Shown: one piece after another, positions 1 to 64,000 of the stretch
How positions within the stretch are numbered: position 1 is the stretch's first letter
Layout: every line of letters begins with the position of its first letter
Source: a bacterium
GTDB taxonomy: Bacteria > Bacillota > Clostridia > Lachnospirales > Lachnospiraceae
DNA: 64,000 bases
NCBI GenBank assembly: GCA_023664305.1
Contig: JAMPFT010000002.1
Span: 124,001 to 188,000, forward strand
Reading direction: 5' to 3'
Position numbers and translations under genes: made by a program
The notes under the pieces: model-generated
What the model was told of the DNA's origin: nothing
The model's database searches: none
Seen by the model: the letters and a program-made list of their open reading frames with translations, nothing else

Positions 1-549
1 TTCGCGTCCTGGCTGGGCTGTGGCGTGGTGGGAACGGAGACGGGAGCGCCGAACGAGACTTATTCCTTTACGCCGGAATGCCATACGGAGGAGGCGCTGC
101 AGCTGTTCATCCGAAATCTGAAGCCCATTGTCAGATACGCGGAGCGGATGGGAGTAGTATTTGCCATCGAGCCGGTGTACCGTCACATTGTCTGGAATCC
201 CGTACAGGCGAGGAAGGTGCTGGATGAGATTGCTTCCCCGAACCTGCAGATTATTTTTGACCCGGTCAACCTGTTGGATATGGCCAATTATCAGGACAGG
301 GACGCGGTGTTCCGGGAGGCCATCGAGCTGCTGGGGCCCGATATCGCCATGGTTCACCTGAAGGACTTTGATATTGTGGACGGAAAGATGGTTTCCATGG
401 GCTGCGGGCTGGGGAGGATGGATTACACGGACATCCTGAAGTTCATGAAGGAGCGCAAGCCGTTTATCCATGCGACGCTGGAGGACACGAAGCCGGAGAA
501 TAACCGGCAGGTGAGGGATTTTATTCTCAAAAAGTATGCGGAGGCTTAA
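1..549 (+). CDS. Sugar phosphate isomerase/epimerase, 5'-partial
   Basis: The frame is open from base 1, so the amino-terminal part lies outside the window. The visible 182 residues are the C-terminal part of a xylose-isomerase-like TIM barrel (AP endonuclease 2 superfamily). Likely metal-ligand positions of the family are visible: Glu in IEPVYRH, Asp in IIFDPVNLL, His in MVHLKDFD, Glu in ATLEDTKPE. Family members isomerise or epimerise sugars, inositol derivatives or their phosphates in the cytoplasm; the substrate cannot be read here. A decayed fragment of a related gene lies at 3306-3391, on the other side of the toxin-like operon. The family call is firm, the substrate is open. Confidence 0.85.
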   Translation, partial: FASWLGCGVVGTETGAPNETYSFTPECHTEEALQLFIRNLKPIVRYAERMGVVFAIEPVYRHIVWNPVQARKVLDEIASPNLQIIFDPVNLLDMANYQDRDAVFREAIELLGPDIAMVHLKDFDIVDGKMVSMGCGLGRMDYTDILKFMKERKPFIHATLEDTKPENNRQVRDFILKKYAEA

Positions 550-561
550 GGAAAGCCTCCG
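539..561 (+). other. Hairpin across the stop codon of the isomerase gene
   Basis: A 9-bp perfect inverted repeat (CGGAGGCTT / AAGCCTCCG) with a 5-nt loop contains the TAA stop. No T-tract follows, so it may protect the 3' end of the mRNA rather than terminate transcription. Confidence 0.4.
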
Positions 562-682
562 GTGATCCCGATCAGGATCATATTCCTGTTCTCGTCCCAC
601 AGATGAAAATAATGATAGCCGGCGTCTTGAGGCGCGGTTAGCAGTACCGTTTTTTGTGAGACAGGAGCTTTGTTTTTTCCGA

Positions 683-1303
683 TTATGCCTCGGTCTCAGG
701 AGGCGTTCGATACAGTTCCTTCAGGGCAGTGATTCTGTCCTGATGAGAACGCATGGCATTTGTCACGGTGGGATTTATATCCTTCCAGGTCAGGCAGGTG
801 CCTTTTTTCCTGCATCGGATGAGGACTTCGTATAGAGATTCTACAAGTATGGCATGTTTTCTGGAGAAATAAGTCTTTGCCAGAAATTTGGCGCCACAAT
901 CGTCAGACATGAAATAGTGATATCCCTTTTTGACAGCCATATAAAGCGATCGGATTTCGCCGAGATTTTCATGCGGCTGTCTGTATTCGTATACATTTTC
1001 TTTTTCCGGAAAGGAAAATCGGTTCAGTTTTTCATAGGCATCTCGAAAAAAATCATCATACTCCTGTCGGTCTGTATCGGTAAGCAGATAATCTTCATAA
1101 TCCATTATTTTGATTTCGCAGGCGCTGATCAGAGAGGAGAGATAAGGGTTGTCTTTTAATTCGGTGTCGGCCACGAACCGATGCATAACCGGATATGTAT
1201 TCAGATCCCGCATGATCTGTAAAAAGAGATTATGTCCATGGTCGTATTCAGTTGTCTTGATAAAGAAGTCTGCATCGATTACAGCCATTATCCGGTTGTC
1301 CAT
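683..1303 (-). CDS. PIN-like domain protein, probable toxin or nuclease
   Basis: 206 residues, last gene of a four-gene minus-strand operon; its start lies 2 bp after the stop of the ImmA/IrrE gene, which suggests translational coupling. The N-terminus (MAVIDADFFIK) has the hydrophobic strand followed by Asp-x-Asp typical of the first acidic site of PIN nucleases. A second acidic cluster (FMSDDCGAKFL, near residue 134) fits the late Asp site. PIN proteins are Mg-dependent ribonucleases, often toxins of toxin-antitoxin pairs. I recognise no named subfamily; the PIN assignment is inferred from motif pattern and length only. The genes ahead of it would plausibly supply regulation or control of the toxic activity. 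Confidence 0.55.
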   Translation of the reverse strand: MDNRIMAVIDADFFIKTTEYDHGHNLFLQIMRDLNTYPVMHRFVADTELKDNPYLSSLISACEIKIMDYEDYLLTDTDRQEYDDFFRDAYEKLNRFSFPEKENVYEYRQPHENLGEIRSLYMAVKKGYHYFMSDDCGAKFLAKTYFSRKHAILVESLYEVLIRCRKKGTCLTWKDINPTVTNAMRSHQDRITALKELYRTPPETEA

Positions 1304-1305
1304 AT

Positions 1306-2109
1306 CTATTCCCCAAACTGGTATTTTTCATCGTTTTCAGTATGCTCTGTCTGTTCCAGGTGAAACAATTTTCTGAGATAATTTGTTTTTGCAGCATCCG
1401 GGTACACGGAATTGCGTTCTAACAGACAGATATCCTGTTCGATGGATTCCATGGAACAGGCTTTGTTCACGGTTTCCAGACGGGTATATTGGTTTTCTGT
1501 TCGCAGACGTTGATAAAGGGCCTCCTGCCTTTGAAAGCCCTGCAGAAATGCGTTTTCGGAATCTTCTTCGATATAACCCAGCTCAATGAATCGGCGAATA
1601 ACTGCCTTGTAGGGTGTGCAGAAGTAATTCATCAGGTAGGTGACCAGTCGAACCATTGTCTCAGTTGACATGGTTGCCCCCCGGTAGTCGTATTCCCGCA
1701 GGCGCTGCTGAATTTCTGCACGGAAAATGGGTTCGGGGAGAAGCAGTTCGGCAGCGAAACGGTTGACTACAGCTTCCGGATCTAAATCAGGACGTCCCAG
1801 CTTATCCGTTACATAGCGGTCGATCTTCCAGACATGCCCAAGTTCATGGGCTGCGATCCATGTCTGCTCCTGCACGGCTTTTGTGGTATTGATAAATACA
1901 AATTGTTCTTCGGTTGTGCCCAGAGGCTTCATGATGTGGCAGCCTTCGATTTTATCGTCCTCAAGCGGATAATACAACACGACGCAATGCTTTTCCAACA
2001 GTGCAAACACGTCGTCTCGAATGACTTGATTTACAATATGTTCCTCCTTGAGTTTCCGATTGACAAAATCCTGTATTGCTTTTACAGTCTCCATGTCCCT
2101 GCCAATCAT
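1306..2109 (-). CDS. ImmA/IrrE family metallo-endopeptidase
   Basis: 267 residues. The zinc-protease motif HELGH is at residues 88-92 (AAHELGHVWK), followed by the family's downstream segment FAAELLLP with its Glu at 121 as likely third ligand. ImmA of ICEBs1 and IrrE of Deinococcus cleave XRE-type repressors (ImmR, DdrO) to induce genes. Here two HTH proteins are encoded directly upstream in the same operon, giving an obvious substrate candidate. The start is supported by GGGAGG 7 nt ahead of the ATG. The C-terminal half (about residues 150-267) is helical and not recognised. The gene lies between HTH protein 2 (76-bp gap) and the PIN-like gene (2-bp gap). Confidence 0.85.
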   Translation of the reverse strand: MIGRDMETVKAIQDFVNRKLKEEHIVNQVIRDDVFALLEKHCVVLYYPLEDDKIEGCHIMKPLGTTEEQFVFINTTKAVQEQTWIAAHELGHVWKIDRYVTDKLGRPDLDPEAVVNRFAAELLLPEPIFRAEIQQRLREYDYRGATMSTETMVRLVTYLMNYFCTPYKAVIRRFIELGYIEEDSENAFLQGFQRQEALYQRLRTENQYTRLETVNKACSMESIEQDICLLERNSVYPDAAKTNYLRKLFHLEQTEHTENDEKYQFGE

Positions 2110-2185
2110 TTTATATCCTCCCGGGATGAGTTCTCAGAGATTATGCCAGGGCATAGGATGGTCCCCTGAACAGTCTGCCGGATGC

Positions 2186-2551
2186 CTACTTTGTGCATAT
2201 CTTCTTTAATTCTTCCTCGGCCAGCAGCTCCTGCACATCGCAATAGATATCAAACAGGTCAAGAACTTTCTTTTTGTGCTCCGGATCGGAAAATTCCCCT
2301 CTGCATTCCAGACAGCCGGCCCTCTCATAGGTCTTATCGTCCCGAACCTGATAGAAAGAATCCAATGTGACATTTAAGGCATTGGCAATTTCCTGCTTCT
2401 CTTCCATGGTGAGGAACAGGCGGGCGTCCATGATACGGCGTATTTCCTGGGCGGAATATCCAAGCTGTTTCGCAAGATAATCGGGCTTTAAGCCTCTTTC
2501 TTTCAGGAAAACCCGTAAATTATTGCCAAATATTCTGCTCTTTTCGCTCAT
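2186..2551 (-). CDS. Small helix-turn-helix protein with Cys/His-containing C-terminus
   Basis: 121 residues from the ATG at 2551; GGAGG lies 6 nt upstream, whereas an in-frame ATG two codons earlier abuts the SD and is less likely. Residues about 10-60 (FLKERGLKPDYLAKQLGYS, then a helix and ALNVTLDSFY) fit an XRE/Cro-type HTH. The C-terminal half contains CLECRGEF and ends in a helical tail (DLFDIYCDVQELL). This is the second HTH gene of the operon. It may be the DNA-binding antitoxin or regulator matched to the ImmA/IrrE protease. Function beyond DNA binding is unknown. Confidence 0.7.
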   Translation of the reverse strand: MSEKSRIFGNNLRVFLKERGLKPDYLAKQLGYSAQEIRRIMDARLFLTMEEKQEIANALNVTLDSFYQVRDDKTYERAGCLECRGEFSDPEHKKKVLDLFDIYCDVQELLAEEELKKICTK

Positions 2552-2682
2552 TGCCATCCTCCAGCCGTATGAATGAGTATCATTTTATGTTTTCCGAATT
2601 TTATTTTTTTAAACCTGTTTTTTATTCTATCATGTTTTACAGGTTAATTCAATCGCTACATATAGTATGATGGGATATATAT

Positions 2683-3099
2683 TTAGTATGGCTGCTGCAG
2701 CCTGCGGATACAGTCCTGCCAGATTTCCTCATCATTTTCTCTTTGCCGCGCCAGACGGATGAGTTTGCGCAGTTCGGCTTGGGCCATGATATATTCTATA
2801 ATATCTCCGGATACTTCGCCTCGTTCTCTGGCTGCCAGATCATACAGGTAGTCCTGTATTTCGTCAGATGCCTGATCCAGAGCCAAAGCATGGATCAGTT
2901 TTCCCAAAAGAACGGAATCCGGCGGCCGATTGTTCCCCCTCTCAATATCGCTGATATAAGTGGGAGTCCTGCCGACTGCTCTGGCAATCTCGCGCAGGGA
3001 TATGCCCCGCGCAACGCGTATATAACGCAGGGATTGCCCAAAACCGTATTGGCTCTTTTGTATTGTATGCAATATATTGTGTTCCTGCGTCGCTTCCAT
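2683..3099 (-). CDS. XRE family transcriptional regulator
   Basis: 138 residues. A clear XRE HTH occupies residues about 20-75 (LRYIRVARGISLREIARAVG, then RTPTYISDIERGNNRPP). The C-terminal part is a helical dimerisation-like tail. It is the first gene of the minus-strand operon and sits right behind a strong promoter (3142-3170); CGGAG precedes the ATG. It probably autorepresses the operon and is a candidate substrate for the ImmA/IrrE protease, by analogy with ImmR/ImmA. A 131-bp gap to the next gene leaves room for a second promoter. Confidence 0.85.
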   Translation of the reverse strand: MEATQEHNILHTIQKSQYGFGQSLRYIRVARGISLREIARAVGRTPTYISDIERGNNRPPDSVLLGKLIHALALDQASDEIQDYLYDLAARERGEVSGDIIEYIMAQAELRKLIRLARQRENDEEIWQDCIRRLQQPY

Positions 3100-3141
3100 T
3101 TAAAATTTTCTCCGTGTGTCAGCTAACTAACGTACAATTTA

Positions 3142-3170
3142 ATATTACAGAAATTTTTATTATGAGTCAA
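3142..3170 (-). promoter_or_regulatory. Promoter of the XRE-HTH-ImmA-PIN operon
   Basis: On the minus strand TTGACT, a 17-nt spacer and TAATAT read towards the XRE gene. A short repetitive stretch (GTTAGTTAGCT) just downstream could be the regulator's binding site. Confidence 0.7.
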
Positions 3171-3305
3171 GACGGAATTTATTCCTTTTTTGTTTTCTTT
3201 TGAAGCTTTTCTTTTGAAGGGCGGTTCGCGTAGGTTCACGAATTGGGATTTTCCTGCGGTCGTCTGGCGCTGATAGAGGTGATAAAGGAGTTTCCGACTA
3301 CGGAT

Positions 3306-3391
3306 GAGGCGGTGACCCGGGAGGCGATCGAGCTGTTGGGACCCGATATCGCCTCTCTGGTCACCGGAAAGACTTTGATATTGCGGACGGA
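3306..3391 (+). pseudogene. Remnant of a sugar phosphate isomerase gene
   Basis: About 85 bp match the intact isomerase gene at 303-389 (REAIELLGPDIA, then KDFDI.DG after a small indel that shifts the frame). The fragment has no usable start and runs directly into the 3' end of the HerA-like gene on the other strand. It is a decayed paralogue or the scar of a duplication, on the same strand as the intact copy and on the other side of the toxin-like operon. Confidence 0.75.
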
Positions 3392-5065
3392 TTACTTTAA
3401 GAAGGTTCCGAGGATGCTTCGGGCTAACTGTGCGCCCACGTTGCCGCCCAGTTTTTTGCCGAAGGAACCGCCGATGGATTTTCCCAGATTGTTGCCGACT
3501 TCCCGTCCGATGGTGCCTGCCGCGGAGTTGGCCACGCTTTTAATGCTTGATTTTACGGCCCGCTTTTTCTGCTCCGCTTCCTTTTGGGCGGCTTTTTCAG
3601 CCGCAAGCTGTTCTTTTTCGGCCGCCTTTTGCGCTGCGGCCTTTTCCTTTTCGGCGGCTTTTTCAGCCGCAAGCCGTTCCTTTTCCGCCGCTTTTTCGGC
3701 GGCAATTCTTTCTTTTTCCGCCGCTTTTTTGGCTTCCTCTTCCTGTTTTTCCCGTTCCAGATCGAGCGCGTCCTGCTGGCGCTTTCTCTGGAGAAATTCA
3801 TAAGCGCTGTCGGGGTCTTGGGAATCTTTGTAGCGAAGGTAAAGATTGCTCATCAGAACCTCCTGCTTTTTCTCTTCGTCTGAGATCGGCCCCATGAGGC
3901 TTTGAGGCGGGAGCACCCTGCACCGCTTTACAACGGTGGGAATGCCGCCCTCGTCCAGCACGGAGATCAGCGCTTCTCCCGTGCCCAGCTCGGAGAGTAC
4001 GGTTTTGGTATCGAAGGCAGGGTTTGTGCGGAAGGAAGCCGCGGCCGCCTTGATTCCCTTTTCGTCGGCGGGGGTGTACGCGCGCAGCGCGTGCTGAATC
4101 TTGTTGCCCAGTTGGCTTAATACGCCGTCCGGAATATCCTTGGGAGCCTGGGTGATAAAGTAAATTCCCACGCCTCTGGAACGGATCAGCTTGACGATCT
4201 GTTCGATTTTTTCCTGCAGCGTTTTGGATACGCTGTCAAAGAGCAGATGAGCCTCGTCGAAGAAAAAGACCATGCGGGGTTTTACGGGGTCGCCGATCTC
4301 GGGAAGCGTCTCAAACAGCTCGGAGAGCATCCACAGAAGGAAGATAGAGTACATGGTCGGATCGTTGACCAGCTCGCGACAGTCCAGTATATTGATTGCG
4401 CCCCTGCCGCCCGCGCCCAGAGAGAACCAGTCCGCAATGTTCAGGGCGGGCTCGGTGAAAAATTGTTCCGCGCCCTTGGACTCCAGGGCGACAATGTGGC
4501 GGATGATGGTGGTCACGCTCTGCTTGGGAATATTGCCGTATTCCATGCTGAAATCGGCGGCGTTTTCACCGATATACTGCAGCATGGATTTCAGATCCTT
4601 GGTGTCGATCAGCAGCAGGCTGTTGTCGTCTGCGATCTTGAAGGCGATATTGAGCACATCCGTCTGGGCGGGGGTCAGCTCCATGAGTCTGCCCAGCAGG
4701 ATCGGCCCCATCTCGGAAACCGTTGTGCGCAGGGGGATTCCCATCTTACCGTACACATCCCAGAATACGCTGGGGTAGGATTGGTAAGAGAATCCGCATT
4801 GGTCTAAGCCGAAGCGGGCGATGCGCTCCTGCATATCCGCGCTGTCCCTGCCGGGGCGGCACATTCCGGCCAGATCCCCCTTGACGTCCGCGAGAAACAC
4901 CGGTACGCCCGCGTCGCTGAAGGATTCCGCGAGAACCTTTAAGGTGACTGTCTTGCCGGTGCCGGTAGCGCCCGCAATCAGTCCGTGGCGGTTGGCCATC
5001 TGCGGCAGGATGCAGACCTTTTCGCCGTCGGAATCGCCAATCCAGATTTGATCGTTATAATACAT
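3392..5065 (-). CDS. HerA-like ATPase, DUF853 family
   Basis: 557 residues from the ATG at 5065, chosen because ACAGGAGGG lies just upstream; a longer in-frame start 22 codons earlier has no SD. Walker A is at residues 31-40 (AGATGTGKTV) and Walker B at about 265-271 (VFFFDEAH), with family sequence SRGVGIYFITQAPKDIPD. This is the YjgR/DUF853 group of HerA-like FtsK/HerA ATPases; its physiological role is poorly known. The region from about 425 to 505 is an Ala/Glu/Lys heptad-like repeat (AAEKERIAAEKAAEKER), a predicted long coiled coil or single helix, followed by a Gly-rich tail (NNLGKSIGGSFGKKLG). It is monocistronic. Confidence 0.9.
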   Translation of the reverse strand: MYYNDQIWIGDSDGEKVCILPQMANRHGLIAGATGTGKTVTLKVLAESFSDAGVPVFLADVKGDLAGMCRPGRDSADMQERIARFGLDQCGFSYQSYPSVFWDVYGKMGIPLRTTVSEMGPILLGRLMELTPAQTDVLNIAFKIADDNSLLLIDTKDLKSMLQYIGENAADFSMEYGNIPKQSVTTIIRHIVALESKGAEQFFTEPALNIADWFSLGAGGRGAINILDCRELVNDPTMYSIFLLWMLSELFETLPEIGDPVKPRMVFFFDEAHLLFDSVSKTLQEKIEQIVKLIRSRGVGIYFITQAPKDIPDGVLSQLGNKIQHALRAYTPADEKGIKAAAASFRTNPAFDTKTVLSELGTGEALISVLDEGGIPTVVKRCRVLPPQSLMGPISDEEKKQEVLMSNLYLRYKDSQDPDSAYEFLQRKRQQDALDLEREKQEEEAKKAAEKERIAAEKAAEKERLAAEKAAEKEKAAAQKAAEKEQLAAEKAAQKEAEQKKRAVKSSIKSVANSAAGTIGREVGNNLGKSIGGSFGKKLGGNVGAQLARSILGTFLK

Positions 5066-5308
5066 GGTAAACCCTCCTGTTTTGTTTTTTCGTGTCAATA
5101 TCAGTATAAGGGATATCGGGATGCAGAACAAGCGTTTTTTGGATGACTTTTCCGGCGGAAGGTGTTATGCTGATCATAAGGAGTACCTTTCAAACTATTT
5201 ATTAGCTGCAGCATCGTAGGCATGGCCTGTGACAGGCAAGGAGGATCTTTCGGTGCTTTGCGTAAAAGGCGTCGGATCGATTCATGACAAAAAACGGAGG
5301 GACGGCGG

Positions 5309-6388
5309 ATGGCATACGACTGTATCAGACCGGGACAGGTCTGGCTTGACACAAAGGGAGAACGGATACAGGCCCATGGGGGCTCTGTGATCTGTATTGA
5401 CGGGGTTTACTATTTTTACGGGGAAAATAAGGAGAAGACCGACGGAAAGAACGGTATCTGGCACTGGGGGGTCCGGGCATATGCCTCAAGGGATCTCTAT
5501 AACTGGGAGGACAAGGGAGTGATCATTCCCCCGGAGCCGGAGAACCCCGATTCTCCGCTTCATCCCTCGTCCATGATGGACCGCCCGCATATTATTTACA
5601 ATGCCCGCACCGGGAAGTATGTGGCGTGGCTGAAGGTCATGGAACGGAACGGGGAGCAGACGGAGACGGTACTTACGGCGGACAGCTTCCTCGGCCCCTA
5701 TACAAAGGTGCGGCAGGGCTTCCGGCCGCTGAACATGTCGGCGGGGGATTTTGACCTGGCGGTCGCGCCGGACGGCAAGGCTTATTACTATTTTGAACGG
5801 GTACACTCGGAGACGATCTGCGCGGATCTGACGGAGGATTATACGGATGTGACAGGGTTCTACAGCACCCATTTTCCGCATTGCTATCCGCCTTATGTCC
5901 GGGAGGCCACGGCGCATTTTGTCCGGAAAGGCCGTCATTATCTCGTGACCAGCGGGACCACGGGTTATCTGCCCAATCCTTCCGAGATCGCGGCGGCGGA
6001 CACCTGGCACGGTCCCTATACGGTGCTGGGGAACCCCCATCCCGGCGATCCGAGCAATACCTCTTATCACTCGCAGATTTCCTCCGTGTTCCGGGTCCCC
6101 GGAAAAAAGGATCTGTATATCGCCTGCGCGGACAGATGGCTTCCGGGACATATGGATCAGAAATACGAAGAGTACGCCAGGTTTTTTGAGACCATGTTTG
6201 ACCCGGACGCGGACAAAAGCGTGCTGGAAGAGATGAAGAAAAAACATCCCGCGGACTTGGAGGCGAATACCTCATTGGCGGATTATGTCTGGCTGCCGCT
6301 CAGGTTTGCGGAGCCGGACGCGCAGCATCCTCAGGGCACGGTATTGATTGACTGGCTGGACGAGTGGCGGATCGAGGACTATGAGTAA
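5309..6388 (+). CDS. GH43-like five-bladed beta-propeller glycosidase
   Basis: 359 residues, no signal peptide, so cytoplasmic. The N-terminal motif AHGGSVICIDGVYYFYGENK and blades such as VRAYASRDLYNWEDKG are typical of glycosyl hydrolase family 43/clan GH-F propellers. GGAGGG lies 7 nt before the ATG. The start of the downstream GH78 gene is 72 bp away on the same strand, so the two probably form an operon that trims imported rhamnose-containing plant oligosaccharides. Substrate (arabino-, xylo- or galactosides) cannot be assigned from sequence alone. Confidence 0.8.
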   Translation: MAYDCIRPGQVWLDTKGERIQAHGGSVICIDGVYYFYGENKEKTDGKNGIWHWGVRAYASRDLYNWEDKGVIIPPEPENPDSPLHPSSMMDRPHIIYNARTGKYVAWLKVMERNGEQTETVLTADSFLGPYTKVRQGFRPLNMSAGDFDLAVAPDGKAYYYFERVHSETICADLTEDYTDVTGFYSTHFPHCYPPYVREATAHFVRKGRHYLVTSGTTGYLPNPSEIAAADTWHGPYTVLGNPHPGDPSNTSYHSQISSVFRVPGKKDLYIACADRWLPGHMDQKYEEYARFFETMFDPDADKSVLEEMKKKHPADLEANTSLADYVWLPLRFAEPDAQHPQGTVLIDWLDEWRIEDYE

Positions 6389-6460
6389 GAAGCGGTGTGG
6401 AAAGCGGCCTGCAAAAGCCGTTTTAATACGAAGAAAATCAAAGAAAGGAATGTATGTCGC

Positions 6461-9292
6461 ATGAAAATTTACGATCAGAAGGTGAATCACTTGAAAAATC
6501 CCCTGGGATTCCGCATGGAGAGATGTGTGTTCTCCTGGAAGACGGCGGAGGCGAAGGGGAAGAGGCAGACGGCGGCAAGAATACGGGTGGCTTCAGACAG
6601 GGAGCTTCAAAATGTGCTGTTTGACTCCGGCCTTGACAGCGGGGCGGACGCTCTTGCGTATAAAGCGGATATAACGCTTCTGCCCAGAACCCGCTATTAC
6701 TGGAACGTGACGGTATGTACGGACGCGGGGGAGGAAACGGACGGAGAGGTTCAGTGGTTTGAGACGGGAAAGAGGGAAGAACCCTGGACGGGCAGATGGG
6801 TGAGCTGTAAGCCCCTTGAGACCGCAGAGGAAGACGAAGCCAAAGGCGTGGTTTCCGACAAAAGGCATCCCTGGTTTGAAAAAGAGATCGTGCCCGCGGG
6901 CGAGGTGGCGCAGGCGCGCCTGTACATCTGCGGGCTGGGGCTTTACGAGGCTTACTTTACGCCTGAGGGCGGGGAGCCTGAGCGGATCGGGGAGGAATAT
7001 CTGACGCCCTACAGCAACGACTATAAGGAATGGGTGCAGTATCAGACCTTTGACGTGACAGAGCAGCTGCAGAGGGCCGGAAAGCTGTCCGTCCTGTTGG
7101 GAAACGGCTGGTATAAGGGCCGGTTCGGCTTTACGACAAAGGAAGACATGGGCTTTTACGGAGACCGGTGGAAGCTGATCGCGGAGCTGCACCTGACCTA
7201 TGCCGACGGCAGGACGCAGGTCATCGGCACGGATGAAAGCTGGAAGGTGCGCCGCAGCAATATCACCTTCTCCAATCTCTACGACGGGGAATGGCGGGAC
7301 GATACGCTGGCGGAGCTTCCCGTGACGGACGCCGTCCTCTGTCAGGCGCCGGAGGGCGCGCTGACTGACCGGATGAGTCTTCCGGTGACGGTACACGAGA
7401 CCTTCCGGCCCGTAGAGCTGATCCGGACGCCCGCCGGGGAGCTGGTGTTTGACCTGGGACAGGAGTTTACGGGGATCTTTGCCCTGCGGGTGCGGGAGCC
7501 TGCCGGAACCGTGATTCATATTCAGACGGGAGAGATTTTGCAGCAGGGGAATTTTTACAACGAAAATCTCCGCTCGGCGAAATCGGAGTATTATTATACC
7601 AGCGACGGGAAGGAAAAGCTGTTAGTCCCGCATTTTACCTTTTTCGGATACCGCTATGTGAAGGTGGAGGGCGTCGGCGATCTGCGGAAGGAAGACTTTA
7701 CAGGCTGGGCGTACTACAGCGACATCGAGGAAAAGGGGAAGCTTCACACGGGTCATGAGCTGCTGAACCGCTTTGTGGAAAATGTGCGCTGGGGACTGCA
7801 GGGTAATTTTGTGGATGTGCCCACGGACTGTCCCCAGAGAGACGAGCGCATGGGCTGGACCGGGGACGCTCAGGTGTTTTCGCCTACGGCCACTTACCTG
7901 AAGGATACCTATGCCTTTTACGCAAAATATCTTTATGACATGGCGAAGGAGCAGAGCGCTCTTGACGGAAAGGTGCCGGATGTGGTGCCCTCCTGCGGCG
8001 TGGAGTCCTGCGCCTGCGTCTGGGGAGACGCCTCCTGTATCATTCCCTGGAACCTGTACCTGTTTTACGGGGACAAAAGTATCCTAAAGGATCAGTTTGA
8101 GAGCATGCGATCCTGGGTGGATTATGTCGGAACGGTAGACGGCGACAATCACGGCTGGCGGTATGTGTTCCATTACGGCGACTGGCTTGCCCTGGATAAC
8201 CCCCAGGGCGGCGCGGAACAGGTGATGGGCGCTACGGACGAGGAATTTATCGCCAATGTGTACTACGCGGCCAGCGCGGGGATTGTGGCAAAGGCGGCTG
8301 CCGTTCTCGGCAAAAAGGAAGAAGAGGAGAAATATCAGAGACTGTCGGAGGAGCAGTTTGCGGAGGTGAAAAAGGAGTATTACAGCGCCACCGGGCGGTG
8401 CTGCATCAAGACGCAGACGGCTCTGATCCTGACCCTGAAATATCATCTTTCCGACAATGCGGAGCTGACGAAGGCACAGCTTAGGAAGCTTTTTGAGGAC
8501 AGCGGACATAAGCTTAAGACCGGTTTTGTGGGAACGCCGCTTTTGTGCAACGTTCTCTCGGACAACGGCTTTGACAGGCTGGCCTACGAGCTTTTGCTGA
8601 ACGAGGAATATCCCGGGTGGCTGAATGAAGTGAAGCTGGGGGCGACCACGGTCTGGGAGCGCTGGAACAGCCTGCTCTCCGACGGAACGATTTCCGGGAT
8701 CGGCATGAACAGCATGAATCATTACGCCTACGGCTCTGTGGCAGAGTGGATGTTCCGCCACAGCGCGGGGATCAATTCCGTGGACGACGCTCCCGGATTT
8801 ACCCGGGTGAGCTTCCAGCCCGTGCTGAACTGGGAGCTGAGATACATGGAGGCGGAATACGACTCGCCCTCCGGCCTGTACAAAAGCGCCTGGAGGCTGA
8901 CGGACCCTTCTCATGTAGAGCTGTCGGTCACGGTGCCCTTCGGCTGCAGCGCCACCCTGCGCCTGCCTCTGGCGAAGGAGGAAACCTACGGGGATAAGGC
9001 TAACCCCATATTTGCGGATGTGAGGGAGGGAATCTGTTACCTGGGGCCCGGAACCTACAGCGTGAGCTATGAAACCGCGGAACCGTTAAAGAAAAACTAC
9101 AGCACACATACTTCCATCCGGGAAATCCTGCGGAACCGGAAGCTTGCGGAGAAGCTGTCCGAGGTGATTTCACTCGAACAGATCCCGGAGCAGTACGGCG
9201 ATTTCTCCATGCGGGAGATGGCGGAAAAATTCGGAGGGCACGTTACAGAGGAGCAGTTGGACGGTCTGGACCGTTTGATGGCGGCCTTTTAA
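6461..9292 (+). CDS. Alpha-L-rhamnosidase, GH78
   Basis: 943 residues from the ATG at 6461 (AAGAAAGGAA upstream); an upstream in-frame ATG at 6395 lacks an SD. Order: N-terminal Fn3-like domain (about 1-110), carbohydrate-binding Bac_rhamnosid_N region, concanavalin-like region, the (alpha/alpha)6 catalytic barrel (about 430-780), and a beta-sandwich C domain. The GH78 catalytic segment TDCPQRDERMGWTGD is intact, with D456, E462 and D469; the second acidic site is E733 in TVWERWNS. It hydrolyses terminal alpha-L-rhamnose by inversion. No signal peptide, so it acts on imported oligosaccharides. The last 65 residues form an extra helical extension with no assigned role. It ends 4 bp inside the convergent DegV gene. 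Confidence 0.95.
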   Translation: MKIYDQKVNHLKNPLGFRMERCVFSWKTAEAKGKRQTAARIRVASDRELQNVLFDSGLDSGADALAYKADITLLPRTRYYWNVTVCTDAGEETDGEVQWFETGKREEPWTGRWVSCKPLETAEEDEAKGVVSDKRHPWFEKEIVPAGEVAQARLYICGLGLYEAYFTPEGGEPERIGEEYLTPYSNDYKEWVQYQTFDVTEQLQRAGKLSVLLGNGWYKGRFGFTTKEDMGFYGDRWKLIAELHLTYADGRTQVIGTDESWKVRRSNITFSNLYDGEWRDDTLAELPVTDAVLCQAPEGALTDRMSLPVTVHETFRPVELIRTPAGELVFDLGQEFTGIFALRVREPAGTVIHIQTGEILQQGNFYNENLRSAKSEYYYTSDGKEKLLVPHFTFFGYRYVKVEGVGDLRKEDFTGWAYYSDIEEKGKLHTGHELLNRFVENVRWGLQGNFVDVPTDCPQRDERMGWTGDAQVFSPTATYLKDTYAFYAKYLYDMAKEQSALDGKVPDVVPSCGVESCACVWGDASCIIPWNLYLFYGDKSILKDQFESMRSWVDYVGTVDGDNHGWRYVFHYGDWLALDNPQGGAEQVMGATDEEFIANVYYAASAGIVAKAAAVLGKKEEEEKYQRLSEEQFAEVKKEYYSATGRCCIKTQTALILTLKYHLSDNAELTKAQLRKLFEDSGHKLKTGFVGTPLLCNVLSDNGFDRLAYELLLNEEYPGWLNEVKLGATTVWERWNSLLSDGTISGIGMNSMNHYAYGSVAEWMFRHSAGINSVDDAPGFTRVSFQPVLNWELRYMEAEYDSPSGLYKSAWRLTDPSHVELSVTVPFGCSATLRLPLAKEETYGDKANPIFADVREGICYLGPGTYSVSYETAEPLKKNYSTHTSIREILRNRKLAEKLSEVISLEQIPEQYGDFSMREMAEKFGGHVTEEQLDGLDRLMAAF

Positions 9293-10137
9293 AGGTGGAA
9301 AAAGGAGACGCCGATGGCGCCGGGGCCGGCGTGAGTGCCGATGACGGCGCCGATGGTGCTGACAGGCAGGGTGTCGGTCTTTCCCTCCCAGAGGAAGGCG
9401 CTGTCACGGATGTATTTTTGCAGCAGCGTGTCGTCCAAGCCGCTGTAACCCAGGCAGTACGGCATGGAGAAATCCACGCCGCCGCACTGGGCGATATTCT
9501 GGATCAGCATGTTGTTGCCGTTTTTTGAGCCGCGGGCTTTCCCGAGAATGACGACTTCTCCGTTTACGATAGAAATCACGGGCTTGATGGAAAGCATGGT
9601 GCCTGCCCAGGCGGCGCTTTTGGAGATTCGGCCGCCCTGCTTTAAGTATTCGAGGGTATCGAAGACCGCGAGAACGACGATTTTCTTTTTGACCTGTTCC
9701 AGACTGTCGGCAATCTGTTTTGCGTCAAGACCTTGCTCTCTCAGCCTTACCGCATAGAGAATCAGGTTTTGGATGCCGAGGCTTAAATTCATGCTGTCAA
9801 CCAAAAAAATAGTGTCTTTGTAAGGCTCCGCCGCCAGGATGGCGCTTTGGTATGTGCCGGAGAGCAGGGAGGAGAGGGTGATTACCACGGCGGTGTCGCC
9901 CGCCTTCCGGATTTCCCGGAATTTTGCCTCAAATTCATAGGGCGTGACCTGGCTGGTGGAGGGAATCGTGCCGCACTCGATCAGCTTTTCGTAAAATTCC
10001 CGGTGGGTGATGGTGACGCCGTCCAGAAATTCTTCCTCGCCGAAAATCGTCTTTAATGGCATAAAATCCAGTTCCAGCTCGTCTGCACGCTGCTTTGTAA
10101 TATCCGAAGCGGAATCGATGACAATCCTTACGCTCAT
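9289..10137 (-). CDS. DegV family fatty-acid-binding protein
   Basis: 282 residues from the ATG at 10137 (GAGGT upstream); an in-frame ATG four codons earlier overlaps that SD. Family features are clear: RIVIDSASDIT at the N-terminus, STSQVTP at about 60 and SSLLSGTYQSA at about 90. DegV/FakB proteins bind a fatty acid and present it to the FakA kinase for phospholipid synthesis; whether this copy works with FakA is not visible here. The gene stands alone on the minus strand and converges with the rhamnosidase gene, with a 4-bp overlap. Confidence 0.92.
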   Translation of the reverse strand: MSVRIVIDSASDITKQRADELELDFMPLKTIFGEEEFLDGVTITHREFYEKLIECGTIPSTSQVTPYEFEAKFREIRKAGDTAVVITLSSLLSGTYQSAILAAEPYKDTIFLVDSMNLSLGIQNLILYAVRLREQGLDAKQIADSLEQVKKKIVVLAVFDTLEYLKQGGRISKSAAWAGTMLSIKPVISIVNGEVVILGKARGSKNGNNMLIQNIAQCGGVDFSMPYCLGYSGLDDTLLQKYIRDSAFLWEGKTDTLPVSTIGAVIGTHAGPGAIGVSFFHL

Positions 10138-10282
10138 AATAAACCTCATTTCTGTGCCGTATCGGCACGCTTTACTGTCAGACCAGTATACAGAAAAGAG
10201 GATGGGATGTCAAGATAGTTTGATAATCAAAATAATTTTGGGCGCAGGACCGGGATGCGGGGAGCTTCCGCCGCGGTTTCGG

Positions 10283-11179
10283 TCAGAAAGGAGTTTCCTT
10301 CAGAATCTGCAGGATTTCATTTAGGGTGTATACCCTGCGGTTTTCCAGTCCCACAAATGCAGGCGTGGCAGGATAAGTCACGAATTTGTCTTCTCCGCCG
10401 GGACATCTGGCCCAGACAAATACGGTGTAAAGCAGCGTGGATTGGGCCACGATATAATCCTCACAGTCGATTCCGGCCAGGTCCTCTTCAATGACTTTCC
10501 GGGTCAATCCGCATAATTCATAGGGGAGAGAACTGGTGGCAGGCCCGGAGGTGCCCATACCCCAGCGGGGTTGACCGCTTTCGTCAAGAGTATAGACGCC
10601 GTAAGCGCCTTCCCGCGCCTCGCCGTCGCTTCCGTCGGACTGATAGCAGACGTAGCCGTGGAGAATATAATAGGGATCTGCCGTCAAAGCCTGACTGAAA
10701 TCGGTCAGATCCTCCGCCAGATACCAGTCGTTATAGAGGGTACGGTAGATTTTCATGACTTCCGGCATACCCTCGAAGGCGGCCTGTTCTTCGGCGGAAA
10801 GCTCCTGTGTGAAATCCTCCCGGTGGGACGGCAGGAGAGTGGAATCCCCCGTCCGCCAGGAGCCGTCGGCACTGTAGTCGGACGCGGCGGAGTTTTTGAC
10901 GTTGTCACTCGGGACAGAGCTGTTTTCGCTGCTGTCCGGGCTGTAATTGCTTTTACCGACGCCCGGCCCGGCGCAGCCCGGAAGGGTCAGGGCGCAGAGC
11001 ACCAGGATAAGGCAGATACGGGCCGCCGGAATGCCTCTTTTTTGACGGTACTTTTTGTCCCGGGGACTTTCTGCGGGATTGCGCGCTGCCTTGTGGCAGA
11101 TACATCCGTATTTCGCCGCTTCCGACAGGGTGATTTTGCCGCGTCGGGAAAAGAGCTCGGTGAGGTGAAAATTCTTCAT
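10283..11179 (-). CDS. Anchored hypothetical protein with late lipobox
   Basis: 298 residues, not recognised. The start is well supported: AAAGGAGG lies 7 nt ahead of the ATG at 11179. A hydrophobic segment (ICLILVLCALTLPGCAG, residues about 55-70) ends in a lipobox-like LPGC with Cys69, but about 50 hydrophilic residues precede it. That n-region is much longer than in normal lipoproteins. A Ser/Asp/Asn-rich linker (75-115) leads to an extracytoplasmic domain with Tyr/Asp-rich sequence. It may be a lipoprotein, or a protein with an N-in signal anchor and a 50-residue cytoplasmic tail. Confidence 0.65.
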   Translation of the reverse strand: MKNFHLTELFSRRGKITLSEAAKYGCICHKAARNPAESPRDKKYRQKRGIPAARICLILVLCALTLPGCAGPGVGKSNYSPDSSENSSVPSDNVKNSAASDYSADGSWRTGDSTLLPSHREDFTQELSAEEQAAFEGMPEVMKIYRTLYNDWYLAEDLTDFSQALTADPYYILHGYVCYQSDGSDGEAREGAYGVYTLDESGQPRWGMGTSGPATSSLPYELCGLTRKVIEEDLAGIDCEDYIVAQSTLLYTVFVWARCPGGEDKFVTYPATPAFVGLENRRVYTLNEILQILKETPF

Positions 11180-11264
11180 GAATGCTTCCTCCTTTGGGGT
11201 GATGGTAGTGTGGCTTCCTTTATAAACAAAATGACGGGATTTTGGGGAAAAGGGTTTCAGAGTA

Positions 11265-11293
11265 TTGCCATTAATTTGAAATCAGCCTATAAT
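11265..11293 (+). promoter_or_regulatory. Promoter of the frameshifted membrane-protein gene
   Basis: TTGCCA, 17-nt spacer, perfect TATAAT; about 60 bp upstream of the ATG at 11355. Confidence 0.7.
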
Positions 11294-11354
11294 TAACGGT
11301 ATGGTTTGGGTCATATAATATACGCCAAATATAATTGAGGGGTGATCGAGGATA

Positions 11355-12909
11355 ATGAATGGAAAGTGTTGCATATTAGCGAAAAAAGTGATATATGGAA
11401 GTGCCTTGGCTTTTTTATTGTTTTTGAGCGTTACCTCTTTTATTTATTCTTCGGATGGCTACGAAATAAGAAAGAATAATGTTGAAAAGGTTCTTCAGGA
11501 TTTGGCAGGAGTTGTTCTGCTATTGGGAATCGTATGGATATTATCTTGTCTGTGGGAAAAAATGTCAAAAGTTTTCCGCATTATCGTTATAAGCGTTTTC
11601 TTTCTTACGGCTATGTTTTTTTCCGCATGGTGGATTGTTAATTCGGCAAATCTGCCCCAAAGTGATGCAAAAGCAATTTATGATATTGCTTATCGGGCAA
11701 AAAATCATGATTTGCTTGCTATTGCTCCAACAGGTTCTTATATGTCATTGTGGCCGTTCCAGTCGGGACTTGTCCTGTTTTTTGAGACGATATTCCGATT
11801 ACTGCCCGGTGCGGACGAGATGACAGTACAATGGGTATATCTTCCCTTTATGGCTCTTTCCCTGATAGCGGGTTATATGGTGGTAAGGAAAATGTTTATA
11901 TCGAGCCGCACGAGATTTTTTTGGTGTGTATTAATGCTTTTATGCATTCCGTATTATCTGTATGTCAATAACATGTATGGGGAGGTCCCCAGCACCGCAT
12001 TAATGCTTTTTGCGTTATGGATGTTCCTGGAGTATTCGAAAAAACCGTCCCGTTATTACACGCTCCTTTTGGGGGGGGGTAGGACTGGCGGCAGCAGTGG
12101 CGCTCAGGAAAAATATTCTTATTTTTGTGATTGCGGGTATTCTTGTATGGGCGGTATTATTGGCGGAAAAACGTCGTATCCGGTATCTTGCGATTATGTT
12201 GGTGATGATGCTTTCGGCAGGAGCAGGGATCATTATACCGCAAAAGTTTTATGAATTACGGGCAGGAAATACAATGGGTGAAGGCGTGCCTGCCATTGCG
12301 TACATTGCGATGGGATTACAGTGGAGTGAAGGACGCAGCCCTGGCGGATGGAACGGATATCACTCGGATCTCTACATGGCCTGTTCTTATGATGCTGAAT
12401 TAACTGCCAGGATCAGCGCAGAAAATGCCATGGATTCCCTGCAGTATATGGTAAGTCATCCCAACTACTTAATTGAATTTTTTTATCACAAACAGGTGGA
12501 ACAATGGTGCAGGGAAGACTATGCCTGCCTTTATGGGACATTAAATTTTTACGGGGAACGGACGGCGGCAGCGTGGGAGATTTATCAGGGCAAAAGGAAA
12601 GATTCCCTGCTGAATATCATGTCATTGCATCAGAGTCTTATATATATTGGCGCTTGCTGTTTTTGCGTGTTTGCAATGATTCGCCGGCGAAACAGGACAG
12701 GGAAGGCAGGAAGTGATGGAGGAGAAGATCTGGAAAGGTTGATTCTTCTTGTGACATTTATCGGAGGCTTTTTGTTTAGCATGATGTGGGAGGCTGGATC
12801 AAGGTATGTCATGCCCTATTTTATCATGTTGATCCCCTATGCTGCAGATGCTTTGGCAAGAGCGGGTTGTTGGGTGGAAGACAGAATAGAGTGTAAGAAC
12901 AGAGTGTAA
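11355..12909 (+). pseudogene. Polytopic membrane glycosyltransferase-like protein, frameshifted in a G9 tract
   Basis: Two overlapping frames (11355-12254 and 12010-12909) are one gene broken at a run of nine G (12071-12079). With eight G the frame reads YTLLLGGVGLAAAVALRKN and gives about 517 residues. The product has roughly ten or more membrane segments and a family-like motif NNMYGEVPSTALMLF. This resembles GT-C/GT39-type mannosyltransferase-like envelope proteins common in Lachnospiraceae. As written, only a truncated 299-residue protein with a scrambled tail would be made. The +1 state may be a phase-variable OFF state, a real mutation or a homopolymer read error. Strong promoter upstream; a run of small unrelated genes follows. 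Confidence 0.75.
12071..12079 (+). repeat. Poly-G tract (G9) inside a coding sequence
   Basis: Nine consecutive G at the exact point where the reading frame changes. Removing one G restores a full-length protein. Confidence 0.9.
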
Positions 12910-13161
12910 GAACAGCGGGAAAGAGTGCGGAACGGATTTACGGTTTTTGCGTCATTAGATGCCCTTATTGTGCATAATCTGCCATTGAAAAGCAGGGAGA
13001 AGTAAGATAAAAGGAGAAGCAAAGAAAAAAAGCAAAGGAACAAAAGAAAAAGCAACGGGAAGAGAGAAGGAATAGAAAAACAGCGGAAGAAAGAGGCAAG
13101 ATATTGCGGAAGGGTTTCGAAACCGGATATCACGGCTGCCCGGATCAGAAAGGAGACCGAT

Positions 13162-13587
13162 ATGAGCGACAGAAACGGTTTACAGCAGAAGGAAATCACC
13201 GAGGCCATGCAGGCGGGACAGGAAGCGCTGCGATACCTCAATCAGGCGAAAGACTGTCTGAACAGCGCGGGAAACTGGGGGCTGCTTGACATGTTCGGAG
13301 GCGGATTGATCTCCACCTTTGTAAAGCATTCCAAGATGAATGATGCGGAGGAGCTGGTACAGCAGGCCAGAAGCGCCCTGAAAAGATTCCAGAGGGAATT
13401 GACCGATGTGGACAATGTCTCGGAATTTCACATTGAGACGGGAGATTTCCTTACCTTTGCGGATTACTTTTTTGACGGGCTGATCGCGGACTGGCTGGTG
13501 CAGTCCAGGATCAACGACGCGAAAAAGCAGGTGGATAACGCGATCAGGCGCGTAACTTATATCATGGATCAGCTGCGCCGCATGTAA
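13162..13587 (+). CDS. Conserved-looking hypothetical helical protein
   Basis: 141 residues, not recognised. AAGGAG lies 7 nt before the ATG. The sequence is almost entirely helical with two similar halves: LINQ-type helix, then a Gly/Phe turn (LLDMFGGGLISTFVKHSKMN) and a matching one later (ADYFFDGLIADWLVQSRIN), each followed by DA(E/K) helices. This suggests an internal duplication of a helical hairpin. No signal peptide or membrane segment. The 252 bp upstream are A-rich and hold no other gene. Confidence 0.7.
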   Translation: MSDRNGLQQKEITEAMQAGQEALRYLNQAKDCLNSAGNWGLLDMFGGGLISTFVKHSKMNDAEELVQQARSALKRFQRELTDVDNVSEFHIETGDFLTFADYFFDGLIADWLVQSRINDAKKQVDNAIRRVTYIMDQLRRM

Positions 13588-13589
13588 AT

Positions 13590-14150
13590 TCAGCGGCCGT
13601 CTGCTTCCGCCGTCCCGCAATTTTTGTCAAAGATCCGCAGATCGGCGTCCACGCGGTATTCCCCGTCGATGAGAAGATAGTGAGCCCGGTGCTGTTTACA
13701 CATGCTCAGAACCAGGGCATTTTCCCGAAGCACGGATTCGGGGGTGCAGTCTTCATCCTTGCCCCGGTTTTCCACGATACCCGCGTGTGCTTTAATGTCC
13801 TGAAAATGAGTGTGGATATATTCTTTGCTCATCACCAGGCAGCAGTAGGCGATCTCCTCCAGGTATTCCGCCTCAAAATCCTTTGACCAGTCAAAGGGGA
13901 TATAACAGCCTTCGACGATCAGGTTCTGCCTGTTTTCGATGGCTGTCTTGATCATCTCACGGACTACCGGCCATAGATAGGCCGTCAGCGCCTGATCGTC
14001 GCTTACGGGCGTGAGAGACGTATAACCGCTGCGGATCAGTCCCATTTTCAGGTGATCTACAGACAGATAGGGGTAATGATATTTTTCCAGCAATCTCTGG
14101 GCAAGGGCGGTCTTGCCCGTGTGGGAAGCCCCGGCAATCAACAGAATCAT
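13590..14150 (-). CDS. P-loop NTPase / kinase-like protein
   Basis: 186 residues. Walker A GASHTGKTAL is at residues 7-16. The fold pattern (SVDHLKMGLIRSGYT, then NLIVEGCYIPF, then a lid-like helical region) resembles small-molecule kinases of the zeta-toxin/adenylate-kinase-like group. It overlaps the stop of the upstream MATE gene by 4 bp and is therefore co-transcribed and probably translationally coupled with it. The substrate is unknown. It could phosphorylate a compound also exported by the MATE pump, but this is inference. Confidence 0.75.
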   Translation of the reverse strand: MILLIAGASHTGKTALAQRLLEKYHYPYLSVDHLKMGLIRSGYTSLTPVSDDQALTAYLWPVVREMIKTAIENRQNLIVEGCYIPFDWSKDFEAEYLEEIAYCCLVMSKEYIHTHFQDIKAHAGIVENRGKDEDCTPESVLRENALVLSMCKQHRAHYLLIDGEYRVDADLRIFDKNCGTAEADGR

Positions 14151-15517
14151 AAACTCCTCCTTTCAGGCTGCGCCTGACCTTTCAAATTGTCTCTGTACCA
14201 CAGAAAACCAAAAAATACGGAACACAAAAGGATCTGTACAACCGTGGATGCCGGTGTGGCGAGGCCGATCCGGAACAGAGTCACATTCGCGGTTTTGCTC
14301 ATAAAATAAGAAACCGGGATACGGACGCCGAATGCGCCGACGATGCCCTGAAGCATGACAAAGGCGGTTTTTCCGCACCCGTTAAAATAGCCGATATAAC
14401 AGAACAGGAAGGATACAATCAGCGTATCGATGGCGTAAGCCTTCAGATAGTCCGCCGCAGCCAGAATAACCGCTTCTTCCCGGGCAAAAATACCGGCCAG
14501 TATGCCGCCGTGGAAGAACGCCAGATATGCCATGACCGTTCCGGTCAACAGGGATGCGAACATGCCGCAGAGCATGGATTTTCTCGCCCGTTCTTTTTTG
14601 CCGGCTCCCACATTCTGCGCCACGAAGGCGGAAAGGGACTGTGAGAAGGCGGAGGGCACCAGCATGATGAACGCGCATACTTTTTCCGCGACCCCGACGC
14701 CTGCGGAGGCGGTGACGCCCAGCGTGTTGACAATGGAATTGATGGCAAGAAAGGAAATGCTTACAAGGCCGTCCTGCAGGGCGATGGGCAGTCCGATCTT
14801 TACGGTCTTGCCGACAATGCTCCTGTGAAAGCGTATGTTTTCCCTCCCGAAGGAAAACGGCAGTCCCCGCCTTTTGACGATCAGAATACATAAAATGACG
14901 CTGAAGCATTGGGCGAGAACGGTTGCAAGCGCCGCACCTTCCGCCCTCAGATCAAATACGCCCACAAACAGCAGATCTCCTGCAATGTTAAAGATGCAGG
15001 CGGCGGTTACCGTAAGCATGGGGGTTTTGGAATCTCCCAGCCCGCGGAAAATGCTTCCCAGTACATTATAGGCGACAATGAAGACCGTTCCTGCGGAGCA
15101 GATACTCACATATCCCACCGTCTTGGAAAAGGCTTCTGCAGGCGCGTGCATGACGGCCGTGAAAGGCTGCGCAAGGAAAAGCATGACTGCGGTGATCCCC
15201 ATTGCAAGCACAAAAAAGAAACAGATGCTGCTTCCGATAATGTTTCCCGCGTCCGAACCGTGCTTCCTTCCGATGGCCTGGCCCAAAAGGATGGTGGTTC
15301 CCATGGCAAGCCCCGTGATGACGGCTGTGACCATCTGCATCATCTGGCTTCCCGTTGCAACGGCCGATACGTCCGCCGACGTCCCAAACCGGCCTACCAC
15401 CAGCAGATCGACCGCTCCGTACAGGGACTGCAGGCACAATGCCAGCAGAACCGGAAGAGCAAAACCGATCAGCGGTTTTATAATTTTGCCTTCTGTAAAT
15501 TCATTGAGTTGATTCAT
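14147..15517 (-). CDS. MATE family efflux transporter
   Basis: 456 residues with about 12 membrane segments. Typical MATE sequence is present in both halves (LLVVGRFGTSADVSAVATG at about 33-51; SLSAFVAQNVGAGKKERARK at about 264-283). MATE pumps export cationic drugs or metabolites in exchange for H+ or Na+. The gene follows a 180-nt leader with a strong promoter (15703-15731) and an intrinsic terminator (15615-15658), so transcription is probably controlled by attenuation. The 3' end overlaps a P-loop kinase gene. Confidence 0.95.
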   Translation of the reverse strand: MNQLNEFTEGKIIKPLIGFALPVLLALCLQSLYGAVDLLVVGRFGTSADVSAVATGSQMMQMVTAVITGLAMGTTILLGQAIGRKHGSDAGNIIGSSICFFFVLAMGITAVMLFLAQPFTAVMHAPAEAFSKTVGYVSICSAGTVFIVAYNVLGSIFRGLGDSKTPMLTVTAACIFNIAGDLLFVGVFDLRAEGAALATVLAQCFSVILCILIVKRRGLPFSFGRENIRFHRSIVGKTVKIGLPIALQDGLVSISFLAINSIVNTLGVTASAGVGVAEKVCAFIMLVPSAFSQSLSAFVAQNVGAGKKERARKSMLCGMFASLLTGTVMAYLAFFHGGILAGIFAREEAVILAAADYLKAYAIDTLIVSFLFCYIGYFNGCGKTAFVMLQGIVGAFGVRIPVSYFMSKTANVTLFRIGLATPASTVVQILLCSVFFGFLWYRDNLKGQAQPERRSL

Positions 15518-15614
15518 CTTTTCCGACGCTCCTTACATCGCCTGCCGCCCGGAAAGAAAGCCCGCGGAAAACGGCATATTACAGGTAAGGGCTAATATAC
15601 CGCGTAAACAAAAA

Positions 15615-15658
15615 AGCCGGATAAGTTTCGGACATTTCAGTCCGTGCCTTATCCGGCT
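15615..15658 (-). terminator. Leader terminator (attenuator) of the MATE operon
   Basis: Arms AGCCGGATAAG / CTTATCCGGCT (11 bp) enclose an inner hairpin CGGAC/GTCCG; on the minus strand the stem is followed by TTTTTTGTTT. There is no minus-strand gene upstream that it could terminate, only the MATE promoter about 45 bp away. It is therefore an attenuator in the 5' leader. Confidence 0.75.
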
Positions 15659-15702
15659 TATCATTTCTTCCCGAATGATCCGCCCTCCGAGCAAGCATCT
15701 AC

Positions 15703-15731
15703 ATATTACAGGAATTTCAGGAAGATGTCAA
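15703..15731 (-). promoter_or_regulatory. Promoter of the MATE operon
   Basis: TTGACA, 17-nt spacer, TAATAT on the minus strand. Predicted RNA start is near 15696, giving a roughly 85-nt leader up to the terminator. Confidence 0.8.
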
Positions 15732-15779
15732 GGGTGAGGGAACTGCAAAATTTCTACCGGACACGGCTGTGCATGACGC

Positions 15780-15808
15780 TTGACTTTATCTTCCTGAGCA
15801 CACATAAT
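15780..15808 (+). promoter_or_regulatory. Promoter of the two-component/ABC operon
   Basis: TTGACT, 17-nt spacer, CATAAT, 35 bp before the response regulator ATG. Confidence 0.7.
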
Positions 15809-15842
15809 CAAATCGGAAGATCATTATGGGAGGGGCTGTCCG

Positions 15843-16544
15843 ATGTATAAAGTATTATTGATTGACGATGATAAAGATTTATGCAGATTGATTAAGAATA
15901 ACCTGGAAAGAGAGGGATATACCGTCTCGGTTCAACACAGTGGGGACACGGGAATAACAGAAGCCATGACAAACGAATATGAAATTGTTATTCTTGATGT
16001 TATGCTGCCGGTGAAGAACGGTTTCGAGGTATTGACCGAAATTCGCAGATACAGTAATATCCCGATCCTGATGCTGACGGCAAAGGACAGTGAAGGGGAT
16101 AAGGTTTCCGGCCTGCGGATGGGCGCAGACGATTATATTACAAAACCGTTCAGCAGCAGCGAATTATCCGCCCGGATAGAATCTCTTTTGCGGCGTTATT
16201 TTGTACTGGGAAATCACAGTATGTCAAATCAGAACAGAGTATTAAAGATTGGCGGGTTGTCAGTAGATATTGAGAAGCATGAGGTGGAGAAGAACGGTGT
16301 ATTGATCGACCTTACGGCAAAAGAATTTGATTTGTTAGTCTTTTTTGCAACGAATCAGGGACGGGTGTTTACAAAACGGCAGATATATCATAATGTCTGG
16401 AAGGATGAATACGCGTTTGACGATAATAATATCACTGTCCATATCCGAAGACTGCGAAAAAAAATTGAGGACAATCCTGATGTGCCCGTCTATATTCTGA
16501 CGGTTTGGGGTGTCGGGTATAAACTGAACGGAGAGTTAAGATGA
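15843..16544 (+). CDS. OmpR/PhoB family response regulator
   Basis: 233 residues. Receiver domain 1-120 with phosphoacceptor Asp52 (VILDVMLPVKNG), acidic pair at 8-10, conserved Lys in ITKPFSSSEL. Winged-helix DNA-binding domain about 135-230 (LTAKEFDLLVF, NITVHIRRLRKKIED, WGVGYKL). GGGAGGGG precedes the ATG. It overlaps the histidine kinase start by 4 bp, and the kinase is followed by an ABC transporter. This layout is typical of antimicrobial-peptide sensing and detoxification modules. Confidence 0.95.
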   Translation: MYKVLLIDDDKDLCRLIKNNLEREGYTVSVQHSGDTGITEAMTNEYEIVILDVMLPVKNGFEVLTEIRRYSNIPILMLTAKDSEGDKVSGLRMGADDYITKPFSSSELSARIESLLRRYFVLGNHSMSNQNRVLKIGGLSVDIEKHEVEKNGVLIDLTAKEFDLLVFFATNQGRVFTKRQIYHNVWKDEYAFDDNNITVHIRRLRKKIEDNPDVPVYILTVWGVGYKLNGELR

Positions 16545-17458
16545 TTTACTTTACTGTTGCGCTTTTTTGTATTTGCCTGTTGCAGCTGCTGTATATCAAA
16601 CGGATGCATACGCAGTTAAAAGAATGGTTATCTGATCTGAAGGAAATACATAGCAGTGCGGATCAGAAGCTGTTCACTGTGAATCAGGGAATTTTATCGG
16701 ATATAACATTTGAATTTAACGGTATATTAAGCGATAACCGAAAGCAGATCGGGCAGTTAAAAAAGGCAGATGCGGCAAACAGGCAAATGCTGACGAATTT
16801 ATCACATGATGTGAGGACGCCGTTGGCATCGTTAATCGGCTATCTGGAAGCGCTTGATAATGATCTGGCGGATAATCCGAAGGAATATGTCAAAATATCC
16901 TATCAAAAGGCGCTTGCATTGAAGAACCTGACAGATATGCTGTTTGAGTGGTGTAAAATAGCTTCGGATGAACAACCGTATCGGATTTTGCAGCAAGACG
17001 TAAATGAACTGACGAGAGAAATCATGATCGAGTGGATACCGATAATGGAAAAGGAAAACATTGAACTGAAGACGGATATGTCGGAGGACGAGTTTTTAAT
17101 AAATATTGACGGCGTGGCGTATAAAAGAATTATCAATAATCTGATAAAAAATGCAGTATATCACGGAAACTGCTCTGTTATCAGCGTAAGCATTAAAAAG
17201 AAAGAAACAGTGATCAGTATCTGTGTCTCCAATAACGGCGTGCCGATTCCGCAGGATAAGCTTCCCTTTATTTTTGAACGTCTGTATAAATGCGACGAGG
17301 CGCGTTCAGAGGAAGGATCCGGTTTGGGACTATCCATAGCAAAGGAATTGGTTCTTTCTATGAACGGAAAAATAAATGTGACCAGTTCCGTGCAGGAAAC
17401 GGCTTTTACCGTAGACTTCCCCAAAAGTCCGGATTGCAGGGAAGTAAGAAAAAAGTAA
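16541..17458 (+). CDS. Sensor histidine kinase with a single membrane segment
   Basis: 305 residues. One N-terminal hydrophobic segment (residues 2-19) and no extracellular domain, so it has almost no sensor of its own. A helical linker leads to the H-box NLSHDVRTPLASLIGYLEAL with His89, the N-box NLIKNAVYHG and the G-box GSGLGLSIAKEL. Partner of the overlapping response regulator. The lack of a sensor domain suggests it reads the state of a membrane partner, possibly the ABC transporter encoded downstream, as in BceS-like systems. Confidence 0.92.
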   Translation: MIYFTVALFCICLLQLLYIKRMHTQLKEWLSDLKEIHSSADQKLFTVNQGILSDITFEFNGILSDNRKQIGQLKKADAANRQMLTNLSHDVRTPLASLIGYLEALDNDLADNPKEYVKISYQKALALKNLTDMLFEWCKIASDEQPYRILQQDVNELTREIMIEWIPIMEKENIELKTDMSEDEFLINIDGVAYKRIINNLIKNAVYHGNCSVISVSIKKKETVISICVSNNGVPIPQDKLPFIFERLYKCDEARSEEGSGLGLSIAKELVLSMNGKINVTSSVQETAFTVDFPKSPDCREVRKK

Positions 17459-17520
17459 TATTTGTTAAAGAGGTGTGTCATAATCTGCATTTATACTGTT
17501 AAGAAAAAGGAGGCGGCTTT

Positions 17521-18444
17521 ATGGGCGATAATGTGATCGAAACACTGAATTTAACAAAACAGTATGGCAGTCAGATAAGTGTTGACCGCTTGAACATCCA
17601 TGTCCCGAGGGGTAAAATTTACGGATTGTTGGGAAGAAACGGGTCAGGCAAGACAACAACCATGAAAATGATATTAAATCTTGCAAAGCCAACCGACGGT
17701 ATCGTTTTTTTGTTTCACGAGAATAACCGGTCTTGTTCCGGAAAAACATACCACAGAATAGGTGCTTTAATAGAAAATCCCGGCTTTTACGAAAATCTGA
17801 CAGCAAGTGAGAATCTGGAAATTCTTGCGAGACTTCGAGGAAAACATCGGAGAGATACCGTAAACAATGCTTTGGAGATTGTCGGTTTGGAAAAAGAAGC
17901 GAAAAAGCCATTCAGAAAATATTCTCTCGGCATGAAGCAGAGATTAGGTATAGCGGCGGCAATCATGCATGAGCCGGAGCTTTTAATATTAGATGAGCCT
18001 ATTAACGGTCTTGACCCGATTGGTATTCACGAAATACGAAATTATTTAATCAGCCTGTGCAGGGATAAAGGAACAACCATCCTTATTTCCAGTCACATTT
18101 TAAGTGAAATGGAGCAAATGGCGGATATCATAGGCGTTATACATGAGGGGCACTTGTTGGAAGAAACCTTTATGGATGATTTGCGCAGGCGAAACAGAAA
18201 GTACGCAGAGTTTCAGGTGTCGGATGTCGGCAGGGCAGCGTATGTGCTGGAAAAGGAATTACAGCTTTCGGATTACTCCGTCATGGAACGGCAGTCTATC
18301 CGTTTGTTTGAGAAGACAGAGCTTTGCCCTAAGATAAATGAGAGCTTTGTCAAAAACGGCATAGAAGTGATCGGTATGAGCAGGAAAGAGGAAACGTTGG
18401 AAGATTACTTCTCCGACTTGATAGGAGGTGGCGAGATTGGCTGA
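17521..18444 (+). CDS. ABC transporter ATP-binding protein, antibiotic-immunity type
   Basis: 307 residues. Walker A GRNGSGKT at 38-45, signature YSLGMKQR at about 134-141, Walker B LLILDEP with Glu159, followed by INGLDP. This is the BcrA/LanF-like (CcmA) class of ABC-2 transporters that protect against bacitracin or lantibiotics. AAAGGAGG lies 7 nt before the ATG. It overlaps the permease gene by 17 bp. Together with the two-component system it forms a probable peptide-antibiotic sensing and immunity operon; the inducing peptide is unknown. Confidence 0.92.
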   Translation: MGDNVIETLNLTKQYGSQISVDRLNIHVPRGKIYGLLGRNGSGKTTTMKMILNLAKPTDGIVFLFHENNRSCSGKTYHRIGALIENPGFYENLTASENLEILARLRGKHRRDTVNNALEIVGLEKEAKKPFRKYSLGMKQRLGIAAAIMHEPELLILDEPINGLDPIGIHEIRNYLISLCRDKGTTILISSHILSEMEQMADIIGVIHEGHLLEETFMDDLRRRNRKYAEFQVSDVGRAAYVLEKELQLSDYSVMERQSIRLFEKTELCPKINESFVKNGIEVIGMSRKEETLEDYFSDLIGGGEIG

Positions 18445-19171
18445 AATTGTCTGTTGTGAATTTTTGAAACTGAAGCATTCAAGAATATGTCTGATCGCAT
18501 TTTTGGGAACGCTGGTCACACCGTTGTTGGTTCTGACGCTGACGATAAGGAGATTGGCTGCAGGCGAGCAGGTTCCCCTGTTTGGCTTTTACGACAGCGC
18601 TTTTGTTTTCCTGATTCCTCTTTTTGCACCGTTGCTTTTTTCCATTGTGGCAGCTTTTCTGTTCAGCAGGGAGTATACGGAAAAAACGCTTAAAACAATA
18701 TTTGCCGTACCTGTGTCAAAAGTAAAATTTTTGCTCGGAAAGCATATAGCGCTGCTTTTTTGTATCTTGATTTTGATGGTTCTCACATGGGCAGAAATTT
18801 TAGTGTTGGCAGTTATCTGCAATTTGATATTTGGAGTGCGGCAGCTGACTCCAACGGTCGCAATCCACTTTTTGCTCATAATGCTACAAGGCGCTGTGCT
18901 CTTATATGCAGTCATTACTCCGATCGCCTATATTGCAATTCGCTCCAAAGGCTTTTTTGCACCTGTCCTCATTGCCGCTGTTATTTCTCTGAGCGATGTT
19001 ATTCTGACAGGTTCTCCCATTGCGGCATACTTTCCCTGGACGGCAACCTATCTGCTCGTAACGGGGCAGAGCGGAAGCGCACAGGGGATTGCATGTCTGC
19101 TTATAGGATTGGTTTGTATTGTCAGTATTGCCGAAAGCGTAAGATACTTTAACAAAACCGATATTTTGTGA
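18428..19171 (+). CDS. ABC-2 type permease, antibiotic-immunity type
   Basis: 247 residues with six predicted membrane segments. The N-terminus (CEFLKLKHSRICLIAFLGTL) and the FSREYTEKTLKTIFAVPVSK loop are typical of LanE/LanG/BcrB-like permeases. It overlaps the ATPase gene by 17 bp. Only one permease gene is present, as in Bcr-type pumps, rather than the LanEG pair. Confidence 0.9.
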   Translation: MARLAEIVCCEFLKLKHSRICLIAFLGTLVTPLLVLTLTIRRLAAGEQVPLFGFYDSAFVFLIPLFAPLLFSIVAAFLFSREYTEKTLKTIFAVPVSKVKFLLGKHIALLFCILILMVLTWAEILVLAVICNLIFGVRQLTPTVAIHFLLIMLQGAVLLYAVITPIAYIAIRSKGFFAPVLIAAVISLSDVILTGSPIAAYFPWTATYLLVTGQSGSAQGIACLLIGLVCIVSIAESVRYFNKTDIL

Positions 19172-19224
19172 ACCGTTTTGCAACTGTAAGCCGGAGAACC
19201 GATTATTCGGCAAAAGGATTTCGG

Positions 19225-21270
19225 TCAATCCGTAAACAAATTTACCCAATAATAAGTACCGTTTTCGTACCAGCATGCGACGGCTCCCTGCGTGAAATTG
19301 CCGTTCAGCATATTGTTTCTGTGTCCCTCGCTGTTATACCAGGCTTCGCAGACCCGGTTCGCGCTTCTCTGACCGGAAGCGATATTTTCACCGCAAGCCG
19401 TAAAGCCGCTCAACACGGTAAAACAACTCTCACCGTTTGGTCTGGTGTGGCTGAATAACGAGACTAATTCCCGGGCCCTGATTTTTGTTCCCTCATAAAC
19501 GGAATCGTTCCATGTCAGGGCGGGTAAATTTGCGTCGGCCCGATATTGGTTGACAATGTCGAAAGCATCCTTTGCCATACTTTCCATAAATTGATTTTCA
19601 ACGGCCGCCTGCGTCTGCTGTCCGCTGTTTTGGCTGCTCTGCTGTCCGCCGCTTTTTCCCGAAATAGTGAGCCTGACTGTTTTTGTTCCCACATTTCCCG
19701 CTAAATCCGTCGCATAATAAGTGAGGTTGTAAGTGCCCGCTTTTGCGCTCTGCATTGCGTCCGCCAATTTCTGCAATTCATCCGGATCAATCTCAATCAT
19801 ACAGTCTTCGTTCGGACAGAGATTGTCTGTTCCGTAGACATCCTTTAGGACAAAAAAGACATCGCCGGGTCTTACGGTAATTTTTTCTTTTGGCACATGG
19901 ATCGTGGGCGCGGTTCCGTCCACCAATACCGTAATTCTGGAGATGACGGCGTTTCCGTCCTCGCCTGCAGCTGCGGCGGTTATCTCGTATATGCCTTCTT
20001 CCTCCGGCATTTCGATCTGAGAAAGCAGTTTGGTCTCAGCCGTGAGTGTCGTCACCTCATACGACGGCTCTCTGTTCCACACAGTATCTTTGTCGTAGTC
20101 GTCAAATGTAGCTGTTTTTTGTAAGCCATAGAAGCCGGATTTATAGTTTCCGTCGTTCCTGATGACAGAGGACGCCTTTAGGAGCTCTCCGGGCTGCACG
20201 GGAAGGATGCCGCTCAGGACAGTCATACCTGGAAAATCGGAATCCGAGCCGTCCTTTTTTAAACGGATGTGAACGGCAGCATTCTCCATCTGGTTCAAAT
20301 CCTCTGTCAATACCGATTCCTCTGTGTCCTCCTCCGCTGTGAGAGCCGGATCGTAAAAGACGACCACCGTGCCGTCGTATCCCTTCGGAACCCGCAGATA
20401 GCACTCGAATGCCATGGAGTGAACCGCATACAGATTACTCTGGCGGGGCGCCGTAAAAAGGGCGATACATTGATCGTAATCCACGCCATGATAATTTACC
20501 GTATATTGTGCCGCCACATCGAGCTCTTCCGTTGCATTCACCTCTTCTTTCAGAGTTCCCGCACTCTCTTCACACAGCTCGGGGGTGAAATAATCGCTCA
20601 GGGCCCAACCGGGAGAACCGCCGTATCTCCGGGCATTTTGGTCCCAAAAGAGCAATTCAAACCGAGCCGTAACCCATTCATAATTTTTTAGAGCGGGATG
20701 TGTCTCGTCCGAATCAAAAGTCCGGTATCCGGACATTATCACGGTTGCGGCCGTCTTTTCTTCTAAGGTGTAGCTTGTGGACGTCACATAAGCATAAGGC
20801 TCATTTTCCCCGGACACACATAGAATCCGGTTCTCTTCGTAACCGCCTGCAAGCGGTTCGCCCTCTGTCTCGCCGCATATACTGCAGACAGATGCGTCCT
20901 GATAATTTGCCGCTTTCCAGGTGTGTCCCAGAGCCTCCCCTTTTGTCTCTCCGCAGACGCTGCAGGCGGCGGCCAGAGTACAGGTGGCCTCTTCCCAGGT
21001 ATGTCCCAGAGCCTCCCCCTTTGTCTCTCCGCAGACGCTGCAGGCGGCGGCCAGGGTACAGGTGGCCTCTTCCCAGACATGTCCGAGAGCCTCTCCTCTC
21101 GTCTTCCCGCATTCCGGACAGATTTCCGGCTCCGTACAGGTTGCGGCAGTCCATTCATGCCGATGAATCCCAAAAAGGATAAACAGCGCAGCTCCCACAC
21201 ATACTGCCGCCCCGGCCCCGATCAGAATACCAGTCTTTTTCCTGCTCATTCTTTTTTTCTCCTCTGCCAT
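19225..21270 (-). CDS. Large CAP-domain surface protein with Cys-rich repeats
   Basis: 681 residues. N-terminal signal anchor (about 13-33). Residues about 38-145 carry four tandem Cys-rich units of about 26 residues (ATCT..ACSVCGETKGEALGHTW), with CxxC pairs that could bind metal. A middle region of unknown fold follows, then an Ig-like domain (about 440-535, ending YYATDLAGNVGTKTVRLTI). A Gln/Ser linker leads to a C-terminal CAP/SCP-PR1 domain (about 565-681) with its usual segments FSHTRPNG, GENIASG and WYNSEGHRNNML. CAP domains in Gram-positives are secreted or surface modules of uncertain activity. The gene is monocistronic and converges with the ABC operon. Confidence 0.9.
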   Translation of the reverse strand: MAEEKKRMSRKKTGILIGAGAAVCVGAALFILFGIHRHEWTAATCTEPEICPECGKTRGEALGHVWEEATCTLAAACSVCGETKGEALGHTWEEATCTLAAACSVCGETKGEALGHTWKAANYQDASVCSICGETEGEPLAGGYEENRILCVSGENEPYAYVTSTSYTLEEKTAATVIMSGYRTFDSDETHPALKNYEWVTARFELLFWDQNARRYGGSPGWALSDYFTPELCEESAGTLKEEVNATEELDVAAQYTVNYHGVDYDQCIALFTAPRQSNLYAVHSMAFECYLRVPKGYDGTVVVFYDPALTAEEDTEESVLTEDLNQMENAAVHIRLKKDGSDSDFPGMTVLSGILPVQPGELLKASSVIRNDGNYKSGFYGLQKTATFDDYDKDTVWNREPSYEVTTLTAETKLLSQIEMPEEEGIYEITAAAAGEDGNAVISRITVLVDGTAPTIHVPKEKITVRPGDVFFVLKDVYGTDNLCPNEDCMIEIDPDELQKLADAMQSAKAGTYNLTYYATDLAGNVGTKTVRLTISGKSGGQQSSQNSGQQTQAAVENQFMESMAKDAFDIVNQYRADANLPALTWNDSVYEGTKIRARELVSLFSHTRPNGESCFTVLSGFTACGENIASGQRSANRVCEAWYNSEGHRNNMLNGNFTQGAVACWYENGTYYWVNLFTD
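20917..21150 (-). repeat. 78-bp tandem repeats encoding CxxC units
   Basis: Two nearly identical 78-bp units (20917-20994 and 20995-21072) and a diverged third lie inside the CAP gene. Near identity at DNA level points to recent duplication. Confidence 0.85.
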
Positions 21271-21885
21271 GTTTCTTTTATGCCTTCCGTCACGCCTGTG
21301 TAAAAATGCACGGCCGCCAGAATACAGGGAACGCTTGTGTTTAATGCACCTTGAAACAGTCGGATGCGCTTAAAATCTCCACTGACAGAATATCACAATC
21401 CTGCTCTTTTTTCTACCGCGTTTTCAGGAAATGATTCGGGGACGATTCAGGAAACGATTCGGGGACGATTCAGGAAACGATTCGGGGACGATTCAGGAAA
21501 TGATTCGGGGACGATTCAGGAAATGATTCGGGAAACGATTCAGGAAACGATTCGGGAACGATATCGGGAACGATTCAGAAGATGGCGGAAATTATGGGTG
21601 AAGTTTTCAGGGCGCGATCATTGAGAGGGCTATGTCCCGGTATTCTATTTAACAATTTTTTAAGAAAAGAGGACGCGGAATCTTAATTTCTGTTTTGTAC
21701 TATGGTTTTGACATTTTGAAAACTGCGGGCAAGCCGTGGAGGCAGGAGTCTGTAACAGCGGGGCTGTGGAGCAGGAGTCTAAAGCAGCGGGCGAGCTGTG
21801 TGGCAGAAGCGCCGGAAACAACGGGGTGCAGATTTCCGTCGGACAGCTTCGGGAAAAGCAGATTGGAAAGAGAGGTATATAGAAA
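21271..21885 (+). other. Gene-free stretch with minisatellite
   Basis: 615 bp between the divergent CAP gene and the phosphoesterase. It holds the 23-bp minisatellite (21426-21566); no credible gene is seen. The open frame across the repeat encodes only a low-complexity Asp/Arg/Glu/Thr peptide with no SD. AAGAGAGG lies ahead of the phosphoesterase start. Confidence 0.6.
21426..21566 (+). repeat. 23-bp tandem repeat (minisatellite)
   Basis: Five units at exact 23-bp spacing (starts 21426, 21449, 21472, 21495, 21518) built on AGGAAAyGATTCGGGGACG plus ATTC, followed by diverged units. Each unit is itself two related half-units (GATTCGGGGAC / GATTCAGGAAA). Confidence 0.9.
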
Positions 21886-22758
21886 ATGGAATTGGCGGTG
21901 CTTTCGGATATCCACAGCAATTATGTCGCTTTGGAACGGTGCATGGAGTATGCCTTCGGGCGGGGAATCAGCCGTTTTGTGTTTCTGGGGGATTACATCG
22001 GTGAATTTGCATATCCGGAGCGGACGATGGAGCAGCTCCTGCAGTACCGTGAAAAATACGACTGTGTTTTCATCAGAGGCAACAAGGAGGATTACTGGGC
22101 GGGGTACAGGAGAGGAGGGGAGCAGGGATGGCCCGAGTACAGCTCTGTCACGGGAGCGCTTTATTACGCGTATCATCACCTGTCGAAAAGAGATCTGGAT
22201 TTTCTGGACGGGCTTCCCGTGACTGCAGAGATTGCGCACGAGGGGCTGCCTGTTCTGACCGCATGTCACGGCTCTCCGGTCAGTGTGCGGGAATCGATGC
22301 GGTTTGACGACGGGTCCGCGGAGCGGATATTGGATCGGGAGGAGAAAGAGTATGTTCTTTGCGGGCATACGCATCTGCAGGGAAAAACATGCCATTCGGG
22401 CAGGACAGCCTTAAACCCCGGTTCCGTGGGCTTGTCCCTGGGAGCCGGAGGGATGGCGCAGTTTGCCGTTTTAAGCGGTACGGACGGACAGTGGAAGGAG
22501 GAGTTTATCAGCCTGGATTTCGACCGGGAAAGGATGGTCAGGGAGATGAAAGAATCGGGGCTGTGGGACAGGGCGCCTTACTGGTGCCGGATCACGGAGC
22601 GCCTGCTTCTCGGCGGAGAGGGCAAAAAAGAGGTCGGTCACGGGAAGGTGCTGCAGCGCGCCATGGAGCTTTGCAGGCAGGATACGGGAGCCTGTAACTG
22701 GCCGGATGTCCCGGAAAAATATTTGGAGCGGGCTGTCGGGGAGCTTCTCGGGGGATGA
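21886..22758 (+). CDS. Calcineurin-like metallophosphoesterase
   Basis: 290 residues. Metal-site motifs: DIHSN (Asp8, His10), GDYIGE, RGNKED (variant of GNHD/E), ACHGSP and CGHTHLQ, as in YfcE/MJ0936-like phosphodiesterases. The AAL.PGSVG-like segment TALNPGSVGLSLG near the active-site end supports this family. The C-terminal 80 residues are an extra helical region. Substrate unknown. Repeat element copy 1 begins 19 bp after the stop and may serve as its transcription end. Confidence 0.88.
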   Translation: MELAVLSDIHSNYVALERCMEYAFGRGISRFVFLGDYIGEFAYPERTMEQLLQYREKYDCVFIRGNKEDYWAGYRRGGEQGWPEYSSVTGALYYAYHHLSKRDLDFLDGLPVTAEIAHEGLPVLTACHGSPVSVRESMRFDDGSAERILDREEKEYVLCGHTHLQGKTCHSGRTALNPGSVGLSLGAGGMAQFAVLSGTDGQWKEEFISLDFDRERMVREMKESGLWDRAPYWCRITERLLLGGEGKKEVGHGKVLQRAMELCRQDTGACNWPDVPEKYLERAVGELLGG

Positions 22759-22776
22759 GGCAATTGTTGTCAGGGA

Positions 22777-22913
22777 GTTCCGGCTGGGCGACAGCCCTTC
22801 TGCGGACACGTTTGCACTCGGGACGGCACATAGCGGACGCTAAGCTCGCAAGTACCTCGCTAAGCGCCGATGTGCCTTTACGGTCCGCAGAAGGGCTGTC
22901 GCCCGGCCGGAAC
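22777..22913. repeat. Palindromic dispersed element, copy 1
   Basis: 137 bp. Arms of about 31 nt (from GTTCCGGCTGGGCGACAGCC to CCGGAAC) pair with a single G-T mismatch. The core (ACACGTTTGCACTCGGG onward, with two CGCTAAGC motifs and the pair GGCACAT/ATGTGCC) is shared with copies at 30.7 kb and 55.2 kb. The outer arm sequence is different in each copy but always self-complementary. Confidence 0.85.
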
Positions 22914-22939
22914 GGGTAGCCGTCTGCCGGATATCAGTG

Positions 22940-23034
22940 CTTTTGCGGACACGTTTGCACTCGGGTCGGCACATGGCGGACGCCAGGCTCAAAAAGATCT
23001 CGTCAAGCGCGATGAGCCTTTGCGTGTCCGCAGA
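22940..23034. repeat. Palindromic dispersed element, copy 2 (diverged)
   Basis: About 95 bp with the same start (TTTTGCGGACACGTTTGCAC) and end (GTGTCCGCAGAA), and a more diverged core (GACGCCAGGCTC, CGTCAAGCGCG). Outer arms are shortened. Confidence 0.75.
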
Positions 23035-23142
23035 AGAACCCCTGTCTGTCCGAATTGCCTTCCGAACTGCTTTCCAAACCGCTGTCCGAACTCCGCGCAG
23101 CAACAAATTGTCAGTAAAATCATAAAAAGAATGAAAATAGGA

Positions 23143-23171
23143 TTGACAAATTGCCGATACAAGTATAAACT
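23143..23171 (+). promoter_or_regulatory. Promoter of the sugar ABC importer operon
   Basis: TTGACA followed by TAAACT at 17-nt spacing (or TATAAA at 15 nt), about 100 bp ahead of the solute-binding protein gene. Confidence 0.65.
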
Positions 23172-23178
23172 ATAAACA

Positions 23179-23194
23179 GGTAAAACGTTTAACC
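23179..23194 (+). promoter_or_regulatory. LacI-family operator
   Basis: Near-palindromic GGTAAAACGTTTAACC with the central ACGT expected for LacI-family sites, placed just after the -10 region. The LacI gene at the end of this cluster is the likely repressor. Confidence 0.7.
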
Positions 23195-23268
23195 AAACTT
23201 AAGATCAGAAAATTTGAAGGACAAAGAGCCTTCCGATTTAATAAAATCCAAATAGGAGGAAATGTTTT

Positions 23269-24666
23269 ATGAAAAAGAGAAGAGCACTTGTATTGGCTCT
23301 GGCCGGAGTTCTGTGTCTTAGCACGGCGTGCGGCAAGACCAAAACTGACTCGCTGGACTGGTGGGATCACTTTGCAAACCTGGAGGAAACCCATCAGGCG
23401 CTCTACGACGCTTATGAGCAGGAGACGGGGATTCATGTGAATTACGAGAACTTTGACGCCGCTTCCTTCAAGGAGGCTTTTGATCTGGCGCTGACCAGTC
23501 ATCAGGCTCCCGACATCCTGTCCTACGCGTGGGATCAGAATAACGCCGTGGCGAAGTACCAGGAGGGAAGCTTCAGCGCTCTGACCGTCAAGAAGGAGGA
23601 TCTGCCGGAGTATGTGCAGAACACGCTGGTAGAAGGCTATACGATGTTTGACGGAAAGGTGTATTCCTTCCCGACCTTTAATATTAACCATCAGGCTCTG
23701 CTCTGGTACAATACGGAGATGGTGGATCAGGTGCCCGAGTCTCTGGCGGATTTTCGGCAGCAGCTGAAGGATCTGACGAACGTGGATGCAAACCAGTACG
23801 GTATCGCGCTGCCGTTGACCGACACGGGCCGTATGCACAATCTGATCCGGTATATCACGGCTCTGTCCGGAGGAACGGTGGATTTCGATTATACCACAGG
23901 TCAGTATGTCTATGATTCCGATCTGCTGAAGGAAGTATTTCAGTTCTTTGTGGATATCTATGAGGACGGATCCGTACATCCCGCTTCGACCACGCTGAAG
24001 ACTCGTACCGTGCGTGAGCGCTGGGTGAACAACGAGGCGGCTTACGCCATCGACGGATGCTGGTATCCCGGCTCCATCAACAGCGCGTTCGGCGCGGAAT
24101 CCCTGGATAAGCTGGGCGTCAGCGCCATGCCTGTCGTAGACCCCAATGTCAGGGGAGTTTACGGTACGGCTCCTCAGACCGGAACCTTTTATGTGACAGG
24201 GGACTGCGAGGATACAGAGGCGGCTACGGAGCTTATGTTAAAGCTGCTGGATGATGATTACGCGATTGCACTGGCCAGCGCGATGGATCAGCCTCCGTTG
24301 AATACGGCGGCGATCGAGAAGGCGGACGTAGCGCCGGTATATGTGGAGGGCTGTAATATCATGGCATCCCAGGTGAGCTATTATCCGGAGCCCCAGGTGC
24401 GCAATCCCAACGTGGCCGAAGTGTATACGGAGCTGATTGAGATCAAGCCCAACATCGGCGATATCTATGTAGGCTATGTGACGGGAACGGTCAGCGACTG
24501 GAAGGCTGCCCTGGACGAGTACAACCGGCTGATGAACGAAGAGCTGGACCGTGCGATCAAGGCATGTCAGGACAGGGGCGTAGAGGTATCCCGGGACGAC
24601 TGGATTTTCCCGAACTTTGTACTGGGAGAAAGCTATACGTCGGATAAGTACGCAGAGCTGAAATAA
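23269..24666 (+). CDS. Carbohydrate ABC transporter solute-binding lipoprotein
   Basis: 465 residues. Lipoprotein signal peptide with lipobox LSTAC (Cys21). Family 1 extracellular solute-binding sequence: QETGIHVNYENFDAASFKEA, SFPTFNINHQALLWYNTEM, EAAYAIDGCWYPGSI. AGGAGG precedes the ATG. First gene of an operon with two permeases and a HAD hydrolase; no ATPase gene is present, so it probably uses a shared MsmK/MsiK-type ATPase. The ligand is a sugar or oligosaccharide, not identifiable from sequence. Confidence 0.93.
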   Translation: MKKRRALVLALAGVLCLSTACGKTKTDSLDWWDHFANLEETHQALYDAYEQETGIHVNYENFDAASFKEAFDLALTSHQAPDILSYAWDQNNAVAKYQEGSFSALTVKKEDLPEYVQNTLVEGYTMFDGKVYSFPTFNINHQALLWYNTEMVDQVPESLADFRQQLKDLTNVDANQYGIALPLTDTGRMHNLIRYITALSGGTVDFDYTTGQYVYDSDLLKEVFQFFVDIYEDGSVHPASTTLKTRTVRERWVNNEAAYAIDGCWYPGSINSAFGAESLDKLGVSAMPVVDPNVRGVYGTAPQTGTFYVTGDCEDTEAATELMLKLLDDDYAIALASAMDQPPLNTAAIEKADVAPVYVEGCNIMASQVSYYPEPQVRNPNVAEVYTELIEIKPNIGDIYVGYVTGTVSDWKAALDEYNRLMNEELDRAIKACQDRGVEVSRDDWIFPNFVLGESYTSDKYAELK

Positions 24667-24805
24667 GTTTACATCGGCATGACAAAAGTATGAAAAATCA
24701 ATAGAAAAGAAAAGGCTGCGGAAGGCTTCAGGGCCTTCCGCATTGTAAAAGAAGACTCCCTGCGGCGGGTATCGCCGCAGGCATAAAAGAAAGTGGGATG
24801 GAAGG

Positions 24806-25726
24806 ATGAGGAGACAGCGCTCGCTTCAACGCAGCAGGACGCCCTACGGATGGATTTATCTGTTTTTGGCGCCGACATTGATTCTGTTTACGATGTATAC
24901 CCTGTATCCGATCGGGGCTACGGTCTGGTATTCCCTGACGAATATGAGGAGCTTTACCGGCAGAAATATACAGTTTATCGGGCTGGCAAACTATGTGGCG
25001 CTGTTCAAGGATAAGCAGTTTCTGAACAGCCTGTATGTGACGGGAAAATTTCTGCTGGCGGTGGTGCCGGCGCGATTCCTGCTGTCGCTGGGGCTGGCTC
25101 TTCTGCTGAACTGGAAGCGCTGCAAGGGCAAGACCTTCTTCCGAACCATGTTTTTCCTGCCGGTTCTGACGACCTCCGCGGTGATCGGCGTGGTCTTTAT
25201 TATGATTCTGGATCCCACGATGGGGCCGATCAACGCGGTGATGAAGCAGCTTGGGCTGACGGAATGGGCAACCCTGTCCCTGTTGGGAAACGCCTCTACC
25301 GCGCTGAACACGGCCGGGGTAATCTGGGTGTGGAAATGGCTTGGAAACTCGCTGATCTACTGGATTGCCTCCCTGCAGAGTATTCCGGAGGAGCTGTATG
25401 AGGCGGCGAAGATCGACGGGGCCAGCGCATGGCAGATGTTTAAGAGTATCATGGTTCCGCTGTTGATGCCCTTTGCGGCGATCATCCTCGTCCTGACGGT
25501 CAGCGACGCGATCCGTGTGTTTAACCTGATGCTGACGTTGACCAACGGAGGACCTTATTATACGACGGAGACGGTGGAGGTCTTTATTTACCGGCACGCG
25601 TTCCAGGCGACGTCGCCGCGTATGGGCTACGCTTCCGCCGCAGCGACGGTGTTCGGGCTGTTCTTCATGGTGATCGTAATCGTGCAGCGCGGTGTGAAGG
25701 CTGTTTTTGAGAAAGTGGGGAAGTAG
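24806..25726 (+). CDS. Sugar ABC transporter permease (MalF type)
   Basis: 306 residues with six membrane segments. The EAA-loop motif that contacts the ATPase is present (ELYEAAKIDGASAWQMFKSI). N-terminus PYGWIYLFLAPTLILFTMYT is standard for this family. The 139 bp after the binding-protein gene contain no terminator I can recognise. Start chosen at the ATG followed by RRQRS; the SD (GGAAGG) is weak. Confidence 0.92.
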   Translation: MRRQRSLQRSRTPYGWIYLFLAPTLILFTMYTLYPIGATVWYSLTNMRSFTGRNIQFIGLANYVALFKDKQFLNSLYVTGKFLLAVVPARFLLSLGLALLLNWKRCKGKTFFRTMFFLPVLTTSAVIGVVFIMILDPTMGPINAVMKQLGLTEWATLSLLGNASTALNTAGVIWVWKWLGNSLIYWIASLQSIPEELYEAAKIDGASAWQMFKSIMVPLLMPFAAIILVLTVSDAIRVFNLMLTLTNGGPYYTTETVEVFIYRHAFQATSPRMGYASAAATVFGLFFMVIVIVQRGVKAVFEKVGK

Positions 25727-25729
25727 GAG

Positions 25730-26584
25730 ATGGAAGGGAAAAAACCGATGAACCGAAGACGCGTAAGACCCGGGGACTGGATTATCTTTCTTCTGCTGCT
25801 GGCGCTGGGAATTGTCTGGGTCTATCCCTTTATCTGGATGATCTCCGGTTCCTTTAAGACGAATCTGGAAATCCTGAATAAGGGGCTGAACCTGATTCCG
25901 GACGCGCTGAATTTTGCCGCCTATGGGCGGGCCTGGAAGGACGCGCACTTTGATACTTATTTTCTGAACTCGGTTATCACGACCTCCGCCACGGTTCTGA
26001 TCGTAGTGATCCGCTGCGCTCTGGCGGGGTATGTGCTGGCGATGTATGATTTCCGCGGTAAAAAGCTGATTATGATGGTGCTTTTGGTGACCTTCTTCGT
26101 GCCGACCGGTACGACGCTGATCCCGACCGTATCCCTCAGCAACTCGCTGGGGCTGCTGAATACGCGGACGGGACTGATTCTGGCGTTAGCCGGAGGGGGA
26201 CAGGTCGCCTCGATTTTCCTGTACAAGGGCTTCTTTGAGCAGACGCCCCGGGAGCTGATGGAGGCGGCGCAGATCGACGGCGCGGGCTTCCTGCAGGTGT
26301 TCCTGTCCGTGATGCTGCCGCTGACGGGGCCGGTTACGGCGACGACCGTTGTCATGACCTTTATGGGAGCCTGGAATAATTTCATGCTGCCGCTGGTATT
26401 TACCTTTTCCAATACCGGCCTGAGAACGCTTCCGGTAGGGATGATGGTCTTTTCCAGAGGCGATATGGTGGACTATGCCGGGCAGTGCGCCGCGGCGATC
26501 CTGTCGATCGCGCCGATTGTCGTGCTGTATGTATTCTGCCAGAAATACTTTGTGTCCGGTATCGCGGGCGCGATCAAGTCCTGA
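25730..26584 (+). CDS. Sugar ABC transporter permease (MalG type)
   Basis: 284 residues, six membrane segments, EAA loop ELMEAAQIDGAGFLQVFLSV. It starts 3 bp after the upstream permease stop. The ATG at 25730 is almost on top of an AGGAG; the ATG six codons later (25748) has AAGGG at 9 nt and may be the true start. Forms the membrane channel together with the MalF-like subunit. Confidence 0.92.
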   Translation: MEGKKPMNRRRVRPGDWIIFLLLLALGIVWVYPFIWMISGSFKTNLEILNKGLNLIPDALNFAAYGRAWKDAHFDTYFLNSVITTSATVLIVVIRCALAGYVLAMYDFRGKKLIMMVLLVTFFVPTGTTLIPTVSLSNSLGLLNTRTGLILALAGGGQVASIFLYKGFFEQTPRELMEAAQIDGAGFLQVFLSVMLPLTGPVTATTVVMTFMGAWNNFMLPLVFTFSNTGLRTLPVGMMVFSRGDMVDYAGQCAAAILSIAPIVVLYVFCQKYFVSGIAGAIKS

Positions 26585-26608
26585 GGGGGCGCGACAGGGA
26601 GGAAGAAT

Positions 26609-27463
26609 ATGGAAAAACTGGTTTACAACCATGAGATTAAGATGATCGTGACGGACCTGGACGGCACGCTATTGTACAATGAGTCGCAGTTGACGGAGCG
26701 GACGCGGAAGATTCTGGAGCTGGCGGATGTGATGGGGGTTCTTGTGGTCGTGGCTACGGGACGGAGCGTCTGCCAGCTGCCGGAGGCGGTTCTGGATACG
26801 AAGGGAATCCGTTTTATCATCACATCCAACGGGGCGGTGGCCATTGATCTTCGGGAGAACAGGAAGATCATGCGGATGATGATCAGTCATGAAAACGCGC
26901 TGAGGACGCTGGATATCATCAACGGGATCGAGCTTCCCCATCGCTTCGAAATCAATCTGGACGATCATATTTTCTCGGAAAAATATTATCTGGAGCACAT
27001 CGATGAAATGGAGCCGGAGCTGGCCCGGAAGGGCTGGTACGATCCTCATCTCGTCCCCATCGACGACGCCAGAGAATTTCTGGAGGACGGACGTAAGGAG
27101 GTAGAAAAATTCAATATCTTTTTTCGGACGGTGGAGGAGCGGAATCAGGGAATCGAGATGCTGAAGCAATACCCGTTTCTGGCAATCTCCTATTCGTTGG
27201 AGAAGAATATCGAGGTCAACGACTGCAGGGCGGACAAGGGAAGCGCCATAGAGCTTCTGGCGAAATCACTGAATATCCGGAAGGAGAATATCATCGGTTT
27301 CGGGGACGGTACGAATGATATTTCCCTGTTAAGCGCCGCAGGGCTTGCCGTGGCTACGGACAATGCGGCGAAGGAGGTCAAGGAAATCGCCGACTATGTG
27401 ACGCTGAGCAACAGACAGGACGGCGTGGCCGAGGTGCTGGAGAGGCTGATAACGACAGACTGA
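26609..27463 (+). CDS. HAD superfamily phosphatase, Cof type
   Basis: 284 residues. Motif I DLDGTLL (Asp16, Asp18), motif II VATGRS, C-terminal motif GFGDGTNDISLLSAAGLAVA. Cof-type HAD phosphatases dephosphorylate sugar phosphates or nucleotides in the cytosol. GGGAGG precedes the ATG, 24 bp after the permease stop. As the last gene of the importer operon it probably acts on a phosphorylated intermediate of the imported sugar. Confidence 0.92.
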   Translation: MEKLVYNHEIKMIVTDLDGTLLYNESQLTERTRKILELADVMGVLVVVATGRSVCQLPEAVLDTKGIRFIITSNGAVAIDLRENRKIMRMMISHENALRTLDIINGIELPHRFEINLDDHIFSEKYYLEHIDEMEPELARKGWYDPHLVPIDDAREFLEDGRKEVEKFNIFFRTVEERNQGIEMLKQYPFLAISYSLEKNIEVNDCRADKGSAIELLAKSLNIRKENIIGFGDGTNDISLLSAAGLAVATDNAAKEVKEIADYVTLSNRQDGVAEVLERLITTD

Positions 27464-27544
27464 AAACCGGATCCTGCGTAAGGCCTTTGGGATGCGCAGA
27501 GAGAATCTGTGAGAAAATGCAAAGAGAGACTGTTGCAAAACGGG

Positions 27545-27573
27545 GCGGACACGATTGTGTCTGCTCTCTTTTT
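27545..27573 (+). terminator. Terminator of the sugar ABC operon
   Basis: GCGGACAC / GTGTCTGC with GATT loop, followed by TCTCTTTTT; an outer AAAGAGAG at 27521 can extend the stem. Confidence 0.75.
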
Positions 27574-27665
27574 GATGGGAGTCATTCCGGTTTGACGAAT
27601 GTTTTGAGGTGAAAGCTTCTGCCGCCGCAATGGGGAGGAAGCCGTCAACAGCGGCAGACGTTAGT

Positions 27666-28697
27666 CTACAGGGAACGGACGGAAGCCCTCTCGTGCAGGC
27701 CGCAGTCCAGAATATATTGAGGATTTTGAGGCTTTTCGGCATGGTGGTACAGCGCCTGCGCCGCCGTGTAGCCGATCTCGTGCAGCGGCAGGGAGACGGA
27801 GGTCAAAGGCGGTATCGTATAGCTGGAGAAGGGCAGATTGCCGAAGCCGATCACGGAAAGATCCTCCGGGATCCGCAGCCCTGTCTGCGAGGCATACCGA
27901 TAGACGCCGTATGCCATAATGTCATTCAGGGTGAGGATGGCAGTGGGGGGATCCGGGAGAGTCAGCAGCCTTTTTGCGTGGTACGCGCCGCTTTCCATCT
28001 CCAGATTGCCGTAGCGGACATAGTCGCTGCAGAAAGGCAGCCCTTCGTCCTCCAGAGCCGCACGGTAGCCCGCAATCTGATTGTCCGAGACCATCGTATT
28101 GGCGGGGCCGCAGATCAGGCCTATTTTCCGGTGGTTTTTCTTCAGGAGATACCGGGCGGCCGTCAGCGCGCCCTGATAATCATTGTAGGTGACATAAGGA
28201 ACCTCTTTTGCGTTGTAGCAGTAGACATATACCACGGGAAGCCGAAGCTCCCGGATCAGGGGCAGAAGCTCGATATTTCGCTTGTAGATACCGATGTAAA
28301 TCAGTCCGTCCACACAGGCAGAGGACAGGGCGAGAATGTTTTTGGTCAAAATATCGTTATACTGCTCCAGCAGGTAAAAATGGTCGTGAACTTTATTGTC
28401 GATACGGAGGTTATACAGGGAGATAGAGTAGCCGTGGGCTTCGCAAAAATCGTTGATGCCGTCTACGATAGCGGGGGTGTCGAATGCGGTGATATCCTCC
28501 GCGATTACGCCAAAGGTATTGGTCTGACTGGTTTTGAGGCTCTTTGCCATCTTGTTGGGAACATAATTGAGAGCCGCCACGGTATTGAGTACCCGATCTC
28601 TGGTTGCGTCGCCCACGCGGCCCGTGTGATTTAAAACATTGGATACCGTCCCGATGGAGACGCCGGCGCTGCGGGCAATATCGTGAAGTGTCACCAT
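27666..28697 (-). CDS. LacI family transcriptional regulator
   Basis: 343 residues. HTH at 2-50 (VTLHDIARSAGVSIGTVSNV, then LNHTGRVGDATRDRVL) with the LacI hinge, followed by a periplasmic-binding-protein-like effector domain (NTFGVIAEDI; ILTLNDIMAYGVYRY; LSVIGFGNLPFSSY). AGGAGG lies ahead of the ATG. It converges with the sugar importer operon, whose promoter carries a LacI-type operator. The effector is presumably the imported sugar or its phosphate. Confidence 0.93.
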   Translation of the reverse strand: MVTLHDIARSAGVSIGTVSNVLNHTGRVGDATRDRVLNTVAALNYVPNKMAKSLKTSQTNTFGVIAEDITAFDTPAIVDGINDFCEAHGYSISLYNLRIDNKVHDHFYLLEQYNDILTKNILALSSACVDGLIYIGIYKRNIELLPLIRELRLPVVYVYCYNAKEVPYVTYNDYQGALTAARYLLKKNHRKIGLICGPANTMVSDNQIAGYRAALEDEGLPFCSDYVRYGNLEMESGAYHAKRLLTLPDPPTAILTLNDIMAYGVYRYASQTGLRIPEDLSVIGFGNLPFSSYTIPPLTSVSLPLHEIGYTAAQALYHHAEKPQNPQYILDCGLHERASVRSL

Positions 28698-28724
28698 GCT
28701 CGTTTCCTCCTGCGCTTTTATTAG

Positions 28725-28753
28725 ATAATATCATAAAAAGGGAAAATGTGCAA
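28725..28753 (-). promoter_or_regulatory. Promoter of the lacI-type gene
   Basis: TTGCAC, 17-nt spacer, TATTAT on the minus strand. Confidence 0.7.
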
Positions 28754-28874
28754 TCAATACGAGAGAAAGCTTCAGCGATTGGTAACATTTTGCGGGGGAT
28801 TTCGTGACAACTGTCAAAGGTTTTGGAAAAATGAGTCGAAATAAAAGGTAGCGGTATTTTGTTTGGGCATAGAT

Positions 28875-28925
28875 GACCGAATGTGTTGAGGAAGGAACTT
28901 GAGTCAACATATCCGGTCTTTTTTT
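28875..28925 (+). terminator. Terminator in the leader of the LytTR regulator gene
   Basis: Arms GACCGAATGTGTTGA / TCAACATATCCGGTC (one mismatch) followed by TTTTTTT. No plus-strand gene lies between the sugar operon terminator and this hairpin, so it sits in a 5' leader and is a probable attenuator. Confidence 0.7.
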
Positions 28926-28933
28926 GGGAAAGC

Positions 28934-29112
28934 TTGGGAGTAAACTTCCAATGTCAGACCTGTCGGTCTGTCAACATAGGGCAAATATTGATTGATGTGC
29001 GCCGGAGCGCGCAAAGGGGTATAAGCTTGGAAGCAAACTTCCAAATATTGAATTGGCGCCAAAGAGGGGTGTTTACGCATCCTCTTATGAAGCGGTCAGG
29101 GGGTGTATAAGC
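28934..29112 (+). promoter_or_regulatory. Tandem translated leader upstream of the LytTR regulator
   Basis: Two tandem units. Each begins with an inverted repeat in which the TTG start is embedded (TTGGGAGTAAACTTCCAA at 28934, TTGGAAGCAAACTTCCAA at 29027). Unit 2 has AAAGGGG 7 nt before its TTG and would give a 27-residue peptide containing EANFQILN and PLMKRSGG. It stops at TAA 2 nt before the regulator ATG, so termination and reinitiation can be coupled. Unit 1 is in frame with unit 2. The same peptide motif and hairpin occur before the lipoprotein gene at 61488, so selection on this leader is likely. Confidence 0.7.
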
Positions 29113-29829
29113 ATGAAAATTGCAGTTTGCGACGGTGAGAAGGAAGCGTGTGCGGAATTGAGACGTCTGATCCGCAGGGAAAGATCGGATGCGGAGGTGG
29201 TATGCTTTTGCTCCGGCAGGCAGCTTTTAACGTCAAGGCAACGCTTTCCGATTGTGTTTATGGACGTCCGTATGGAGGGCGAGAGCGGGATCGAGACGGC
29301 GAAGGCGCTGCGGAGGAAGGATGAGACGGCAGTGCTGATCTTTGTGACCGCGCTGAAGGAATATGTGTTTGAAGCCTTTGACGTGTCGGCCTTTCACTAT
29401 CTGCTGAAGCCGGTGTCGGAGGACAAGTTCCGGAAGGTATTTGCAAAGGCATGGGAAGAGGCGGTCAGGCGGGAACAAAAGAGCGGAGAACAGATCTTTT
29501 TTCGGACGAAAAGCAGAAATATTACCGTTCCAAAAGGAGATATTCTGTATGTGGAAAGCCGGGGGCGGAAGGTGGATATCCATACCCCGCGGGAATGCGT
29601 GACGGTCTACGCCACCATGAACAGTCTGGCGGAGCAGCTGGGAAGCGGCTTTTACAGGTGTCACAGGGGATATCTTGTCAATCTGGCCCGCGTGGCGGAG
29701 TATGAGACAAACAAAATCCTGCTGGAGAACGGAGAGACCGTTTTGATGGCAAGGGAAAAGTATACGGAATTTGACAGGACTTATATAGAGTACCTGAAGA
29801 GCGAAGGCAAGGTGCGGATTATACTGTAG
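29113..29829 (+). CDS. LytTR-family response regulator (orphan)
   Basis: 238 residues from the ATG at 29113. Receiver domain 1-120 with phosphoacceptor Asp51 (FMDVRMEGESG), Thr in FVTALKEY, and a Lys in HYLLKPVSE. LytTR DNA-binding domain about 135-235 (ITVPKGDILYVESRGRK, YRCHRGYLVNL). Such regulators usually pair with a 6TM GHKL kinase, but none is encoded nearby. The gene sits behind an attenuator and a tandem translated leader, so its expression seems tightly controlled at RNA level. A 39-bp tandem repeat follows directly after the stop codon. Confidence 0.92.
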   Translation: MKIAVCDGEKEACAELRRLIRRERSDAEVVCFCSGRQLLTSRQRFPIVFMDVRMEGESGIETAKALRRKDETAVLIFVTALKEYVFEAFDVSAFHYLLKPVSEDKFRKVFAKAWEEAVRREQKSGEQIFFRTKSRNITVPKGDILYVESRGRKVDIHTPRECVTVYATMNSLAEQLGSGFYRCHRGYLVNLARVAEYETNKILLENGETVLMAREKYTEFDRTYIEYLKSEGKVRIIL

Positions 29830-29833
29830 AAGA

Positions 29834-29988
29834 TGACAGGGAAAAGGGGCGGCTGAGGCGTGGCGCAGAGAGTGACAGGAAAAGGGGCGGCTGAGGCGTG
29901 GCGCAGAGAGTGACAGGGAAAAGGAGCGGTTGAGGAGTGGCGCAGAGAGTGACAGGGAAAAGGGGCGGCTGAGGCGTGCCGTAGAGAG
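29834..29988 (+). repeat. 39-bp tandem repeat after the LytTR gene
   Basis: Four units at 39, 38 and 39 bp spacing (starts 29834, 29873, 29911, 29950), each containing TGACAGGGAAAAGGGGCGG and GAGGCGTGGCGCAGAGAG. No coding role is apparent. Confidence 0.9.
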
Positions 29989-30073
29989 TGACAGAAGGAA
30001 CGGGCTGCAAAAGCATGCCGTAAGAGCAGACGGGGGCAGGCGGGAGTTTTCCCGGCCTGCCCCGCCAAAATCC

Positions 30074-30604
30074 TTACAGACAGGTGACCTGCGCGGCAGC
30101 GTCATAGGTGTGAGGTTCCTTTGTCACAGCCTTATGGCCGAAAGCAATGGCGATCTTGTATTCAAAACGGGGAGGGAGCTTCAGGGCGTCGGCGAAGTAT
30201 TCCTTTTTTTCGCCGTTGATCGCGTCCAGGATACAGCCGATAATCAGGCTGCCCAGACCCAGCTCCTGCGCTGCGAGGGCCATGTTTTCCACGGCGATAC
30301 CGGCGTCCAGGGTTCCCCATTTGAACGTGGCGTCGGCGCTGATGATGACTACGACGGGCGCTTCATAGTAAAAATTGTGAGGCGGTTCGGAAATTCCGCG
30401 CAGACGGTTTTTCTCCTCCTCCAGCTCCTGCAGGACGGGATGATCTCCTTTTAACACGGTGAAGTGAATTTCCTGCTTGTTGGCGGCGGTGGGAGCCTGA
30501 AGCCCTGCGCTGATTAAGGTGTTAAGCTCTGTCTCCGTCAGCGCTTCCGGGGTATAACCTCTTGTAGAACTGCGTTCTCTGATGCTTTCAAGGGTGCTGC
30601 TCAT
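30074..30604 (-). CDS. Nitroreductase family protein
   Basis: 176 residues. FMN-binding nitroreductase pattern: N-terminal RERSSTRGYTPEALTE, the APTAANKQ segment, and GTLDAGIAVENMALAAQELG; Gly-rich GLGSLIIGCI late. These NAD(P)H-dependent flavoenzymes reduce nitro-compounds, quinones or other small molecules. AGGAGGAAAC precedes the ATG. It stands alone, divergent from the 31 kb genes, with three repeat-element units in its upstream region. Confidence 0.92.
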   Translation of the reverse strand: MSSTLESIRERSSTRGYTPEALTETELNTLISAGLQAPTAANKQEIHFTVLKGDHPVLQELEEEKNRLRGISEPPHNFYYEAPVVVIISADATFKWGTLDAGIAVENMALAAQELGLGSLIIGCILDAINGEKKEYFADALKLPPRFEYKIAIAFGHKAVTKEPHTYDAAAQVTCL

Positions 30605-30710
30605 GTTGTGGTTTCCTCCTGATTCCTGATTTTTTCAGCTGTCTCAGCTGCTTTTGCATATTGTTATTATAACGCCGGAGGGGAAAAAGAACAAGGGAAA
30701 CTGTTGGTTC

Positions 30711-30835
30711 GGCCGGGCTTAGGTTTTCTGCGGACACGTTTGCACTCGGGTCGGCACATAGCGGACGCTAAGCTCGAAAGGACCTCGCTAAGCGCCGATG
30801 TGCCTTTACGGTCCGCCGAAAACCTAAGCCCGGCC
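30711..30835. repeat. Palindromic dispersed element, copy 3
   Basis: 125 bp. Arms GGCCGGGCTTAGGTTTTC / GAAAACCTAAGCCCGGCC are fully complementary and differ in sequence from those of copies 1 and 5. The core matches copy 1 closely (ACACGTTTGCACTCGGG, CGCTAAGC twice, GGCACAT/ATGTGCC). Confidence 0.88.
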
Positions 30836-30986
30836 AAAGTGACACGTTTGTACACAAAGACGGCACATAGCGGACGCTAAGCTCGAAAGGACCTCGCCAA
30901 GCGCCGATATGCCTTTACGGTCCGCCGAAAACCTAAGTCCGGCCAAGGTGACACGTTTGTACACAAAGTCGGCACATAGCGGACGT
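30836..30986. repeat. Tandem partial duplicates of the palindromic element
   Basis: A 109-bp unit (30836-30944) repeats the core and right arm of copy 3, with ACGTTTGTACACAAAG in place of ACGTTTGCACTCGGG. A third truncated unit (30945-30986) repeats only the first 42 bp. This is local tandem expansion of the element. Confidence 0.85.
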
Positions 30987-31113
30987 ATAGAGGATTGGTG
31001 TCGGCCGGAACGGATTTGGTGACATTTTGCAAAAGTCGCCGGGCAGTCCGGCCGATTTACAGTTTAGAAAGAGCTGACCGGCATATCGGACAGAGCGGAA
31101 GGAGACGGTAGAA

Positions 31114-31743
31114 ATGAGAGTTACGACAGGAATGTTAAACAGGAACAACGGGATGATCGGAAGCCGGAAATCCCTGTTAAGCTATGTACAGCAAAACAAG
31201 ACGGGAGGAGCCGAGAGGCTTGCGGCCATGGGAACGGCAAGGACTTCCGGCGCGCTTCAGCGGACGCAGAAGGCCGGTTATGAGAAGCTAAAAAGCACGG
31301 CAGACCGGCTGATAGACGGCGCGGATCAGCTGGCCCGCAGGGCGGACGGGGATGCGGATTGCACCCGGGAGGCAAAAAGCTTTGTGGAGGCGTATAATCA
31401 GGCCATGGATACGCTGGGAAGTGAAACCGATGTCCTGAACCGTTATTATCATCAGATGATGAAACAGACGTTTTCGGACAATCAGGCCCAGCTGGCGGAG
31501 CTGGGAATTACCAGAAATACGGCAGGAAAGCTTGTGCTGGATTCGGAAAAGCTTGCGGCGGCGGACACGGAGAAGGTGAAGAAGCTTTTGGGCGCAGAGG
31601 GAGATTTTGTCAAAAGGGTGAGTTATGTGGCGTCCCGGGCGGCGGACAATGCCAAGGTAAACATACAGAATCTGAGTACCGCGTACAACGCCAGAGGAAA
31701 TGTGACAAACTCCTATCTGAGCAGATACAATCTTTTGGGCTAA
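31114..31743 (+). CDS. FlgL/FliD-like small protein
   Basis: 209 residues. The N-terminus MRVTTGMLNRNN resembles the start of flagellar hook-junction protein FlgL. The C-terminal part (GITRNTAGKLVLDSEKLA, then VKKLLGAEGDFVKRV) matches the pattern of the FliD capping-protein C-terminal domain (GI...GkL.lD..kL...v..lf). No true flagellar genes are in the window. GGAGACGG precedes the ATG. It could be a filament-related protein reused in another role; the resemblance is my reading of motifs, not a database result. A second unknown gene follows on the same strand. Confidence 0.7.
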   Translation: MRVTTGMLNRNNGMIGSRKSLLSYVQQNKTGGAERLAAMGTARTSGALQRTQKAGYEKLKSTADRLIDGADQLARRADGDADCTREAKSFVEAYNQAMDTLGSETDVLNRYYHQMMKQTFSDNQAQLAELGITRNTAGKLVLDSEKLAAADTEKVKKLLGAEGDFVKRVSYVASRAADNAKVNIQNLSTAYNARGNVTNSYLSRYNLLG

Positions 31744-31868
31744 TGTGAGAAGAATTGTAATGAGAGCAGCGCGGCCTGCCGATATAAAGAAAAAGGTTCG
31801 GCAGCCAAGGGACTCCAAAAGCGATGGAAAGCGGTCTCGGAATCGGACCGCGCGGAAAGGAAACGGAT

Positions 31869-32522
31869 ATGCAGATTGGAATAAACGGACGCCTTGCGGG
31901 GGCGGACTATCAGCGGACGGCACAGCAACGCAGGGAGGACTCCGCGGTGGGGAGTTGGATCGCCTCCTTAGCGGAGGCGGCAAAGAGCGGGAAAACATCG
32001 GAAGCCGCAGGCGGGGAGGCATCCCAATTGCTGTCGGCCACGGAGAGCGCGGAAAAGCCGGAAGAAGCAAAAACCTCGGGAGAGCGTTCGGAGGCGGCCA
32101 AAATTTTTGAGGCGGCCTCCGCGGGCAGGGAAAATCCGCTGGCTAATCTGAGAACGGCGGGAAAAGTCCCTTACGCGTACCTGGCGAAGGACGGAATCAT
32201 CGAATATAACGGCGTGGTCTTTGTCTGTGATGAGAAAACCAACAGTATCTGTCTGGGAGACATGACGGATCCGAAGGAAGTGATTACCGTGGCGCTGTCC
32301 GGCGGAGGTCATCTGAAGGTGAACCGAAGCAATATCGGGGATCTTTCCAAAGCGGTAGGGATGTTTTCCCCGGAGGACCTGAATCGGATTATGCGCGCCA
32401 TCGCTCAGGATACCAGGATTCAGTCCATGGAGAAGGAGATCGAGGATCTGGAGAGCGAGGTCGGCGGAAATATGAGCGCTGAGAACGCGGCGGAGACGGA
32501 GGAGAAGAAGGAAGCTGTCTGA
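31869..32522 (+). CDS. Hypothetical protein linked to the FliD-like gene
   Basis: 217 residues from the ATG at 31869 (AAAGGA 7 nt upstream); an earlier in-frame ATG lacks an SD. N-terminal segment MQIGINGRLAGADYQRT is followed by an Ala/Ser/Glu-rich linker, then a compact domain (about 100-195) with YLAKDGIIEYNGVVFVCDEK and ITVALSGGGHLKVN, and a Glu-rich tail. Not recognised. Probably co-transcribed with the FlgL/FliD-like gene 125 bp upstream. Confidence 0.65.
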   Translation: MQIGINGRLAGADYQRTAQQRREDSAVGSWIASLAEAAKSGKTSEAAGGEASQLLSATESAEKPEEAKTSGERSEAAKIFEAASAGRENPLANLRTAGKVPYAYLAKDGIIEYNGVVFVCDEKTNSICLGDMTDPKEVITVALSGGGHLKVNRSNIGDLSKAVGMFSPEDLNRIMRAIAQDTRIQSMEKEIEDLESEVGGNMSAENAAETEEKKEAV

Positions 32523-32533
32523 GGTTGTTTTCT

Positions 32534-32580
32534 GCAGCAGGGATATTTTAACGTGGCTCTTTTTGAAATATCCCTGTTGC
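32534..32580. terminator. Long hairpin between convergent genes
   Basis: 15-bp stem GCAGCAGGGATATTT / AAATATCCCTGTTGC (one G-U) with a 17-nt loop, 11 bp after one stop and 14 bp from the other. No T-tract, so termination efficiency is uncertain. Confidence 0.5.
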
Positions 32581-32593
32581 AGGGTGCTTTAAT

Positions 32594-33208
32594 CTATTTG
32601 CTGTTTTTGGCGCTCATAATAGCCTGATATAGCGACCTATACTCGCTGTCTGACATGCTTTTCTGCGGCACACAGATTCTTTTATCTGTGAATGATATTT
32701 CAATCACTTTCTTTTTGGAAAAGAACAGGGCAATACCGAGCAAAATGCAAAGGATTGCCAGGACGTTCATGGTTCCGTTCATCCATCCCGGCAGGCTGAC
32801 CGATTGATCGATCCATTTCAGATAATCGTTTGCTTTATCCACCCATTCGGTGAGTTTATCGATTACCGTCTTAACGACTTCCAGTGCGGAACCTGCAATG
32901 ACAAACAGAAGGCATTTTTTGAAAGAGCGTTTTGCCAGATACCCCATCCCGATAAAATTCTTAATCTGGGCGCTGTCGCTGCTGCCATGGGATTTTACAA
33001 ATTCCTTGTCTCTTAAGTACCAAAAGTCCCCGGTCAACAGGAGAGTTTCCCTGTTGACCGTTATCGTGTAGTGACGCCCGGCATTTTCTGTAAGCTGATA
33101 CAGCAGCTGATTGCCAGAAGATAAGCCTGTCTCATCGATTGCCATGCCGCATTGGGGACAGAATGCGGCTCTGGCAGCTACTGTTTTTCCACATTTACTG
33201 CACTGCAT
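32594..33208 (-). CDS. Zinc-ribbon membrane protein (1)
   Basis: 204 residues from the ATG at 33208 (AAAGGA upstream). N-terminal zinc ribbon with two CxxC knuckles (CSKCGK, FCPQCGM), then a soluble region, a hydrophobic segment (LLFVIAGSALEVV), an amphipathic stretch, and another membrane segment (VLAILCILLGIALFF), ending in a small positively charged domain. It starts 1 bp before the stop of the companion zinc-ribbon gene, so the two are coupled. Zinc-ribbon plus membrane-segment proteins are common in Firmicutes; function unknown. Confidence 0.8.
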   Translation of the reverse strand: MQCSKCGKTVAARAAFCPQCGMAIDETGLSSGNQLLYQLTENAGRHYTITVNRETLLLTGDFWYLRDKEFVKSHGSSDSAQIKNFIGMGYLAKRSFKKCLLFVIAGSALEVVKTVIDKLTEWVDKANDYLKWIDQSVSLPGWMNGTMNVLAILCILLGIALFFSKKKVIEISFTDKRICVPQKSMSDSEYRSLYQAIMSAKNSK

Positions 33209-33209
33209 A

Positions 33210-33830
33210 TCAGTTTTGTCCTTTGAGATGATTTTTTGCCCGGCGGATCTGCTTCTCAAAATCCTGTGATTCTGCAAGACCGTAGATGGCGGCGTCAAAT
33301 TGAATGCAGCCTCCGGCATACTCGATTGAGAAAAGTGTAGTCCTGCCTTTTATGTATGAAACGATCAGCAAAATTGCCGAAATAATGAGCGCTGAAATAG
33401 GAGCGGCTGTATAGTCTATGTCCCCTACAACAAATATTACCAATGAAACGATAAACAATAAAACGGCAAGTATCAGTTTCCATAATGGGTTGCTATAGAT
33501 AAAGCCGGTGCCTGTAATATCTTCCAAATCAATTGTTTTTTGCATATTAAATCGCTGAATTTTGCCGCTGTTGGTATCGATCATATTGCCGCGCAGATAT
33601 ACGCGTTTATCGGAAAGAAAGGCAATACACCTTTTTATTGATTTAGCAGTCAGATAGCTGCCGATATATCCGTTTCCGAGAGAGCCTATGTAGTTTTCGT
33701 CCGGTTCAACGAATATCTTTGTATAGTTACTGTCATTTCCGACGGATACATCTTTTTCGACCATAGCCCCGCAGTGAGGACATACATTGCTGGAATCTTC
33801 TATTTGTTTTCCGCATTTTTCACACAACAT
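33210..33830 (-). CDS. Zinc-ribbon membrane protein (2)
   Basis: 206 residues. Zinc ribbon CEKCGK / VCPHCG at residues 3-21. A PH-like beta region follows (about 55-110, KRCIAFLSDKRVYLRGNMID). Then two membrane segments (about 115-160, LILAVLLFIVSLVIFVVG and ALIISAILLIVSYI) and a last beta strand region. First gene of the pair. The 256 bp upstream hold a C7 run but no gene. Confidence 0.8.
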   Translation of the reverse strand: MLCEKCGKQIEDSSNVCPHCGAMVEKDVSVGNDSNYTKIFVEPDENYIGSLGNGYIGSYLTAKSIKRCIAFLSDKRVYLRGNMIDTNSGKIQRFNMQKTIDLEDITGTGFIYSNPLWKLILAVLLFIVSLVIFVVGDIDYTAAPISALIISAILLIVSYIKGRTTLFSIEYAGGCIQFDAAIYGLAESQDFEKQIRRAKNHLKGQN

Positions 33831-34086
33831 TTTCTTTTCTCTCCTATCGTTTTTAATCTCTTAATCCTGTAGTTCGCATAGACTCTTTTGCCGTCTTTAA
33901 CGGCTTTGCCACGCAGTAGACAAAAGCCTTCCGCATGTCATTTGCTGATCCCCTTTCTTTTTCTTATAGTTTACGCCCCCCCGTATTTATGTCGATGAAA
34001 AAATGATAATTTATTTCGGTGTGATCGGCAGATGGCGCAGGAAATCGATAAATATGGTGTCAGGGAGAAGGAAAAGAATAATTATG

Positions 34087-34665
34087 TTATGGAGTGAGTC
34101 TGTCGTATTGAGTTATTATTTCTCCGGTAGTCAGGCAGAGCTTTTCTTTTTTGAGCAGGGTATAGCGGGGGTGTCCGTGTGTATAGTCTTTATCTGATTT
34201 TGGGAAAAAGGTGCGGCAGAACAGGGTGTTTTCCCCGGAGCGCTGTGCCAGAAACAAATAGACGGGAGTACCGCGAAAATCATTTTCAAGAAGATAGTCC
34301 GCTTTGATAGCTGAAAAAGGGTTGGCTTTTGGATTATAGCGAAAAATGAGTTTATTGCTGTCCAGAAAATTTTCCAACTCTGCGAGCGGTAAGAGACGAG
34401 GTTCCATTTCGTAAAAGAAATCACTTTGCTTTGCTGTAGAAAATGTCAGACGGCCATCCAGAATTTCCTGCAAAATGTCAGCCCGCTTTCCGGTTTGGAA
34501 GCGGGCATTATCCCGCAATTTATGTAGTCCTGCAAGATGGTGAAAATCGGTATTGCTGAATGATACGGTGAAATCTAATGTTTTTCCTTTGCGTCCAATT
34601 ACCATACGATACTGGTAAGGAATCAGCCGCTTAAAATTTTGTGCGCATTGTAATAGTAAATCCAT
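34087..34665 (-). CDS. PBECR4-type nuclease domain protein
   Basis: 192 residues. The sequence matches the pattern I know for stand-alone PBECR4 (phage-Barnase-EndoU-ColicinE5/D-RelE-like) proteins: a Phe/Ser/His core DFTVSFSNTDFHHLAGLHKL near residue 31, then YLLENDFRG.PVYLFL and a C-terminal Tyr/Lys-rich end (YTLLKKEKLCLTTGE). That clan contains predicted RNA-cleaving toxins of phages and mobile elements. AAAGGAAAAAG precedes the ATG. The gene lies immediately downstream of a strong terminator and a predicted 170-nt RNA (34686-34859), an arrangement like RNA-antitoxin systems. No protein antitoxin is encoded next to it. Confidence 0.75.
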   Translation of the reverse strand: MDLLLQCAQNFKRLIPYQYRMVIGRKGKTLDFTVSFSNTDFHHLAGLHKLRDNARFQTGKRADILQEILDGRLTFSTAKQSDFFYEMEPRLLPLAELENFLDSNKLIFRYNPKANPFSAIKADYLLENDFRGTPVYLFLAQRSGENTLFCRTFFPKSDKDYTHGHPRYTLLKKEKLCLTTGEIITQYDRLTP

Positions 34666-34685
34666 GCTTTTTCCTTTTCTGTATA

Positions 34686-34715
34686 AAAAATCCCTGCTCT
34701 AAAACAGGGATTTTT
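34686..34715 (-). terminator. Strong intrinsic terminator before the PBECR4 gene
   Basis: 11-bp perfect stem (AAAAATCCCTG / CAGGGATTTTT) with an 8-nt loop, T-rich on the minus strand. It ends 20 bp before the nuclease ATG. Confidence 0.85.
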
Positions 34716-34859
34716 CGTGCATTTTCTTTCGGTTTTATCAGCCTACGCCGGTTTGAGGTTTCATTGCACAACCCCTCCCGAAAGCTCCGTAAGGCAATGC
34801 ATACCGGCACACGCCCTTACTTCAACGCTTTGACAGACACACGTCGTTGCCTGCCTTAT
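34686..34859 (-). ncRNA. Candidate structured small RNA upstream of the PBECR4 gene
   Basis: A consensus promoter (34866-34894) and a strong terminator define a roughly 170-nt transcript with no open frame. Visible pairings on the minus strand include GCCGGT/ACCGGC enclosing CATTGC/GCAATG, CAACG/CGTTG near the 5' end, and TAAGGCA/TGCCTTA. The last competes with CATTGC/GCAATG, so two alternative folds exist. It does not show the core of SRP RNA. It could be an independent sRNA, an RNA antitoxin or an attenuator leader. Confidence 0.6.
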
Positions 34860-34865
34860 GATATT

Positions 34866-34894
34866 ATTATATACAGACAAGAAAAGTATGTCAA
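34866..34894 (-). promoter_or_regulatory. Consensus promoter of the small RNA
   Basis: Perfect TTGACA, 17-nt spacer, perfect TATAAT on the minus strand, 24 bp after the end of the pectinesterase gene. Confidence 0.9.
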
Positions 34895-34917
34895 TCTGTT
34901 TTGGAAAGTTTTCCCGC

Positions 34918-35964
34918 CTACTCCCCCGGCTTCCAGCCCTTCAGCACATTTTCCGACGTATATTCCGCGGCCTCGCTGTCTGTCAGCTGGCAGGAAAAAT
35001 CCGCCCGGGTATCGGGGCTTGCCCCGGGGCCGTAGGAGCCGTACTCGCCGTAGTAGAAATGGCCGTGGGGCTTGTTCCAGTCGTTCCAGCCCGCAGGGTG
35101 GATGTGTTCATCCATCCGGCAGTTTATGAAGACGGTCTTTGCCCATTCCCGCCAGGGGCGCCCCAGCATCACGGTGTGAGGCGGGCAGTCGCTTTTTAGG
35201 CTGCAGTGATAAAAAACATAGCCAAAGGGTTCCTCCTTCGGCGTGGAGGCGGCGGTAATATAGCCGTAAACCACGTTTGGGTTGGGAGTCTCTTCCGTTT
35301 TCCGATCCCGCGGAAAACCGGAAAAGATTGTACAGTCTTCAAACCAGGCGATCGCGCCGCCAAAAATGAAGTCCACATCCCCCTGAATATAGCAGTTTTT
35401 ATAGCAGTGCCGTCCCAGAATCCTGGGCTTAAATTCTCCGGGGCCTTTAAAGCCGCCGGGCTGCGCCTCCTTTAAGGGCAGGGGCGCGGTAAAGAGGGTG
35501 TCCTGACTGCCAAGCAGACAGCAGTCTTCGAAGTAATTCCGATCGCCGTCCACATAGAGGGCCAGGGCCTGTCCTACGGCGTGGCCGTACCCCGCGTCGT
35601 TTTGGAAGGTCAGATGCCTCGCTGTGAAGTCATGGGTATCGACTCGGACGGAGGCGGTGCGGAAGGTGCCTCGCTTGTCCCCCTCCGGCATTATATCTGC
35701 CGCGGCGTCGCCGTACACCAGCACGACATCCTCGCGGCGTTCGCCTTCTCCCTGGAGGGTGAGGTTGGGGCGGGTAATCACCAGTTTTTCCCGGTAGACG
35801 CCGCTGCCGATATGGAGAACGGCGGGAGGAAGGTCGGAAAAGACGGCGGGATAGGTTTTTTCCGTCTCTGCGCCGCCCAACCCCTCCAGGGCGGCGGTTA
35901 TGGTGTTGTAGCAGGGCGTGTGCCCCGGCATGTTGACGTATCGGTGAATCGTTTCTTTTTTCAT
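34918..35964 (-). CDS. Pectinesterase, CE8
   Basis: 348 residues from the ATG at 35964 (AAAGGAG upstream); an earlier in-frame ATG lacks an SD. Right-handed beta-helix family with the catalytic elements in place: Gln132 (GQALALY), Gln154-Asp155 (SQDTLF), Asp198 (DVDFIFGG) and Arg in GRPWREWA near 274. It removes methyl esters from pectin, releasing methanol and polygalacturonate. There is no signal peptide, so it is probably cytoplasmic and acts on imported pectic oligosaccharides, like the rhamnosidase at 6.4 kb. Confidence 0.93.
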   Translation of the reverse strand: MKKETIHRYVNMPGHTPCYNTITAALEGLGGAETEKTYPAVFSDLPPAVLHIGSGVYREKLVITRPNLTLQGEGERREDVVLVYGDAAADIMPEGDKRGTFRTASVRVDTHDFTARHLTFQNDAGYGHAVGQALALYVDGDRNYFEDCCLLGSQDTLFTAPLPLKEAQPGGFKGPGEFKPRILGRHCYKNCYIQGDVDFIFGGAIAWFEDCTIFSGFPRDRKTEETPNPNVVYGYITAASTPKEEPFGYVFYHCSLKSDCPPHTVMLGRPWREWAKTVFINCRMDEHIHPAGWNDWNKPHGHFYYGEYGSYGPGASPDTRADFSCQLTDSEAAEYTSENVLKGWKPGE

Positions 35965-36079
35965 TCTAATCTCCTTTTTGAAGAAGCCTGAAATTATTTT
36001 TAAGCTATATATCGGTAACTGCAAGAGCTACGCTTTCCCGCGGATTGCTCGCGCATACTATACCGCCGGTTCGGCAGGA

Positions 36080-36239
36080 GTTAGACGTTGGCAGCTCTAT
36101 GTTTGCCGGTTCGGCAGCAGTCAGCCGTCGGCGGCTCTATGTTTGTTTTCCCGACAGCAGTCAGCCGTCGTCGGTTCTATGTTTGCTGATCCGGCAGCAG
36201 TCAGTCGCCGACAGCTCTATGTTTGTTTTCCGGCGACAA
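36080..36239 (+). repeat. 40-bp tandem repeat
   Basis: Four imperfect units at exact 40-bp spacing (starts 36080, 36120, 36160, 36200), each containing GTCAGcCGTCGgCagCTCTATGTTTG-like sequence and a CGGCAGCA end. The last unit overlaps the 3' end of the methyltransferase gene on the other strand. Confidence 0.88.
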
Positions 36240-36981
36240 TCAGATATCGGTGAATCGTCCCCTCGATCTTACCGTCTCTAAAAAGCGTTTCCTGCATTTT
36301 TAACAGCTGTTCGAAGCATTTATCGACGGAAAAATCCGGAAACTCCCACTCTATGATACGGGCAAACCAGACGAACGCTCCTATATCATAGAATTTAATA
36401 GGACGGTAGGCTTCCTCCGCCTGAATTATTTTAAATCCGGCGGACTCAAAATGCCTGCGCTGTTCGGCCAGATTCAGGTGCGGAAACGGTTTTTCGGCCT
36501 CCGGCAATACCAGCTCGACCAAATCCCGGTCATTGTCCCCGCCGACCTGTTCTGTGATAAAAAATCCGTTTGGACGCAACAGCCGAAACAGCTCCCTTGC
36601 ATCAAAACCGCCGTGCCGGTTGATCACCAGATCAAAGGCTTCGTCCTCAAACGGAATCTGGGATGGATCGTTACATTCCCGGAAGTCGATTCCCAATGGC
36701 AGCAGCTTTTCCCTGCAGAGTTCAACATTCGGCGGATAACCTTCCGTTGCGGAGGTCCTGTCATGCGGATGATGAAGAGACAATAAAAATTCCCCGCCGC
36801 CCGTGTCGTAATCCATTATTTTGAGATCCTTTTTCAGGTACTGTCTGACAATTTCCTCATAATTCCAGGACAAATCCCTTTCTACCTCGTATCTGCCGTG
36901 AATATGCGAAAAGTCCCAGCCGTGAATGTGGGCGGCTTCCTCTTCCTGCTTCCAGATTTGTTTTAATTTTTCTTTGTTCAT
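36217..36981 (-). CDS. Class I SAM-dependent methyltransferase (1)
   Basis: 254 residues from the ATG at 36981 (AAAAGGAG upstream). Rossmann-type SAM motif I variant IMDYDTGGGEFLLSL at about 57, motif II region ATEGYPPNVELC, acidic VINRHGGFD and LRPNGFFITEQVGGDND later. The substrate is unknown; the pattern resembles small-molecule or rRNA-modifying methyltransferases of the UbiE/Tam type. Its 3' end lies inside the 40-bp repeat. Confidence 0.88.
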   Translation of the reverse strand: MNKEKLKQIWKQEEEAAHIHGWDFSHIHGRYEVERDLSWNYEEIVRQYLKKDLKIMDYDTGGGEFLLSLHHPHDRTSATEGYPPNVELCREKLLPLGIDFRECNDPSQIPFEDEAFDLVINRHGGFDARELFRLLRPNGFFITEQVGGDNDRDLVELVLPEAEKPFPHLNLAEQRRHFESAGFKIIQAEEAYRPIKFYDIGAFVWFARIIEWEFPDFSVDKCFEQLLKMQETLFRDGKIEGTIHRYLIVAGKQT

Positions 36982-37133
36982 AAAACTGCGCTCCTTTTCA
37001 TAGAATTGTTCCACTCTCTGACAGGTGCAGTTCCTGACAACATGCTGTTTCTCCTCGATGCAATCTGCTGTCAGATTTTGAACTGCACCGAGTCGCTAAT
37101 TCGTCTCATCACGGACTTCCTCCTTTTGCTCCG

Positions 37134-37898
37134 CTACAGAAGCTTCACCAGCTCCTTACACAGCTGAACCAAATCATACCGGACGCCCTCCCGGCTGCGC
37201 CAGCCTCTTCCGGACCATTCCTCTCCGGAGAGATCGTCTCCGCCGTAGATCAGCGCGCCGTAGGCAAAGCCCCGAAACTGCGCCACGGCAATACAGCCGG
37301 ACTGCTCCATTTCCACGATCTTTGCGCCTTCTTCTTTTCGGCGGCTGATCCGATCGGCGGTCTCCCGAAACATCGCGTCCGTGGTCCAGGTCAGCCCGCT
37401 GAGATAGGAGACGCCGTTCTCATCCAGATATTGTCTGATCTTATCCGTAACCTTCGGATCCGTGTAAATTACCCTTGAGGGGGCGATATACTGGTAGGAA
37501 AAGCCTTCGTCCCGGATCGCTCCGTCTACCACAAGGATCTGTCCGACTTCGATATTTCGGTCCAGAACGCCGCCTCCGCCGCAGAACATGACCTTCGTGA
37601 TGCCCATGGCGTGGAAGACCTCCAGATTTCCCGCGCAGGCGGGACAGCCCACCTGTCCCAGGGTCAACAGGACGTCCGGCTGCTCCGCAAAGCGGTAGAC
37701 GACAACGGGATTTTCGCCGGGAATCGTCCATTCCTCCGCAATCCGGCCTTCCGCCGCCAGTTTATTTACTACCTCCGGGAAGAAGGTAATCACCAGTTTA
37801 TCCGTGCCAAACCCGTCCGGCGCAAAATTCATCGGATTCAGCTTTGCGGTCAGAGCGTCGTCAAGCTCCAACACAGGGAAATCGTTTTGGTGAAACAT
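37134..37898 (-). CDS. Nucleoside phosphorylase, PNP/UDP family
   Basis: 254 residues from the ATG at 37898 (AAAGGAGG 6 nt upstream); a longer frame adds 33 residues without an SD. Family features: phosphate-site Gly-rich FCGGGGVLD and the nucleoside-site EMEQSG (IVEMEQSGCIAVAQFRG). It cleaves nucleosides with phosphate to free base and ribose-1-phosphate; uridine-phosphorylase-like. Monocistronic, with a promoter and two palindromes upstream. Confidence 0.9.
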   Translation of the reverse strand: MFHQNDFPVLELDDALTAKLNPMNFAPDGFGTDKLVITFFPEVVNKLAAEGRIAEEWTIPGENPVVVYRFAEQPDVLLTLGQVGCPACAGNLEVFHAMGITKVMFCGGGGVLDRNIEVGQILVVDGAIRDEGFSYQYIAPSRVIYTDPKVTDKIRQYLDENGVSYLSGLTWTTDAMFRETADRISRRKEEGAKIVEMEQSGCIAVAQFRGFAYGALIYGGDDLSGEEWSGRGWRSREGVRYDLVQLCKELVKLL

Positions 37899-37959
37899 AG
37901 GGGGCCTCCTTTGCTGTATGAGAAACTTATCTCGAATAAAGTTATTATACCATGATTTT

Positions 37960-37975
37960 GTGCGCTTTAGCGCAC
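37960..37975. promoter_or_regulatory. Palindrome GTGCGCTTTAGCGCAC
   Basis: Nearly perfect 16-bp dyad just ahead of a second TATAAT (37944-37949, minus strand) in the phosphorylase leader; candidate operator or hairpin. Confidence 0.5.
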
Positions 37976-37988
37976 ATGGAATCGGAAG

Positions 37989-38013
37989 TTGACACAATAT
38001 CTTTCCGTGTCAA
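37989..38013. promoter_or_regulatory. Inverted repeat at the phosphorylase transcription start
   Basis: TTGACAC, 11-nt spacer, GTGTCAA (7-bp perfect arms) immediately downstream of the -10 box at 38015; candidate operator. Confidence 0.5.
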
Positions 38014-38014
38014 C

Positions 38015-38043
38015 ATTATACCATGGCGAATTTTGCCGTGCAA
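38015..38043 (-). promoter_or_regulatory. Promoter of the nucleoside phosphorylase gene
   Basis: TTGCAC, 17-nt spacer, TATAAT on the minus strand; the motif GGTATAAT recurs at 37944-37951. Confidence 0.65.
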
Positions 38044-38154
38044 GTTCGTATTGGCTCCTTTCTCTTGTGGGTTGGCGGTATTGACGGGGAAAGCCCGGCA
38101 GCTTCACCAAAAGCTTGCCACAGGAAGCTTGACGTGTTAAAGTAATAGCGGTGC

Positions 38155-39114
38155 ATGGAAATTGCAAAAAACGGACAAATCGGATTTTCGGTTGGAGTAC
38201 AAACAGGTATGGACTGCAGAGAAGCGATCGCAATATTTGAAAACGACACCTCAAAAAGTGTTGCTCAGATAGAACGCTGCAGCACAGGTATTGCAAATTA
38301 TGTTTTTATAGTTTCCACTACAACTGAAAAGTTTGTTCTCAGATGCAGTAAGGACAAAAATGCCTATAAAGACAGCATCTATTGGCTCGGCAAGCTGTCT
38401 GTATGTGAAATCCCGATTCCGGCAGTCTTATCACAGGGAACATATCAGGATTATTCCTATTTGATTCTTTCCTATATCCGCGGAGATGATATCGGGAATG
38501 TTTATTGTCAGTTAAATGACCGCGAAAAAAAGCAGATTGCCGGGGAAGTCGTTGCGATACAGAGAAAAGTTTCAAAAATTGATATCATAACGGATACTGA
38601 TTGGACTTGGAATGATGTTATAAATGAAATGCTGAACCGTGCAGAAGAGCGAATAAGACAAAACCGGTATTTTGACGCTGCAAGGATTCGGATCATAAGA
38701 AATTTGCAGTACGAAATGCGGGAGTACCTGAATGCGGTGCGGCCAATACCGTATTTGGATGATATCACTACAAAAAATTTACTGGTTTATGAAGGCAGGC
38801 TGTCCGGAATAGTTGACATAGATTGGATCGGTTTGGGCGATATGCTTACCTTTGTGGCACTGACGAGGGTGGCGTTGCTCAATATGGATTTGGATACCAG
38901 GTATGTTGATTATCTGTTGGATGAGATTCATCCAAATGCAGCAGAGTATAAAGCGTTCCTGTTTTACTGCCTGATTTATTGCGTGGATTTTATGGGGGAA
39001 AGAGGTATGCAGTTTCTCGATAAGGTGGTTCCCGTAAATGAAACTGTAGTCAGGAGATTGAACGGTATCTTTGATGTCCTCATGGGCGAATGGAAGAAAT
39101 TCACAAATTGTTAA
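38155..39114 (+). CDS. APH-like phosphotransferase
   Basis: 319 residues from the first ATG; the ATG at 38209 (MDCREAIAIF) is an alternative because it has a GGAG upstream and the first has none. Protein-kinase-like fold of aminoglycoside/choline phosphotransferases: YVFIVSTTTEKFVLR (Lys-bearing strand), YSYLILSYIRG hinge, catalytic loop YLDDITTKNLLV and metal site VDIDWI. The catalytic-loop His of the HxDxxxxN motif is replaced by Leu, with Asp and Asn kept. Substrate unknown; it may be a resistance enzyme or a housekeeping sugar/choline kinase. Confidence 0.82.
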   Translation: MEIAKNGQIGFSVGVQTGMDCREAIAIFENDTSKSVAQIERCSTGIANYVFIVSTTTEKFVLRCSKDKNAYKDSIYWLGKLSVCEIPIPAVLSQGTYQDYSYLILSYIRGDDIGNVYCQLNDREKKQIAGEVVAIQRKVSKIDIITDTDWTWNDVINEMLNRAEERIRQNRYFDAARIRIIRNLQYEMREYLNAVRPIPYLDDITTKNLLVYEGRLSGIVDIDWIGLGDMLTFVALTRVALLNMDLDTRYVDYLLDEIHPNAAEYKAFLFYCLIYCVDFMGERGMQFLDKVVPVNETVVRRLNGIFDVLMGEWKKFTNC

Positions 39115-39134
39115 TTTCCTGTCAAACCTTTCTG

Positions 39135-39163
39135 TTGAATCTGTCGCCGTTTTCTGTTACAAT
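39135..39163 (+). promoter_or_regulatory. secA promoter
   Basis: TTGAAT, 17-nt spacer, TACAAT, about 70-80 bp before the secA start. Confidence 0.7.
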
Positions 39164-39230
39164 TAAGTTTAGGTTTTCGGAATGACAGAGTGTGCGGGCG
39201 GCTGTTTGCGTCCGCGGATTACAGAAAGGT

Positions 39231-41810
39231 ATGGATATTTTCGTGAAAGTGATTGACAAAATATTCGGTACACACAGTGAGCGGGAGATCAAGAGAATCA
39301 CTTCCCTGGCGGACAAAATCGACGGGATGCGTTCTGAGATGATGGAGATGTCCGACGAGGAGCTGAAGGCGAAGACGCCGGAGTTTAAAAAGCGGCTGGC
39401 GGAGGGCGAGACGCTGGACGACATCCTGCCGGAGGCCTTTGCCACGGTAAGGGAAGCCGCAAGGCGTGTGCTGAACATGGAACATTACCGGGTGCAGATG
39501 ATCGGCGGGATTATCCTGCATCAGGGGCGTATCGCCGAAATGCGTACCGGTGAAGGAAAAACGCTGGTTTCCACCGCGCCCGCTTACCTGAACGCGCTGG
39601 AAGGAAAAGGCGTCCACATCGTCACGGTAAACGACTATCTGGCAAAGCGTGACGCGGAGTGGATGGGTCAGGTGCATGAGTTTTTGGGACTGTCGGTGGG
39701 GGTTGTGCTCAACAGCATGACCAGCGAGGAGCGGCAGAAGGCTTATCGCTGCGACATCACCTATGTGACCAACAACGAGCTGGGATTTGACTATCTGCGC
39801 GACAATATGGTGATTTACAAGGAGCAGCTTGTGCTCCGGGGGCTGCATTTCTGTATCATCGACGAGGTGGACTCGGTATTGATCGACGAGGCGAGAACCC
39901 CGTTGATTATCTCGGGTCAGAGCGGGAAGTCCACGGCCCTGTACGAAATGTGCGATCTGCTGGCGCGCCGCATGAAGCGGGGCGACGATATGCAGCAGCT
40001 GTCGAAGATGGACGCCATTATGGGGATTGTCCAGGAGGAGACGGGGGACTTTATTGTAAACGAAAAGGACAAGGTCATCAATCTGACGGCGGCGGGCGTG
40101 AAGAAGGTGGAGGATTTCTTCCACATTGCCAATTACGCCGATCCGGAAAATCTGGAGATCCAGCATACCATCATTCTGGCGCTGCGGGCGCACAACCTGA
40201 TGTTCAGGGATCAGGATTATGTCGTGAAGGACGATCAGGTGCTCATTGTAGACGAGTTTACGGGCCGTATTATGCCGGGCCGCCGTTATTCGGACGGCCT
40301 TCATCAGGCCATCGAGGCAAAGGAGCATGTAAAGGTAAAGCGGGAGAGCAAGACGCTTGCCTCCATTACCTTCCAGAATTTCTTCAATCTGTTTGAAAAG
40401 AAATGCGGCATGACGGGTACGGCTCTCACCGAGGAGAAGGAGTTCAGGGAGATTTACGGGATGGATGTGGTGGAGATACCGACCAACCGTCCCGTGATCC
40501 GTACCGACCTGCAGGACGCGGTGTATAAGACAAGAGAAGAGAAGCTGAAAGCGATCGTTGACGCTGTGGAGGCGTCTCATGACAAGGGGCAGCCGGTGCT
40601 GGTGGGCACCATCACCATCGAGGCCAGCGAGGAGCTGAGCCGCAGGCTGACCAAGAGGGGCATCAAGCACAAGGTTCTGAACGCAAAATTCCACGAGCTG
40701 GAGGCGGAGATCGTGGCGGACGCCGGTATCCACGGGGCCGTTACCATCGCGACCAACATGGCGGGCCGCGGTACGGATATCAAGCTGGATGAGGAGGCAC
40801 GGGCTGCCGGGGGCTTAAAGATCATCGGCACGGAGCGTCACGAGTCCAGGCGTATCGACAATCAGCTGAGAGGGCGTTCCGGACGTCAGGGAGACCCCGG
40901 AGAGTCAAAATTTTATATTTCTCTGCAGGACGATCTGATGAGGCTTTTCGGTTCCGAGCGTCTGATCAGTATGTTTAACGCACTGGGCGTGCCGGAGGGA
41001 CAGGAAATCGAGCATAAGGCGCTGACCAACGCTATCGAGTCGGCGCAGAAAAAGATCGAGAACAACAATTTCGGAATCCGTAAGAATCTGCTGGAGTATG
41101 ACCGCGTTATGAGCGAGCAGAGGGAAATTATCTATGAGGAGCGGAACCGTGTGCTGAACGGCGAGAGCATGCGGGACTTTATCTACAAGATGATTACGGA
41201 TATCGCGGAAAACTGTGTGGATATCAGCATCAACGACGACGCGGAGGTGGAGGAGTGGAACTTTAACGAGCTGAACACTCTTCTGATCCCGACGATCCCT
41301 CTGCAGCCTGTGACGGCGGAGCGGGTGAAGAAGCCGAAGAAAAACAGCTTAAAGCAGCAGCTGAAGGAAGAAGCGGTGAAGCTCTACGAGAGCAAGGAAG
41401 CGGAATTTCCCGATGCGGAGGCGATCCGCGAGCTGGAGAGGGTCATCCTTTTAAAGGTGATCGACAGAAAGTGGATGGATCATATCGACGATATGGAGCA
41501 GCTGCGTCAGGGTATCGGACTGCAGGCGTACGGCCAGCGGGATCCTCTGGTGGAGTATAAGACCAGCGGATATCAGATGTTTGACGAGATGATCCAGAAT
41601 ATCAAGGAGGAGACCGTCCGTCTTTTGTTCCACATCAAGGTAGAGCAGAAGGTGGAGCGGGAGCAGGTGGCAAAGGTCACCGGCACCAATAAGGACGACA
41701 GCGTGCAGAAGGCACCGAAGAAGCGCGAGAACGTCAAGATTTATCCAAACGATCCCTGTCCCTGCGGCAGCGGCAAAAAGTATAAGCAGTGCTGCGGACG
41801 GAAGGCGTAG
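39231..41810 (+). CDS. secA: Preprotein translocase ATPase SecA
   Basis: 859 residues from the ATG at 39231. Walker [13 protein letters not shown] at about 103-114, [12 protein letters not shown] (Walker B), [25 protein letters not shown] (helicase motif VI region), and the C-terminal zinc-binding end [18 protein letters not shown]. SecA drives proteins through SecYEG using ATP. The start is uncertain: AAAGG lies 1 nt before the ATG and 13 nt before an in-frame GTG (39243), so the GTG may be used. Monocistronic with its own promoter and terminator. Confidence 0.97.
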
Positions 41811-41836
41811 ACCGGAAATTTCGGAACTGTAAAAAG

Positions 41837-41863
41837 GAAGCGCCAAAAACAGGCGCTTCTTTC
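41837..41863 (+). terminator. secA terminator
   Basis: GAAGCGCC / GGCGCTTC with a 7-nt A-rich loop, followed by TTTCC. Confidence 0.7.
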
Positions 41864-41902
41864 CGGTACCGTCATCGGTCTGTGTAGAGAGGTGGTTGCT
41901 GT

Positions 41903-43582
41903 ATGCGGCAGGAACTTCAAAAGAATAGCAGGCGGTTCCTGTATCTTCTTTGGTTTGGGGCTGTTCTTGTCAGTATTAAGAGTATTTTTACGGACTTCGG
42001 TGTAGACAACGGTTATGCGGTTGCAGCCTCATACAGGCATATTTCGGGCGACCGCATGTTTTGGGAGATGTGGGAGCCTCACCAGACCTCATCCTTTCTG
42101 GTTGATGTTTTAATGCTCATCTACAGGGTCTTTGTGCCGTCTTTCACCGGAGTGGCGATATATCTTCAGATAATGGGGGTTCTTCTGTGGATTCCCATTG
42201 TTTTTGTCCTGCACAAAGAGCTGTCGAAGCATATCGGCAAAGAACTGTCGCACTTGATCTGTATTTTTTTGTTTGTCTTTCGCGCAAAGCAGACCGTATT
42301 TCCTGAGTTTTCCAATATGCAGATAGGGTTTTCCGTGCTTTTTTTTGTATTTCTGATCAAATTTATCTGTGATCAGACGCAGTGGAAGCACCTGATTTTG
42401 GCGGCGGTTTTCCTGTGCCTGGAGATCATATCGTATCCGACCTGTATCATTGCCTATGCGGCGGCAGTGGGAATCCTCCTGCTTTATACGGAGCGAAAGG
42501 GAAGAAATGTATTGGCGTTCAGCGGTGTGTGTGCCGCATTGGGAACTTTGTATGTGGGTTATTTTCTGTTGACAAGGGGTCTGACGGGATTTGCGGAGGT
42601 GTTGTCGCTGTTGATCCGGGCAGACGCTTCCCACACAGGGGTTTCCATGTCTCTTTCCCGGTATTTTCAGGTGTTTGCGGAAGGGGCGGCCTACATGGCG
42701 GGGGTGTTGGCGATTGCGGCGGCGGTATGGCTCCTGCTTTGCAGGCATAAGAAAGACAGGGATATGCCCTTTCTGGCGGTTTTCGGGACGACATTGCTCG
42801 CCGTGACGGGAGTAACGCTTCCGCTGTGGATGGGCGGAAAGCTGAGCGCGTCGGAATGGCATTACTGCATCGTGCTGGCTTTGTTGATTTTGCTCGGTTG
42901 GGGGGGGCACAGGCTCCTGACGGATATGGAAAAAAAGATATGGGTTTCCGGCGTATTGATTTCCGCTTCCTCGTTTTTTGCGGTTGCGGTGCTCACGAAT
43001 TGCGCGCTGATGTCAGTCGTGGCCTATTTGCCTTTAGCTGCGGCTGTCTCCATGATACCGCTTTCCAAATTCCGAAAAGGGTTCTTTTGCGCGGGTACTG
43101 TCCTTCTGGTGGTTTTGCTTCACAGGGGCCTGATAACATGCGGTTATAATCAGGTGGGCCGCCATACCTTTGTGACGGAATTGGAGAGTATTGTCCGAAC
43201 CGGCCCGGCGGCGGGTATTATGTGTGACGATACTACGAGCTGTATTTTCAGGGATAATGTGACGGATTTTGAAAGCTTTATCGAACCGGATGACTCCGTC
43301 TTTTTTATCGGGGGCTGGGGGTATGACCCGCTGTATTATGTACAGGCGGGCGTCGATGTTTCCGCGTCGTCCGTGATTTCCAGTCCTACGTTCGGCAGAC
43401 ATCAGATAGATTATTGGAGCAGATATGACGGTAAAACCCCGACGGTCATTGCGGTTGCGTGCTATGACGGCCGGTTTCTGGCAGAGCAAGGCGAGTGGCA
43501 GACGATATCCGAATGGATGGAAGAGCGCTATGTATGGGTCGGAGACGGGATATGGTGGAGATTTTACCGTAGGAAAGAATGA
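41903..43582 (+). CDS. Large polytopic membrane protein, GT-C glycosyltransferase-like
   Basis: 559 residues with about 12 membrane segments. An early Asp/His-rich external loop (DFGVDNGYAVAASYRH) and a C-terminal extracytoplasmic domain of about 130 residues (TFVTELESIVRTGPAAGIMC onward, rich in Asp/Tyr/Trp) fit the layout of GT-C-type mannosyltransferase-like envelope proteins. The gene contains an in-frame run of eight G (42900-42907), of the same kind as the out-of-frame G9 of the 11.4-kb gene. Monocistronic. Family call is by topology only. Confidence 0.75.
   Translation: MRQELQKNSRRFLYLLWFGAVLVSIKSIFTDFGVDNGYAVAASYRHISGDRMFWEMWEPHQTSSFLVDVLMLIYRVFVPSFTGVAIYLQIMGVLLWIPIVFVLHKELSKHIGKELSHLICIFLFVFRAKQTVFPEFSNMQIGFSVLFFVFLIKFICDQTQWKHLILAAVFLCLEIISYPTCIIAYAAAVGILLLYTERKGRNVLAFSGVCAALGTLYVGYFLLTRGLTGFAEVLSLLIRADASHTGVSMSLSRYFQVFAEGAAYMAGVLAIAAAVWLLLCRHKKDRDMPFLAVFGTTLLAVTGVTLPLWMGGKLSASEWHYCIVLALLILLGWGGHRLLTDMEKKIWVSGVLISASSFFAVAVLTNCALMSVVAYLPLAAAVSMIPLSKFRKGFFCAGTVLLVVLLHRGLITCGYNQVGRHTFVTELESIVRTGPAAGIMCDDTTSCIFRDNVTDFESFIEPDDSVFFIGGWGYDPLYYVQAGVDVSASSVISSPTFGRHQIDYWSRYDGKTPTVIAVACYDGRFLAEQGEWQTISEWMEERYVWVGDGIWWRFYRRKE
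42900..42907 (+). repeat. Poly-G tract (G8), in frame
   Basis: Eight consecutive G within codons for LGWGGH. A change of one or two G would truncate the protein. Confidence 0.85.
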
Positions 43583-43711
43583 AATTACAAATGCAGCCGT
43601 AAATTTGACGGGCGTGCGAAAAATGTGTCAGGCTGGTCAAAAAGGCGGAATGGTGATATATTATTAACGGATTGTTCCCATAGGGAAGAATGCAGAAAGC
43701 AGGTGGCATAA

Positions 43712-44821
43712 ATGGTAGAGCTTGACCAGATGAAAACGGAGATACTGGCCTATGAGACGTCTTTGAACGAGGTGCGGGATTCCCTGGACCTGGCGAACAA
43801 GTCAAAGCGGATCGAGGAACTGGAGATGGAAATGGAGGCGCCCGGCTTCTGGGACGATCCGGGCAGCTCCAATCTGAAAATGAAGGAGCTGAAAAACCTG
43901 AAGGATACTGTGGAGGAGTGCAACGGGCTGTTTACGCAGTACGAGGATATCCTGACGCTAATCGAGATGGGGTACGAGGAGAATGACGACGCCATGGCGG
44001 CGGAGATCCGGGAAGAGCTCGACAACTTTATCGCGACTTTCGAGGAGCTGCGGATTGGAACGCTGCTCTCCGGGGAGTACGACAAGAGCAACGCGATTCT
44101 GAAGCTGAACGCGGGCGCGGGCGGAACGGAGAGCTGCGACTGGTGCAGTATGCTGTACCGTATGTACACCAGATGGGCGGAGCGGAAGGGCTTTGAACTG
44201 GAGGTATTGGATTATCTGGACGGCGACGAGGCGGGGATCAAGTCGGTGACTTTCCAGGTCAACGGGCTCAACGCCTACGGTTATCTGAAGTCGGAAAAGG
44301 GAGTCCACAGGCTGGTGCGGATTTCTCCCTTTAATGCCCAGGGAAAGCGGCAGACCTCCTTTGTGTCGCTGGATGTGATGCCGGACATTGAGGAGGATCT
44401 GGATGTGGAGATCGACGAGAAGGATCTGCGTATCGATACCTACCGAAGCAGCGGCGCGGGCGGCCAGCACATCAATAAGACGTCTTCCGCCATCCGGATC
44501 ACGCATATTCCCACGGGAACCGTGGTGCAGTGCCAGAATGAGAGAAGCCAGTTTCAGAATAAAGACAAGGCCATGCAGATGTTGAAGGCAAAGCTGTATC
44601 TGCTCAAGCAGGAGGCCAATGTGGAGAAGCTGTCGGATATCCGGGGCGAGGTCAAGGAGATTGGCTGGGGGAACCAGATCCGTTCCTATGTGCTGCAGCC
44701 TTATAAGCTGGTGAAGGATTTGAGAACCGATGTGGAGACGGGAAACGCCGACGCTGTGTTGGACGGCGCGCTGGATCCCTTTATCAACGGGTATCTGAAG
44801 TGGATTAATACAAAGGACTAA
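43712..44821 (+). CDS. prfB: Peptide chain release factor 2
   Basis: 369 residues. RF2-specific SPF (RISPFNAQG) and the catalytic GGQ at 250-252 (GAGGQHINKTSS) are intact. It recognises UGA/UAA stops and hydrolyses peptidyl-tRNA. The usual +1 programmed frameshift near codon 25 (CUU UGA) is absent: the frame reads straight through RDSLDLANKSKR, so this copy has no autoregulatory frameshift. AGGTGG precedes the ATG. It overlaps the convergent DUF975 gene by 4 bp. Confidence 0.97.
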   Translation: MVELDQMKTEILAYETSLNEVRDSLDLANKSKRIEELEMEMEAPGFWDDPGSSNLKMKELKNLKDTVEECNGLFTQYEDILTLIEMGYEENDDAMAAEIREELDNFIATFEELRIGTLLSGEYDKSNAILKLNAGAGGTESCDWCSMLYRMYTRWAERKGFELEVLDYLDGDEAGIKSVTFQVNGLNAYGYLKSEKGVHRLVRISPFNAQGKRQTSFVSLDVMPDIEEDLDVEIDEKDLRIDTYRSSGAGGQHINKTSSAIRITHIPTGTVVQCQNERSQFQNKDKAMQMLKAKLYLLKQEANVEKLSDIRGEVKEIGWGNQIRSYVLQPYKLVKDLRTDVETGNADAVLDGALDPFINGYLKWINTKD

Positions 44822-45558
44822 GACTTCATCAGATCCAGATAAAACAGTACCTGCGTCATATGCGCGTAGGGGCAGATCCAGAGGAAACCGACTCCCAGAG
44901 ACAGGATACAGAGCAGATACAGAGGCAGGAAGCTGATCCGCAGAAGAAAGAACCGTCTGCGGTGTCCGTGGATAACATGGAGGGTGGCGTCTAAAAGCGC
45001 GCCGAGCCTCTTCTCCGGGAAGTCCAAAAGAAGATAGTAAGCGATGTCAAAAGTCAGACCGATGGGAACGTAAATCAGGTAACCGGCGGCGGAGGCGAGA
45101 AGCGCCGCAATAAGCATACGGTAGTCCGCGGAATTGATATATTGCAGGAAAAGATAGAGAAAAGGCAGCTGGAACAGGATCCCGACCAGCAGGTGCAGCG
45201 TGGAGAGAAACAGGGCTTTCCCCAGAATTTCGCCGGAAAATCCGTAAAAGATGTTTTCGTAACGGCAGGACTGGCCGCAGGCAATCCGAAAACATAAATA
45301 CGAGATTCCCAGTTTGAAAAAACCCGTCAGAATCAGGCAGAATATAAGCCCTGTTTGGACGGAAGCGGTATAGAACGCACGAAAGGAGAAGACTCCGGTC
45401 AGCATGGCGGCCAGCGCTGGAAAAAGAACAGGGATCAAAAAAGCGCCGACAAGAACCAGAAAAAAGAGGAAACATCCGAAGACCGTATCTGTGTAGCTGC
45501 CACAGAGGCGGTCTTTTGCGCTGTCCTTCAGTTTGTAAAGCTTTGCGTACTGATTCAT
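44818..45558 (-). CDS. DUF975-like membrane protein
   Basis: 246 residues with five to six membrane segments (FLFFLVLVGAFLIPVL, FYTASVQTGLIFCLILTGFF, and so on). The GYLIYVPIGLTFDIAYYLLLD region and the RRRFFLLRISFLP segment fit the DUF975 family of Firmicutes membrane proteins of unknown function. It is the last gene of a minus-strand cluster and overlaps the convergent prfB stop by 4 bp. Confidence 0.75.
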   Translation of the reverse strand: MNQYAKLYKLKDSAKDRLCGSYTDTVFGCFLFFLVLVGAFLIPVLFPALAAMLTGVFSFRAFYTASVQTGLIFCLILTGFFKLGISYLCFRIACGQSCRYENIFYGFSGEILGKALFLSTLHLLVGILFQLPFLYLFLQYINSADYRMLIAALLASAAGYLIYVPIGLTFDIAYYLLLDFPEKRLGALLDATLHVIHGHRRRFFLLRISFLPLYLLCILSLGVGFLWICPYAHMTQVLFYLDLMKS

Positions 45559-45568
45559 TCTGCTGCTC

Positions 45569-46093
45569 CTACACTGCGTAATCGATGTTCCTGCCGCTGT
45601 ATTTTGCGCGGTCCGCTGATTTCAGTCCCTTTTGATAAGGGTTGTCTTCGTTGTAATATTTGATCTGAGTGTGTGTGGTCCCGCCGGACACATAGGTACG
45701 GCCGCATTCGGGACATATGGCCGTTTGGATGGAAACGGAAGCGGAGATTACCCTGCCGTTGTTTGCGGAGGCCTTTTTATAGGCGTTGGAGACATGCTCC
45801 TGTTCGTGCGCCCGCACTCTCGCCGCGGCGCTTTCCGGAGAGATGTGCGCGGCGCTCTTGAAGGAAACCATCTCGTCGGAGCCGTCCTGATATTTCCGCC
45901 TTTTACAGGTTTCACACTCCTCGTTGGGATCCTTCAGGCCGGCGCGTTTTTCACGGCTTTCTTTTTCCGTGTCCTTCTCCTTTTTGGGAGAGAGGGGAGC
46001 GGGGGCGGTTTTGTCTGCGTTTTTTTCGGACGGGAAAGGGAAGCCTGCACTTTTGAATGTCATATCGTTGTATTTTCCAATGGAAAGATTCAT
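45569..46093 (-). CDS. SprA-related putative metalloprotease
   Basis: 174 residues from the ATG at 46093 (AAAGG upstream). An N-terminal linker is followed by a conserved domain: CETCKRRKYQDGSDEMVSFK, the zinc-type HEQEH motif in VRAHEQEHVSNAYKKA (HExxH), and a second Cys pair ICPECGRTYVSGG. This pattern matches the SprA-related/DUF family of putative metallopeptidases. There is no signal peptide. Function unknown; lies between a DUF4190-like gene and a DUF975-like gene in the same cluster. Confidence 0.82.
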   Translation of the reverse strand: MNLSIGKYNDMTFKSAGFPFPSEKNADKTAPAPLSPKKEKDTEKESREKRAGLKDPNEECETCKRRKYQDGSDEMVSFKSAAHISPESAAARVRAHEQEHVSNAYKKASANNGRVISASVSIQTAICPECGRTYVSGGTTHTQIKYYNEDNPYQKGLKSADRAKYSGRNIDYAV

Positions 46094-46178
46094 AAAACAC
46101 TGCCTTTCTTTTTCGGGGGACATCTGCGTCCCGGAGTATCGGGGTTGAAAAGGATGGCAAAGCGGCTGCCGCGGCGTC

Positions 46179-46607
46179 TTACAAAAGAGAAATAAACGCC
46201 GGATTCACAGATGCTGCCAGGAGCCGGGTGTAAGCGACATACAGACCGAAAACCCCGTAAAAGCATCCGAATATGCTCAGACAGAGTCCCAACCGGCAGT
46301 TGCTGTTTAAAGCTTTTTTCTTTCGGCAGCACAAAAACGCGAAAAGGATTCCCATGGCGCCAAAGGGAAGCGACAGATAACAGCAGCTTAATGTGACGGA
46401 CAAAAAGCCGCAGATCATCGACGCCAGGGAAAAGCTCTGGTCGTAAGGCGGATGGGTCGGCTGATTGTAATAGCTGCTTTTGGAAGCGTTGCTGTCCCAT
46501 TTGTCCCAGTCCTTCTTCGCTTCCTGCTCCTGCCACTTTTCCCAGTTTTCCCGGGCGTTTTCCCAGCTGTTCTCTCGGTTGTCCTGCCCGTTCTGATCAT
46601 AATCCAT
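46179..46607 (-). CDS. Small membrane protein, DUF4190-like
   Basis: 142 residues from the ATG at 46607 (AAAGGAG 8 nt upstream); a longer frame starting at 46667 lacks an SD and runs into the hairpin leader. The first 55 residues are highly charged and Asn/Trp/Glu-rich (NRENSWENARENWEKWQEQE). Two membrane segments follow, separated by a basic CCRKKK loop (SLASMICGFLSVTLSCCYL, then LGLCLSIFGCFYGVFGLYVA), as in DUF4190 proteins. First gene of the minus-strand cluster. Confidence 0.75.
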   Translation of the reverse strand: MDYDQNGQDNRENSWENARENWEKWQEQEAKKDWDKWDSNASKSSYYNQPTHPPYDQSFSLASMICGFLSVTLSCCYLSLPFGAMGILFAFLCCRKKKALNSNCRLGLCLSIFGCFYGVFGLYVAYTRLLAASVNPAFISLL

Positions 46608-46654
46608 GCGTTCGGCTCCTTTACTGGTAACGGAAATCTTGCTGCAGCCGGGAA

Positions 46655-46696
46655 GAATGCTTCGCATTCTTCTAAGCGAGCGAAGCTCGCTTTTTT
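46655..46696 (-). promoter_or_regulatory. Paired hairpins at the 5' end of the DUF4190-SprA-DUF975 transcript
   Basis: Two adjacent hairpins (AAGCGAGC-gaa-GCTCGCTT and GAATGC-ttc-GCATTC) begin right at the expected RNA start. They may stabilise the 5' end. Read on the plus strand, the first is followed by T6 and could act as a terminator, but no plus-strand gene ends there. Confidence 0.5.
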
Positions 46697-46698
46697 AT

Positions 46699-46727
46699 AA
46701 TGTACCATTTTATTCGGATAATGTCAA
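46699..46727 (-). promoter_or_regulatory. Promoter of the DUF4190-SprA-DUF975 cluster
   Basis: TTGACA, 17-nt spacer, TACATT on the minus strand. Confidence 0.7.
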
Positions 46728-46772
46728 AGGCGGAAGCCGCATTTATAAAGATTTTAGGAAATTAATTCAGGA

Positions 46773-46801
46773 TTGCAGTTCTTTCCTTTTTTTAGTAAAA
46801 T
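46773..46801 (+). promoter_or_regulatory. tex promoter
   Basis: TTGCAG, 17-nt spacer, TAAAAT, 60 bp before the tex start; divergent from the minus-strand promoter at 46699. Confidence 0.6.
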
Positions 46802-46860
46802 AGAGATAGGGCGGGAAGAAAATCCCGCCTGTGATACAGGACGGAAAGAGGGGCTTAAAA

Positions 46861-49323
46861 ATGGATATCACACAGAAGATCAAAGAGGAATTGCAGGTAG
46901 AGAAATGGCAGGTTGAGGCCGCCGTCAAGCTGATCGACGAGGGCAATACCATTCCCTTTATCTCGCGATACAGAAAGGAAGTCACGGGATCGTTAAATGA
47001 CGAGCAGCTTCGGAATCTGTATGAGCGGCTGACGTATCTGCGCAACCTTGAGGAGAAGAAGGAACAGGTACTGGGGAGCATAGAGGAGCAGGGAAAACTG
47101 ACGGAGGAACTGAAGGAGAAAATCCTGGCGGCGGAAACGCAGGTAGTCGTGGAGGATCTGTACAGGCCCTACCGCCCCAAGCGAAAGACGAGAGCCAGCG
47201 TGGCGAAGGAAAAAGGTCTGGAGGGTCTGGCGGCGTATCTTCTGGCCCAGGACGCAAAGGCCCCTGTGCTGGAGGAAGCGGCAAAGTATGTCACCGGGGA
47301 AGAGGTAGAGGAAGAAAAGCGCGTCAGGACGCCGCAGGAGGCTCTGCAGGGCGCGATGGATATTATTGCCGAGAGCATCTCCGACAACGCGGATTACAGG
47401 AGCTATATCCGTGAGGCGACGGTGGAGGAAGGCGTTGTGACCGGTACGGCGAAGGATGAAAAGGTACAGAGCGTCTATGAGATGTATTATCATTTTGAGG
47501 AGGCGGTGAAGAAGATTGCCGGCCACAGGGTGCTTGCGCTGAACAGGGGCGAGGCGGAAAAGATACTGACCGTAAAGGTCAACGCGCCGAGGGAGCGCAT
47601 CCTGCAATATCTGGCAAAGAAAACGGTCACCTCGGACAACGAATATACCACTCCCGTATTGTCGGAGGTGCTGGAGGACAGCTATGACCGTTTGATCGCC
47701 CCCGCCATCGAAAGAGAAATCAGGAACGATCTGACGGAGAAGGCGGAGGACGGAGCGATCAGTGTGTTCGGGAAAAATCTGGAGCAGCTTCTCCTGCAGC
47801 CGCCGATTGCCGGGAAGGTGGTGCTGGGATGGGACCCCGCTTTTCGGACGGGCTGTAAGCTGGCGGTAGTGGATCCCACGGGAAAGGTGCTGGATACGAA
47901 GGTGATTTATCCGACCGCGCCCCAGAATAAGGTGGAAGAGGCGAAAACGGAGCTGAAGAGACTGATTAAGAAGTACGGCGTGGATTTGATTTCCGTGGGA
48001 AACGGAACCGCATCCAGAGAGTCGGAGCAGGTGATTGTGGAGCTGTTAAAGGAGATCGACCGCCCGGTGCAGTATGTGATTGTCAACGAGGCAGGGGCGA
48101 GCGTATATTCCGCCAGCAAGCTGGCGACGGAGGAGTTTCCGAATTTTGACGTGGGTCAGAGAAGCGCTGCGTCCATCGCGAGAAGACTGCAGGATCCTCT
48201 GGCGGAATTGGTAAAGATCGATCCTCAGTCCATCGGCGTCGGCCAGTACCAGCATGATATGAACCAGAAAAAGCTGGGAGAAGCCCTAAACGGCGTGGTG
48301 GAGGACAGTGTGAACAAGGTGGGGGTGGATCTGAATACCGCTTCGGTATCCCTGCTGGAGTATGTCTCCGGTATCAACAAGACCATCGCCAGGAATATCG
48401 TGGACTACCGGGAGGCAAACGGACGCTTTACCAACCGGAATCAGCTGTTGAAGGTGGCAAAGCTGGGGCCTAAGGCCTATGAGCAGTGCGCCGGGTTTAT
48501 GCGGATTATGGACGGCGAGAACCCCTTGGACGCGACCAGCGTCCATCCGGAGTCCTACGAGGCGGCCATGAAGCTCCTTGACAGGCTGGGAATGACGATG
48601 GAGGATGTGCGTGCGGCCCAGAAGAAGGCGGCGCAGGAGAAAGCGGCCGGAAAGAAGACGCAGGCCGCGGGAAATGTGACAGGCAAAACGGCATCCGCGT
48701 CAGGAGCTTCTTCCCAAAACGCGAAAAAGGCAAAACCTGTGCAGATACGCAATACCAACACGGCTATGGGCAAGGCGCTCGCGGCTGCCATGGGAGGAGT
48801 GACGCTTACCGACGACAGGAGCGTCGGAAAACAGGAGACCGGTTCGGTCAATGAAAAGGGCGGAAAAGGACGCACGGAGCAGACGGGCGTATCCGGCCTG
48901 GAGAAACGGATCAAGGATAAAAAGCTTCTGGCGCAGGAGCTGGGGATCGGCGAAATCACACTGACGGATATTTTAAAGGAGCTGGAAAAGCCGGCGAGAG
49001 ATCCCAGGGACGATATGCCGAAGCCTATCCTGAGAAGCGATGTGCTGGATATGAAGGACCTGAAGCCCGGCATGGTTTTAAAGGGCACGGTGCGCAATGT
49101 GATCGACTTCGGAGTGTTTGTGGATATCGGCGTCCATCAGGACGGTCTGGTACACATTTCCCAGATCACGGACCGGTATATCAGGCACCCTCTGGAAGCT
49201 GTCAGCGTGGGAGATATCGTGGAGGTGGAAGTGCTGTCGGTGGATACCGCCAAAAAGAGGATTTCCCTGACCATGAAGCTGGGCCAAAACCGCCAGGCTG
49301 CGGATCATTCCCGACATATTTGA
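46861..49323 (+). CDS. tex: Tex family RNA-binding transcription accessory protein
   Basis: 820 residues from the ATG at 46861 (GAGGGG upstream). Order: N-terminal helical Tex domain (ITQKIKEELQVEKWQVEAAV), YqgF-like RNase H domain (about 315-420, AFRTGCKLAVVDPTGKVLDT), helix-hairpin-helix region (about 480-560, LEYVSGINKTIARNIVDYRE), a roughly 100-residue Ala/Lys/Gly-rich low-complexity insert (about 580-690), and the S1 RNA-binding domain at the end (GMVLKGTVRNVIDFGVFVDI). Tex is a highly conserved nucleic-acid-binding factor. The insert between HhH and S1 is the only unusual part. Confidence 0.95.
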   Translation: MDITQKIKEELQVEKWQVEAAVKLIDEGNTIPFISRYRKEVTGSLNDEQLRNLYERLTYLRNLEEKKEQVLGSIEEQGKLTEELKEKILAAETQVVVEDLYRPYRPKRKTRASVAKEKGLEGLAAYLLAQDAKAPVLEEAAKYVTGEEVEEEKRVRTPQEALQGAMDIIAESISDNADYRSYIREATVEEGVVTGTAKDEKVQSVYEMYYHFEEAVKKIAGHRVLALNRGEAEKILTVKVNAPRERILQYLAKKTVTSDNEYTTPVLSEVLEDSYDRLIAPAIEREIRNDLTEKAEDGAISVFGKNLEQLLLQPPIAGKVVLGWDPAFRTGCKLAVVDPTGKVLDTKVIYPTAPQNKVEEAKTELKRLIKKYGVDLISVGNGTASRESEQVIVELLKEIDRPVQYVIVNEAGASVYSASKLATEEFPNFDVGQRSAASIARRLQDPLAELVKIDPQSIGVGQYQHDMNQKKLGEALNGVVEDSVNKVGVDLNTASVSLLEYVSGINKTIARNIVDYREANGRFTNRNQLLKVAKLGPKAYEQCAGFMRIMDGENPLDATSVHPESYEAAMKLLDRLGMTMEDVRAAQKKAAQEKAAGKKTQAAGNVTGKTASASGASSQNAKKAKPVQIRNTNTAMGKALAAAMGGVTLTDDRSVGKQETGSVNEKGGKGRTEQTGVSGLEKRIKDKKLLAQELGIGEITLTDILKELEKPARDPRDDMPKPILRSDVLDMKDLKPGMVLKGTVRNVIDFGVFVDIGVHQDGLVHISQITDRYIRHPLEAVSVGDIVEVEVLSVDTAKKRISLTMKLGQNRQAADHSRHI

Positions 49324-49474
49324 CCGACAGGAAGGAACCGGAACGCGCGGACGGACGTACCGTGTGAAGGACTGTGCCGGAGGGTCAGTCGGGTTCAGGC
49401 GGAACCGGAATGCGCGGGTATACCGTGTGTTCCGGTTTGTGATAAAACTGTGGAAGTGATAGAAGGAGAATCGT

Positions 49475-51400
49475 ATGATCAGCAAATATCTGAGACTCAT
49501 GGCTAAAGAATATCCCACCATTGACAGTGTGGCAAGCGAAATGGTAAATCTTTCGGCAATCAGAAGCCTGCCCAAGGGCACCGAGTATTTTTTCAGCGAC
49601 CTTCACGGCGAATACGAAGCTTTTCTCCACATGCTGAAAAGCGCTTCGGGCAAGATAAAGCAGAAAATAGACATGGTTTTCGGCAAGACCGTTTCCAACG
49701 GGGAGCGGGAAGCTCTCGCCAACCTGATTTATTATCCCGAAAAGGAAATAAAGCTGCTGCGCGGCGAGGGAAGACTTACCGACGAGTGGAAGAAAATCAC
49801 GATTTACAGGCTGATTTTCGTCTGTGAGGCAGTTTCGTCAAAGTACACCCGCTCAAGAGTGCGGAAGCGCGTGCCGAAGGATCTGGTGTATATCGTTGAC
49901 GAACTGTTAAACATTACGGATGATGTGAACAGGGACTTTTACTATGAGGAGATCATCAACACGATCATCGACACGGGGATTGCCGAGAACTTTATTGTGT
50001 CGCTGTGCAGTCTGATCCGGTCGCTTGCCATAGACAGGCTCCATATCATCGGCGATATTTTTGACAGGGGTCCGCGGGCGGATATCATAATGGATGAACT
50101 GCTTTCCATGCATGACGTTGACGTGCAGTGGGGCAATCATGATATTTCGTGGATCGGGGCGGCCTCGGGATGCTACGCGCTGATTGCCAATGTCATCAGG
50201 ATCTCCATGCGCTATAATAATTTCGATATTTTAGAGGACGGCTACGGGTTCAATCTCCGCGCCCTTGCGGTATTTGCGGGCGAAGTTTACAAGGACGACG
50301 ACTGTGCGCTTTATTATCCGCACACGCTCGACAAAAATATTTACGATCCTGTGGATACAAAGCTGGCGGCAAAGATGCACAAGGCGATCGCGGTAATTCA
50401 GCTCAAGCTGGAGGGGCAGCTGATCGAAAAGCATCCCGAATGGGAGATGGCGGAGCGGAACCTTTTCGGTAGCGTCGATTTTGCAAAAGGCTCCGTGAAA
50501 ATAAACGGTGCGGAATATGAGCTCAGAGACAAAAATTTCCCCACGGTCGATCCCGAAAATCCCCTTGCGCTTTCGAAGGGCGAGGAGGAGCTGATGACGG
50601 TGTTTGCCAATTCGTTTATGCACAGTAAGCGGCTCAACGAGCATATCAATTTCCTGCTTTCAAAGGGCTCGATGTACAACGTGTGCAACGGCAATCTGCT
50701 TTTTCACGGATGCATCCCCATGGACGAGGACGGCGGGTTCCAGAATGTCGTCATAGACGGCAAGAGCTACAGCGGGAAGGCCCTGCTCAACAAGATCGAC
50801 GAAACGGTAAACAAGGCTTATTATTTCGGCGTCGATTCGAAAGAAAAGGAATATGCCTGCGACTTTATGTGGTATTTGTGGTGCGGCCCCAAATCCCCGC
50901 TTTACGGCAAGGACAAACTGGCGTTTTTTGAAAGATATTTTCTTGACGACGAGGAGCTGCAGGCGGAGCATTACAACGCTTACTACAGATTTTCGGAGAA
51001 GGCGGAGGTCTGCTGCGAGATCCTTAGAATGTTCGGCATCGACGAGGAAAAGGGTCACATCATCAACGGACATGTGCCCGTAAAGATCAAAAACGGAGAG
51101 AGCCCCGTAAAAGCGGGAGGAAAGCTTTTCGTGATCGACGGAGGGATCTCAAAGGCGTATCAGAAGGCCACGGGAATAGCGGGCTATACGTTGATCTACG
51201 ATTCCCACAGCTTAAGCCTTGCGGAGCATAAGCCGTTTATATCGGGGGAAAGCGAGCACACGCCGAAGATCATGCTGGTGGAAAAGCTGGAGCAGCGGGT
51301 GAATATTGCCGATACCGACGCGGGCAGGGAGATGCTGGAAAGGATCGACGATCTGCGGGAGCTGCTGGAGGCCTACAAGTCGGGGCTTATTAAAAATTAA
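49475..51400 (+). CDS. fbp: Fructose-1,6-bisphosphatase class III
   Basis: 641 residues, the usual length of the Firmicutes class III enzyme. Metal-binding motifs of the calcineurin-like phosphatase fold: FFSDLHGEYEAF (Asp42, His44), IIGDIFDRGPR, WGNHDISW and, near the end, INGHVPVK. It hydrolyses fructose-1,6-bisphosphate to fructose-6-phosphate in gluconeogenesis. The SD is AGAAGGAG. Codon use differs from its neighbours (more frequent AAG/CTT ends and long A-rich stretches), but the family is ancestral to this group. The 151 bp upstream contain two copies of an AACCGGAAyGCGCGG segment. Confidence 0.97.
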   Translation: MISKYLRLMAKEYPTIDSVASEMVNLSAIRSLPKGTEYFFSDLHGEYEAFLHMLKSASGKIKQKIDMVFGKTVSNGEREALANLIYYPEKEIKLLRGEGRLTDEWKKITIYRLIFVCEAVSSKYTRSRVRKRVPKDLVYIVDELLNITDDVNRDFYYEEIINTIIDTGIAENFIVSLCSLIRSLAIDRLHIIGDIFDRGPRADIIMDELLSMHDVDVQWGNHDISWIGAASGCYALIANVIRISMRYNNFDILEDGYGFNLRALAVFAGEVYKDDDCALYYPHTLDKNIYDPVDTKLAAKMHKAIAVIQLKLEGQLIEKHPEWEMAERNLFGSVDFAKGSVKINGAEYELRDKNFPTVDPENPLALSKGEEELMTVFANSFMHSKRLNEHINFLLSKGSMYNVCNGNLLFHGCIPMDEDGGFQNVVIDGKSYSGKALLNKIDETVNKAYYFGVDSKEKEYACDFMWYLWCGPKSPLYGKDKLAFFERYFLDDEELQAEHYNAYYRFSEKAEVCCEILRMFGIDEEKGHIINGHVPVKIKNGESPVKAGGKLFVIDGGISKAYQKATGIAGYTLIYDSHSLSLAEHKPFISGESEHTPKIMLVEKLEQRVNIADTDAGREMLERIDDLRELLEAYKSGLIKN

Positions 51401-51449
51401 TGTGAAAATCTAAAAATCTAAAAATTCTGAAAACAATGCGGAACACGGA

Positions 51450-51479
51450 TTGACAATTTCAGGAAACGGTGAGTATGAT
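51450..51479 (+). promoter_or_regulatory. Promoter of the ABC exporter pair
   Basis: TTGACA, 18-nt spacer, TATGAT, about 40 bp before the first exporter gene. Confidence 0.7.
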
Positions 51480-51517
51480 TACATTGTTCTATCCATATTC
51501 AGAAAGGGAGTGCGTAT

Positions 51518-53266
51518 ATGCTGAAAACACTTGGAGCCCAGATCAAAGAATTTAAAAAGGCTTCCATCGCGACGCCTGTCTTCATGATCGGAGAGGTTAT
51601 CATGGAGACGATCATTCCGCTGCTCATGGCGTCCATTATCGACGACGGAGTGAACAAGAGTAACATGAACCATATTTATCTGGTCGGAGGACTGATGGTG
51701 CTGACGGCGCTGTTAAGCCTTACCTTCGGAATCGGCGGAGGGGTCTTCGGGGCGAAGGCGTCCACCGGCTTTGCCAGAAATCTGCGGAGGGCCATGTACG
51801 ACAATATCCAGACCTTCAGCTTTTCCAACATTGATAAGTTCAGCACATCCGGCCTGGTGACCAGACTGACCACGGATGTGACCAATCTGCAGAACGCCTA
51901 TCAGATGATTCTGAGGATGACAATGCGCGCGCCCTTCAGCCTGCTCTTTGCCATGATCATGTCCTTTACGATCAGTCCCAGACTGGCCAGCATCTATCTG
52001 ATTGCCGTGCTGATTTTGGGCTGTATTCTGGCGGTTATTGTGACCGCGGCCATGAAACACTTCAGCCAGGCGTTCCCGAAATATGACGACTTAAACGAGA
52101 GCGTGCAGGAGAATGTGTCCGCGATCCGCGTGGTAAAGGCCTACGTCCGCGAGGATTACGAAAACGAAAAGTTCAAGAAGGCCAGCGGCGCTATTTACAA
52201 AATATTCTGTAAGGCGGAGGGAATCGTAGCCTGGAACAGCCCGGTGATGAACCTTACGGTATACACCTGTATCGTGCTGATCAGCTGGATCGGCGCTCAT
52301 ATGATCGTGCAGAATGAGCTGACCACGGGACAGCTGATGAGCCTTTTGACCTACTGCATGAATATTCTGATGAACCTGATGATGCTTTCCATGATCTTTG
52401 TCATGCTGACCATGTCGGCGGCAAGCGCAAAGCGTGTCTGTGAGGTGCTGGAAGAGAAGCCCGATCTGACAAACCCGGAGGAGCCCGTATACGAGGTGGC
52501 GGACGGCAGCATATGCTTTGACAATGTGTCCTTCAGCTACAGGAAGGACGCGGACACGCCGGTACTGAAAAATATCAATCTGGATATCAGATCCGGGGAG
52601 ACGATCGGCATCATCGGCGGCACGGGAAGCGCAAAGTCCAGTCTGGTCAATCTGATCAGCAGACTCTATGACGTGAGCGGCGGACGGCTTTTGGTGGGAG
52701 GCGTGGACGTGCGCCGATACGATATGGAATCCCTGAGAAACCAGGTAGCCGTAGTGCTTCAGAACAATGTGCTCTTTTCGGGAACCATTCTGGAGAATCT
52801 GCGCTGGGGAGACAAGGAGGCCACGGAGGCGGAGTGCAGACGTGCCTGTGAGCTTGCCTGCGCCGACGAATTTATCCAAAAGCTGCCGGAGGGCTACAAT
52901 ACCTTTATCGAACAGGGCGGAACCAATGTGTCCGGCGGACAGAAGCAGCGTCTCTGTATCGCCAGAGCCCTGCTGAAGAAGCCTAAAATACTGATTCTGG
53001 ACGATTCCACCAGCGCGGTGGATACCGCTACGGACGCAAAGATCAGGCGGGCCTTTGCGAAGGAGATCCCCGGGACGACCAAGCTGATCATCGCTCAGCG
53101 TATTTCCAGCGTGGAGCACGCCGACCGGATCATTGTCATGAACGAGGGCCAGATCGACGGCTTCGGCACCCATGAGGAGCTGTTGGCCGGGAATGAAATC
53201 TACCGCGATGTCTACGAGTCCCAGACCGGCGGAAGCGGCGACTTTGACGAGAAGGGAGGAATGTGA
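51518..53266 (+). CDS. Heterodimeric ABC exporter, degenerate-site subunit
   Basis: 582 residues: six membrane segments (about 15-310) and an ATPase domain. Walker A is GGTGSAKSS near 366-374, a GSAKS variant of GxGKS. The signature VSGGQKQR is canonical. In Walker B the catalytic Glu is replaced: ILILDDST with Asp495-Asp496. One of the two ATP sites of the dimer is therefore degenerate, as in TM287/288 and BmrC/BmrD. Its partner follows, with only a 2-bp gap. Such exporters pump drugs or lipids; no substrate can be assigned. Confidence 0.95.
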   Translation: MLKTLGAQIKEFKKASIATPVFMIGEVIMETIIPLLMASIIDDGVNKSNMNHIYLVGGLMVLTALLSLTFGIGGGVFGAKASTGFARNLRRAMYDNIQTFSFSNIDKFSTSGLVTRLTTDVTNLQNAYQMILRMTMRAPFSLLFAMIMSFTISPRLASIYLIAVLILGCILAVIVTAAMKHFSQAFPKYDDLNESVQENVSAIRVVKAYVREDYENEKFKKASGAIYKIFCKAEGIVAWNSPVMNLTVYTCIVLISWIGAHMIVQNELTTGQLMSLLTYCMNILMNLMMLSMIFVMLTMSAASAKRVCEVLEEKPDLTNPEEPVYEVADGSICFDNVSFSYRKDADTPVLKNINLDIRSGETIGIIGGTGSAKSSLVNLISRLYDVSGGRLLVGGVDVRRYDMESLRNQVAVVLQNNVLFSGTILENLRWGDKEATEAECRRACELACADEFIQKLPEGYNTFIEQGGTNVSGGQKQRLCIARALLKKPKILILDDSTSAVDTATDAKIRRAFAKEIPGTTKLIIAQRISSVEHADRIIVMNEGQIDGFGTHEELLAGNEIYRDVYESQTGGSGDFDEKGGM

Positions 53267-53268
53267 CC

Positions 53269-55203
53269 ATGGCAGAGGAAAGAAACCCCAAAGTAAACCA
53301 GGGACCCGGCCCGCGGGGCGCCAGAGGTCCCAGACCCAAGATAGAGAATCCCGGAAAGCTGTTAAAAAGGGTTCTCGGATATACTTTTAAAGATTATGCC
53401 GTCTGCTGGATTGTCGTGTTGATCTGTATTGTGACGGCAGTGTTCGCGTCCCTGCAGGGAACTCTGTTTATCAGGACCCTGATCGACGATTACATTACGC
53501 CCATGCTGGGTCAGCAAAACCCGGATTTCGGGCCGCTGGCGGGAGCCATAGGGCGGGTGGTCTGCTTTTACGGCCTGGGGATTGTCGCTACCTTTACCCA
53601 GTCCAGAGTCATGATCTATGTGACGCAGGGAACCCAGCGCAATATGCGTAATGACCTGTTTGAAAAGATGGAGCGGCTGCCCATCAAATATTTCGATACC
53701 CACTCCCACGGCGATATCATGTCCGTTTACACGAACGATATCGACACCATGCGGCAGATGATCAGCCAGAGTATTCCTCAGCTGGTCAACAGTGTGACCT
53801 CCGTGGTGGGAACGCTGATTTCCATGCTGATTCTGGATATCCCGCTGACCGTCATCTCTCTTGTCATGGTGACGGGGATGGTCTTCGCCTCAAAGAAGAT
53901 CGGTTCTCAGAGCAGCCGGTTCTTCCTGGCGCAGCAAAAGAACCTGGGCAGTCTGAACGGATGTATCGAGGAGACCATGACCGGGCAGAAGGTTGTCAAG
54001 GTGTTCTGCCACGAGGAGGAGAGCCTGAAGCAGTTCAACGATCTCAACGATCAGCTTTACAGCAGCTCCTACAGGGCCAATAAGTTTGCCAATATCATGG
54101 GGCCGGTCAACGCGCAGCTGGGGAATTTGAGCTATGTGGTCTGCGCCGTGGCCGGAGGAATCCTTGCGATCACCGGCGTGTCGGGACTGAGCCTGGGAGA
54201 CCTGGCGGCTTTCCTGACGCTGAACAAGTCCTTCAGTATGCCGGTCAACCAGATCAGTATGCAGTTCAACAGTATTCTCATGGCGCTGGCCGGCGCGGAC
54301 AGAATCTTTAAGCTGATGGACGAGACGCCGGAGGTGGATCAGGGCTATGTGGAGCTGGTCAACGCGGTGAAGAACGACCGGGGCGAGCTGACGGAGAGCA
54401 AGGAGAGAACCGGACTCTGGGCCTGGAAGCATTATCACAAGGATTTCGACACGACGACCTATCAGGAGCTGAAGGGGGATGTGGTGTTCGATCATGTGGA
54501 CTTTGGCTACAATGACGAGAAGATGATTCTGCACGATATCGAGCTTTACGCGAAGCCCGGCCAGAAGATCGCCTTCGTGGGCGCTACCGGCGCGGGAAAG
54601 ACCACGATTACCAATCTGATCAATCGGTTTTACGATATTCAGGACGGAAAGATCCGCTACGACGGTATCAATGTGACGAAGATCAAGAAGGACGATCTGC
54701 GGCGCTCCCTGGGGATTGTGCTGCAGGATACTCATCTGTTTACCGGAACCGTGATGGAGAATATCAGGTACGGAAAGCTGGACGCTACCGACGAGGAAGT
54801 GATTCGGGCGGCAAAGCTTGCCAACGCAGACGGATTTATCCGCAGACTGCCGGACGGCTACCAGACCATGCTGCGGGGCGACGGCGCAAACTTAAGCCAG
54901 GGACAGCGGCAGCTCCTTGCCATCGCCCGGGCGGCTATTGCGGACCCGCCGGTTCTGATTCTGGATGAGGCGACCAGCTCTATCGACACCAGAACGGAAA
55001 AGCTGGTGCAGCAGGGAATGGACGCGCTGATGAAGGGACGTACCAATTTTGTCATCGCGCACAGACTTTCCACGGTCAGAAACAGCGACTGTATCATCGT
55101 GCTGGAGCAGGGCCGCATCATCGAGCGCGGCACCCACGACCAGCTGATCGAGCAGCAGGGCAAGTATTATCAGCTTTACACCGGGAACGCGGCGGCGCAT
55201 TAG
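53269..55203 (+). CDS. Heterodimeric ABC exporter, catalytic subunit
   Basis: 644 residues from the ATG at 53269 (GGAGG 8 nt upstream; a GTG two codons earlier is too close). A basic, Pro-rich N-terminus (about 35 residues) precedes six membrane segments and an ATPase domain with Walker A GATGAGKTT. The signature is LSQGQ (542-546) instead of LSGGQ, and Walker B carries the canonical Glu (LILDEATS, Glu567). LSQGQ would face the degenerate site of the partner, completing the asymmetric pattern. An approximately 40-residue insert lies ahead of the ATPase domain (ESKERTGLWAWKHYHKDFDT). Confidence 0.95.
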   Translation: MAEERNPKVNQGPGPRGARGPRPKIENPGKLLKRVLGYTFKDYAVCWIVVLICIVTAVFASLQGTLFIRTLIDDYITPMLGQQNPDFGPLAGAIGRVVCFYGLGIVATFTQSRVMIYVTQGTQRNMRNDLFEKMERLPIKYFDTHSHGDIMSVYTNDIDTMRQMISQSIPQLVNSVTSVVGTLISMLILDIPLTVISLVMVTGMVFASKKIGSQSSRFFLAQQKNLGSLNGCIEETMTGQKVVKVFCHEEESLKQFNDLNDQLYSSSYRANKFANIMGPVNAQLGNLSYVVCAVAGGILAITGVSGLSLGDLAAFLTLNKSFSMPVNQISMQFNSILMALAGADRIFKLMDETPEVDQGYVELVNAVKNDRGELTESKERTGLWAWKHYHKDFDTTTYQELKGDVVFDHVDFGYNDEKMILHDIELYAKPGQKIAFVGATGAGKTTITNLINRFYDIQDGKIRYDGINVTKIKKDDLRRSLGIVLQDTHLFTGTVMENIRYGKLDATDEEVIRAAKLANADGFIRRLPDGYQTMLRGDGANLSQGQRQLLAIARAAIADPPVLILDEATSSIDTRTEKLVQQGMDALMKGRTNFVIAHRLSTVRNSDCIIVLEQGRIIERGTHDQLIEQQGKYYQLYTGNAAAH

Positions 55204-55231
55204 CGGGCGGCGTTCGTGGGCTGAAAGGGAT

Positions 55232-55367
55232 GCTTCCTGCAGGCGCAGGTCCTTCTGCGGACACGTTTGCACTCGGGTCGGCACGCAGCGGACGCTAAGC
55301 TCGAAAAGACCTCGCTAAGCGCCGTCGTGCCTTTACGGTCCGCAGAAGGACCTGCGCCTGCGGAAGC
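55232..55367. repeat. Palindromic dispersed element, copy 5
   Basis: 136 bp starting 28 bp after the exporter stop. Arms (GCTTCCTGCAGGCGCAGGTC / GACCTGCGCCTGCGGAAGC) are fully complementary apart from a 1-nt bulge, and differ from copies 1 and 3. The inner pair is GGCACG/CGTGCC in place of GGCACA/TGTGCC of the other copies, a compensatory change. Confidence 0.88.
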
Positions 55368-55393
55368 TGGTATCTTACAGGGTGCAATTCATT

Positions 55394-55533
55394 CACGGAC
55401 ACGTTTGCACTCGGGTCGGCACGCAGCGGTCATTCCCCGTCGGACACGCTCTCGCTTGGGGCGCGAGCGTAGCGGTGCGTAAGCAAGCAAAGTACGCTTG
55501 CTAAGCACCGACGTCGCGCACAGTCCGACGAGA
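55394..55533. repeat. Diverged members of the palindromic element family
   Basis: First a truncated element (CACGGACACGTTTGCACTCG and GGTCGGCACGCAGCGG, 55394-55430). Then a second element (55431-55533) with different sequence but the same outline: outer CGTCGGAC/GTCCGACG, inner GCGCGA/TCGCGC and CGGTGC/GCACCG, and the conserved GTAAGC...GCTAAGC motif. It looks like a second subfamily. Confidence 0.7.
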
Positions 55534-55640
55534 AACGCCCGCCGTCTGCCGCCTGAGTTCGGGTAGCGCGGGGATGGCGTTGTCCGGAGTCTGCATGAGT
55601 GTCGGCAGGCGGCACCTCAGCGGACGGCGAAAAAAAATAC

Positions 55641-55669
55641 TTGCATTTTGAGCCGGACGGCATTACAAT
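55641..55669 (+). promoter_or_regulatory. Promoter of the ribU operon
   Basis: TTGCAT, 17-nt spacer, TACAAT, about 15-20 bp before the riboswitch. Confidence 0.7.
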
Positions 55670-55684
55670 AGCAAAAGAGAAAAT

Positions 55685-55820
55685 TCTTCGGGGTTGGGTG
55701 CGATTCCCTACTGGCGGTAAAGTCCGCGACCCGGAGCGGAGGAAGGGCGTATGCGCCCGGCTCCGCGAAGGCTGACTCGGTGAAAGTCCGGGACCAACAG
55801 TAAAGTCTGGATGAGAGAAG
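55685..55820 (+). promoter_or_regulatory. FMN riboswitch (RFN element)
   Basis: Conserved RFN segments in order: TTCGGGG, GGGTGCGATTCCC, CTGGCGGTAAAGTCCGCGA, an expanded variable stem, CTCGGTGAAAGTCCGGGACC, AACAGTAAAGTCTGGATGAG. FMN binding favours the terminator at 55902-55934 and shuts off riboflavin uptake. Confidence 0.97.
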
Positions 55821-55901
55821 AAAAGGCGGCTCGTATGTTGTTTTTCCGCGCGTGCGGAGAGCAGGGCATACGAAAAGTCCGCATGAGTATGCAGACCAGA
55901 C

Positions 55902-55934
55902 GACCCCCGAACGGAAGAGTTCGGGGGTCTTTTT
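55902..55934 (+). terminator. Riboswitch-controlled terminator of ribU
   Basis: GACCCCCGAAC / GTTCGGGGGTC (11 bp) with a 6-nt loop and a T5 tail. Confidence 0.92.
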
Positions 55935-56114
55935 GCGCGAATCGGCTGAGTGCGGAGCTTAGTTTGCGAGAACCGTGCCTGCACGAGGTTTTCGCAAGCT
56001 GAGGTTCGGACGGGCAACGCGGACGAGGGAGGCAAAGAACCTTAAGTCTGCTGATTCACGGAAGCGCAGACTGATTTGCGCCAAGCGCCCCCGAAAGAGA
56101 TAGGAGGAAAAGAA

Positions 56115-56846
56115 ATGAGTAAACTATTTACCGATGTGGCGGAGCACGCCGCGTATGTCCTGAGTTTTTTTGTAATTATCGCGCTTTTGTTCGCGGCGGC
56201 GTTCTTGCTGGAAAAGGCGGCGCAGAAGAAGAACGGGATTAACGAACCGGTTTTCAACACCAGAAAGATCGCGATGATCGGTATGTTTTCCGCCGTGGCG
56301 ATGATTCTGTTTTTGTTTGAGTTTCCCCTGCCCTTCGCCCCGGCCTTTTATGAGCTGGACTTCAGCGAGCTGCCGATTCTGGTGGGGACCTTCGCCTTCG
56401 GCCCTACCGCCGGGGTGCTGATGGAGTTTGTCAAAATCCTGCTGAAGCTCTGCGTCAAGGGAACCAGCACGGCCTTTGTAGGAGATCTGGCGAATTTTGT
56501 GGTGGGCTGTAGCTTTATCCTGCCTGCCTCCCTGGTCTATACCTTCCGGAAGAGCAAGAAGAATGCGATTATCGGCTGCGTGCTCGGGACGCTTTGCATG
56601 ACAGTATTCGGCACGGCCTTCAACGCGGTTTATCTGCTCCCGGCGTTTTCCGCCCTGTTTCATATGTCCATGGAGGATATTCTGGCTATGGGAAGCGCCG
56701 TCAACCCGCTGATGACGGAGGGGAGCATCGTCAGCTTTGTGGCAGCCTGCGTGGCGCCCATGAACCTGATCAAGGGGGGCAGCGTTTCGCTGGTGACGCT
56801 GTTGATTTATAAACCGCTGAGCCCGATTATCAAGGGCGGACGGTAA
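56115..56846 (+). CDS. ribU: Riboflavin ECF transporter S component
   Basis: 243 residues from the ATG at 56115 (AGGAGG upstream). About six membrane segments. A first hydrophobic stretch (FFVIIALLFAAAFLLEK) is followed by the family core: FSAVAMILFLFEFPLPFAPA, FYELDFSELPILVGTFAFGP and FVKILLKLCVKGT. RibU binds riboflavin and is energised by the shared EcfAAT module, encoded elsewhere. FMN riboswitch control confirms the substrate class. A metallophosphoesterase gene follows 11 bp downstream. Confidence 0.95.
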   Translation: MSKLFTDVAEHAAYVLSFFVIIALLFAAAFLLEKAAQKKNGINEPVFNTRKIAMIGMFSAVAMILFLFEFPLPFAPAFYELDFSELPILVGTFAFGPTAGVLMEFVKILLKLCVKGTSTAFVGDLANFVVGCSFILPASLVYTFRKSKKNAIIGCVLGTLCMTVFGTAFNAVYLLPAFSALFHMSMEDILAMGSAVNPLMTEGSIVSFVAACVAPMNLIKGGSVSLVTLLIYKPLSPIIKGGR

Positions 56847-56857
56847 AGGAGTAGCAG

Positions 56858-57742
56858 ATGCGCTTTTTGGTTTTTACCGACTTACATTATGACGCGGTTC
56901 CGGACGGAGACAAAAGACTGGAGGAGCTGATAGCGGCAGCCAGAGAAAAAAAGGCGGATTTCATTCTGAATCTTGGCGATACCTGTCATCCAAAGGCTGA
57001 GAATCAAAAGATTGTGGAAACGATACGAAGCTGCGGGATTCCCTGTTATATGATTCCCGGGAATCATGACAGCGATATCTGGTCGGAAGCGGAGGTGTTA
57101 AGCTTCTGGGGGCTTCCAAAGACATATTATTCGATGGTAAGGGATAATGTGAAGTTTCTTTTTCTGAATACCGTGGAGCTACAGGGCGGGCCTGTTATTC
57201 CGGAGGAACAGATCGCATGGCTGCACGAAGAGCTGACGTCCGATCACTACTTTGTGATTCTTACCCATCAAAGCCTTGGCAATGATTTTGTGACGCCGGA
57301 CGGCAAATCCAGAGGCATCCGGAACAGAAAGATAATTCAGGATATTCTTGAGAAGAATAAGGAGCGGGTTCTCTTATGTATAAACGGTCATGATCACGGC
57401 TGTGATGTGAAAGAGATAAACGGGATCTGTTATTACACCTTAAATTCTGCATCCTATACCTGGCAGAACGGTATGTTTTTATACAGACAGACTCTTTATT
57501 GCATGATTACGGTTGACGAGGATACGGGAAGCGCCGCGATGCATGACAATAGAATCCCGCGAAGCGAGAATGTCACGGTTGAGGGCGTTGCGGGCGATTA
57601 TCTTACCGCGAGCCCTGAGAGCATCGGAATGAGCGGCAGGTGGAACGGCGTCCGCGTCACGCCCAATACGTTATCCATAGAGATAAAAAAGCAGCTCATT
57701 TTTGCGCAACAATGGAAATCCACGCCGGCAGCGCTGCCATAG
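56858..57742 (+). CDS. Metallophosphoesterase, class with unusual C-terminus
   Basis: 294 residues. Motifs FTDLHYD (Asp8, His10), LNLGDTCH, IPGNHDSD, ILTHQSLG and NGHDHG place it in the calcineurin-like family. Starts 11 bp after ribU, so it is under the same FMN riboswitch. The last 16 residues come from the antisense strand of the neighbouring methyltransferase gene (57696-57742 overlap), so the original 3' end was probably replaced when that segment arrived. Function unknown. Confidence 0.85.
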   Translation: MRFLVFTDLHYDAVPDGDKRLEELIAAAREKKADFILNLGDTCHPKAENQKIVETIRSCGIPCYMIPGNHDSDIWSEAEVLSFWGLPKTYYSMVRDNVKFLFLNTVELQGGPVIPEEQIAWLHEELTSDHYFVILTHQSLGNDFVTPDGKSRGIRNRKIIQDILEKNKERVLLCINGHDHGCDVKEINGICYYTLNSASYTWQNGMFLYRQTLYCMITVDEDTGSAAMHDNRIPRSENVTVEGVAGDYLTASPESIGMSGRWNGVRVTPNTLSIEIKKQLIFAQQWKSTPAALP

Positions 57743-58478
57743 GATTATATTTCCAGTTATTTATTTTTGCAGATTTTTCTTTGTCCTGTTTTATTAATTC
57801 CTCATAGGAAAACCAAAAGGATGCGTTTACAGCCTGTAACTCTTCCATTTCCTTTATCGATAATCGCGCCTGTATCATTGCATTTACGAAATCCTGTACA
57901 CGCCAATGGCAATGTGGCATAATTTGCTCATATGGCTTCCTAATCCGGGGTTCTTTCCAGGGTTCGCCTGTAAATGGACGATTGAAGGGATGGATATCAA
58001 ACATAATCGAAAGTCCGTCTGTTTTTAATACTCTGTATATGCTTTTGTACATTGCCGCTATGTCCGCAATCCAAGTGTGTGTACCGTTTGATGTATAAAC
58101 CAAATCAAAGCTGTTATCTTCAATATTTGAAAGCTGCGTTGTATCGTCACAGATAAAACGAATGTTAAGATTCTTTTTATCTGCAATTTCCTGCGCAAAT
58201 TCTAATTGTCTCTCGCTGATATCAGTTGAAGTAACTTCTGCACCCAATAATGCAAAAGCAAAAGCGGCATGATTATCCCCGCTTGAAGGTAACAGCACCT
58301 TCTTTCCACGCAATTCAGGTATATAGTTATTTATCATTTGATATACTGCGGGATGAAAGGCGCTGGCTGGCTCTTTAACCAATTCTTCTATTTTCGCATC
58401 TGTTCTGAGCGATTGATACCAGTCTGATTCTGCCGTTTCATTCCAGCTATCTTTGATTTGCTTTAGCCATTCTTCCAC
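57696..58478 (-). CDS. Class I SAM-dependent methyltransferase (2)
   Basis: 260 residues. SAM motif I KVLLPSSGDNHAAFAFALLG at about 75, motif II EVTSTDISERQL, motif IV region SFDLVYTSNGTHTWI. A family typical of small-molecule or protein-modifying methyltransferases of Firmicutes. The sequence is AT-richer than its neighbours (58.0-58.6 kb), consistent with an acquired segment. It overlaps the 3' end of the metallophosphoesterase gene by 47 bp on the other strand. Confidence 0.87.
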   Translation of the reverse strand: MEEWLKQIKDSWNETAESDWYQSLRTDAKIEELVKEPASAFHPAVYQMINNYIPELRGKKVLLPSSGDNHAAFAFALLGAEVTSTDISERQLEFAQEIADKKNLNIRFICDDTTQLSNIEDNSFDLVYTSNGTHTWIADIAAMYKSIYRVLKTDGLSIMFDIHPFNRPFTGEPWKEPRIRKPYEQIMPHCHWRVQDFVNAMIQARLSIKEMEELQAVNASFWFSYEELIKQDKEKSAKINNWKYNPMAALPAWISIVAQK

Positions 58479-58739
58479 TGCAATGTCTCCTCTGATATTA
58501 TGTTTTAAATTTACACTTATTGAATTGTTTCATGCTGTTATCTTACCACAAGCACGCGCTCATTTCCAGCAATATGCCGGAATAGGACAACTTTTTGATG
58601 ATAAACGCTCCCAAATATGATATGATAGGTTTGCAGTTGAACATTTACAAAAGTGGAAGTGAGATTATTCATGAAAACTTTGCGATCAGAAAGATGCGGA
58701 CGGAGGAAAATTCCTCCGAAATCAGGAGGAATAACTGAA

Positions 58740-59183
58740 ATGACAGAGGTTAAATTTTATGAGAGTATAGAGGATGAACGGCTCAGGTTTGCCGTGATTA
58801 TATCCAAAACACAAAATAAATACGTCTTCTGCAAACATAAGGATAGGGATACATGGGAAATCCCCGGAGGACACAGGGAACAGTTTCCGGATGGAAACTG
58901 GGAAAATATTGTGGATACAGCAAAGCGGGAACTATATGAGGAAACCGGTGCCCTGGAATTTGAAATAAAACCTGTTTGCGTATATTCTGTTACAAAACCG
59001 GATAATTTTGACGGCGAGGAATCGTTTGGTATGTTGTTTTTTGCCGATATCCAATGCTTTGAAACGGAATTACATAATGAAATTGAGAAAATCGCAATAA
59101 TGGATGAATTTCCAAAAAAGTGGACATATCCCGATATCCAGCCGCATTTGATAGACGAGGCGGCAAGGCGGGGCTATTTATAG
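58740..59183 (+). CDS. Nudix hydrolase
   Basis: 147 residues from the ATG at 58740; AGGAGG lies 11 nt upstream. The Nudix box spans about residues 43-70 (GGHREQFPDG, then AKRELYEETGAL) and has a slightly lengthened loop between GH and REL. The catalytic REL.EE is intact, and Phe/Trp-rich flanks (DTWEIPGG) fit MutT-like 8-oxo-dGTP or related diphosphatases. Upstream in-frame ATGs encode a poorly conserved start. AT-rich, in the same acquired segment as the methyltransferase. Confidence 0.88.
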   Translation: MTEVKFYESIEDERLRFAVIISKTQNKYVFCKHKDRDTWEIPGGHREQFPDGNWENIVDTAKRELYEETGALEFEIKPVCVYSVTKPDNFDGEESFGMLFFADIQCFETELHNEIEKIAIMDEFPKKWTYPDIQPHLIDEAARRGYL

Positions 59184-59258
59184 ACTGAAAGGAATTTTCT
59201 TATGCGAAAACGAAGTGTTGACGGAAATATTTTGAAGTAAAAAATCAAAATTGGGGGA

Positions 59259-59287
59259 TTGACAGGGCGGGAAAAATAGCTTATTCT
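59259..59287 (+). promoter_or_regulatory. Consensus promoter without an adjacent gene
   Basis: TTGACA, 17-nt spacer, TATTCT on the plus strand. About 60 bp downstream a GCGGGCTGCTCG-rich region ends in GTTTCTTTTTTT, so a short RNA of about 70 nt is possible. No open frame follows. Confidence 0.4.
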
Positions 59288-59326
59288 TGGTGATAAGAAA
59301 GAAATGGGTTTTACCGTACAGTGTTT

Positions 59327-59510
59327 TCACTCAAGCGGGCTGCTCGTTTCTTTTTTTACTGCCAAAATATCATACAGATATTTTTTCCCATTGTCCGCAT
59401 GGCGGACTAACATACTTGCTGAATAAATGTTATGCCTTGCTATTTTGCCCGTCTTATCATCACATACAGGCAAGGCAAACCTGATGTCGTATCTGTACCA
59501 GCCGTACAGC
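59327..59510 (-). pseudogene. 3' fragment of a mobile-element gene
   Basis: About 60 residues (YGWYRYDIRFALPVCDDKTG, then HNIYSASMLVRH and YLYDILAVKKETSSPLE) look like the C-terminal end of a large conjugative-element protein (LPD/PBECR-type tails, for example ARM...YLYD...KKE). The rest of the gene is missing; the frame upstream overlaps the mrr gene and is unrelated. I read it as the last piece of a deleted integrative element. Confidence 0.5.
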
Positions 59511-59618
59511 GCATCCGTCTTATGTTTTTGTTTCCGGTTTGCTTCGTGTTTTGGGTTGGCGGCGTAGAGTTTGCTGTTCCAGTTTGTATCCTCTGGCTTC
59601 GTATTCCTTTCGGACAAC

Positions 59619-60536
59619 TTACTCGTCCTGATACTCTGCCAATGCGTCTGTATCGATTGCCTTAATTTCAAAGGTCCTACGGGTAGATACGCAGAAATTA
59701 TATTCAATCATCAGGTTAGCAAGTCGTTCACCATCAATAAGAATAATGTGGTGTGTATTTGCGTAATCTTTAGCTTTCTGTGAAAACTTTGCAGTCGTGA
59801 CAAAAAGACCATCACCATGTTTTCCTGCAATCGCACCGACAAAACTTTGAATCTCCGGCTGACCAACAATCCGATCTGGCGCCCACTCCTTTGCCTGCAT
59901 ATAAATCAGGGAGAATCCGAGTTTATCTTCCATGATTACCCCATCGATACCATCATCCCCAGAAGCGACCGTTGCGTGACTACCATATGCCACGGTGCCA
60001 TATCCCATCTTGGACAGAAGATCAACGACAAGTTTTTCAAAGGTATACGGCGTGATTTTCAATATTTCACTCAGCAAATCAGAGGCGAGACTGGCATTGA
60101 TCTGCTTATATGCATCTTCGAGTTGATCGTCAGGAGTCAGGTCTGTTGGCTTAGGCGTGACCGCTACTGGATTATCGCTATCTGTCGTTCCACCCATTGA
60201 CGTAAAGTCTACGAAAGAAGGGAACTGCTCCAGATATTTGGAATCTATTTTATCTGGATTTTCAGCAACGACCTTCTTTCCGGCATCGGTGATAACGATA
60301 GACGCACGAGCAGGACTTTCAAGGAGTCCAGCTTTCTTCAAATAGGTTTTTGCCCATGCAACTCTGTTTCTAAATACCGTCTGTCGTCCACTGGGGAGCA
60401 GCTCCATAAGGTCATCAGAAGATAAATTCAACTGTTGCGCTAACACAGCAGTGAGATCTTTGATTTTATACACCTCACCGTCCTTTACTGCTACCAATAA
60501 GGGTTTCATCAATTCATCATACTTTGGCACTGCCAT
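59619..60536 (-). CDS. mrr: Mrr-like restriction endonuclease (type IV)
   Basis: 305 residues. N-terminal winged-helix Mrr_N domain (about 1-95, AVPKYDELMKPLLVAVKDGE). Catalytic Mrr domain (about 155-290) of the PD-(D/E)xK fold, with Asp198 in GDDGIDGVI and Gln214/Lys216 in YMQAKEW. It cleaves modified (methylated) DNA, defending against foreign DNA of altered modification. GGAGGG lies ahead of the ATG. The gene stands between a mobile-element fragment and an IS66 fossil, so it was probably acquired by transfer. Confidence 0.93.
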   Translation of the reverse strand: MAVPKYDELMKPLLVAVKDGEVYKIKDLTAVLAQQLNLSSDDLMELLPSGRQTVFRNRVAWAKTYLKKAGLLESPARASIVITDAGKKVVAENPDKIDSKYLEQFPSFVDFTSMGGTTDSDNPVAVTPKPTDLTPDDQLEDAYKQINASLASDLLSEILKITPYTFEKLVVDLLSKMGYGTVAYGSHATVASGDDGIDGVIMEDKLGFSLIYMQAKEWAPDRIVGQPEIQSFVGAIAGKHGDGLFVTTAKFSQKAKDYANTHHIILIDGERLANLMIEYNFCVSTRRTFEIKAIDTDALAEYQDE

Positions 60537-60662
60537 AGTTAACCCTCCTCATGTTCTTATATTTACTATATCACAAAGACCAACGGATTTCCAGAGCAAC
60601 CCCGCTATTTCTTCAAGAAGTTTTGTAGCGCTTTTTCATGTCATTCTTTATGTAAGGTTCTC

Positions 60663-61135
60663 TCTGATGTCACATACGGAGGAAATGTAAAGGCACTGGC
60701 AGCCATGCTTTATGCGGAGGGCGTCATGTCCAATGACAGGATCGCGGCTTTCTTAAATGCGGCATGAGGGGATGCACTGGAGCTTTCGGAAGGAAGCATC
60801 TACCACTTCTGTAAAAAATGTCCCAAAATTCGGCGGAAAGCATTGCACATCTGGAGGAAAACTTGACAAACCAGACAATCGTTGCAACAGATGCCATTAC
60901 CGTGACGGTAAACGGGGAGCAGAATTATATACGGAACTTCAGCACAGGGGAAACCGTTGTATATCACGCAATGGACAGCAAGTCCATGGAAGCCTTAAAA
61001 AAGATCGGATTTCTTGCCGGATACACCGGCACTCTTGTGCATGACCATGAGATCGCTTTATACCATTTCGGCACAGACCATGCGGAATGCAATGTCCATA
61101 TCATATTGTATTTTCTGTTGAAATCGGATAAATGA
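60663..61135 (+). pseudogene. IS66 family transposase remnant
   Basis: Decayed C-terminal transposase sequence. Frame 1 reads YGGNVKALAAMLYAEGVMSN and IAAFLNAA followed by an in-frame TGA and SEGSIYHFCKK. After a frameshift at an A-run (about 60810) it reads SAESIAHLEENLTNQTIVATDA, TVNGEQNYIRNFSTGE, LVHDHEIALYHFGTDHAECN. This is the typical IS66 DDE core with TDA and HDHE segments. At least one stop and one frameshift make it inactive; no terminal inverted repeats are visible. Confidence 0.85.
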
Positions 61136-61427
61136 GTTAAATTATGGTTGTACTGTTTGAGCTTAGCGTTCCCGGATTTCCAATATTAAAGCACAGAAAA
61201 ATATTGAATTTATAGCATTTTCATAAAATCCCAAAGTAGTACAGGACACGGTTTTTATGGATTATCGTGCGATATTGCCGGAGCGCCGGATTTTGAGACA
61301 AAGCAGATACAAATCAAATACAAGTCGGATACAAAATCCTGTTATGACATAAATGCAGCCAGATTCGTGCAGAAAAAGGCGCGACAAGGTTTTCGTGCTG
61401 CAATCAGTTTGCAAGGAGGAGAAAAGT

Positions 61428-61487
61428 TTGGAAGTAAACTTCCAAATATTAAATGAATGCCCGCTAAAGCGGGCGGGAGGTATAAGC
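61428..61487 (+). promoter_or_regulatory. Translated leader upstream of the lipoprotein gene
   Basis: A TTG at 61428 has a perfect AAGGAGG 8 nt upstream and lies in the inverted repeat TTTGGAAGTAAACTTCCAAA. It reads EVNFQILNECPLKRAGGIS in frame with the lipoprotein ATG at 61488. A second hairpin (GCCCGCTAAAGCGGGC) stands before the SD GGGAGG of the main ATG. The same motif precedes the LytTR regulator at 29.1 kb. Confidence 0.7.
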
Positions 61488-62810
61488 ATGTATAAAAAAA
61501 CAGGATTATGGAAAAAGGTACCGCTCCTGCTATTGCTGTTTTTGTTGACGGCCTGTTCACAGCGGGAAAGCAGGGAAGGATCGGATGAAGCCTTCTCAGA
61601 CACGACAGAGCTTGGCTTCGGTACGCAGGAAGCAGAAAACAGCCCGGATACCCCGGAAGCGGGAAGCCGCTCTGAGGCTCCGGGGGAGGGAAACAATACC
61701 GACAGGCAGGATGCCGCGCGGCAGGCGGCGGATGCTTCCAACCGGGACATTCTTGCCGCCTGCGCGGGGACAACGGTGACGCGGACGATAGAGACCTCCG
61801 CCGGAGGGGTCCTATCCGTTGAGGCGCAGGTGGATGTGGAAGGGGTCAGCCGTGTGAGCTGCTATCGGTATCTGCCGATGCAGTTTACGGAGGATGGTCG
61901 GAAAGCGTTATTGAAGAAATGGTTTCCGGCGGAGAACTGGGATGTAAACGAAGCGGCAGTGTATAACGCAGAGGAAGAAAGGTGGGAATTTACCACTCCC
62001 CGCGGGAGAAGCTGTGTCTATCAGGTCATCGGCTCCGAAAATCCGGAGGAGCAGATCCTGAACGTGGAAGTGATATCGGAACAGCCGGATTATACGGGGG
62101 AAAGCATTCTGTTCCCCGTGCGGCTTACCTCTGAATTTACTGAAATCGTAGAAGAAATTTTGCTGACAGAGGATGCGACGGGCCGCTCGCCGGATGAAAT
62201 ACGGCAAATAGGGTTGATCATCCTTCAAACTTGTTACCATGCCGCCAGCGGCGGAACAAATGATGATATGGACGAGGATGTGTATTCGTGCAATTATATG
62301 CATGTTTGCGAGGAAAGCGGAGGCAATAAGTATGCAAAGACCGTATTTAAACAAACGGTAGACGGGATGCCCGTAACGGTCTGGCATAATTTTACAACGG
62401 TAACGACTAAAGACGATTTCTGGCCGGTAAAAGCATGGGGCAGCCTGTTTTCGACGGAAGAAATCGGATTGGATCAGCCGATCCTGACGCCGGAGGAAGC
62501 CGCCGCAGCCGTGCAGGAACAGATCGACTCCGTTCAGACCCAGGCAACGCAGACCCAGGCAACGCAGACCCAGGCAACGCAGACCCAGGCAACGCAAATA
62601 CAGGAAACGCAGATGCGGATCACAAAAATCACTCTGGAATATCTGTCTGTCATCTCTTCGGAAGGGACGCCGGAGATCGTGCCGGTCTGGAGATTCTGGC
62701 CCGGAGGCGACGAGGAGGAGAGAAGCAGGATGTGTGAACAGATTTTAGCGGTAAATGCGGTCAGCGGCGAACTGATTTGGGAAAACCGGGGAGGCTTCAT
62801 GTCCTTTTGA
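61488..62810 (+). CDS. Lipoprotein with Thr/Gln repeat, hypothetical
   Basis: 440 residues from the ATG at 61488 (GGGAGG upstream). Lipoprotein signal peptide KKVPLLLLLFLLTAC with Cys23, then a Glu/Asp/Ser-rich linker and an extracytoplasmic domain (about 95-330) with VLSVEAQVDVEGVSRVSCYR, RLTSEFTEIVEEILLTEDAT and TVWHNFTTVTTKDDFW. Residues about 350-375 are a TQATQ repeat encoded by a 15-bp DNA repeat. Not recognised. It may also be translated from the in-frame leader TTG at 61428, which would add 20 residues ahead of the signal. Another lipoprotein gene follows. Confidence 0.75.
   Translation: MYKKTGLWKKVPLLLLLFLLTACSQRESREGSDEAFSDTTELGFGTQEAENSPDTPEAGSRSEAPGEGNNTDRQDAARQAADASNRDILAACAGTTVTRTIETSAGGVLSVEAQVDVEGVSRVSCYRYLPMQFTEDGRKALLKKWFPAENWDVNEAAVYNAEEERWEFTTPRGRSCVYQVIGSENPEEQILNVEVISEQPDYTGESILFPVRLTSEFTEIVEEILLTEDATGRSPDEIRQIGLIILQTCYHAASGGTNDDMDEDVYSCNYMHVCEESGGNKYAKTVFKQTVDGMPVTVWHNFTTVTTKDDFWPVKAWGSLFSTEEIGLDQPILTPEEAAAAVQEQIDSVQTQATQTQATQTQATQTQATQIQETQMRITKITLEYLSVISSEGTPEIVPVWRFWPGGDEEERSRMCEQILAVNAVSGELIWENRGGFMSF
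62535..62609 (+). repeat. 15-bp in-frame repeat (TQATQ)
   Basis: Four perfect units of CAGACCCAGGCAACG (62535, 62550, 62565, 62580) and a degenerate fifth inside the lipoprotein gene. Copy number changes would keep the frame. Confidence 0.9.
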
Positions 62811-62949
62811 GAGACCGGGCGCGGCGTTTTGCGAATGACGCGGGGCTCACATACCATAGCGTCCGAAGGACGCATTGTGGTCTGCAGCGCTGCAAGACCG
62901 GCGGTTCGTTGCTTGCAGTGAGGTGGTTGACGGGTACGCGTGCCACTAT

Positions 62950-62988
62950 TGAAAATTATGACCGCTGATGCGGGCAGAGGGTATAACG
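62950..62988 (+). promoter_or_regulatory. Truncated leader element before the second lipoprotein
   Basis: ATTGAAAATTATGACCGCTG, then GATGCGGGCAGAGGGTATAA immediately before the ATG, aligns with ATTAAATGAATGCCCGCTAA and GGGAGGTATAAGCATG of the 61.4-kb leader. The 5' hairpin is missing. Confidence 0.5.
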
Positions 62989-64000
62989 ATGCGAAAGAGA
63001 AGATATCAAATCATCTTGTTTTTATGGATTGGACTTTTTTTGACGGCCGGATGCGGGAAAGCGGACGGTGCGAATACAGACGGCGGGCAGCAGGGTGTGC
63101 AGAGCGGCTTCGATCATACCAATGCGGGACAGGAAGCGGCGGAAAACGGCGGGAATCGCAATGCCGTTTCCTGGCAGGCAAGGTATTATCAGATGGCGGA
63201 TCGGTATGACTTTGTGCTGTCGGCAGACCGGTTATACGGTTGCGTGATTCGGGATCGTCAGGTTGTAATCGATGTCTATAATGTTAGGGACATTAATGAC
63301 GGGAAGGATGTCAGTGACGGAAAGGATGTCAACGCAGAAAAAGATCACAATGATAACGGGGCTATCAATGATCAGCAAGAGCTCTATGTAGAACAGACCC
63401 TGACGGTTCCAGGCGTCTCCTCTGTCCTGGGAATGGCAGCGGATCAGGAGGGCAATGCCTATTTTATGGGACGAAAAGAAGACCGCAAAGAGGAAAGCGC
63501 CGGCCTTTGGAGGATCGATGCGGAGGGGCAGCTTTCGGATTATGCGGAGCTAAAATTGGAGGACACAGAGGCGGCCGAGGATTTCTCCCTGAAGGGGATC
63601 TGTACAGACTCGGACGGAACCCTTTTTATCTGGTGCAAAATGTTAGTCGAAGAGGAAGAAAGCGGGGCGTGGCACTGGGAAGACCGCGTCTATGTGAAGG
63701 ACGCACAGTGGAACACGCTTTTTTGCGAAAAAATTGCGGATATGGGTGGAACGGAGGTATTGAGCTTTCAGCTCGGGACAGACGGCAGTCCTTTTTTCAT
63801 CGTAAGGGATCTCGACGGAGGATACTTACAGGAAATCGATGTGGCGCAGAAAGGGCTCAAAGACGCCGTGAGGCTGGAAAAGGCGGGGGAGGTTTTTGAC
63901 GCCGGGTACGGAAACGGCATGGAACAGACTGCCCCTTCAGAGGACGGCTTTCTGTATTGCCGGGATAACGGGCTTTTCCTGTTCCGCATAAACGAGCAGA
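62989..64000 (+). CDS. Lipoprotein, 3'-partial
   Basis: The frame runs open to the window end (337 codons seen). Signal peptide RKRRYQIILFLWIGLFLTAG with lipobox LTAGC (Cys22). After a Gly/Asn-rich linker the domain looks like a beta-propeller or beta-rich sensor: YDFVLSADRLYGCVIRDRQ, GMAADQEGNAYFMGRKED, GICTDSDGTLFIWCKM, LGTDGSPFFIVRDLDGG. The repeated D.dG.lyf.. motif every 45-60 residues suggests propeller blades. A low-complexity DVSDGKDVNAEKD stretch lies near residue 115. GAGGG precedes the ATG. Confidence 0.75.
   Translation, partial: MRKRRYQIILFLWIGLFLTAGCGKADGANTDGGQQGVQSGFDHTNAGQEAAENGGNRNAVSWQARYYQMADRYDFVLSADRLYGCVIRDRQVVIDVYNVRDINDGKDVSDGKDVNAEKDHNDNGAINDQQELYVEQTLTVPGVSSVLGMAADQEGNAYFMGRKEDRKEESAGLWRIDAEGQLSDYAELKLEDTEAAEDFSLKGICTDSDGTLFIWCKMLVEEEESGAWHWEDRVYVKDAQWNTLFCEKIADMGGTEVLSFQLGTDGSPFFIVRDLDGGYLQEIDVAQKGLKDAVRLEKAGEVFDAGYGNGMEQTAPSEDGFLYCRDNGLFLFRINEQ

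Follow-up and report, generated by a model that had tools for sequence, protein, structure and literature searches.

A dispersed palindromic unit with its own Shine-Dalgarno sequence, probably inserted between the Shine-Dalgarno sequence and start codon of Lachnospiraceae genes

The window, by which we mean the whole 64,000-nt stretch of Lachnospiraceae DNA analysed here, contains several copies of a unit of about 60 nt that is dispersed through the genome and includes its own Shine-Dalgarno (SD) sequence, as is seen when the stretch is read against the rest of the genome. This unit is probably a dispersed palindromic insertion module, equipped with an SD and placed in the spacer between the SD of a gene and its start codon; it looks like a mobile or expanding palindromic module of this spacer. 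It has an ordered anatomy with a covarying stem, is found in arrays and at the start codons of many unrelated genes in some gut Lachnospiraceae, and is present or absent at exact spots in related genomes. The first-pass annotation had described it as a translated leader with a conserved peptide and had listed a mobile regulatory module among its options; a mobile module is probably the right one of these, the regulatory role being putative, and copies elsewhere in the genome and in relatives bear out that the leader itself is the repeated unit.

Anatomy of the unit and its copies in the window

The unit starts with hairpin 1, TTTGGAAG-TAAA-CTTCCAAA, the TTG of which is a possible start codon, followed by the linker ATTGAATTGA, by a covarying hairpin 2 (in one example TGTCCGC-TAAA-GCGGACA) and by AGGGGGTATAAG; the start codon of the gene lies one base further 3′, or the next unit follows directly. 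The unit measures 60 nt in the window genome and 61-75 nt in relatives, and its hairpin 1 begins at TTG or ATG. Arrays are well illustrated by contig C14, where three hairpin-2 blocks follow one another with a 60-nt period, two hairpins 1 lie between them, and each SD-TATAAG runs directly into the TTG of the next unit. By eye, the unit ends TTTGGAAG and GGTATAAG are not the terminal inverted repeats of a MITE, and a short palindromic unit in many lineage-specific copies is what is found in REP-like elements.

The window copies described here lie on the forward strand. The most complete view is given by the 60-nt unit at 61427-61486, recognized by sequence, folding and covariance model and absent from the relative G074. 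It is preceded by the native SD and spacer AAGGAGGAGAAAAG of a first lipoprotein gene (61413-61426), the same SD being found directly before the ATG in G074, and it consists of hairpin 1 with its TTG at 61428, hairpin 2 at 61458-61475 and the SD GGGAGG at 61475-61480, then TATAAG. The AAG on either side of 61427-61486 would fit a 3-bp target-site duplication as well as a portion of the unit. The reading frame confirms that the leader from 61428 continues in frame into the ATG at 61488 of the lipoprotein-like gene (61488-62810), which is without Pfam match. What had been called a truncated third copy at 62950 is indeed a copy, its anatomy being that of a unit with hairpin 2 and SD only (62947-62987, by covariance model), placed before a second lipoprotein-like gene (ATG at 62989) and present in G074 too.

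The leaders seen earlier at 28934 and 29027 are real sites that have to be redrawn as an array of two units before a LytTR response regulator gene (29113-29829, ATG at 29113; Pfam PF04397 and PF00072). The native SD and AAG of this gene (GGGAAAG, 28926-28932; G074 has TTTTTTTGGGA directly before the gene) now stand 5′ of the leader TTG. Unit A (28933-29025), the hairpins, SD and TATAAG of which were read from the sequence and which was also found with the covariance model, comprises hairpin 1 (28934-28951, TTG at 28934), an extra hairpin CAGACC-TGTC-GGTCTG (28955-28970), hairpin 2 (28996-29013) and SD plus TATAAG (29014-29025). Unit B (29026-29111), found by sequence reading and the 18-mer search described below, comprises hairpin 1 (29027-29044, TTG at 29027), a long hairpin 2 (29055-29098) and the SD AGGGGG (29098-29103), then TATAAG. 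TTG codons inside hairpins are thus present at 28934, 29027 and 61428, as had been reported, the first being a TTGGGAG variant. A 58-codon leader frame (28934-29110) spans both units, and the 27-codon frame from 29027 ends at the same stop; this stop ends at 29110, that is, 2 nt before the LytTR ATG, as stated earlier.

Other features surround this gene. At 28875-28925 a terminator-like stem GACCGAATGTGTTGA ... TCAACATATCCGGTC with a T run adjoins the native LytTR SD, and G074 has at the same place a different stem with outer letters and T run alike; this stem is possibly an attenuator. Right after the LytTR gene lies a 39-nt tandem repeat of 4.2 copies (29834-29994), and the lacI-lytTR spacer of G074 (L178, contig C72) holds long, nearly identical tandem repeats that the window lacks. 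A 109-nt repeat occurs in 2.1 tandem copies at 30752-30985, and parts of it match about 30 places in genome G012 and others in G074 and more relatives; it is a second dispersed repeat family.

Dispersal and placement at start codons

The exact 18-mer of hairpin 1, TTGGAAGNAAACTTCCAA, occurs seven times in the 3.58-Mb genome (its reversed control not at all) and is found in 2 of 60 other genomes. Within the window, a loose 14-mer sought with up to three mismatches gave 29 places against 21.3 expected, which is not above chance. Blastn with the tandem unit recovered 39 places at E ≤ 10. A covariance model of hairpin 2 plus SD, built from 14 copies, matched the own genome at least 52 times at E ≤ 10 and at least 26 times at E ≤ 0.01, with 150 of 2759 candidates scored. 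Three window copies scored E values of 3.1e-12, 2.9e-9 and 2.7e-8, two of them, or their close kin, having belonged to the training set of the model. When 61 genomes of the genus were scanned under stricter filters, 32 gave matches at E ≤ 0.01 and 29 gave none, with 0-36 copies each: 26 in the own genome (G000), 36 in G012, 34 in G074 and 15 in G001. Across the family at least 7 of 397 genomes, the own included, have a match at E ≤ 0.001 when 16 candidates are scored per genome. The further copies in the genome and in other Lachnospiraceae that had been anticipated are thus found. Carriers include metagenome-assembled genomes (MAGs) deposited as Acetatifactor and Roseburia, and also the isolates Parablautia muri D42-62 and P. 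intestinalis D8-82; because the genomes are drafts, mostly MAGs, arrays and copy numbers are uncertain. Similarity among units is higher inside one genome (0.778) than across genomes (0.724), and none of 1000 label shuffles gave as high a value, which is as expected if the spread were lineage-specific, though tandem copies share descent.

Not every match in the 22 stretches from named carriers is a unit. L235, L238, L245, L251 and L254 read as the coding ends of putative OmpR-type regulators; the junction GGGGTATAAGTTTGRAA also matches such a G-Y-K-F coding end, and this is a source of false matches. L236 likewise looks like chance and L237 has only the 3′ end of a unit, while L240 and L247 repeat G074, and L246 and L253 repeat G012. 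Viral contigs gave no exact match to an 18-letter unit junction, and plasmids and phages gave no blastn match to a 160-nt array at E ≤ 0.01, which weakens the idea of phage or plasmid cargo. A known RNA family was rejected as the identity of the unit, since Rfam 15 leaves it unmatched both in the window at gathering scores and at eight unit loci at E ≤ 1. The Rfam matches in the window are an FMN riboswitch (55680-55826, forward strand) and a drum RNA (34714-34830, reverse strand).

Placement was followed for 92 copies, namely 26 of the own genome (E ≤ 0.01), 21 of 34 in G074, 23 of 36 in G012, 12 of 15 in G001, 4 of 7 in G073 and 6 of 10 in G020. Fifty-six of them adjoin, at -1 to +3 nt, the start of a reading frame that has at least 100 codons or is still open where the stretch ends; for three of these (L111, L145 and L158) the start is the TTG of the next unit opening into a longer frame. 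Fifteen copies adjoin the next unit and 21 adjoin neither. Controls with displaced positions (112 shifts, each above 20 nt and no more than 300 nt) gave a mean of 5.2 and a maximum of 19 against the 56 observed, and the copies that adjoin starts are in sense orientation throughout. Among ten proteins encoded behind units, Pfam matched seven (a LytTR regulator, adenylate kinase, FAD synthetase/riboflavin kinase, a transporter permease, GH113, enoyl-CoA hydratase and pseudouridine synthase) and left three unmatched, including both lipoprotein-like ones; the genes are unrelated, as had been claimed, and no common function is seen.

The 5′ junctions were collected with a script that looks for hairpins with a start codon at their foot, followed by the linker, and because the script demanded a start codon, the constancy of TTG/ATG at the foot of hairpin 1 proves nothing. 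It returned 100 hairpins with AAG directly 5′ in 65; roughly ten of the remaining 35 look real (AAA, AAT, AGG or TAT 5′) and the others look like chance. An SD-like tetramer lies within 11 nt 5′ of the AAG in 15 of 29 solo units versus 3 of 29 in a control stretch, leaving 14 of 29 without one in the 11 nt tested. Note also that the ribF leader of the own genome (L057, contig C11, ~724390-724640) strings together hairpin modules of different kinds, among them a long hairpin AGATTTTCTAAGCCAGT...ACTGGCTAAGAAAATCT that starts at GTG, with the same start in G074 (L108).

The stems, like the SD, are retained. For hairpin 2, in 120 matches (97 chosen sources) with an alignment fitted to the structure, 96% of cells pair, both sides have changed in 99 cells versus 35.7 in shuffles, and covariation reaches 0.341 versus 0.161, slid controls being far lower; two of the five measures (pairs with double change, and further pair types) are not above shuffles. 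Hairpin-1 loops vary from 3 to 7 nt with the lineage, and most of its stems stay complementary, e.g., TTTG...CAAA versus TATG...CATA. RNA folding gave a z-score of -3.3 at 61405-61505 and values between -1.3 and -1.7 in the three other stretches.

Presence and absence between related genomes

At the lipoprotein locus both genomes read GTTTGCAAGGAGGAGAAA, after which G074 continues with AAGCATGTATAAAAAA and the window genome has the unit in between; the difference is 59 nt, with 144/150 bases identical upstream and 264/300 in the coding part. By this comparison, the unit at 61427-61486 sits exactly between native SD and native ATG. The difference may be a gain here or a loss there, because an exact deletion between SD-AAG repeats in G074 would give the same picture. 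The mirror case is found in G074, where L113 reads AATTGTTCAGGAGGAAA, unit, ATG and its counterpart in the own genome (L228) reads AATTGTTCAGGAGGAAACGACATG, 61 nt apart; here 277/300 coding bases agree, and 5′ of the 17 nt that both share, only five of 25 nt agree. The two-unit array before the LytTR gene is missing in G074, which has TTTTTTTGGGAGAAGACCATG where the window genome has TTTTTTTGGGAAAG, the array and CATG (176 nt difference, coding identity 104/150). Presence or absence at orthologous sites, a mark of small mobile palindromic elements, is thus seen, gain and loss both fitting the cleanest site.

When 20 unit-bearing genes of the own genome were queried, 11 had a match in G074 and 9 had none; 15 orthologs were followed, i.e., these 11 together with L072 (L195 in G074) and three window genes. 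The same unit is kept in one of the 15, before the gene at 62989, where the unit at 62947 is common to both genomes. The G074 orthologs of L052 and L072 carry different arrays in that position, and those of L035 and L073 retain, by eye, only the last bases of a unit; in the other orthologs followed the model finds none at E ≤ 1, their leaders consisting of a plain SD or of some other hairpin. Conversely, 6 of 18 G074 genes queried were matched in the window genome, and the six own genes have no unit according to the model, L231 having a hairpin-2-like stretch by eye. The weaker pairs L061/L225 (75% identity) and L030/L224 (69%) may not be strict orthologs, in L196/L230 the spacer is replaced and not cleanly interrupted, and L077/L218, at first sight a clean empty site, is ambiguous.

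One pair bears on how units come and go: the arrays of L035 and L203 differ by 127 nt between flanks that are 142/150 and 146/150 identical. Such a change would suit a process that needs no dedicated enzyme, in which units spread and are lost because short SD-AAG direct repeats recombine ectopically or allow the template to be switched; SD-AAG-like repeats do flank the units, and no enzyme was found in the carriers searched. We consider this explanation possible, if rather unlikely, as a fresh target offers only about 10 nt of likeness and so many unrelated genes per genome would be hard to reach in this way.

Possible mechanism and meaning of the unit

In the reading that we prefer, an insertion module of the SD-start spacer, the unit would move actively, follow a target rule and affect translation. 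It would insert between the SD and start codon of a gene, usually after AAG; the old SD would then drive a short leader frame from the TTG of the unit, and the SD of the unit would drive the gene. One ribosome site would so become a two-cistron arrangement, the old SD serving the new TTG and the new SD serving the old ATG, in which the leader either stops before the gene, with coupled translation or re-initiation, or extends it N-terminally in frame. The rebuilt SD would permit units before adk or ribF without silencing either gene, and tandem stacking would arise because the 3′ end of the unit (SD-TATAAG) resembles the target (SD-AAG). Going further, and tentatively, the unit could represent a class of mobile modules that target the translation start, with an SD-AAG-like site and natural two-cistron host genes. 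Under this proposal the mover would be a process perhaps guided by single-stranded DNA or mRNA, and insertion would be tolerated because the module rebuilds the initiation site.

No convincing transposase was found for the unit in the carrier genomes examined. Two hairpins near the unit ends, tandem stacking behind its own 3′ end and the short fixed 5′ flank AAG in 65 units are what would be expected of a non-autonomous REP-like element driven by an IS200/IS605 transposase or a RAYT, inserting as a single strand 3′ of AAG. We regard such a driver as improbable and weakened by the survey of Y1 transposases (PF01797): none was found in G000, G074, G012 and G001, nor in 9 of 11 additional carriers, and draft assemblies may lack some insertion sequences; Y1 is present in G020 (10 units), in the Parablautia genomes G480 and G481 and in G002, which has no unit, and the flanks examined there show no unit-like ends. 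Equally doubtful is a cis-regulatory RNA, a site for a protein or ligand kept by selection at regulated genes and dispersed only secondarily. The covarying stems adjoining the SD and the sense orientation of all start-adjoining copies would agree with it; the lack of Rfam matches (window and eight loci) and of a shared function among the genes behind, and the rare retention in a close relative (1 of 15 orthologs), speak against it.

Sixty-five hairpin-1 copies show what the unit encodes. Their frames begin LEVNFQILN in the window genome and LKINFQTID, LKEGRFQTID, LKVPFKLL, MKVPFILL or LKKYISNY elsewhere, the leader stops differ in position, and the unit periods vary (60, 61, 63, 64, 65 and 75 nt) without maintaining the frame. 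Because species differ in the loops of hairpin 1, in unit length and in the peptide, the peptide is not the conserved thing, and the conserved leader peptide would be what the DNA of the unit happens to spell. The earlier proposal of a regulatory leader on which ribosome stalling or starvation controls a coupled gene is unsupported and very improbable, despite a good SD before the TTG at 29027 and 61428 and the stop 2 nt before the LytTR ATG, since peptide, frame length and stop vary by copy and species while stems and SD stay, the genes behind are unrelated, and at 61428 the leader is fused to its gene.

Several known repeats resemble the unit in part. According to PMC10969869, Rickettsia palindromic elements are likewise short palindromic repeats at unrelated genes, some of them joined in frame to the gene product; they measure ~150 bp and lie within reading frames, whereas the unit has ~60 nt, sits in the SD-start spacer and carries its own SD. 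In-frame N-terminal extension is possible at 61428 and at L111 and L113 of G074, and most other leaders stop first. REP/BIME sequences mobilised by RAYTs are likewise small, palindromic, lineage-specific, multicopy and paired or in tandem, and are described in PMC3733652 as 20-40 bp long with a GTAG/CGTC tag and mostly downstream of genes. The unit differs in that no GTAG/CGTC tag was noted, in its start-codon position and in that a Y1 partner was not found in most carriers. The TAACTGA repeats of Beggiatoaceae, according to PMC4679880, end a few nt from start codons of unrelated genes and are patchily distributed with tandem copies, like the unit, but they are heptamers with little SD character and without a hairpin unit, in contrast to a 60-nt, two-hairpin unit with a strong SD. 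Bicistronic expression designs work alike (a short first cistron, a second SD, then the gene), except that they are engineered, whereas the unit is natural, dispersed and hairpin-bearing, with a predicted two-cistron role. The pneumococcal BOX, RUP and SPRITE repeats are likewise small interspersed repeats in a Firmicute, and we know of no SD-start targeting by them. A literature search, with most subscription journals outside it, returned no report of an SD-bearing unit between SD and start codon, nor do we know of a described element with a dedicated mover of such target preference.

If true, these proposals would connect mobile DNA with the initiation of translation. By spreading through the SD-AUG spacer, a repeat could change how ribosomes are recruited to many genes simultaneously, the affected genes including the apparently essential adk and ribF, and units could create N-terminal extensions and mislead the annotation of start sites. 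The cultured carriers P. muri D42-62 and P. intestinalis D8-82 make the idea testable.
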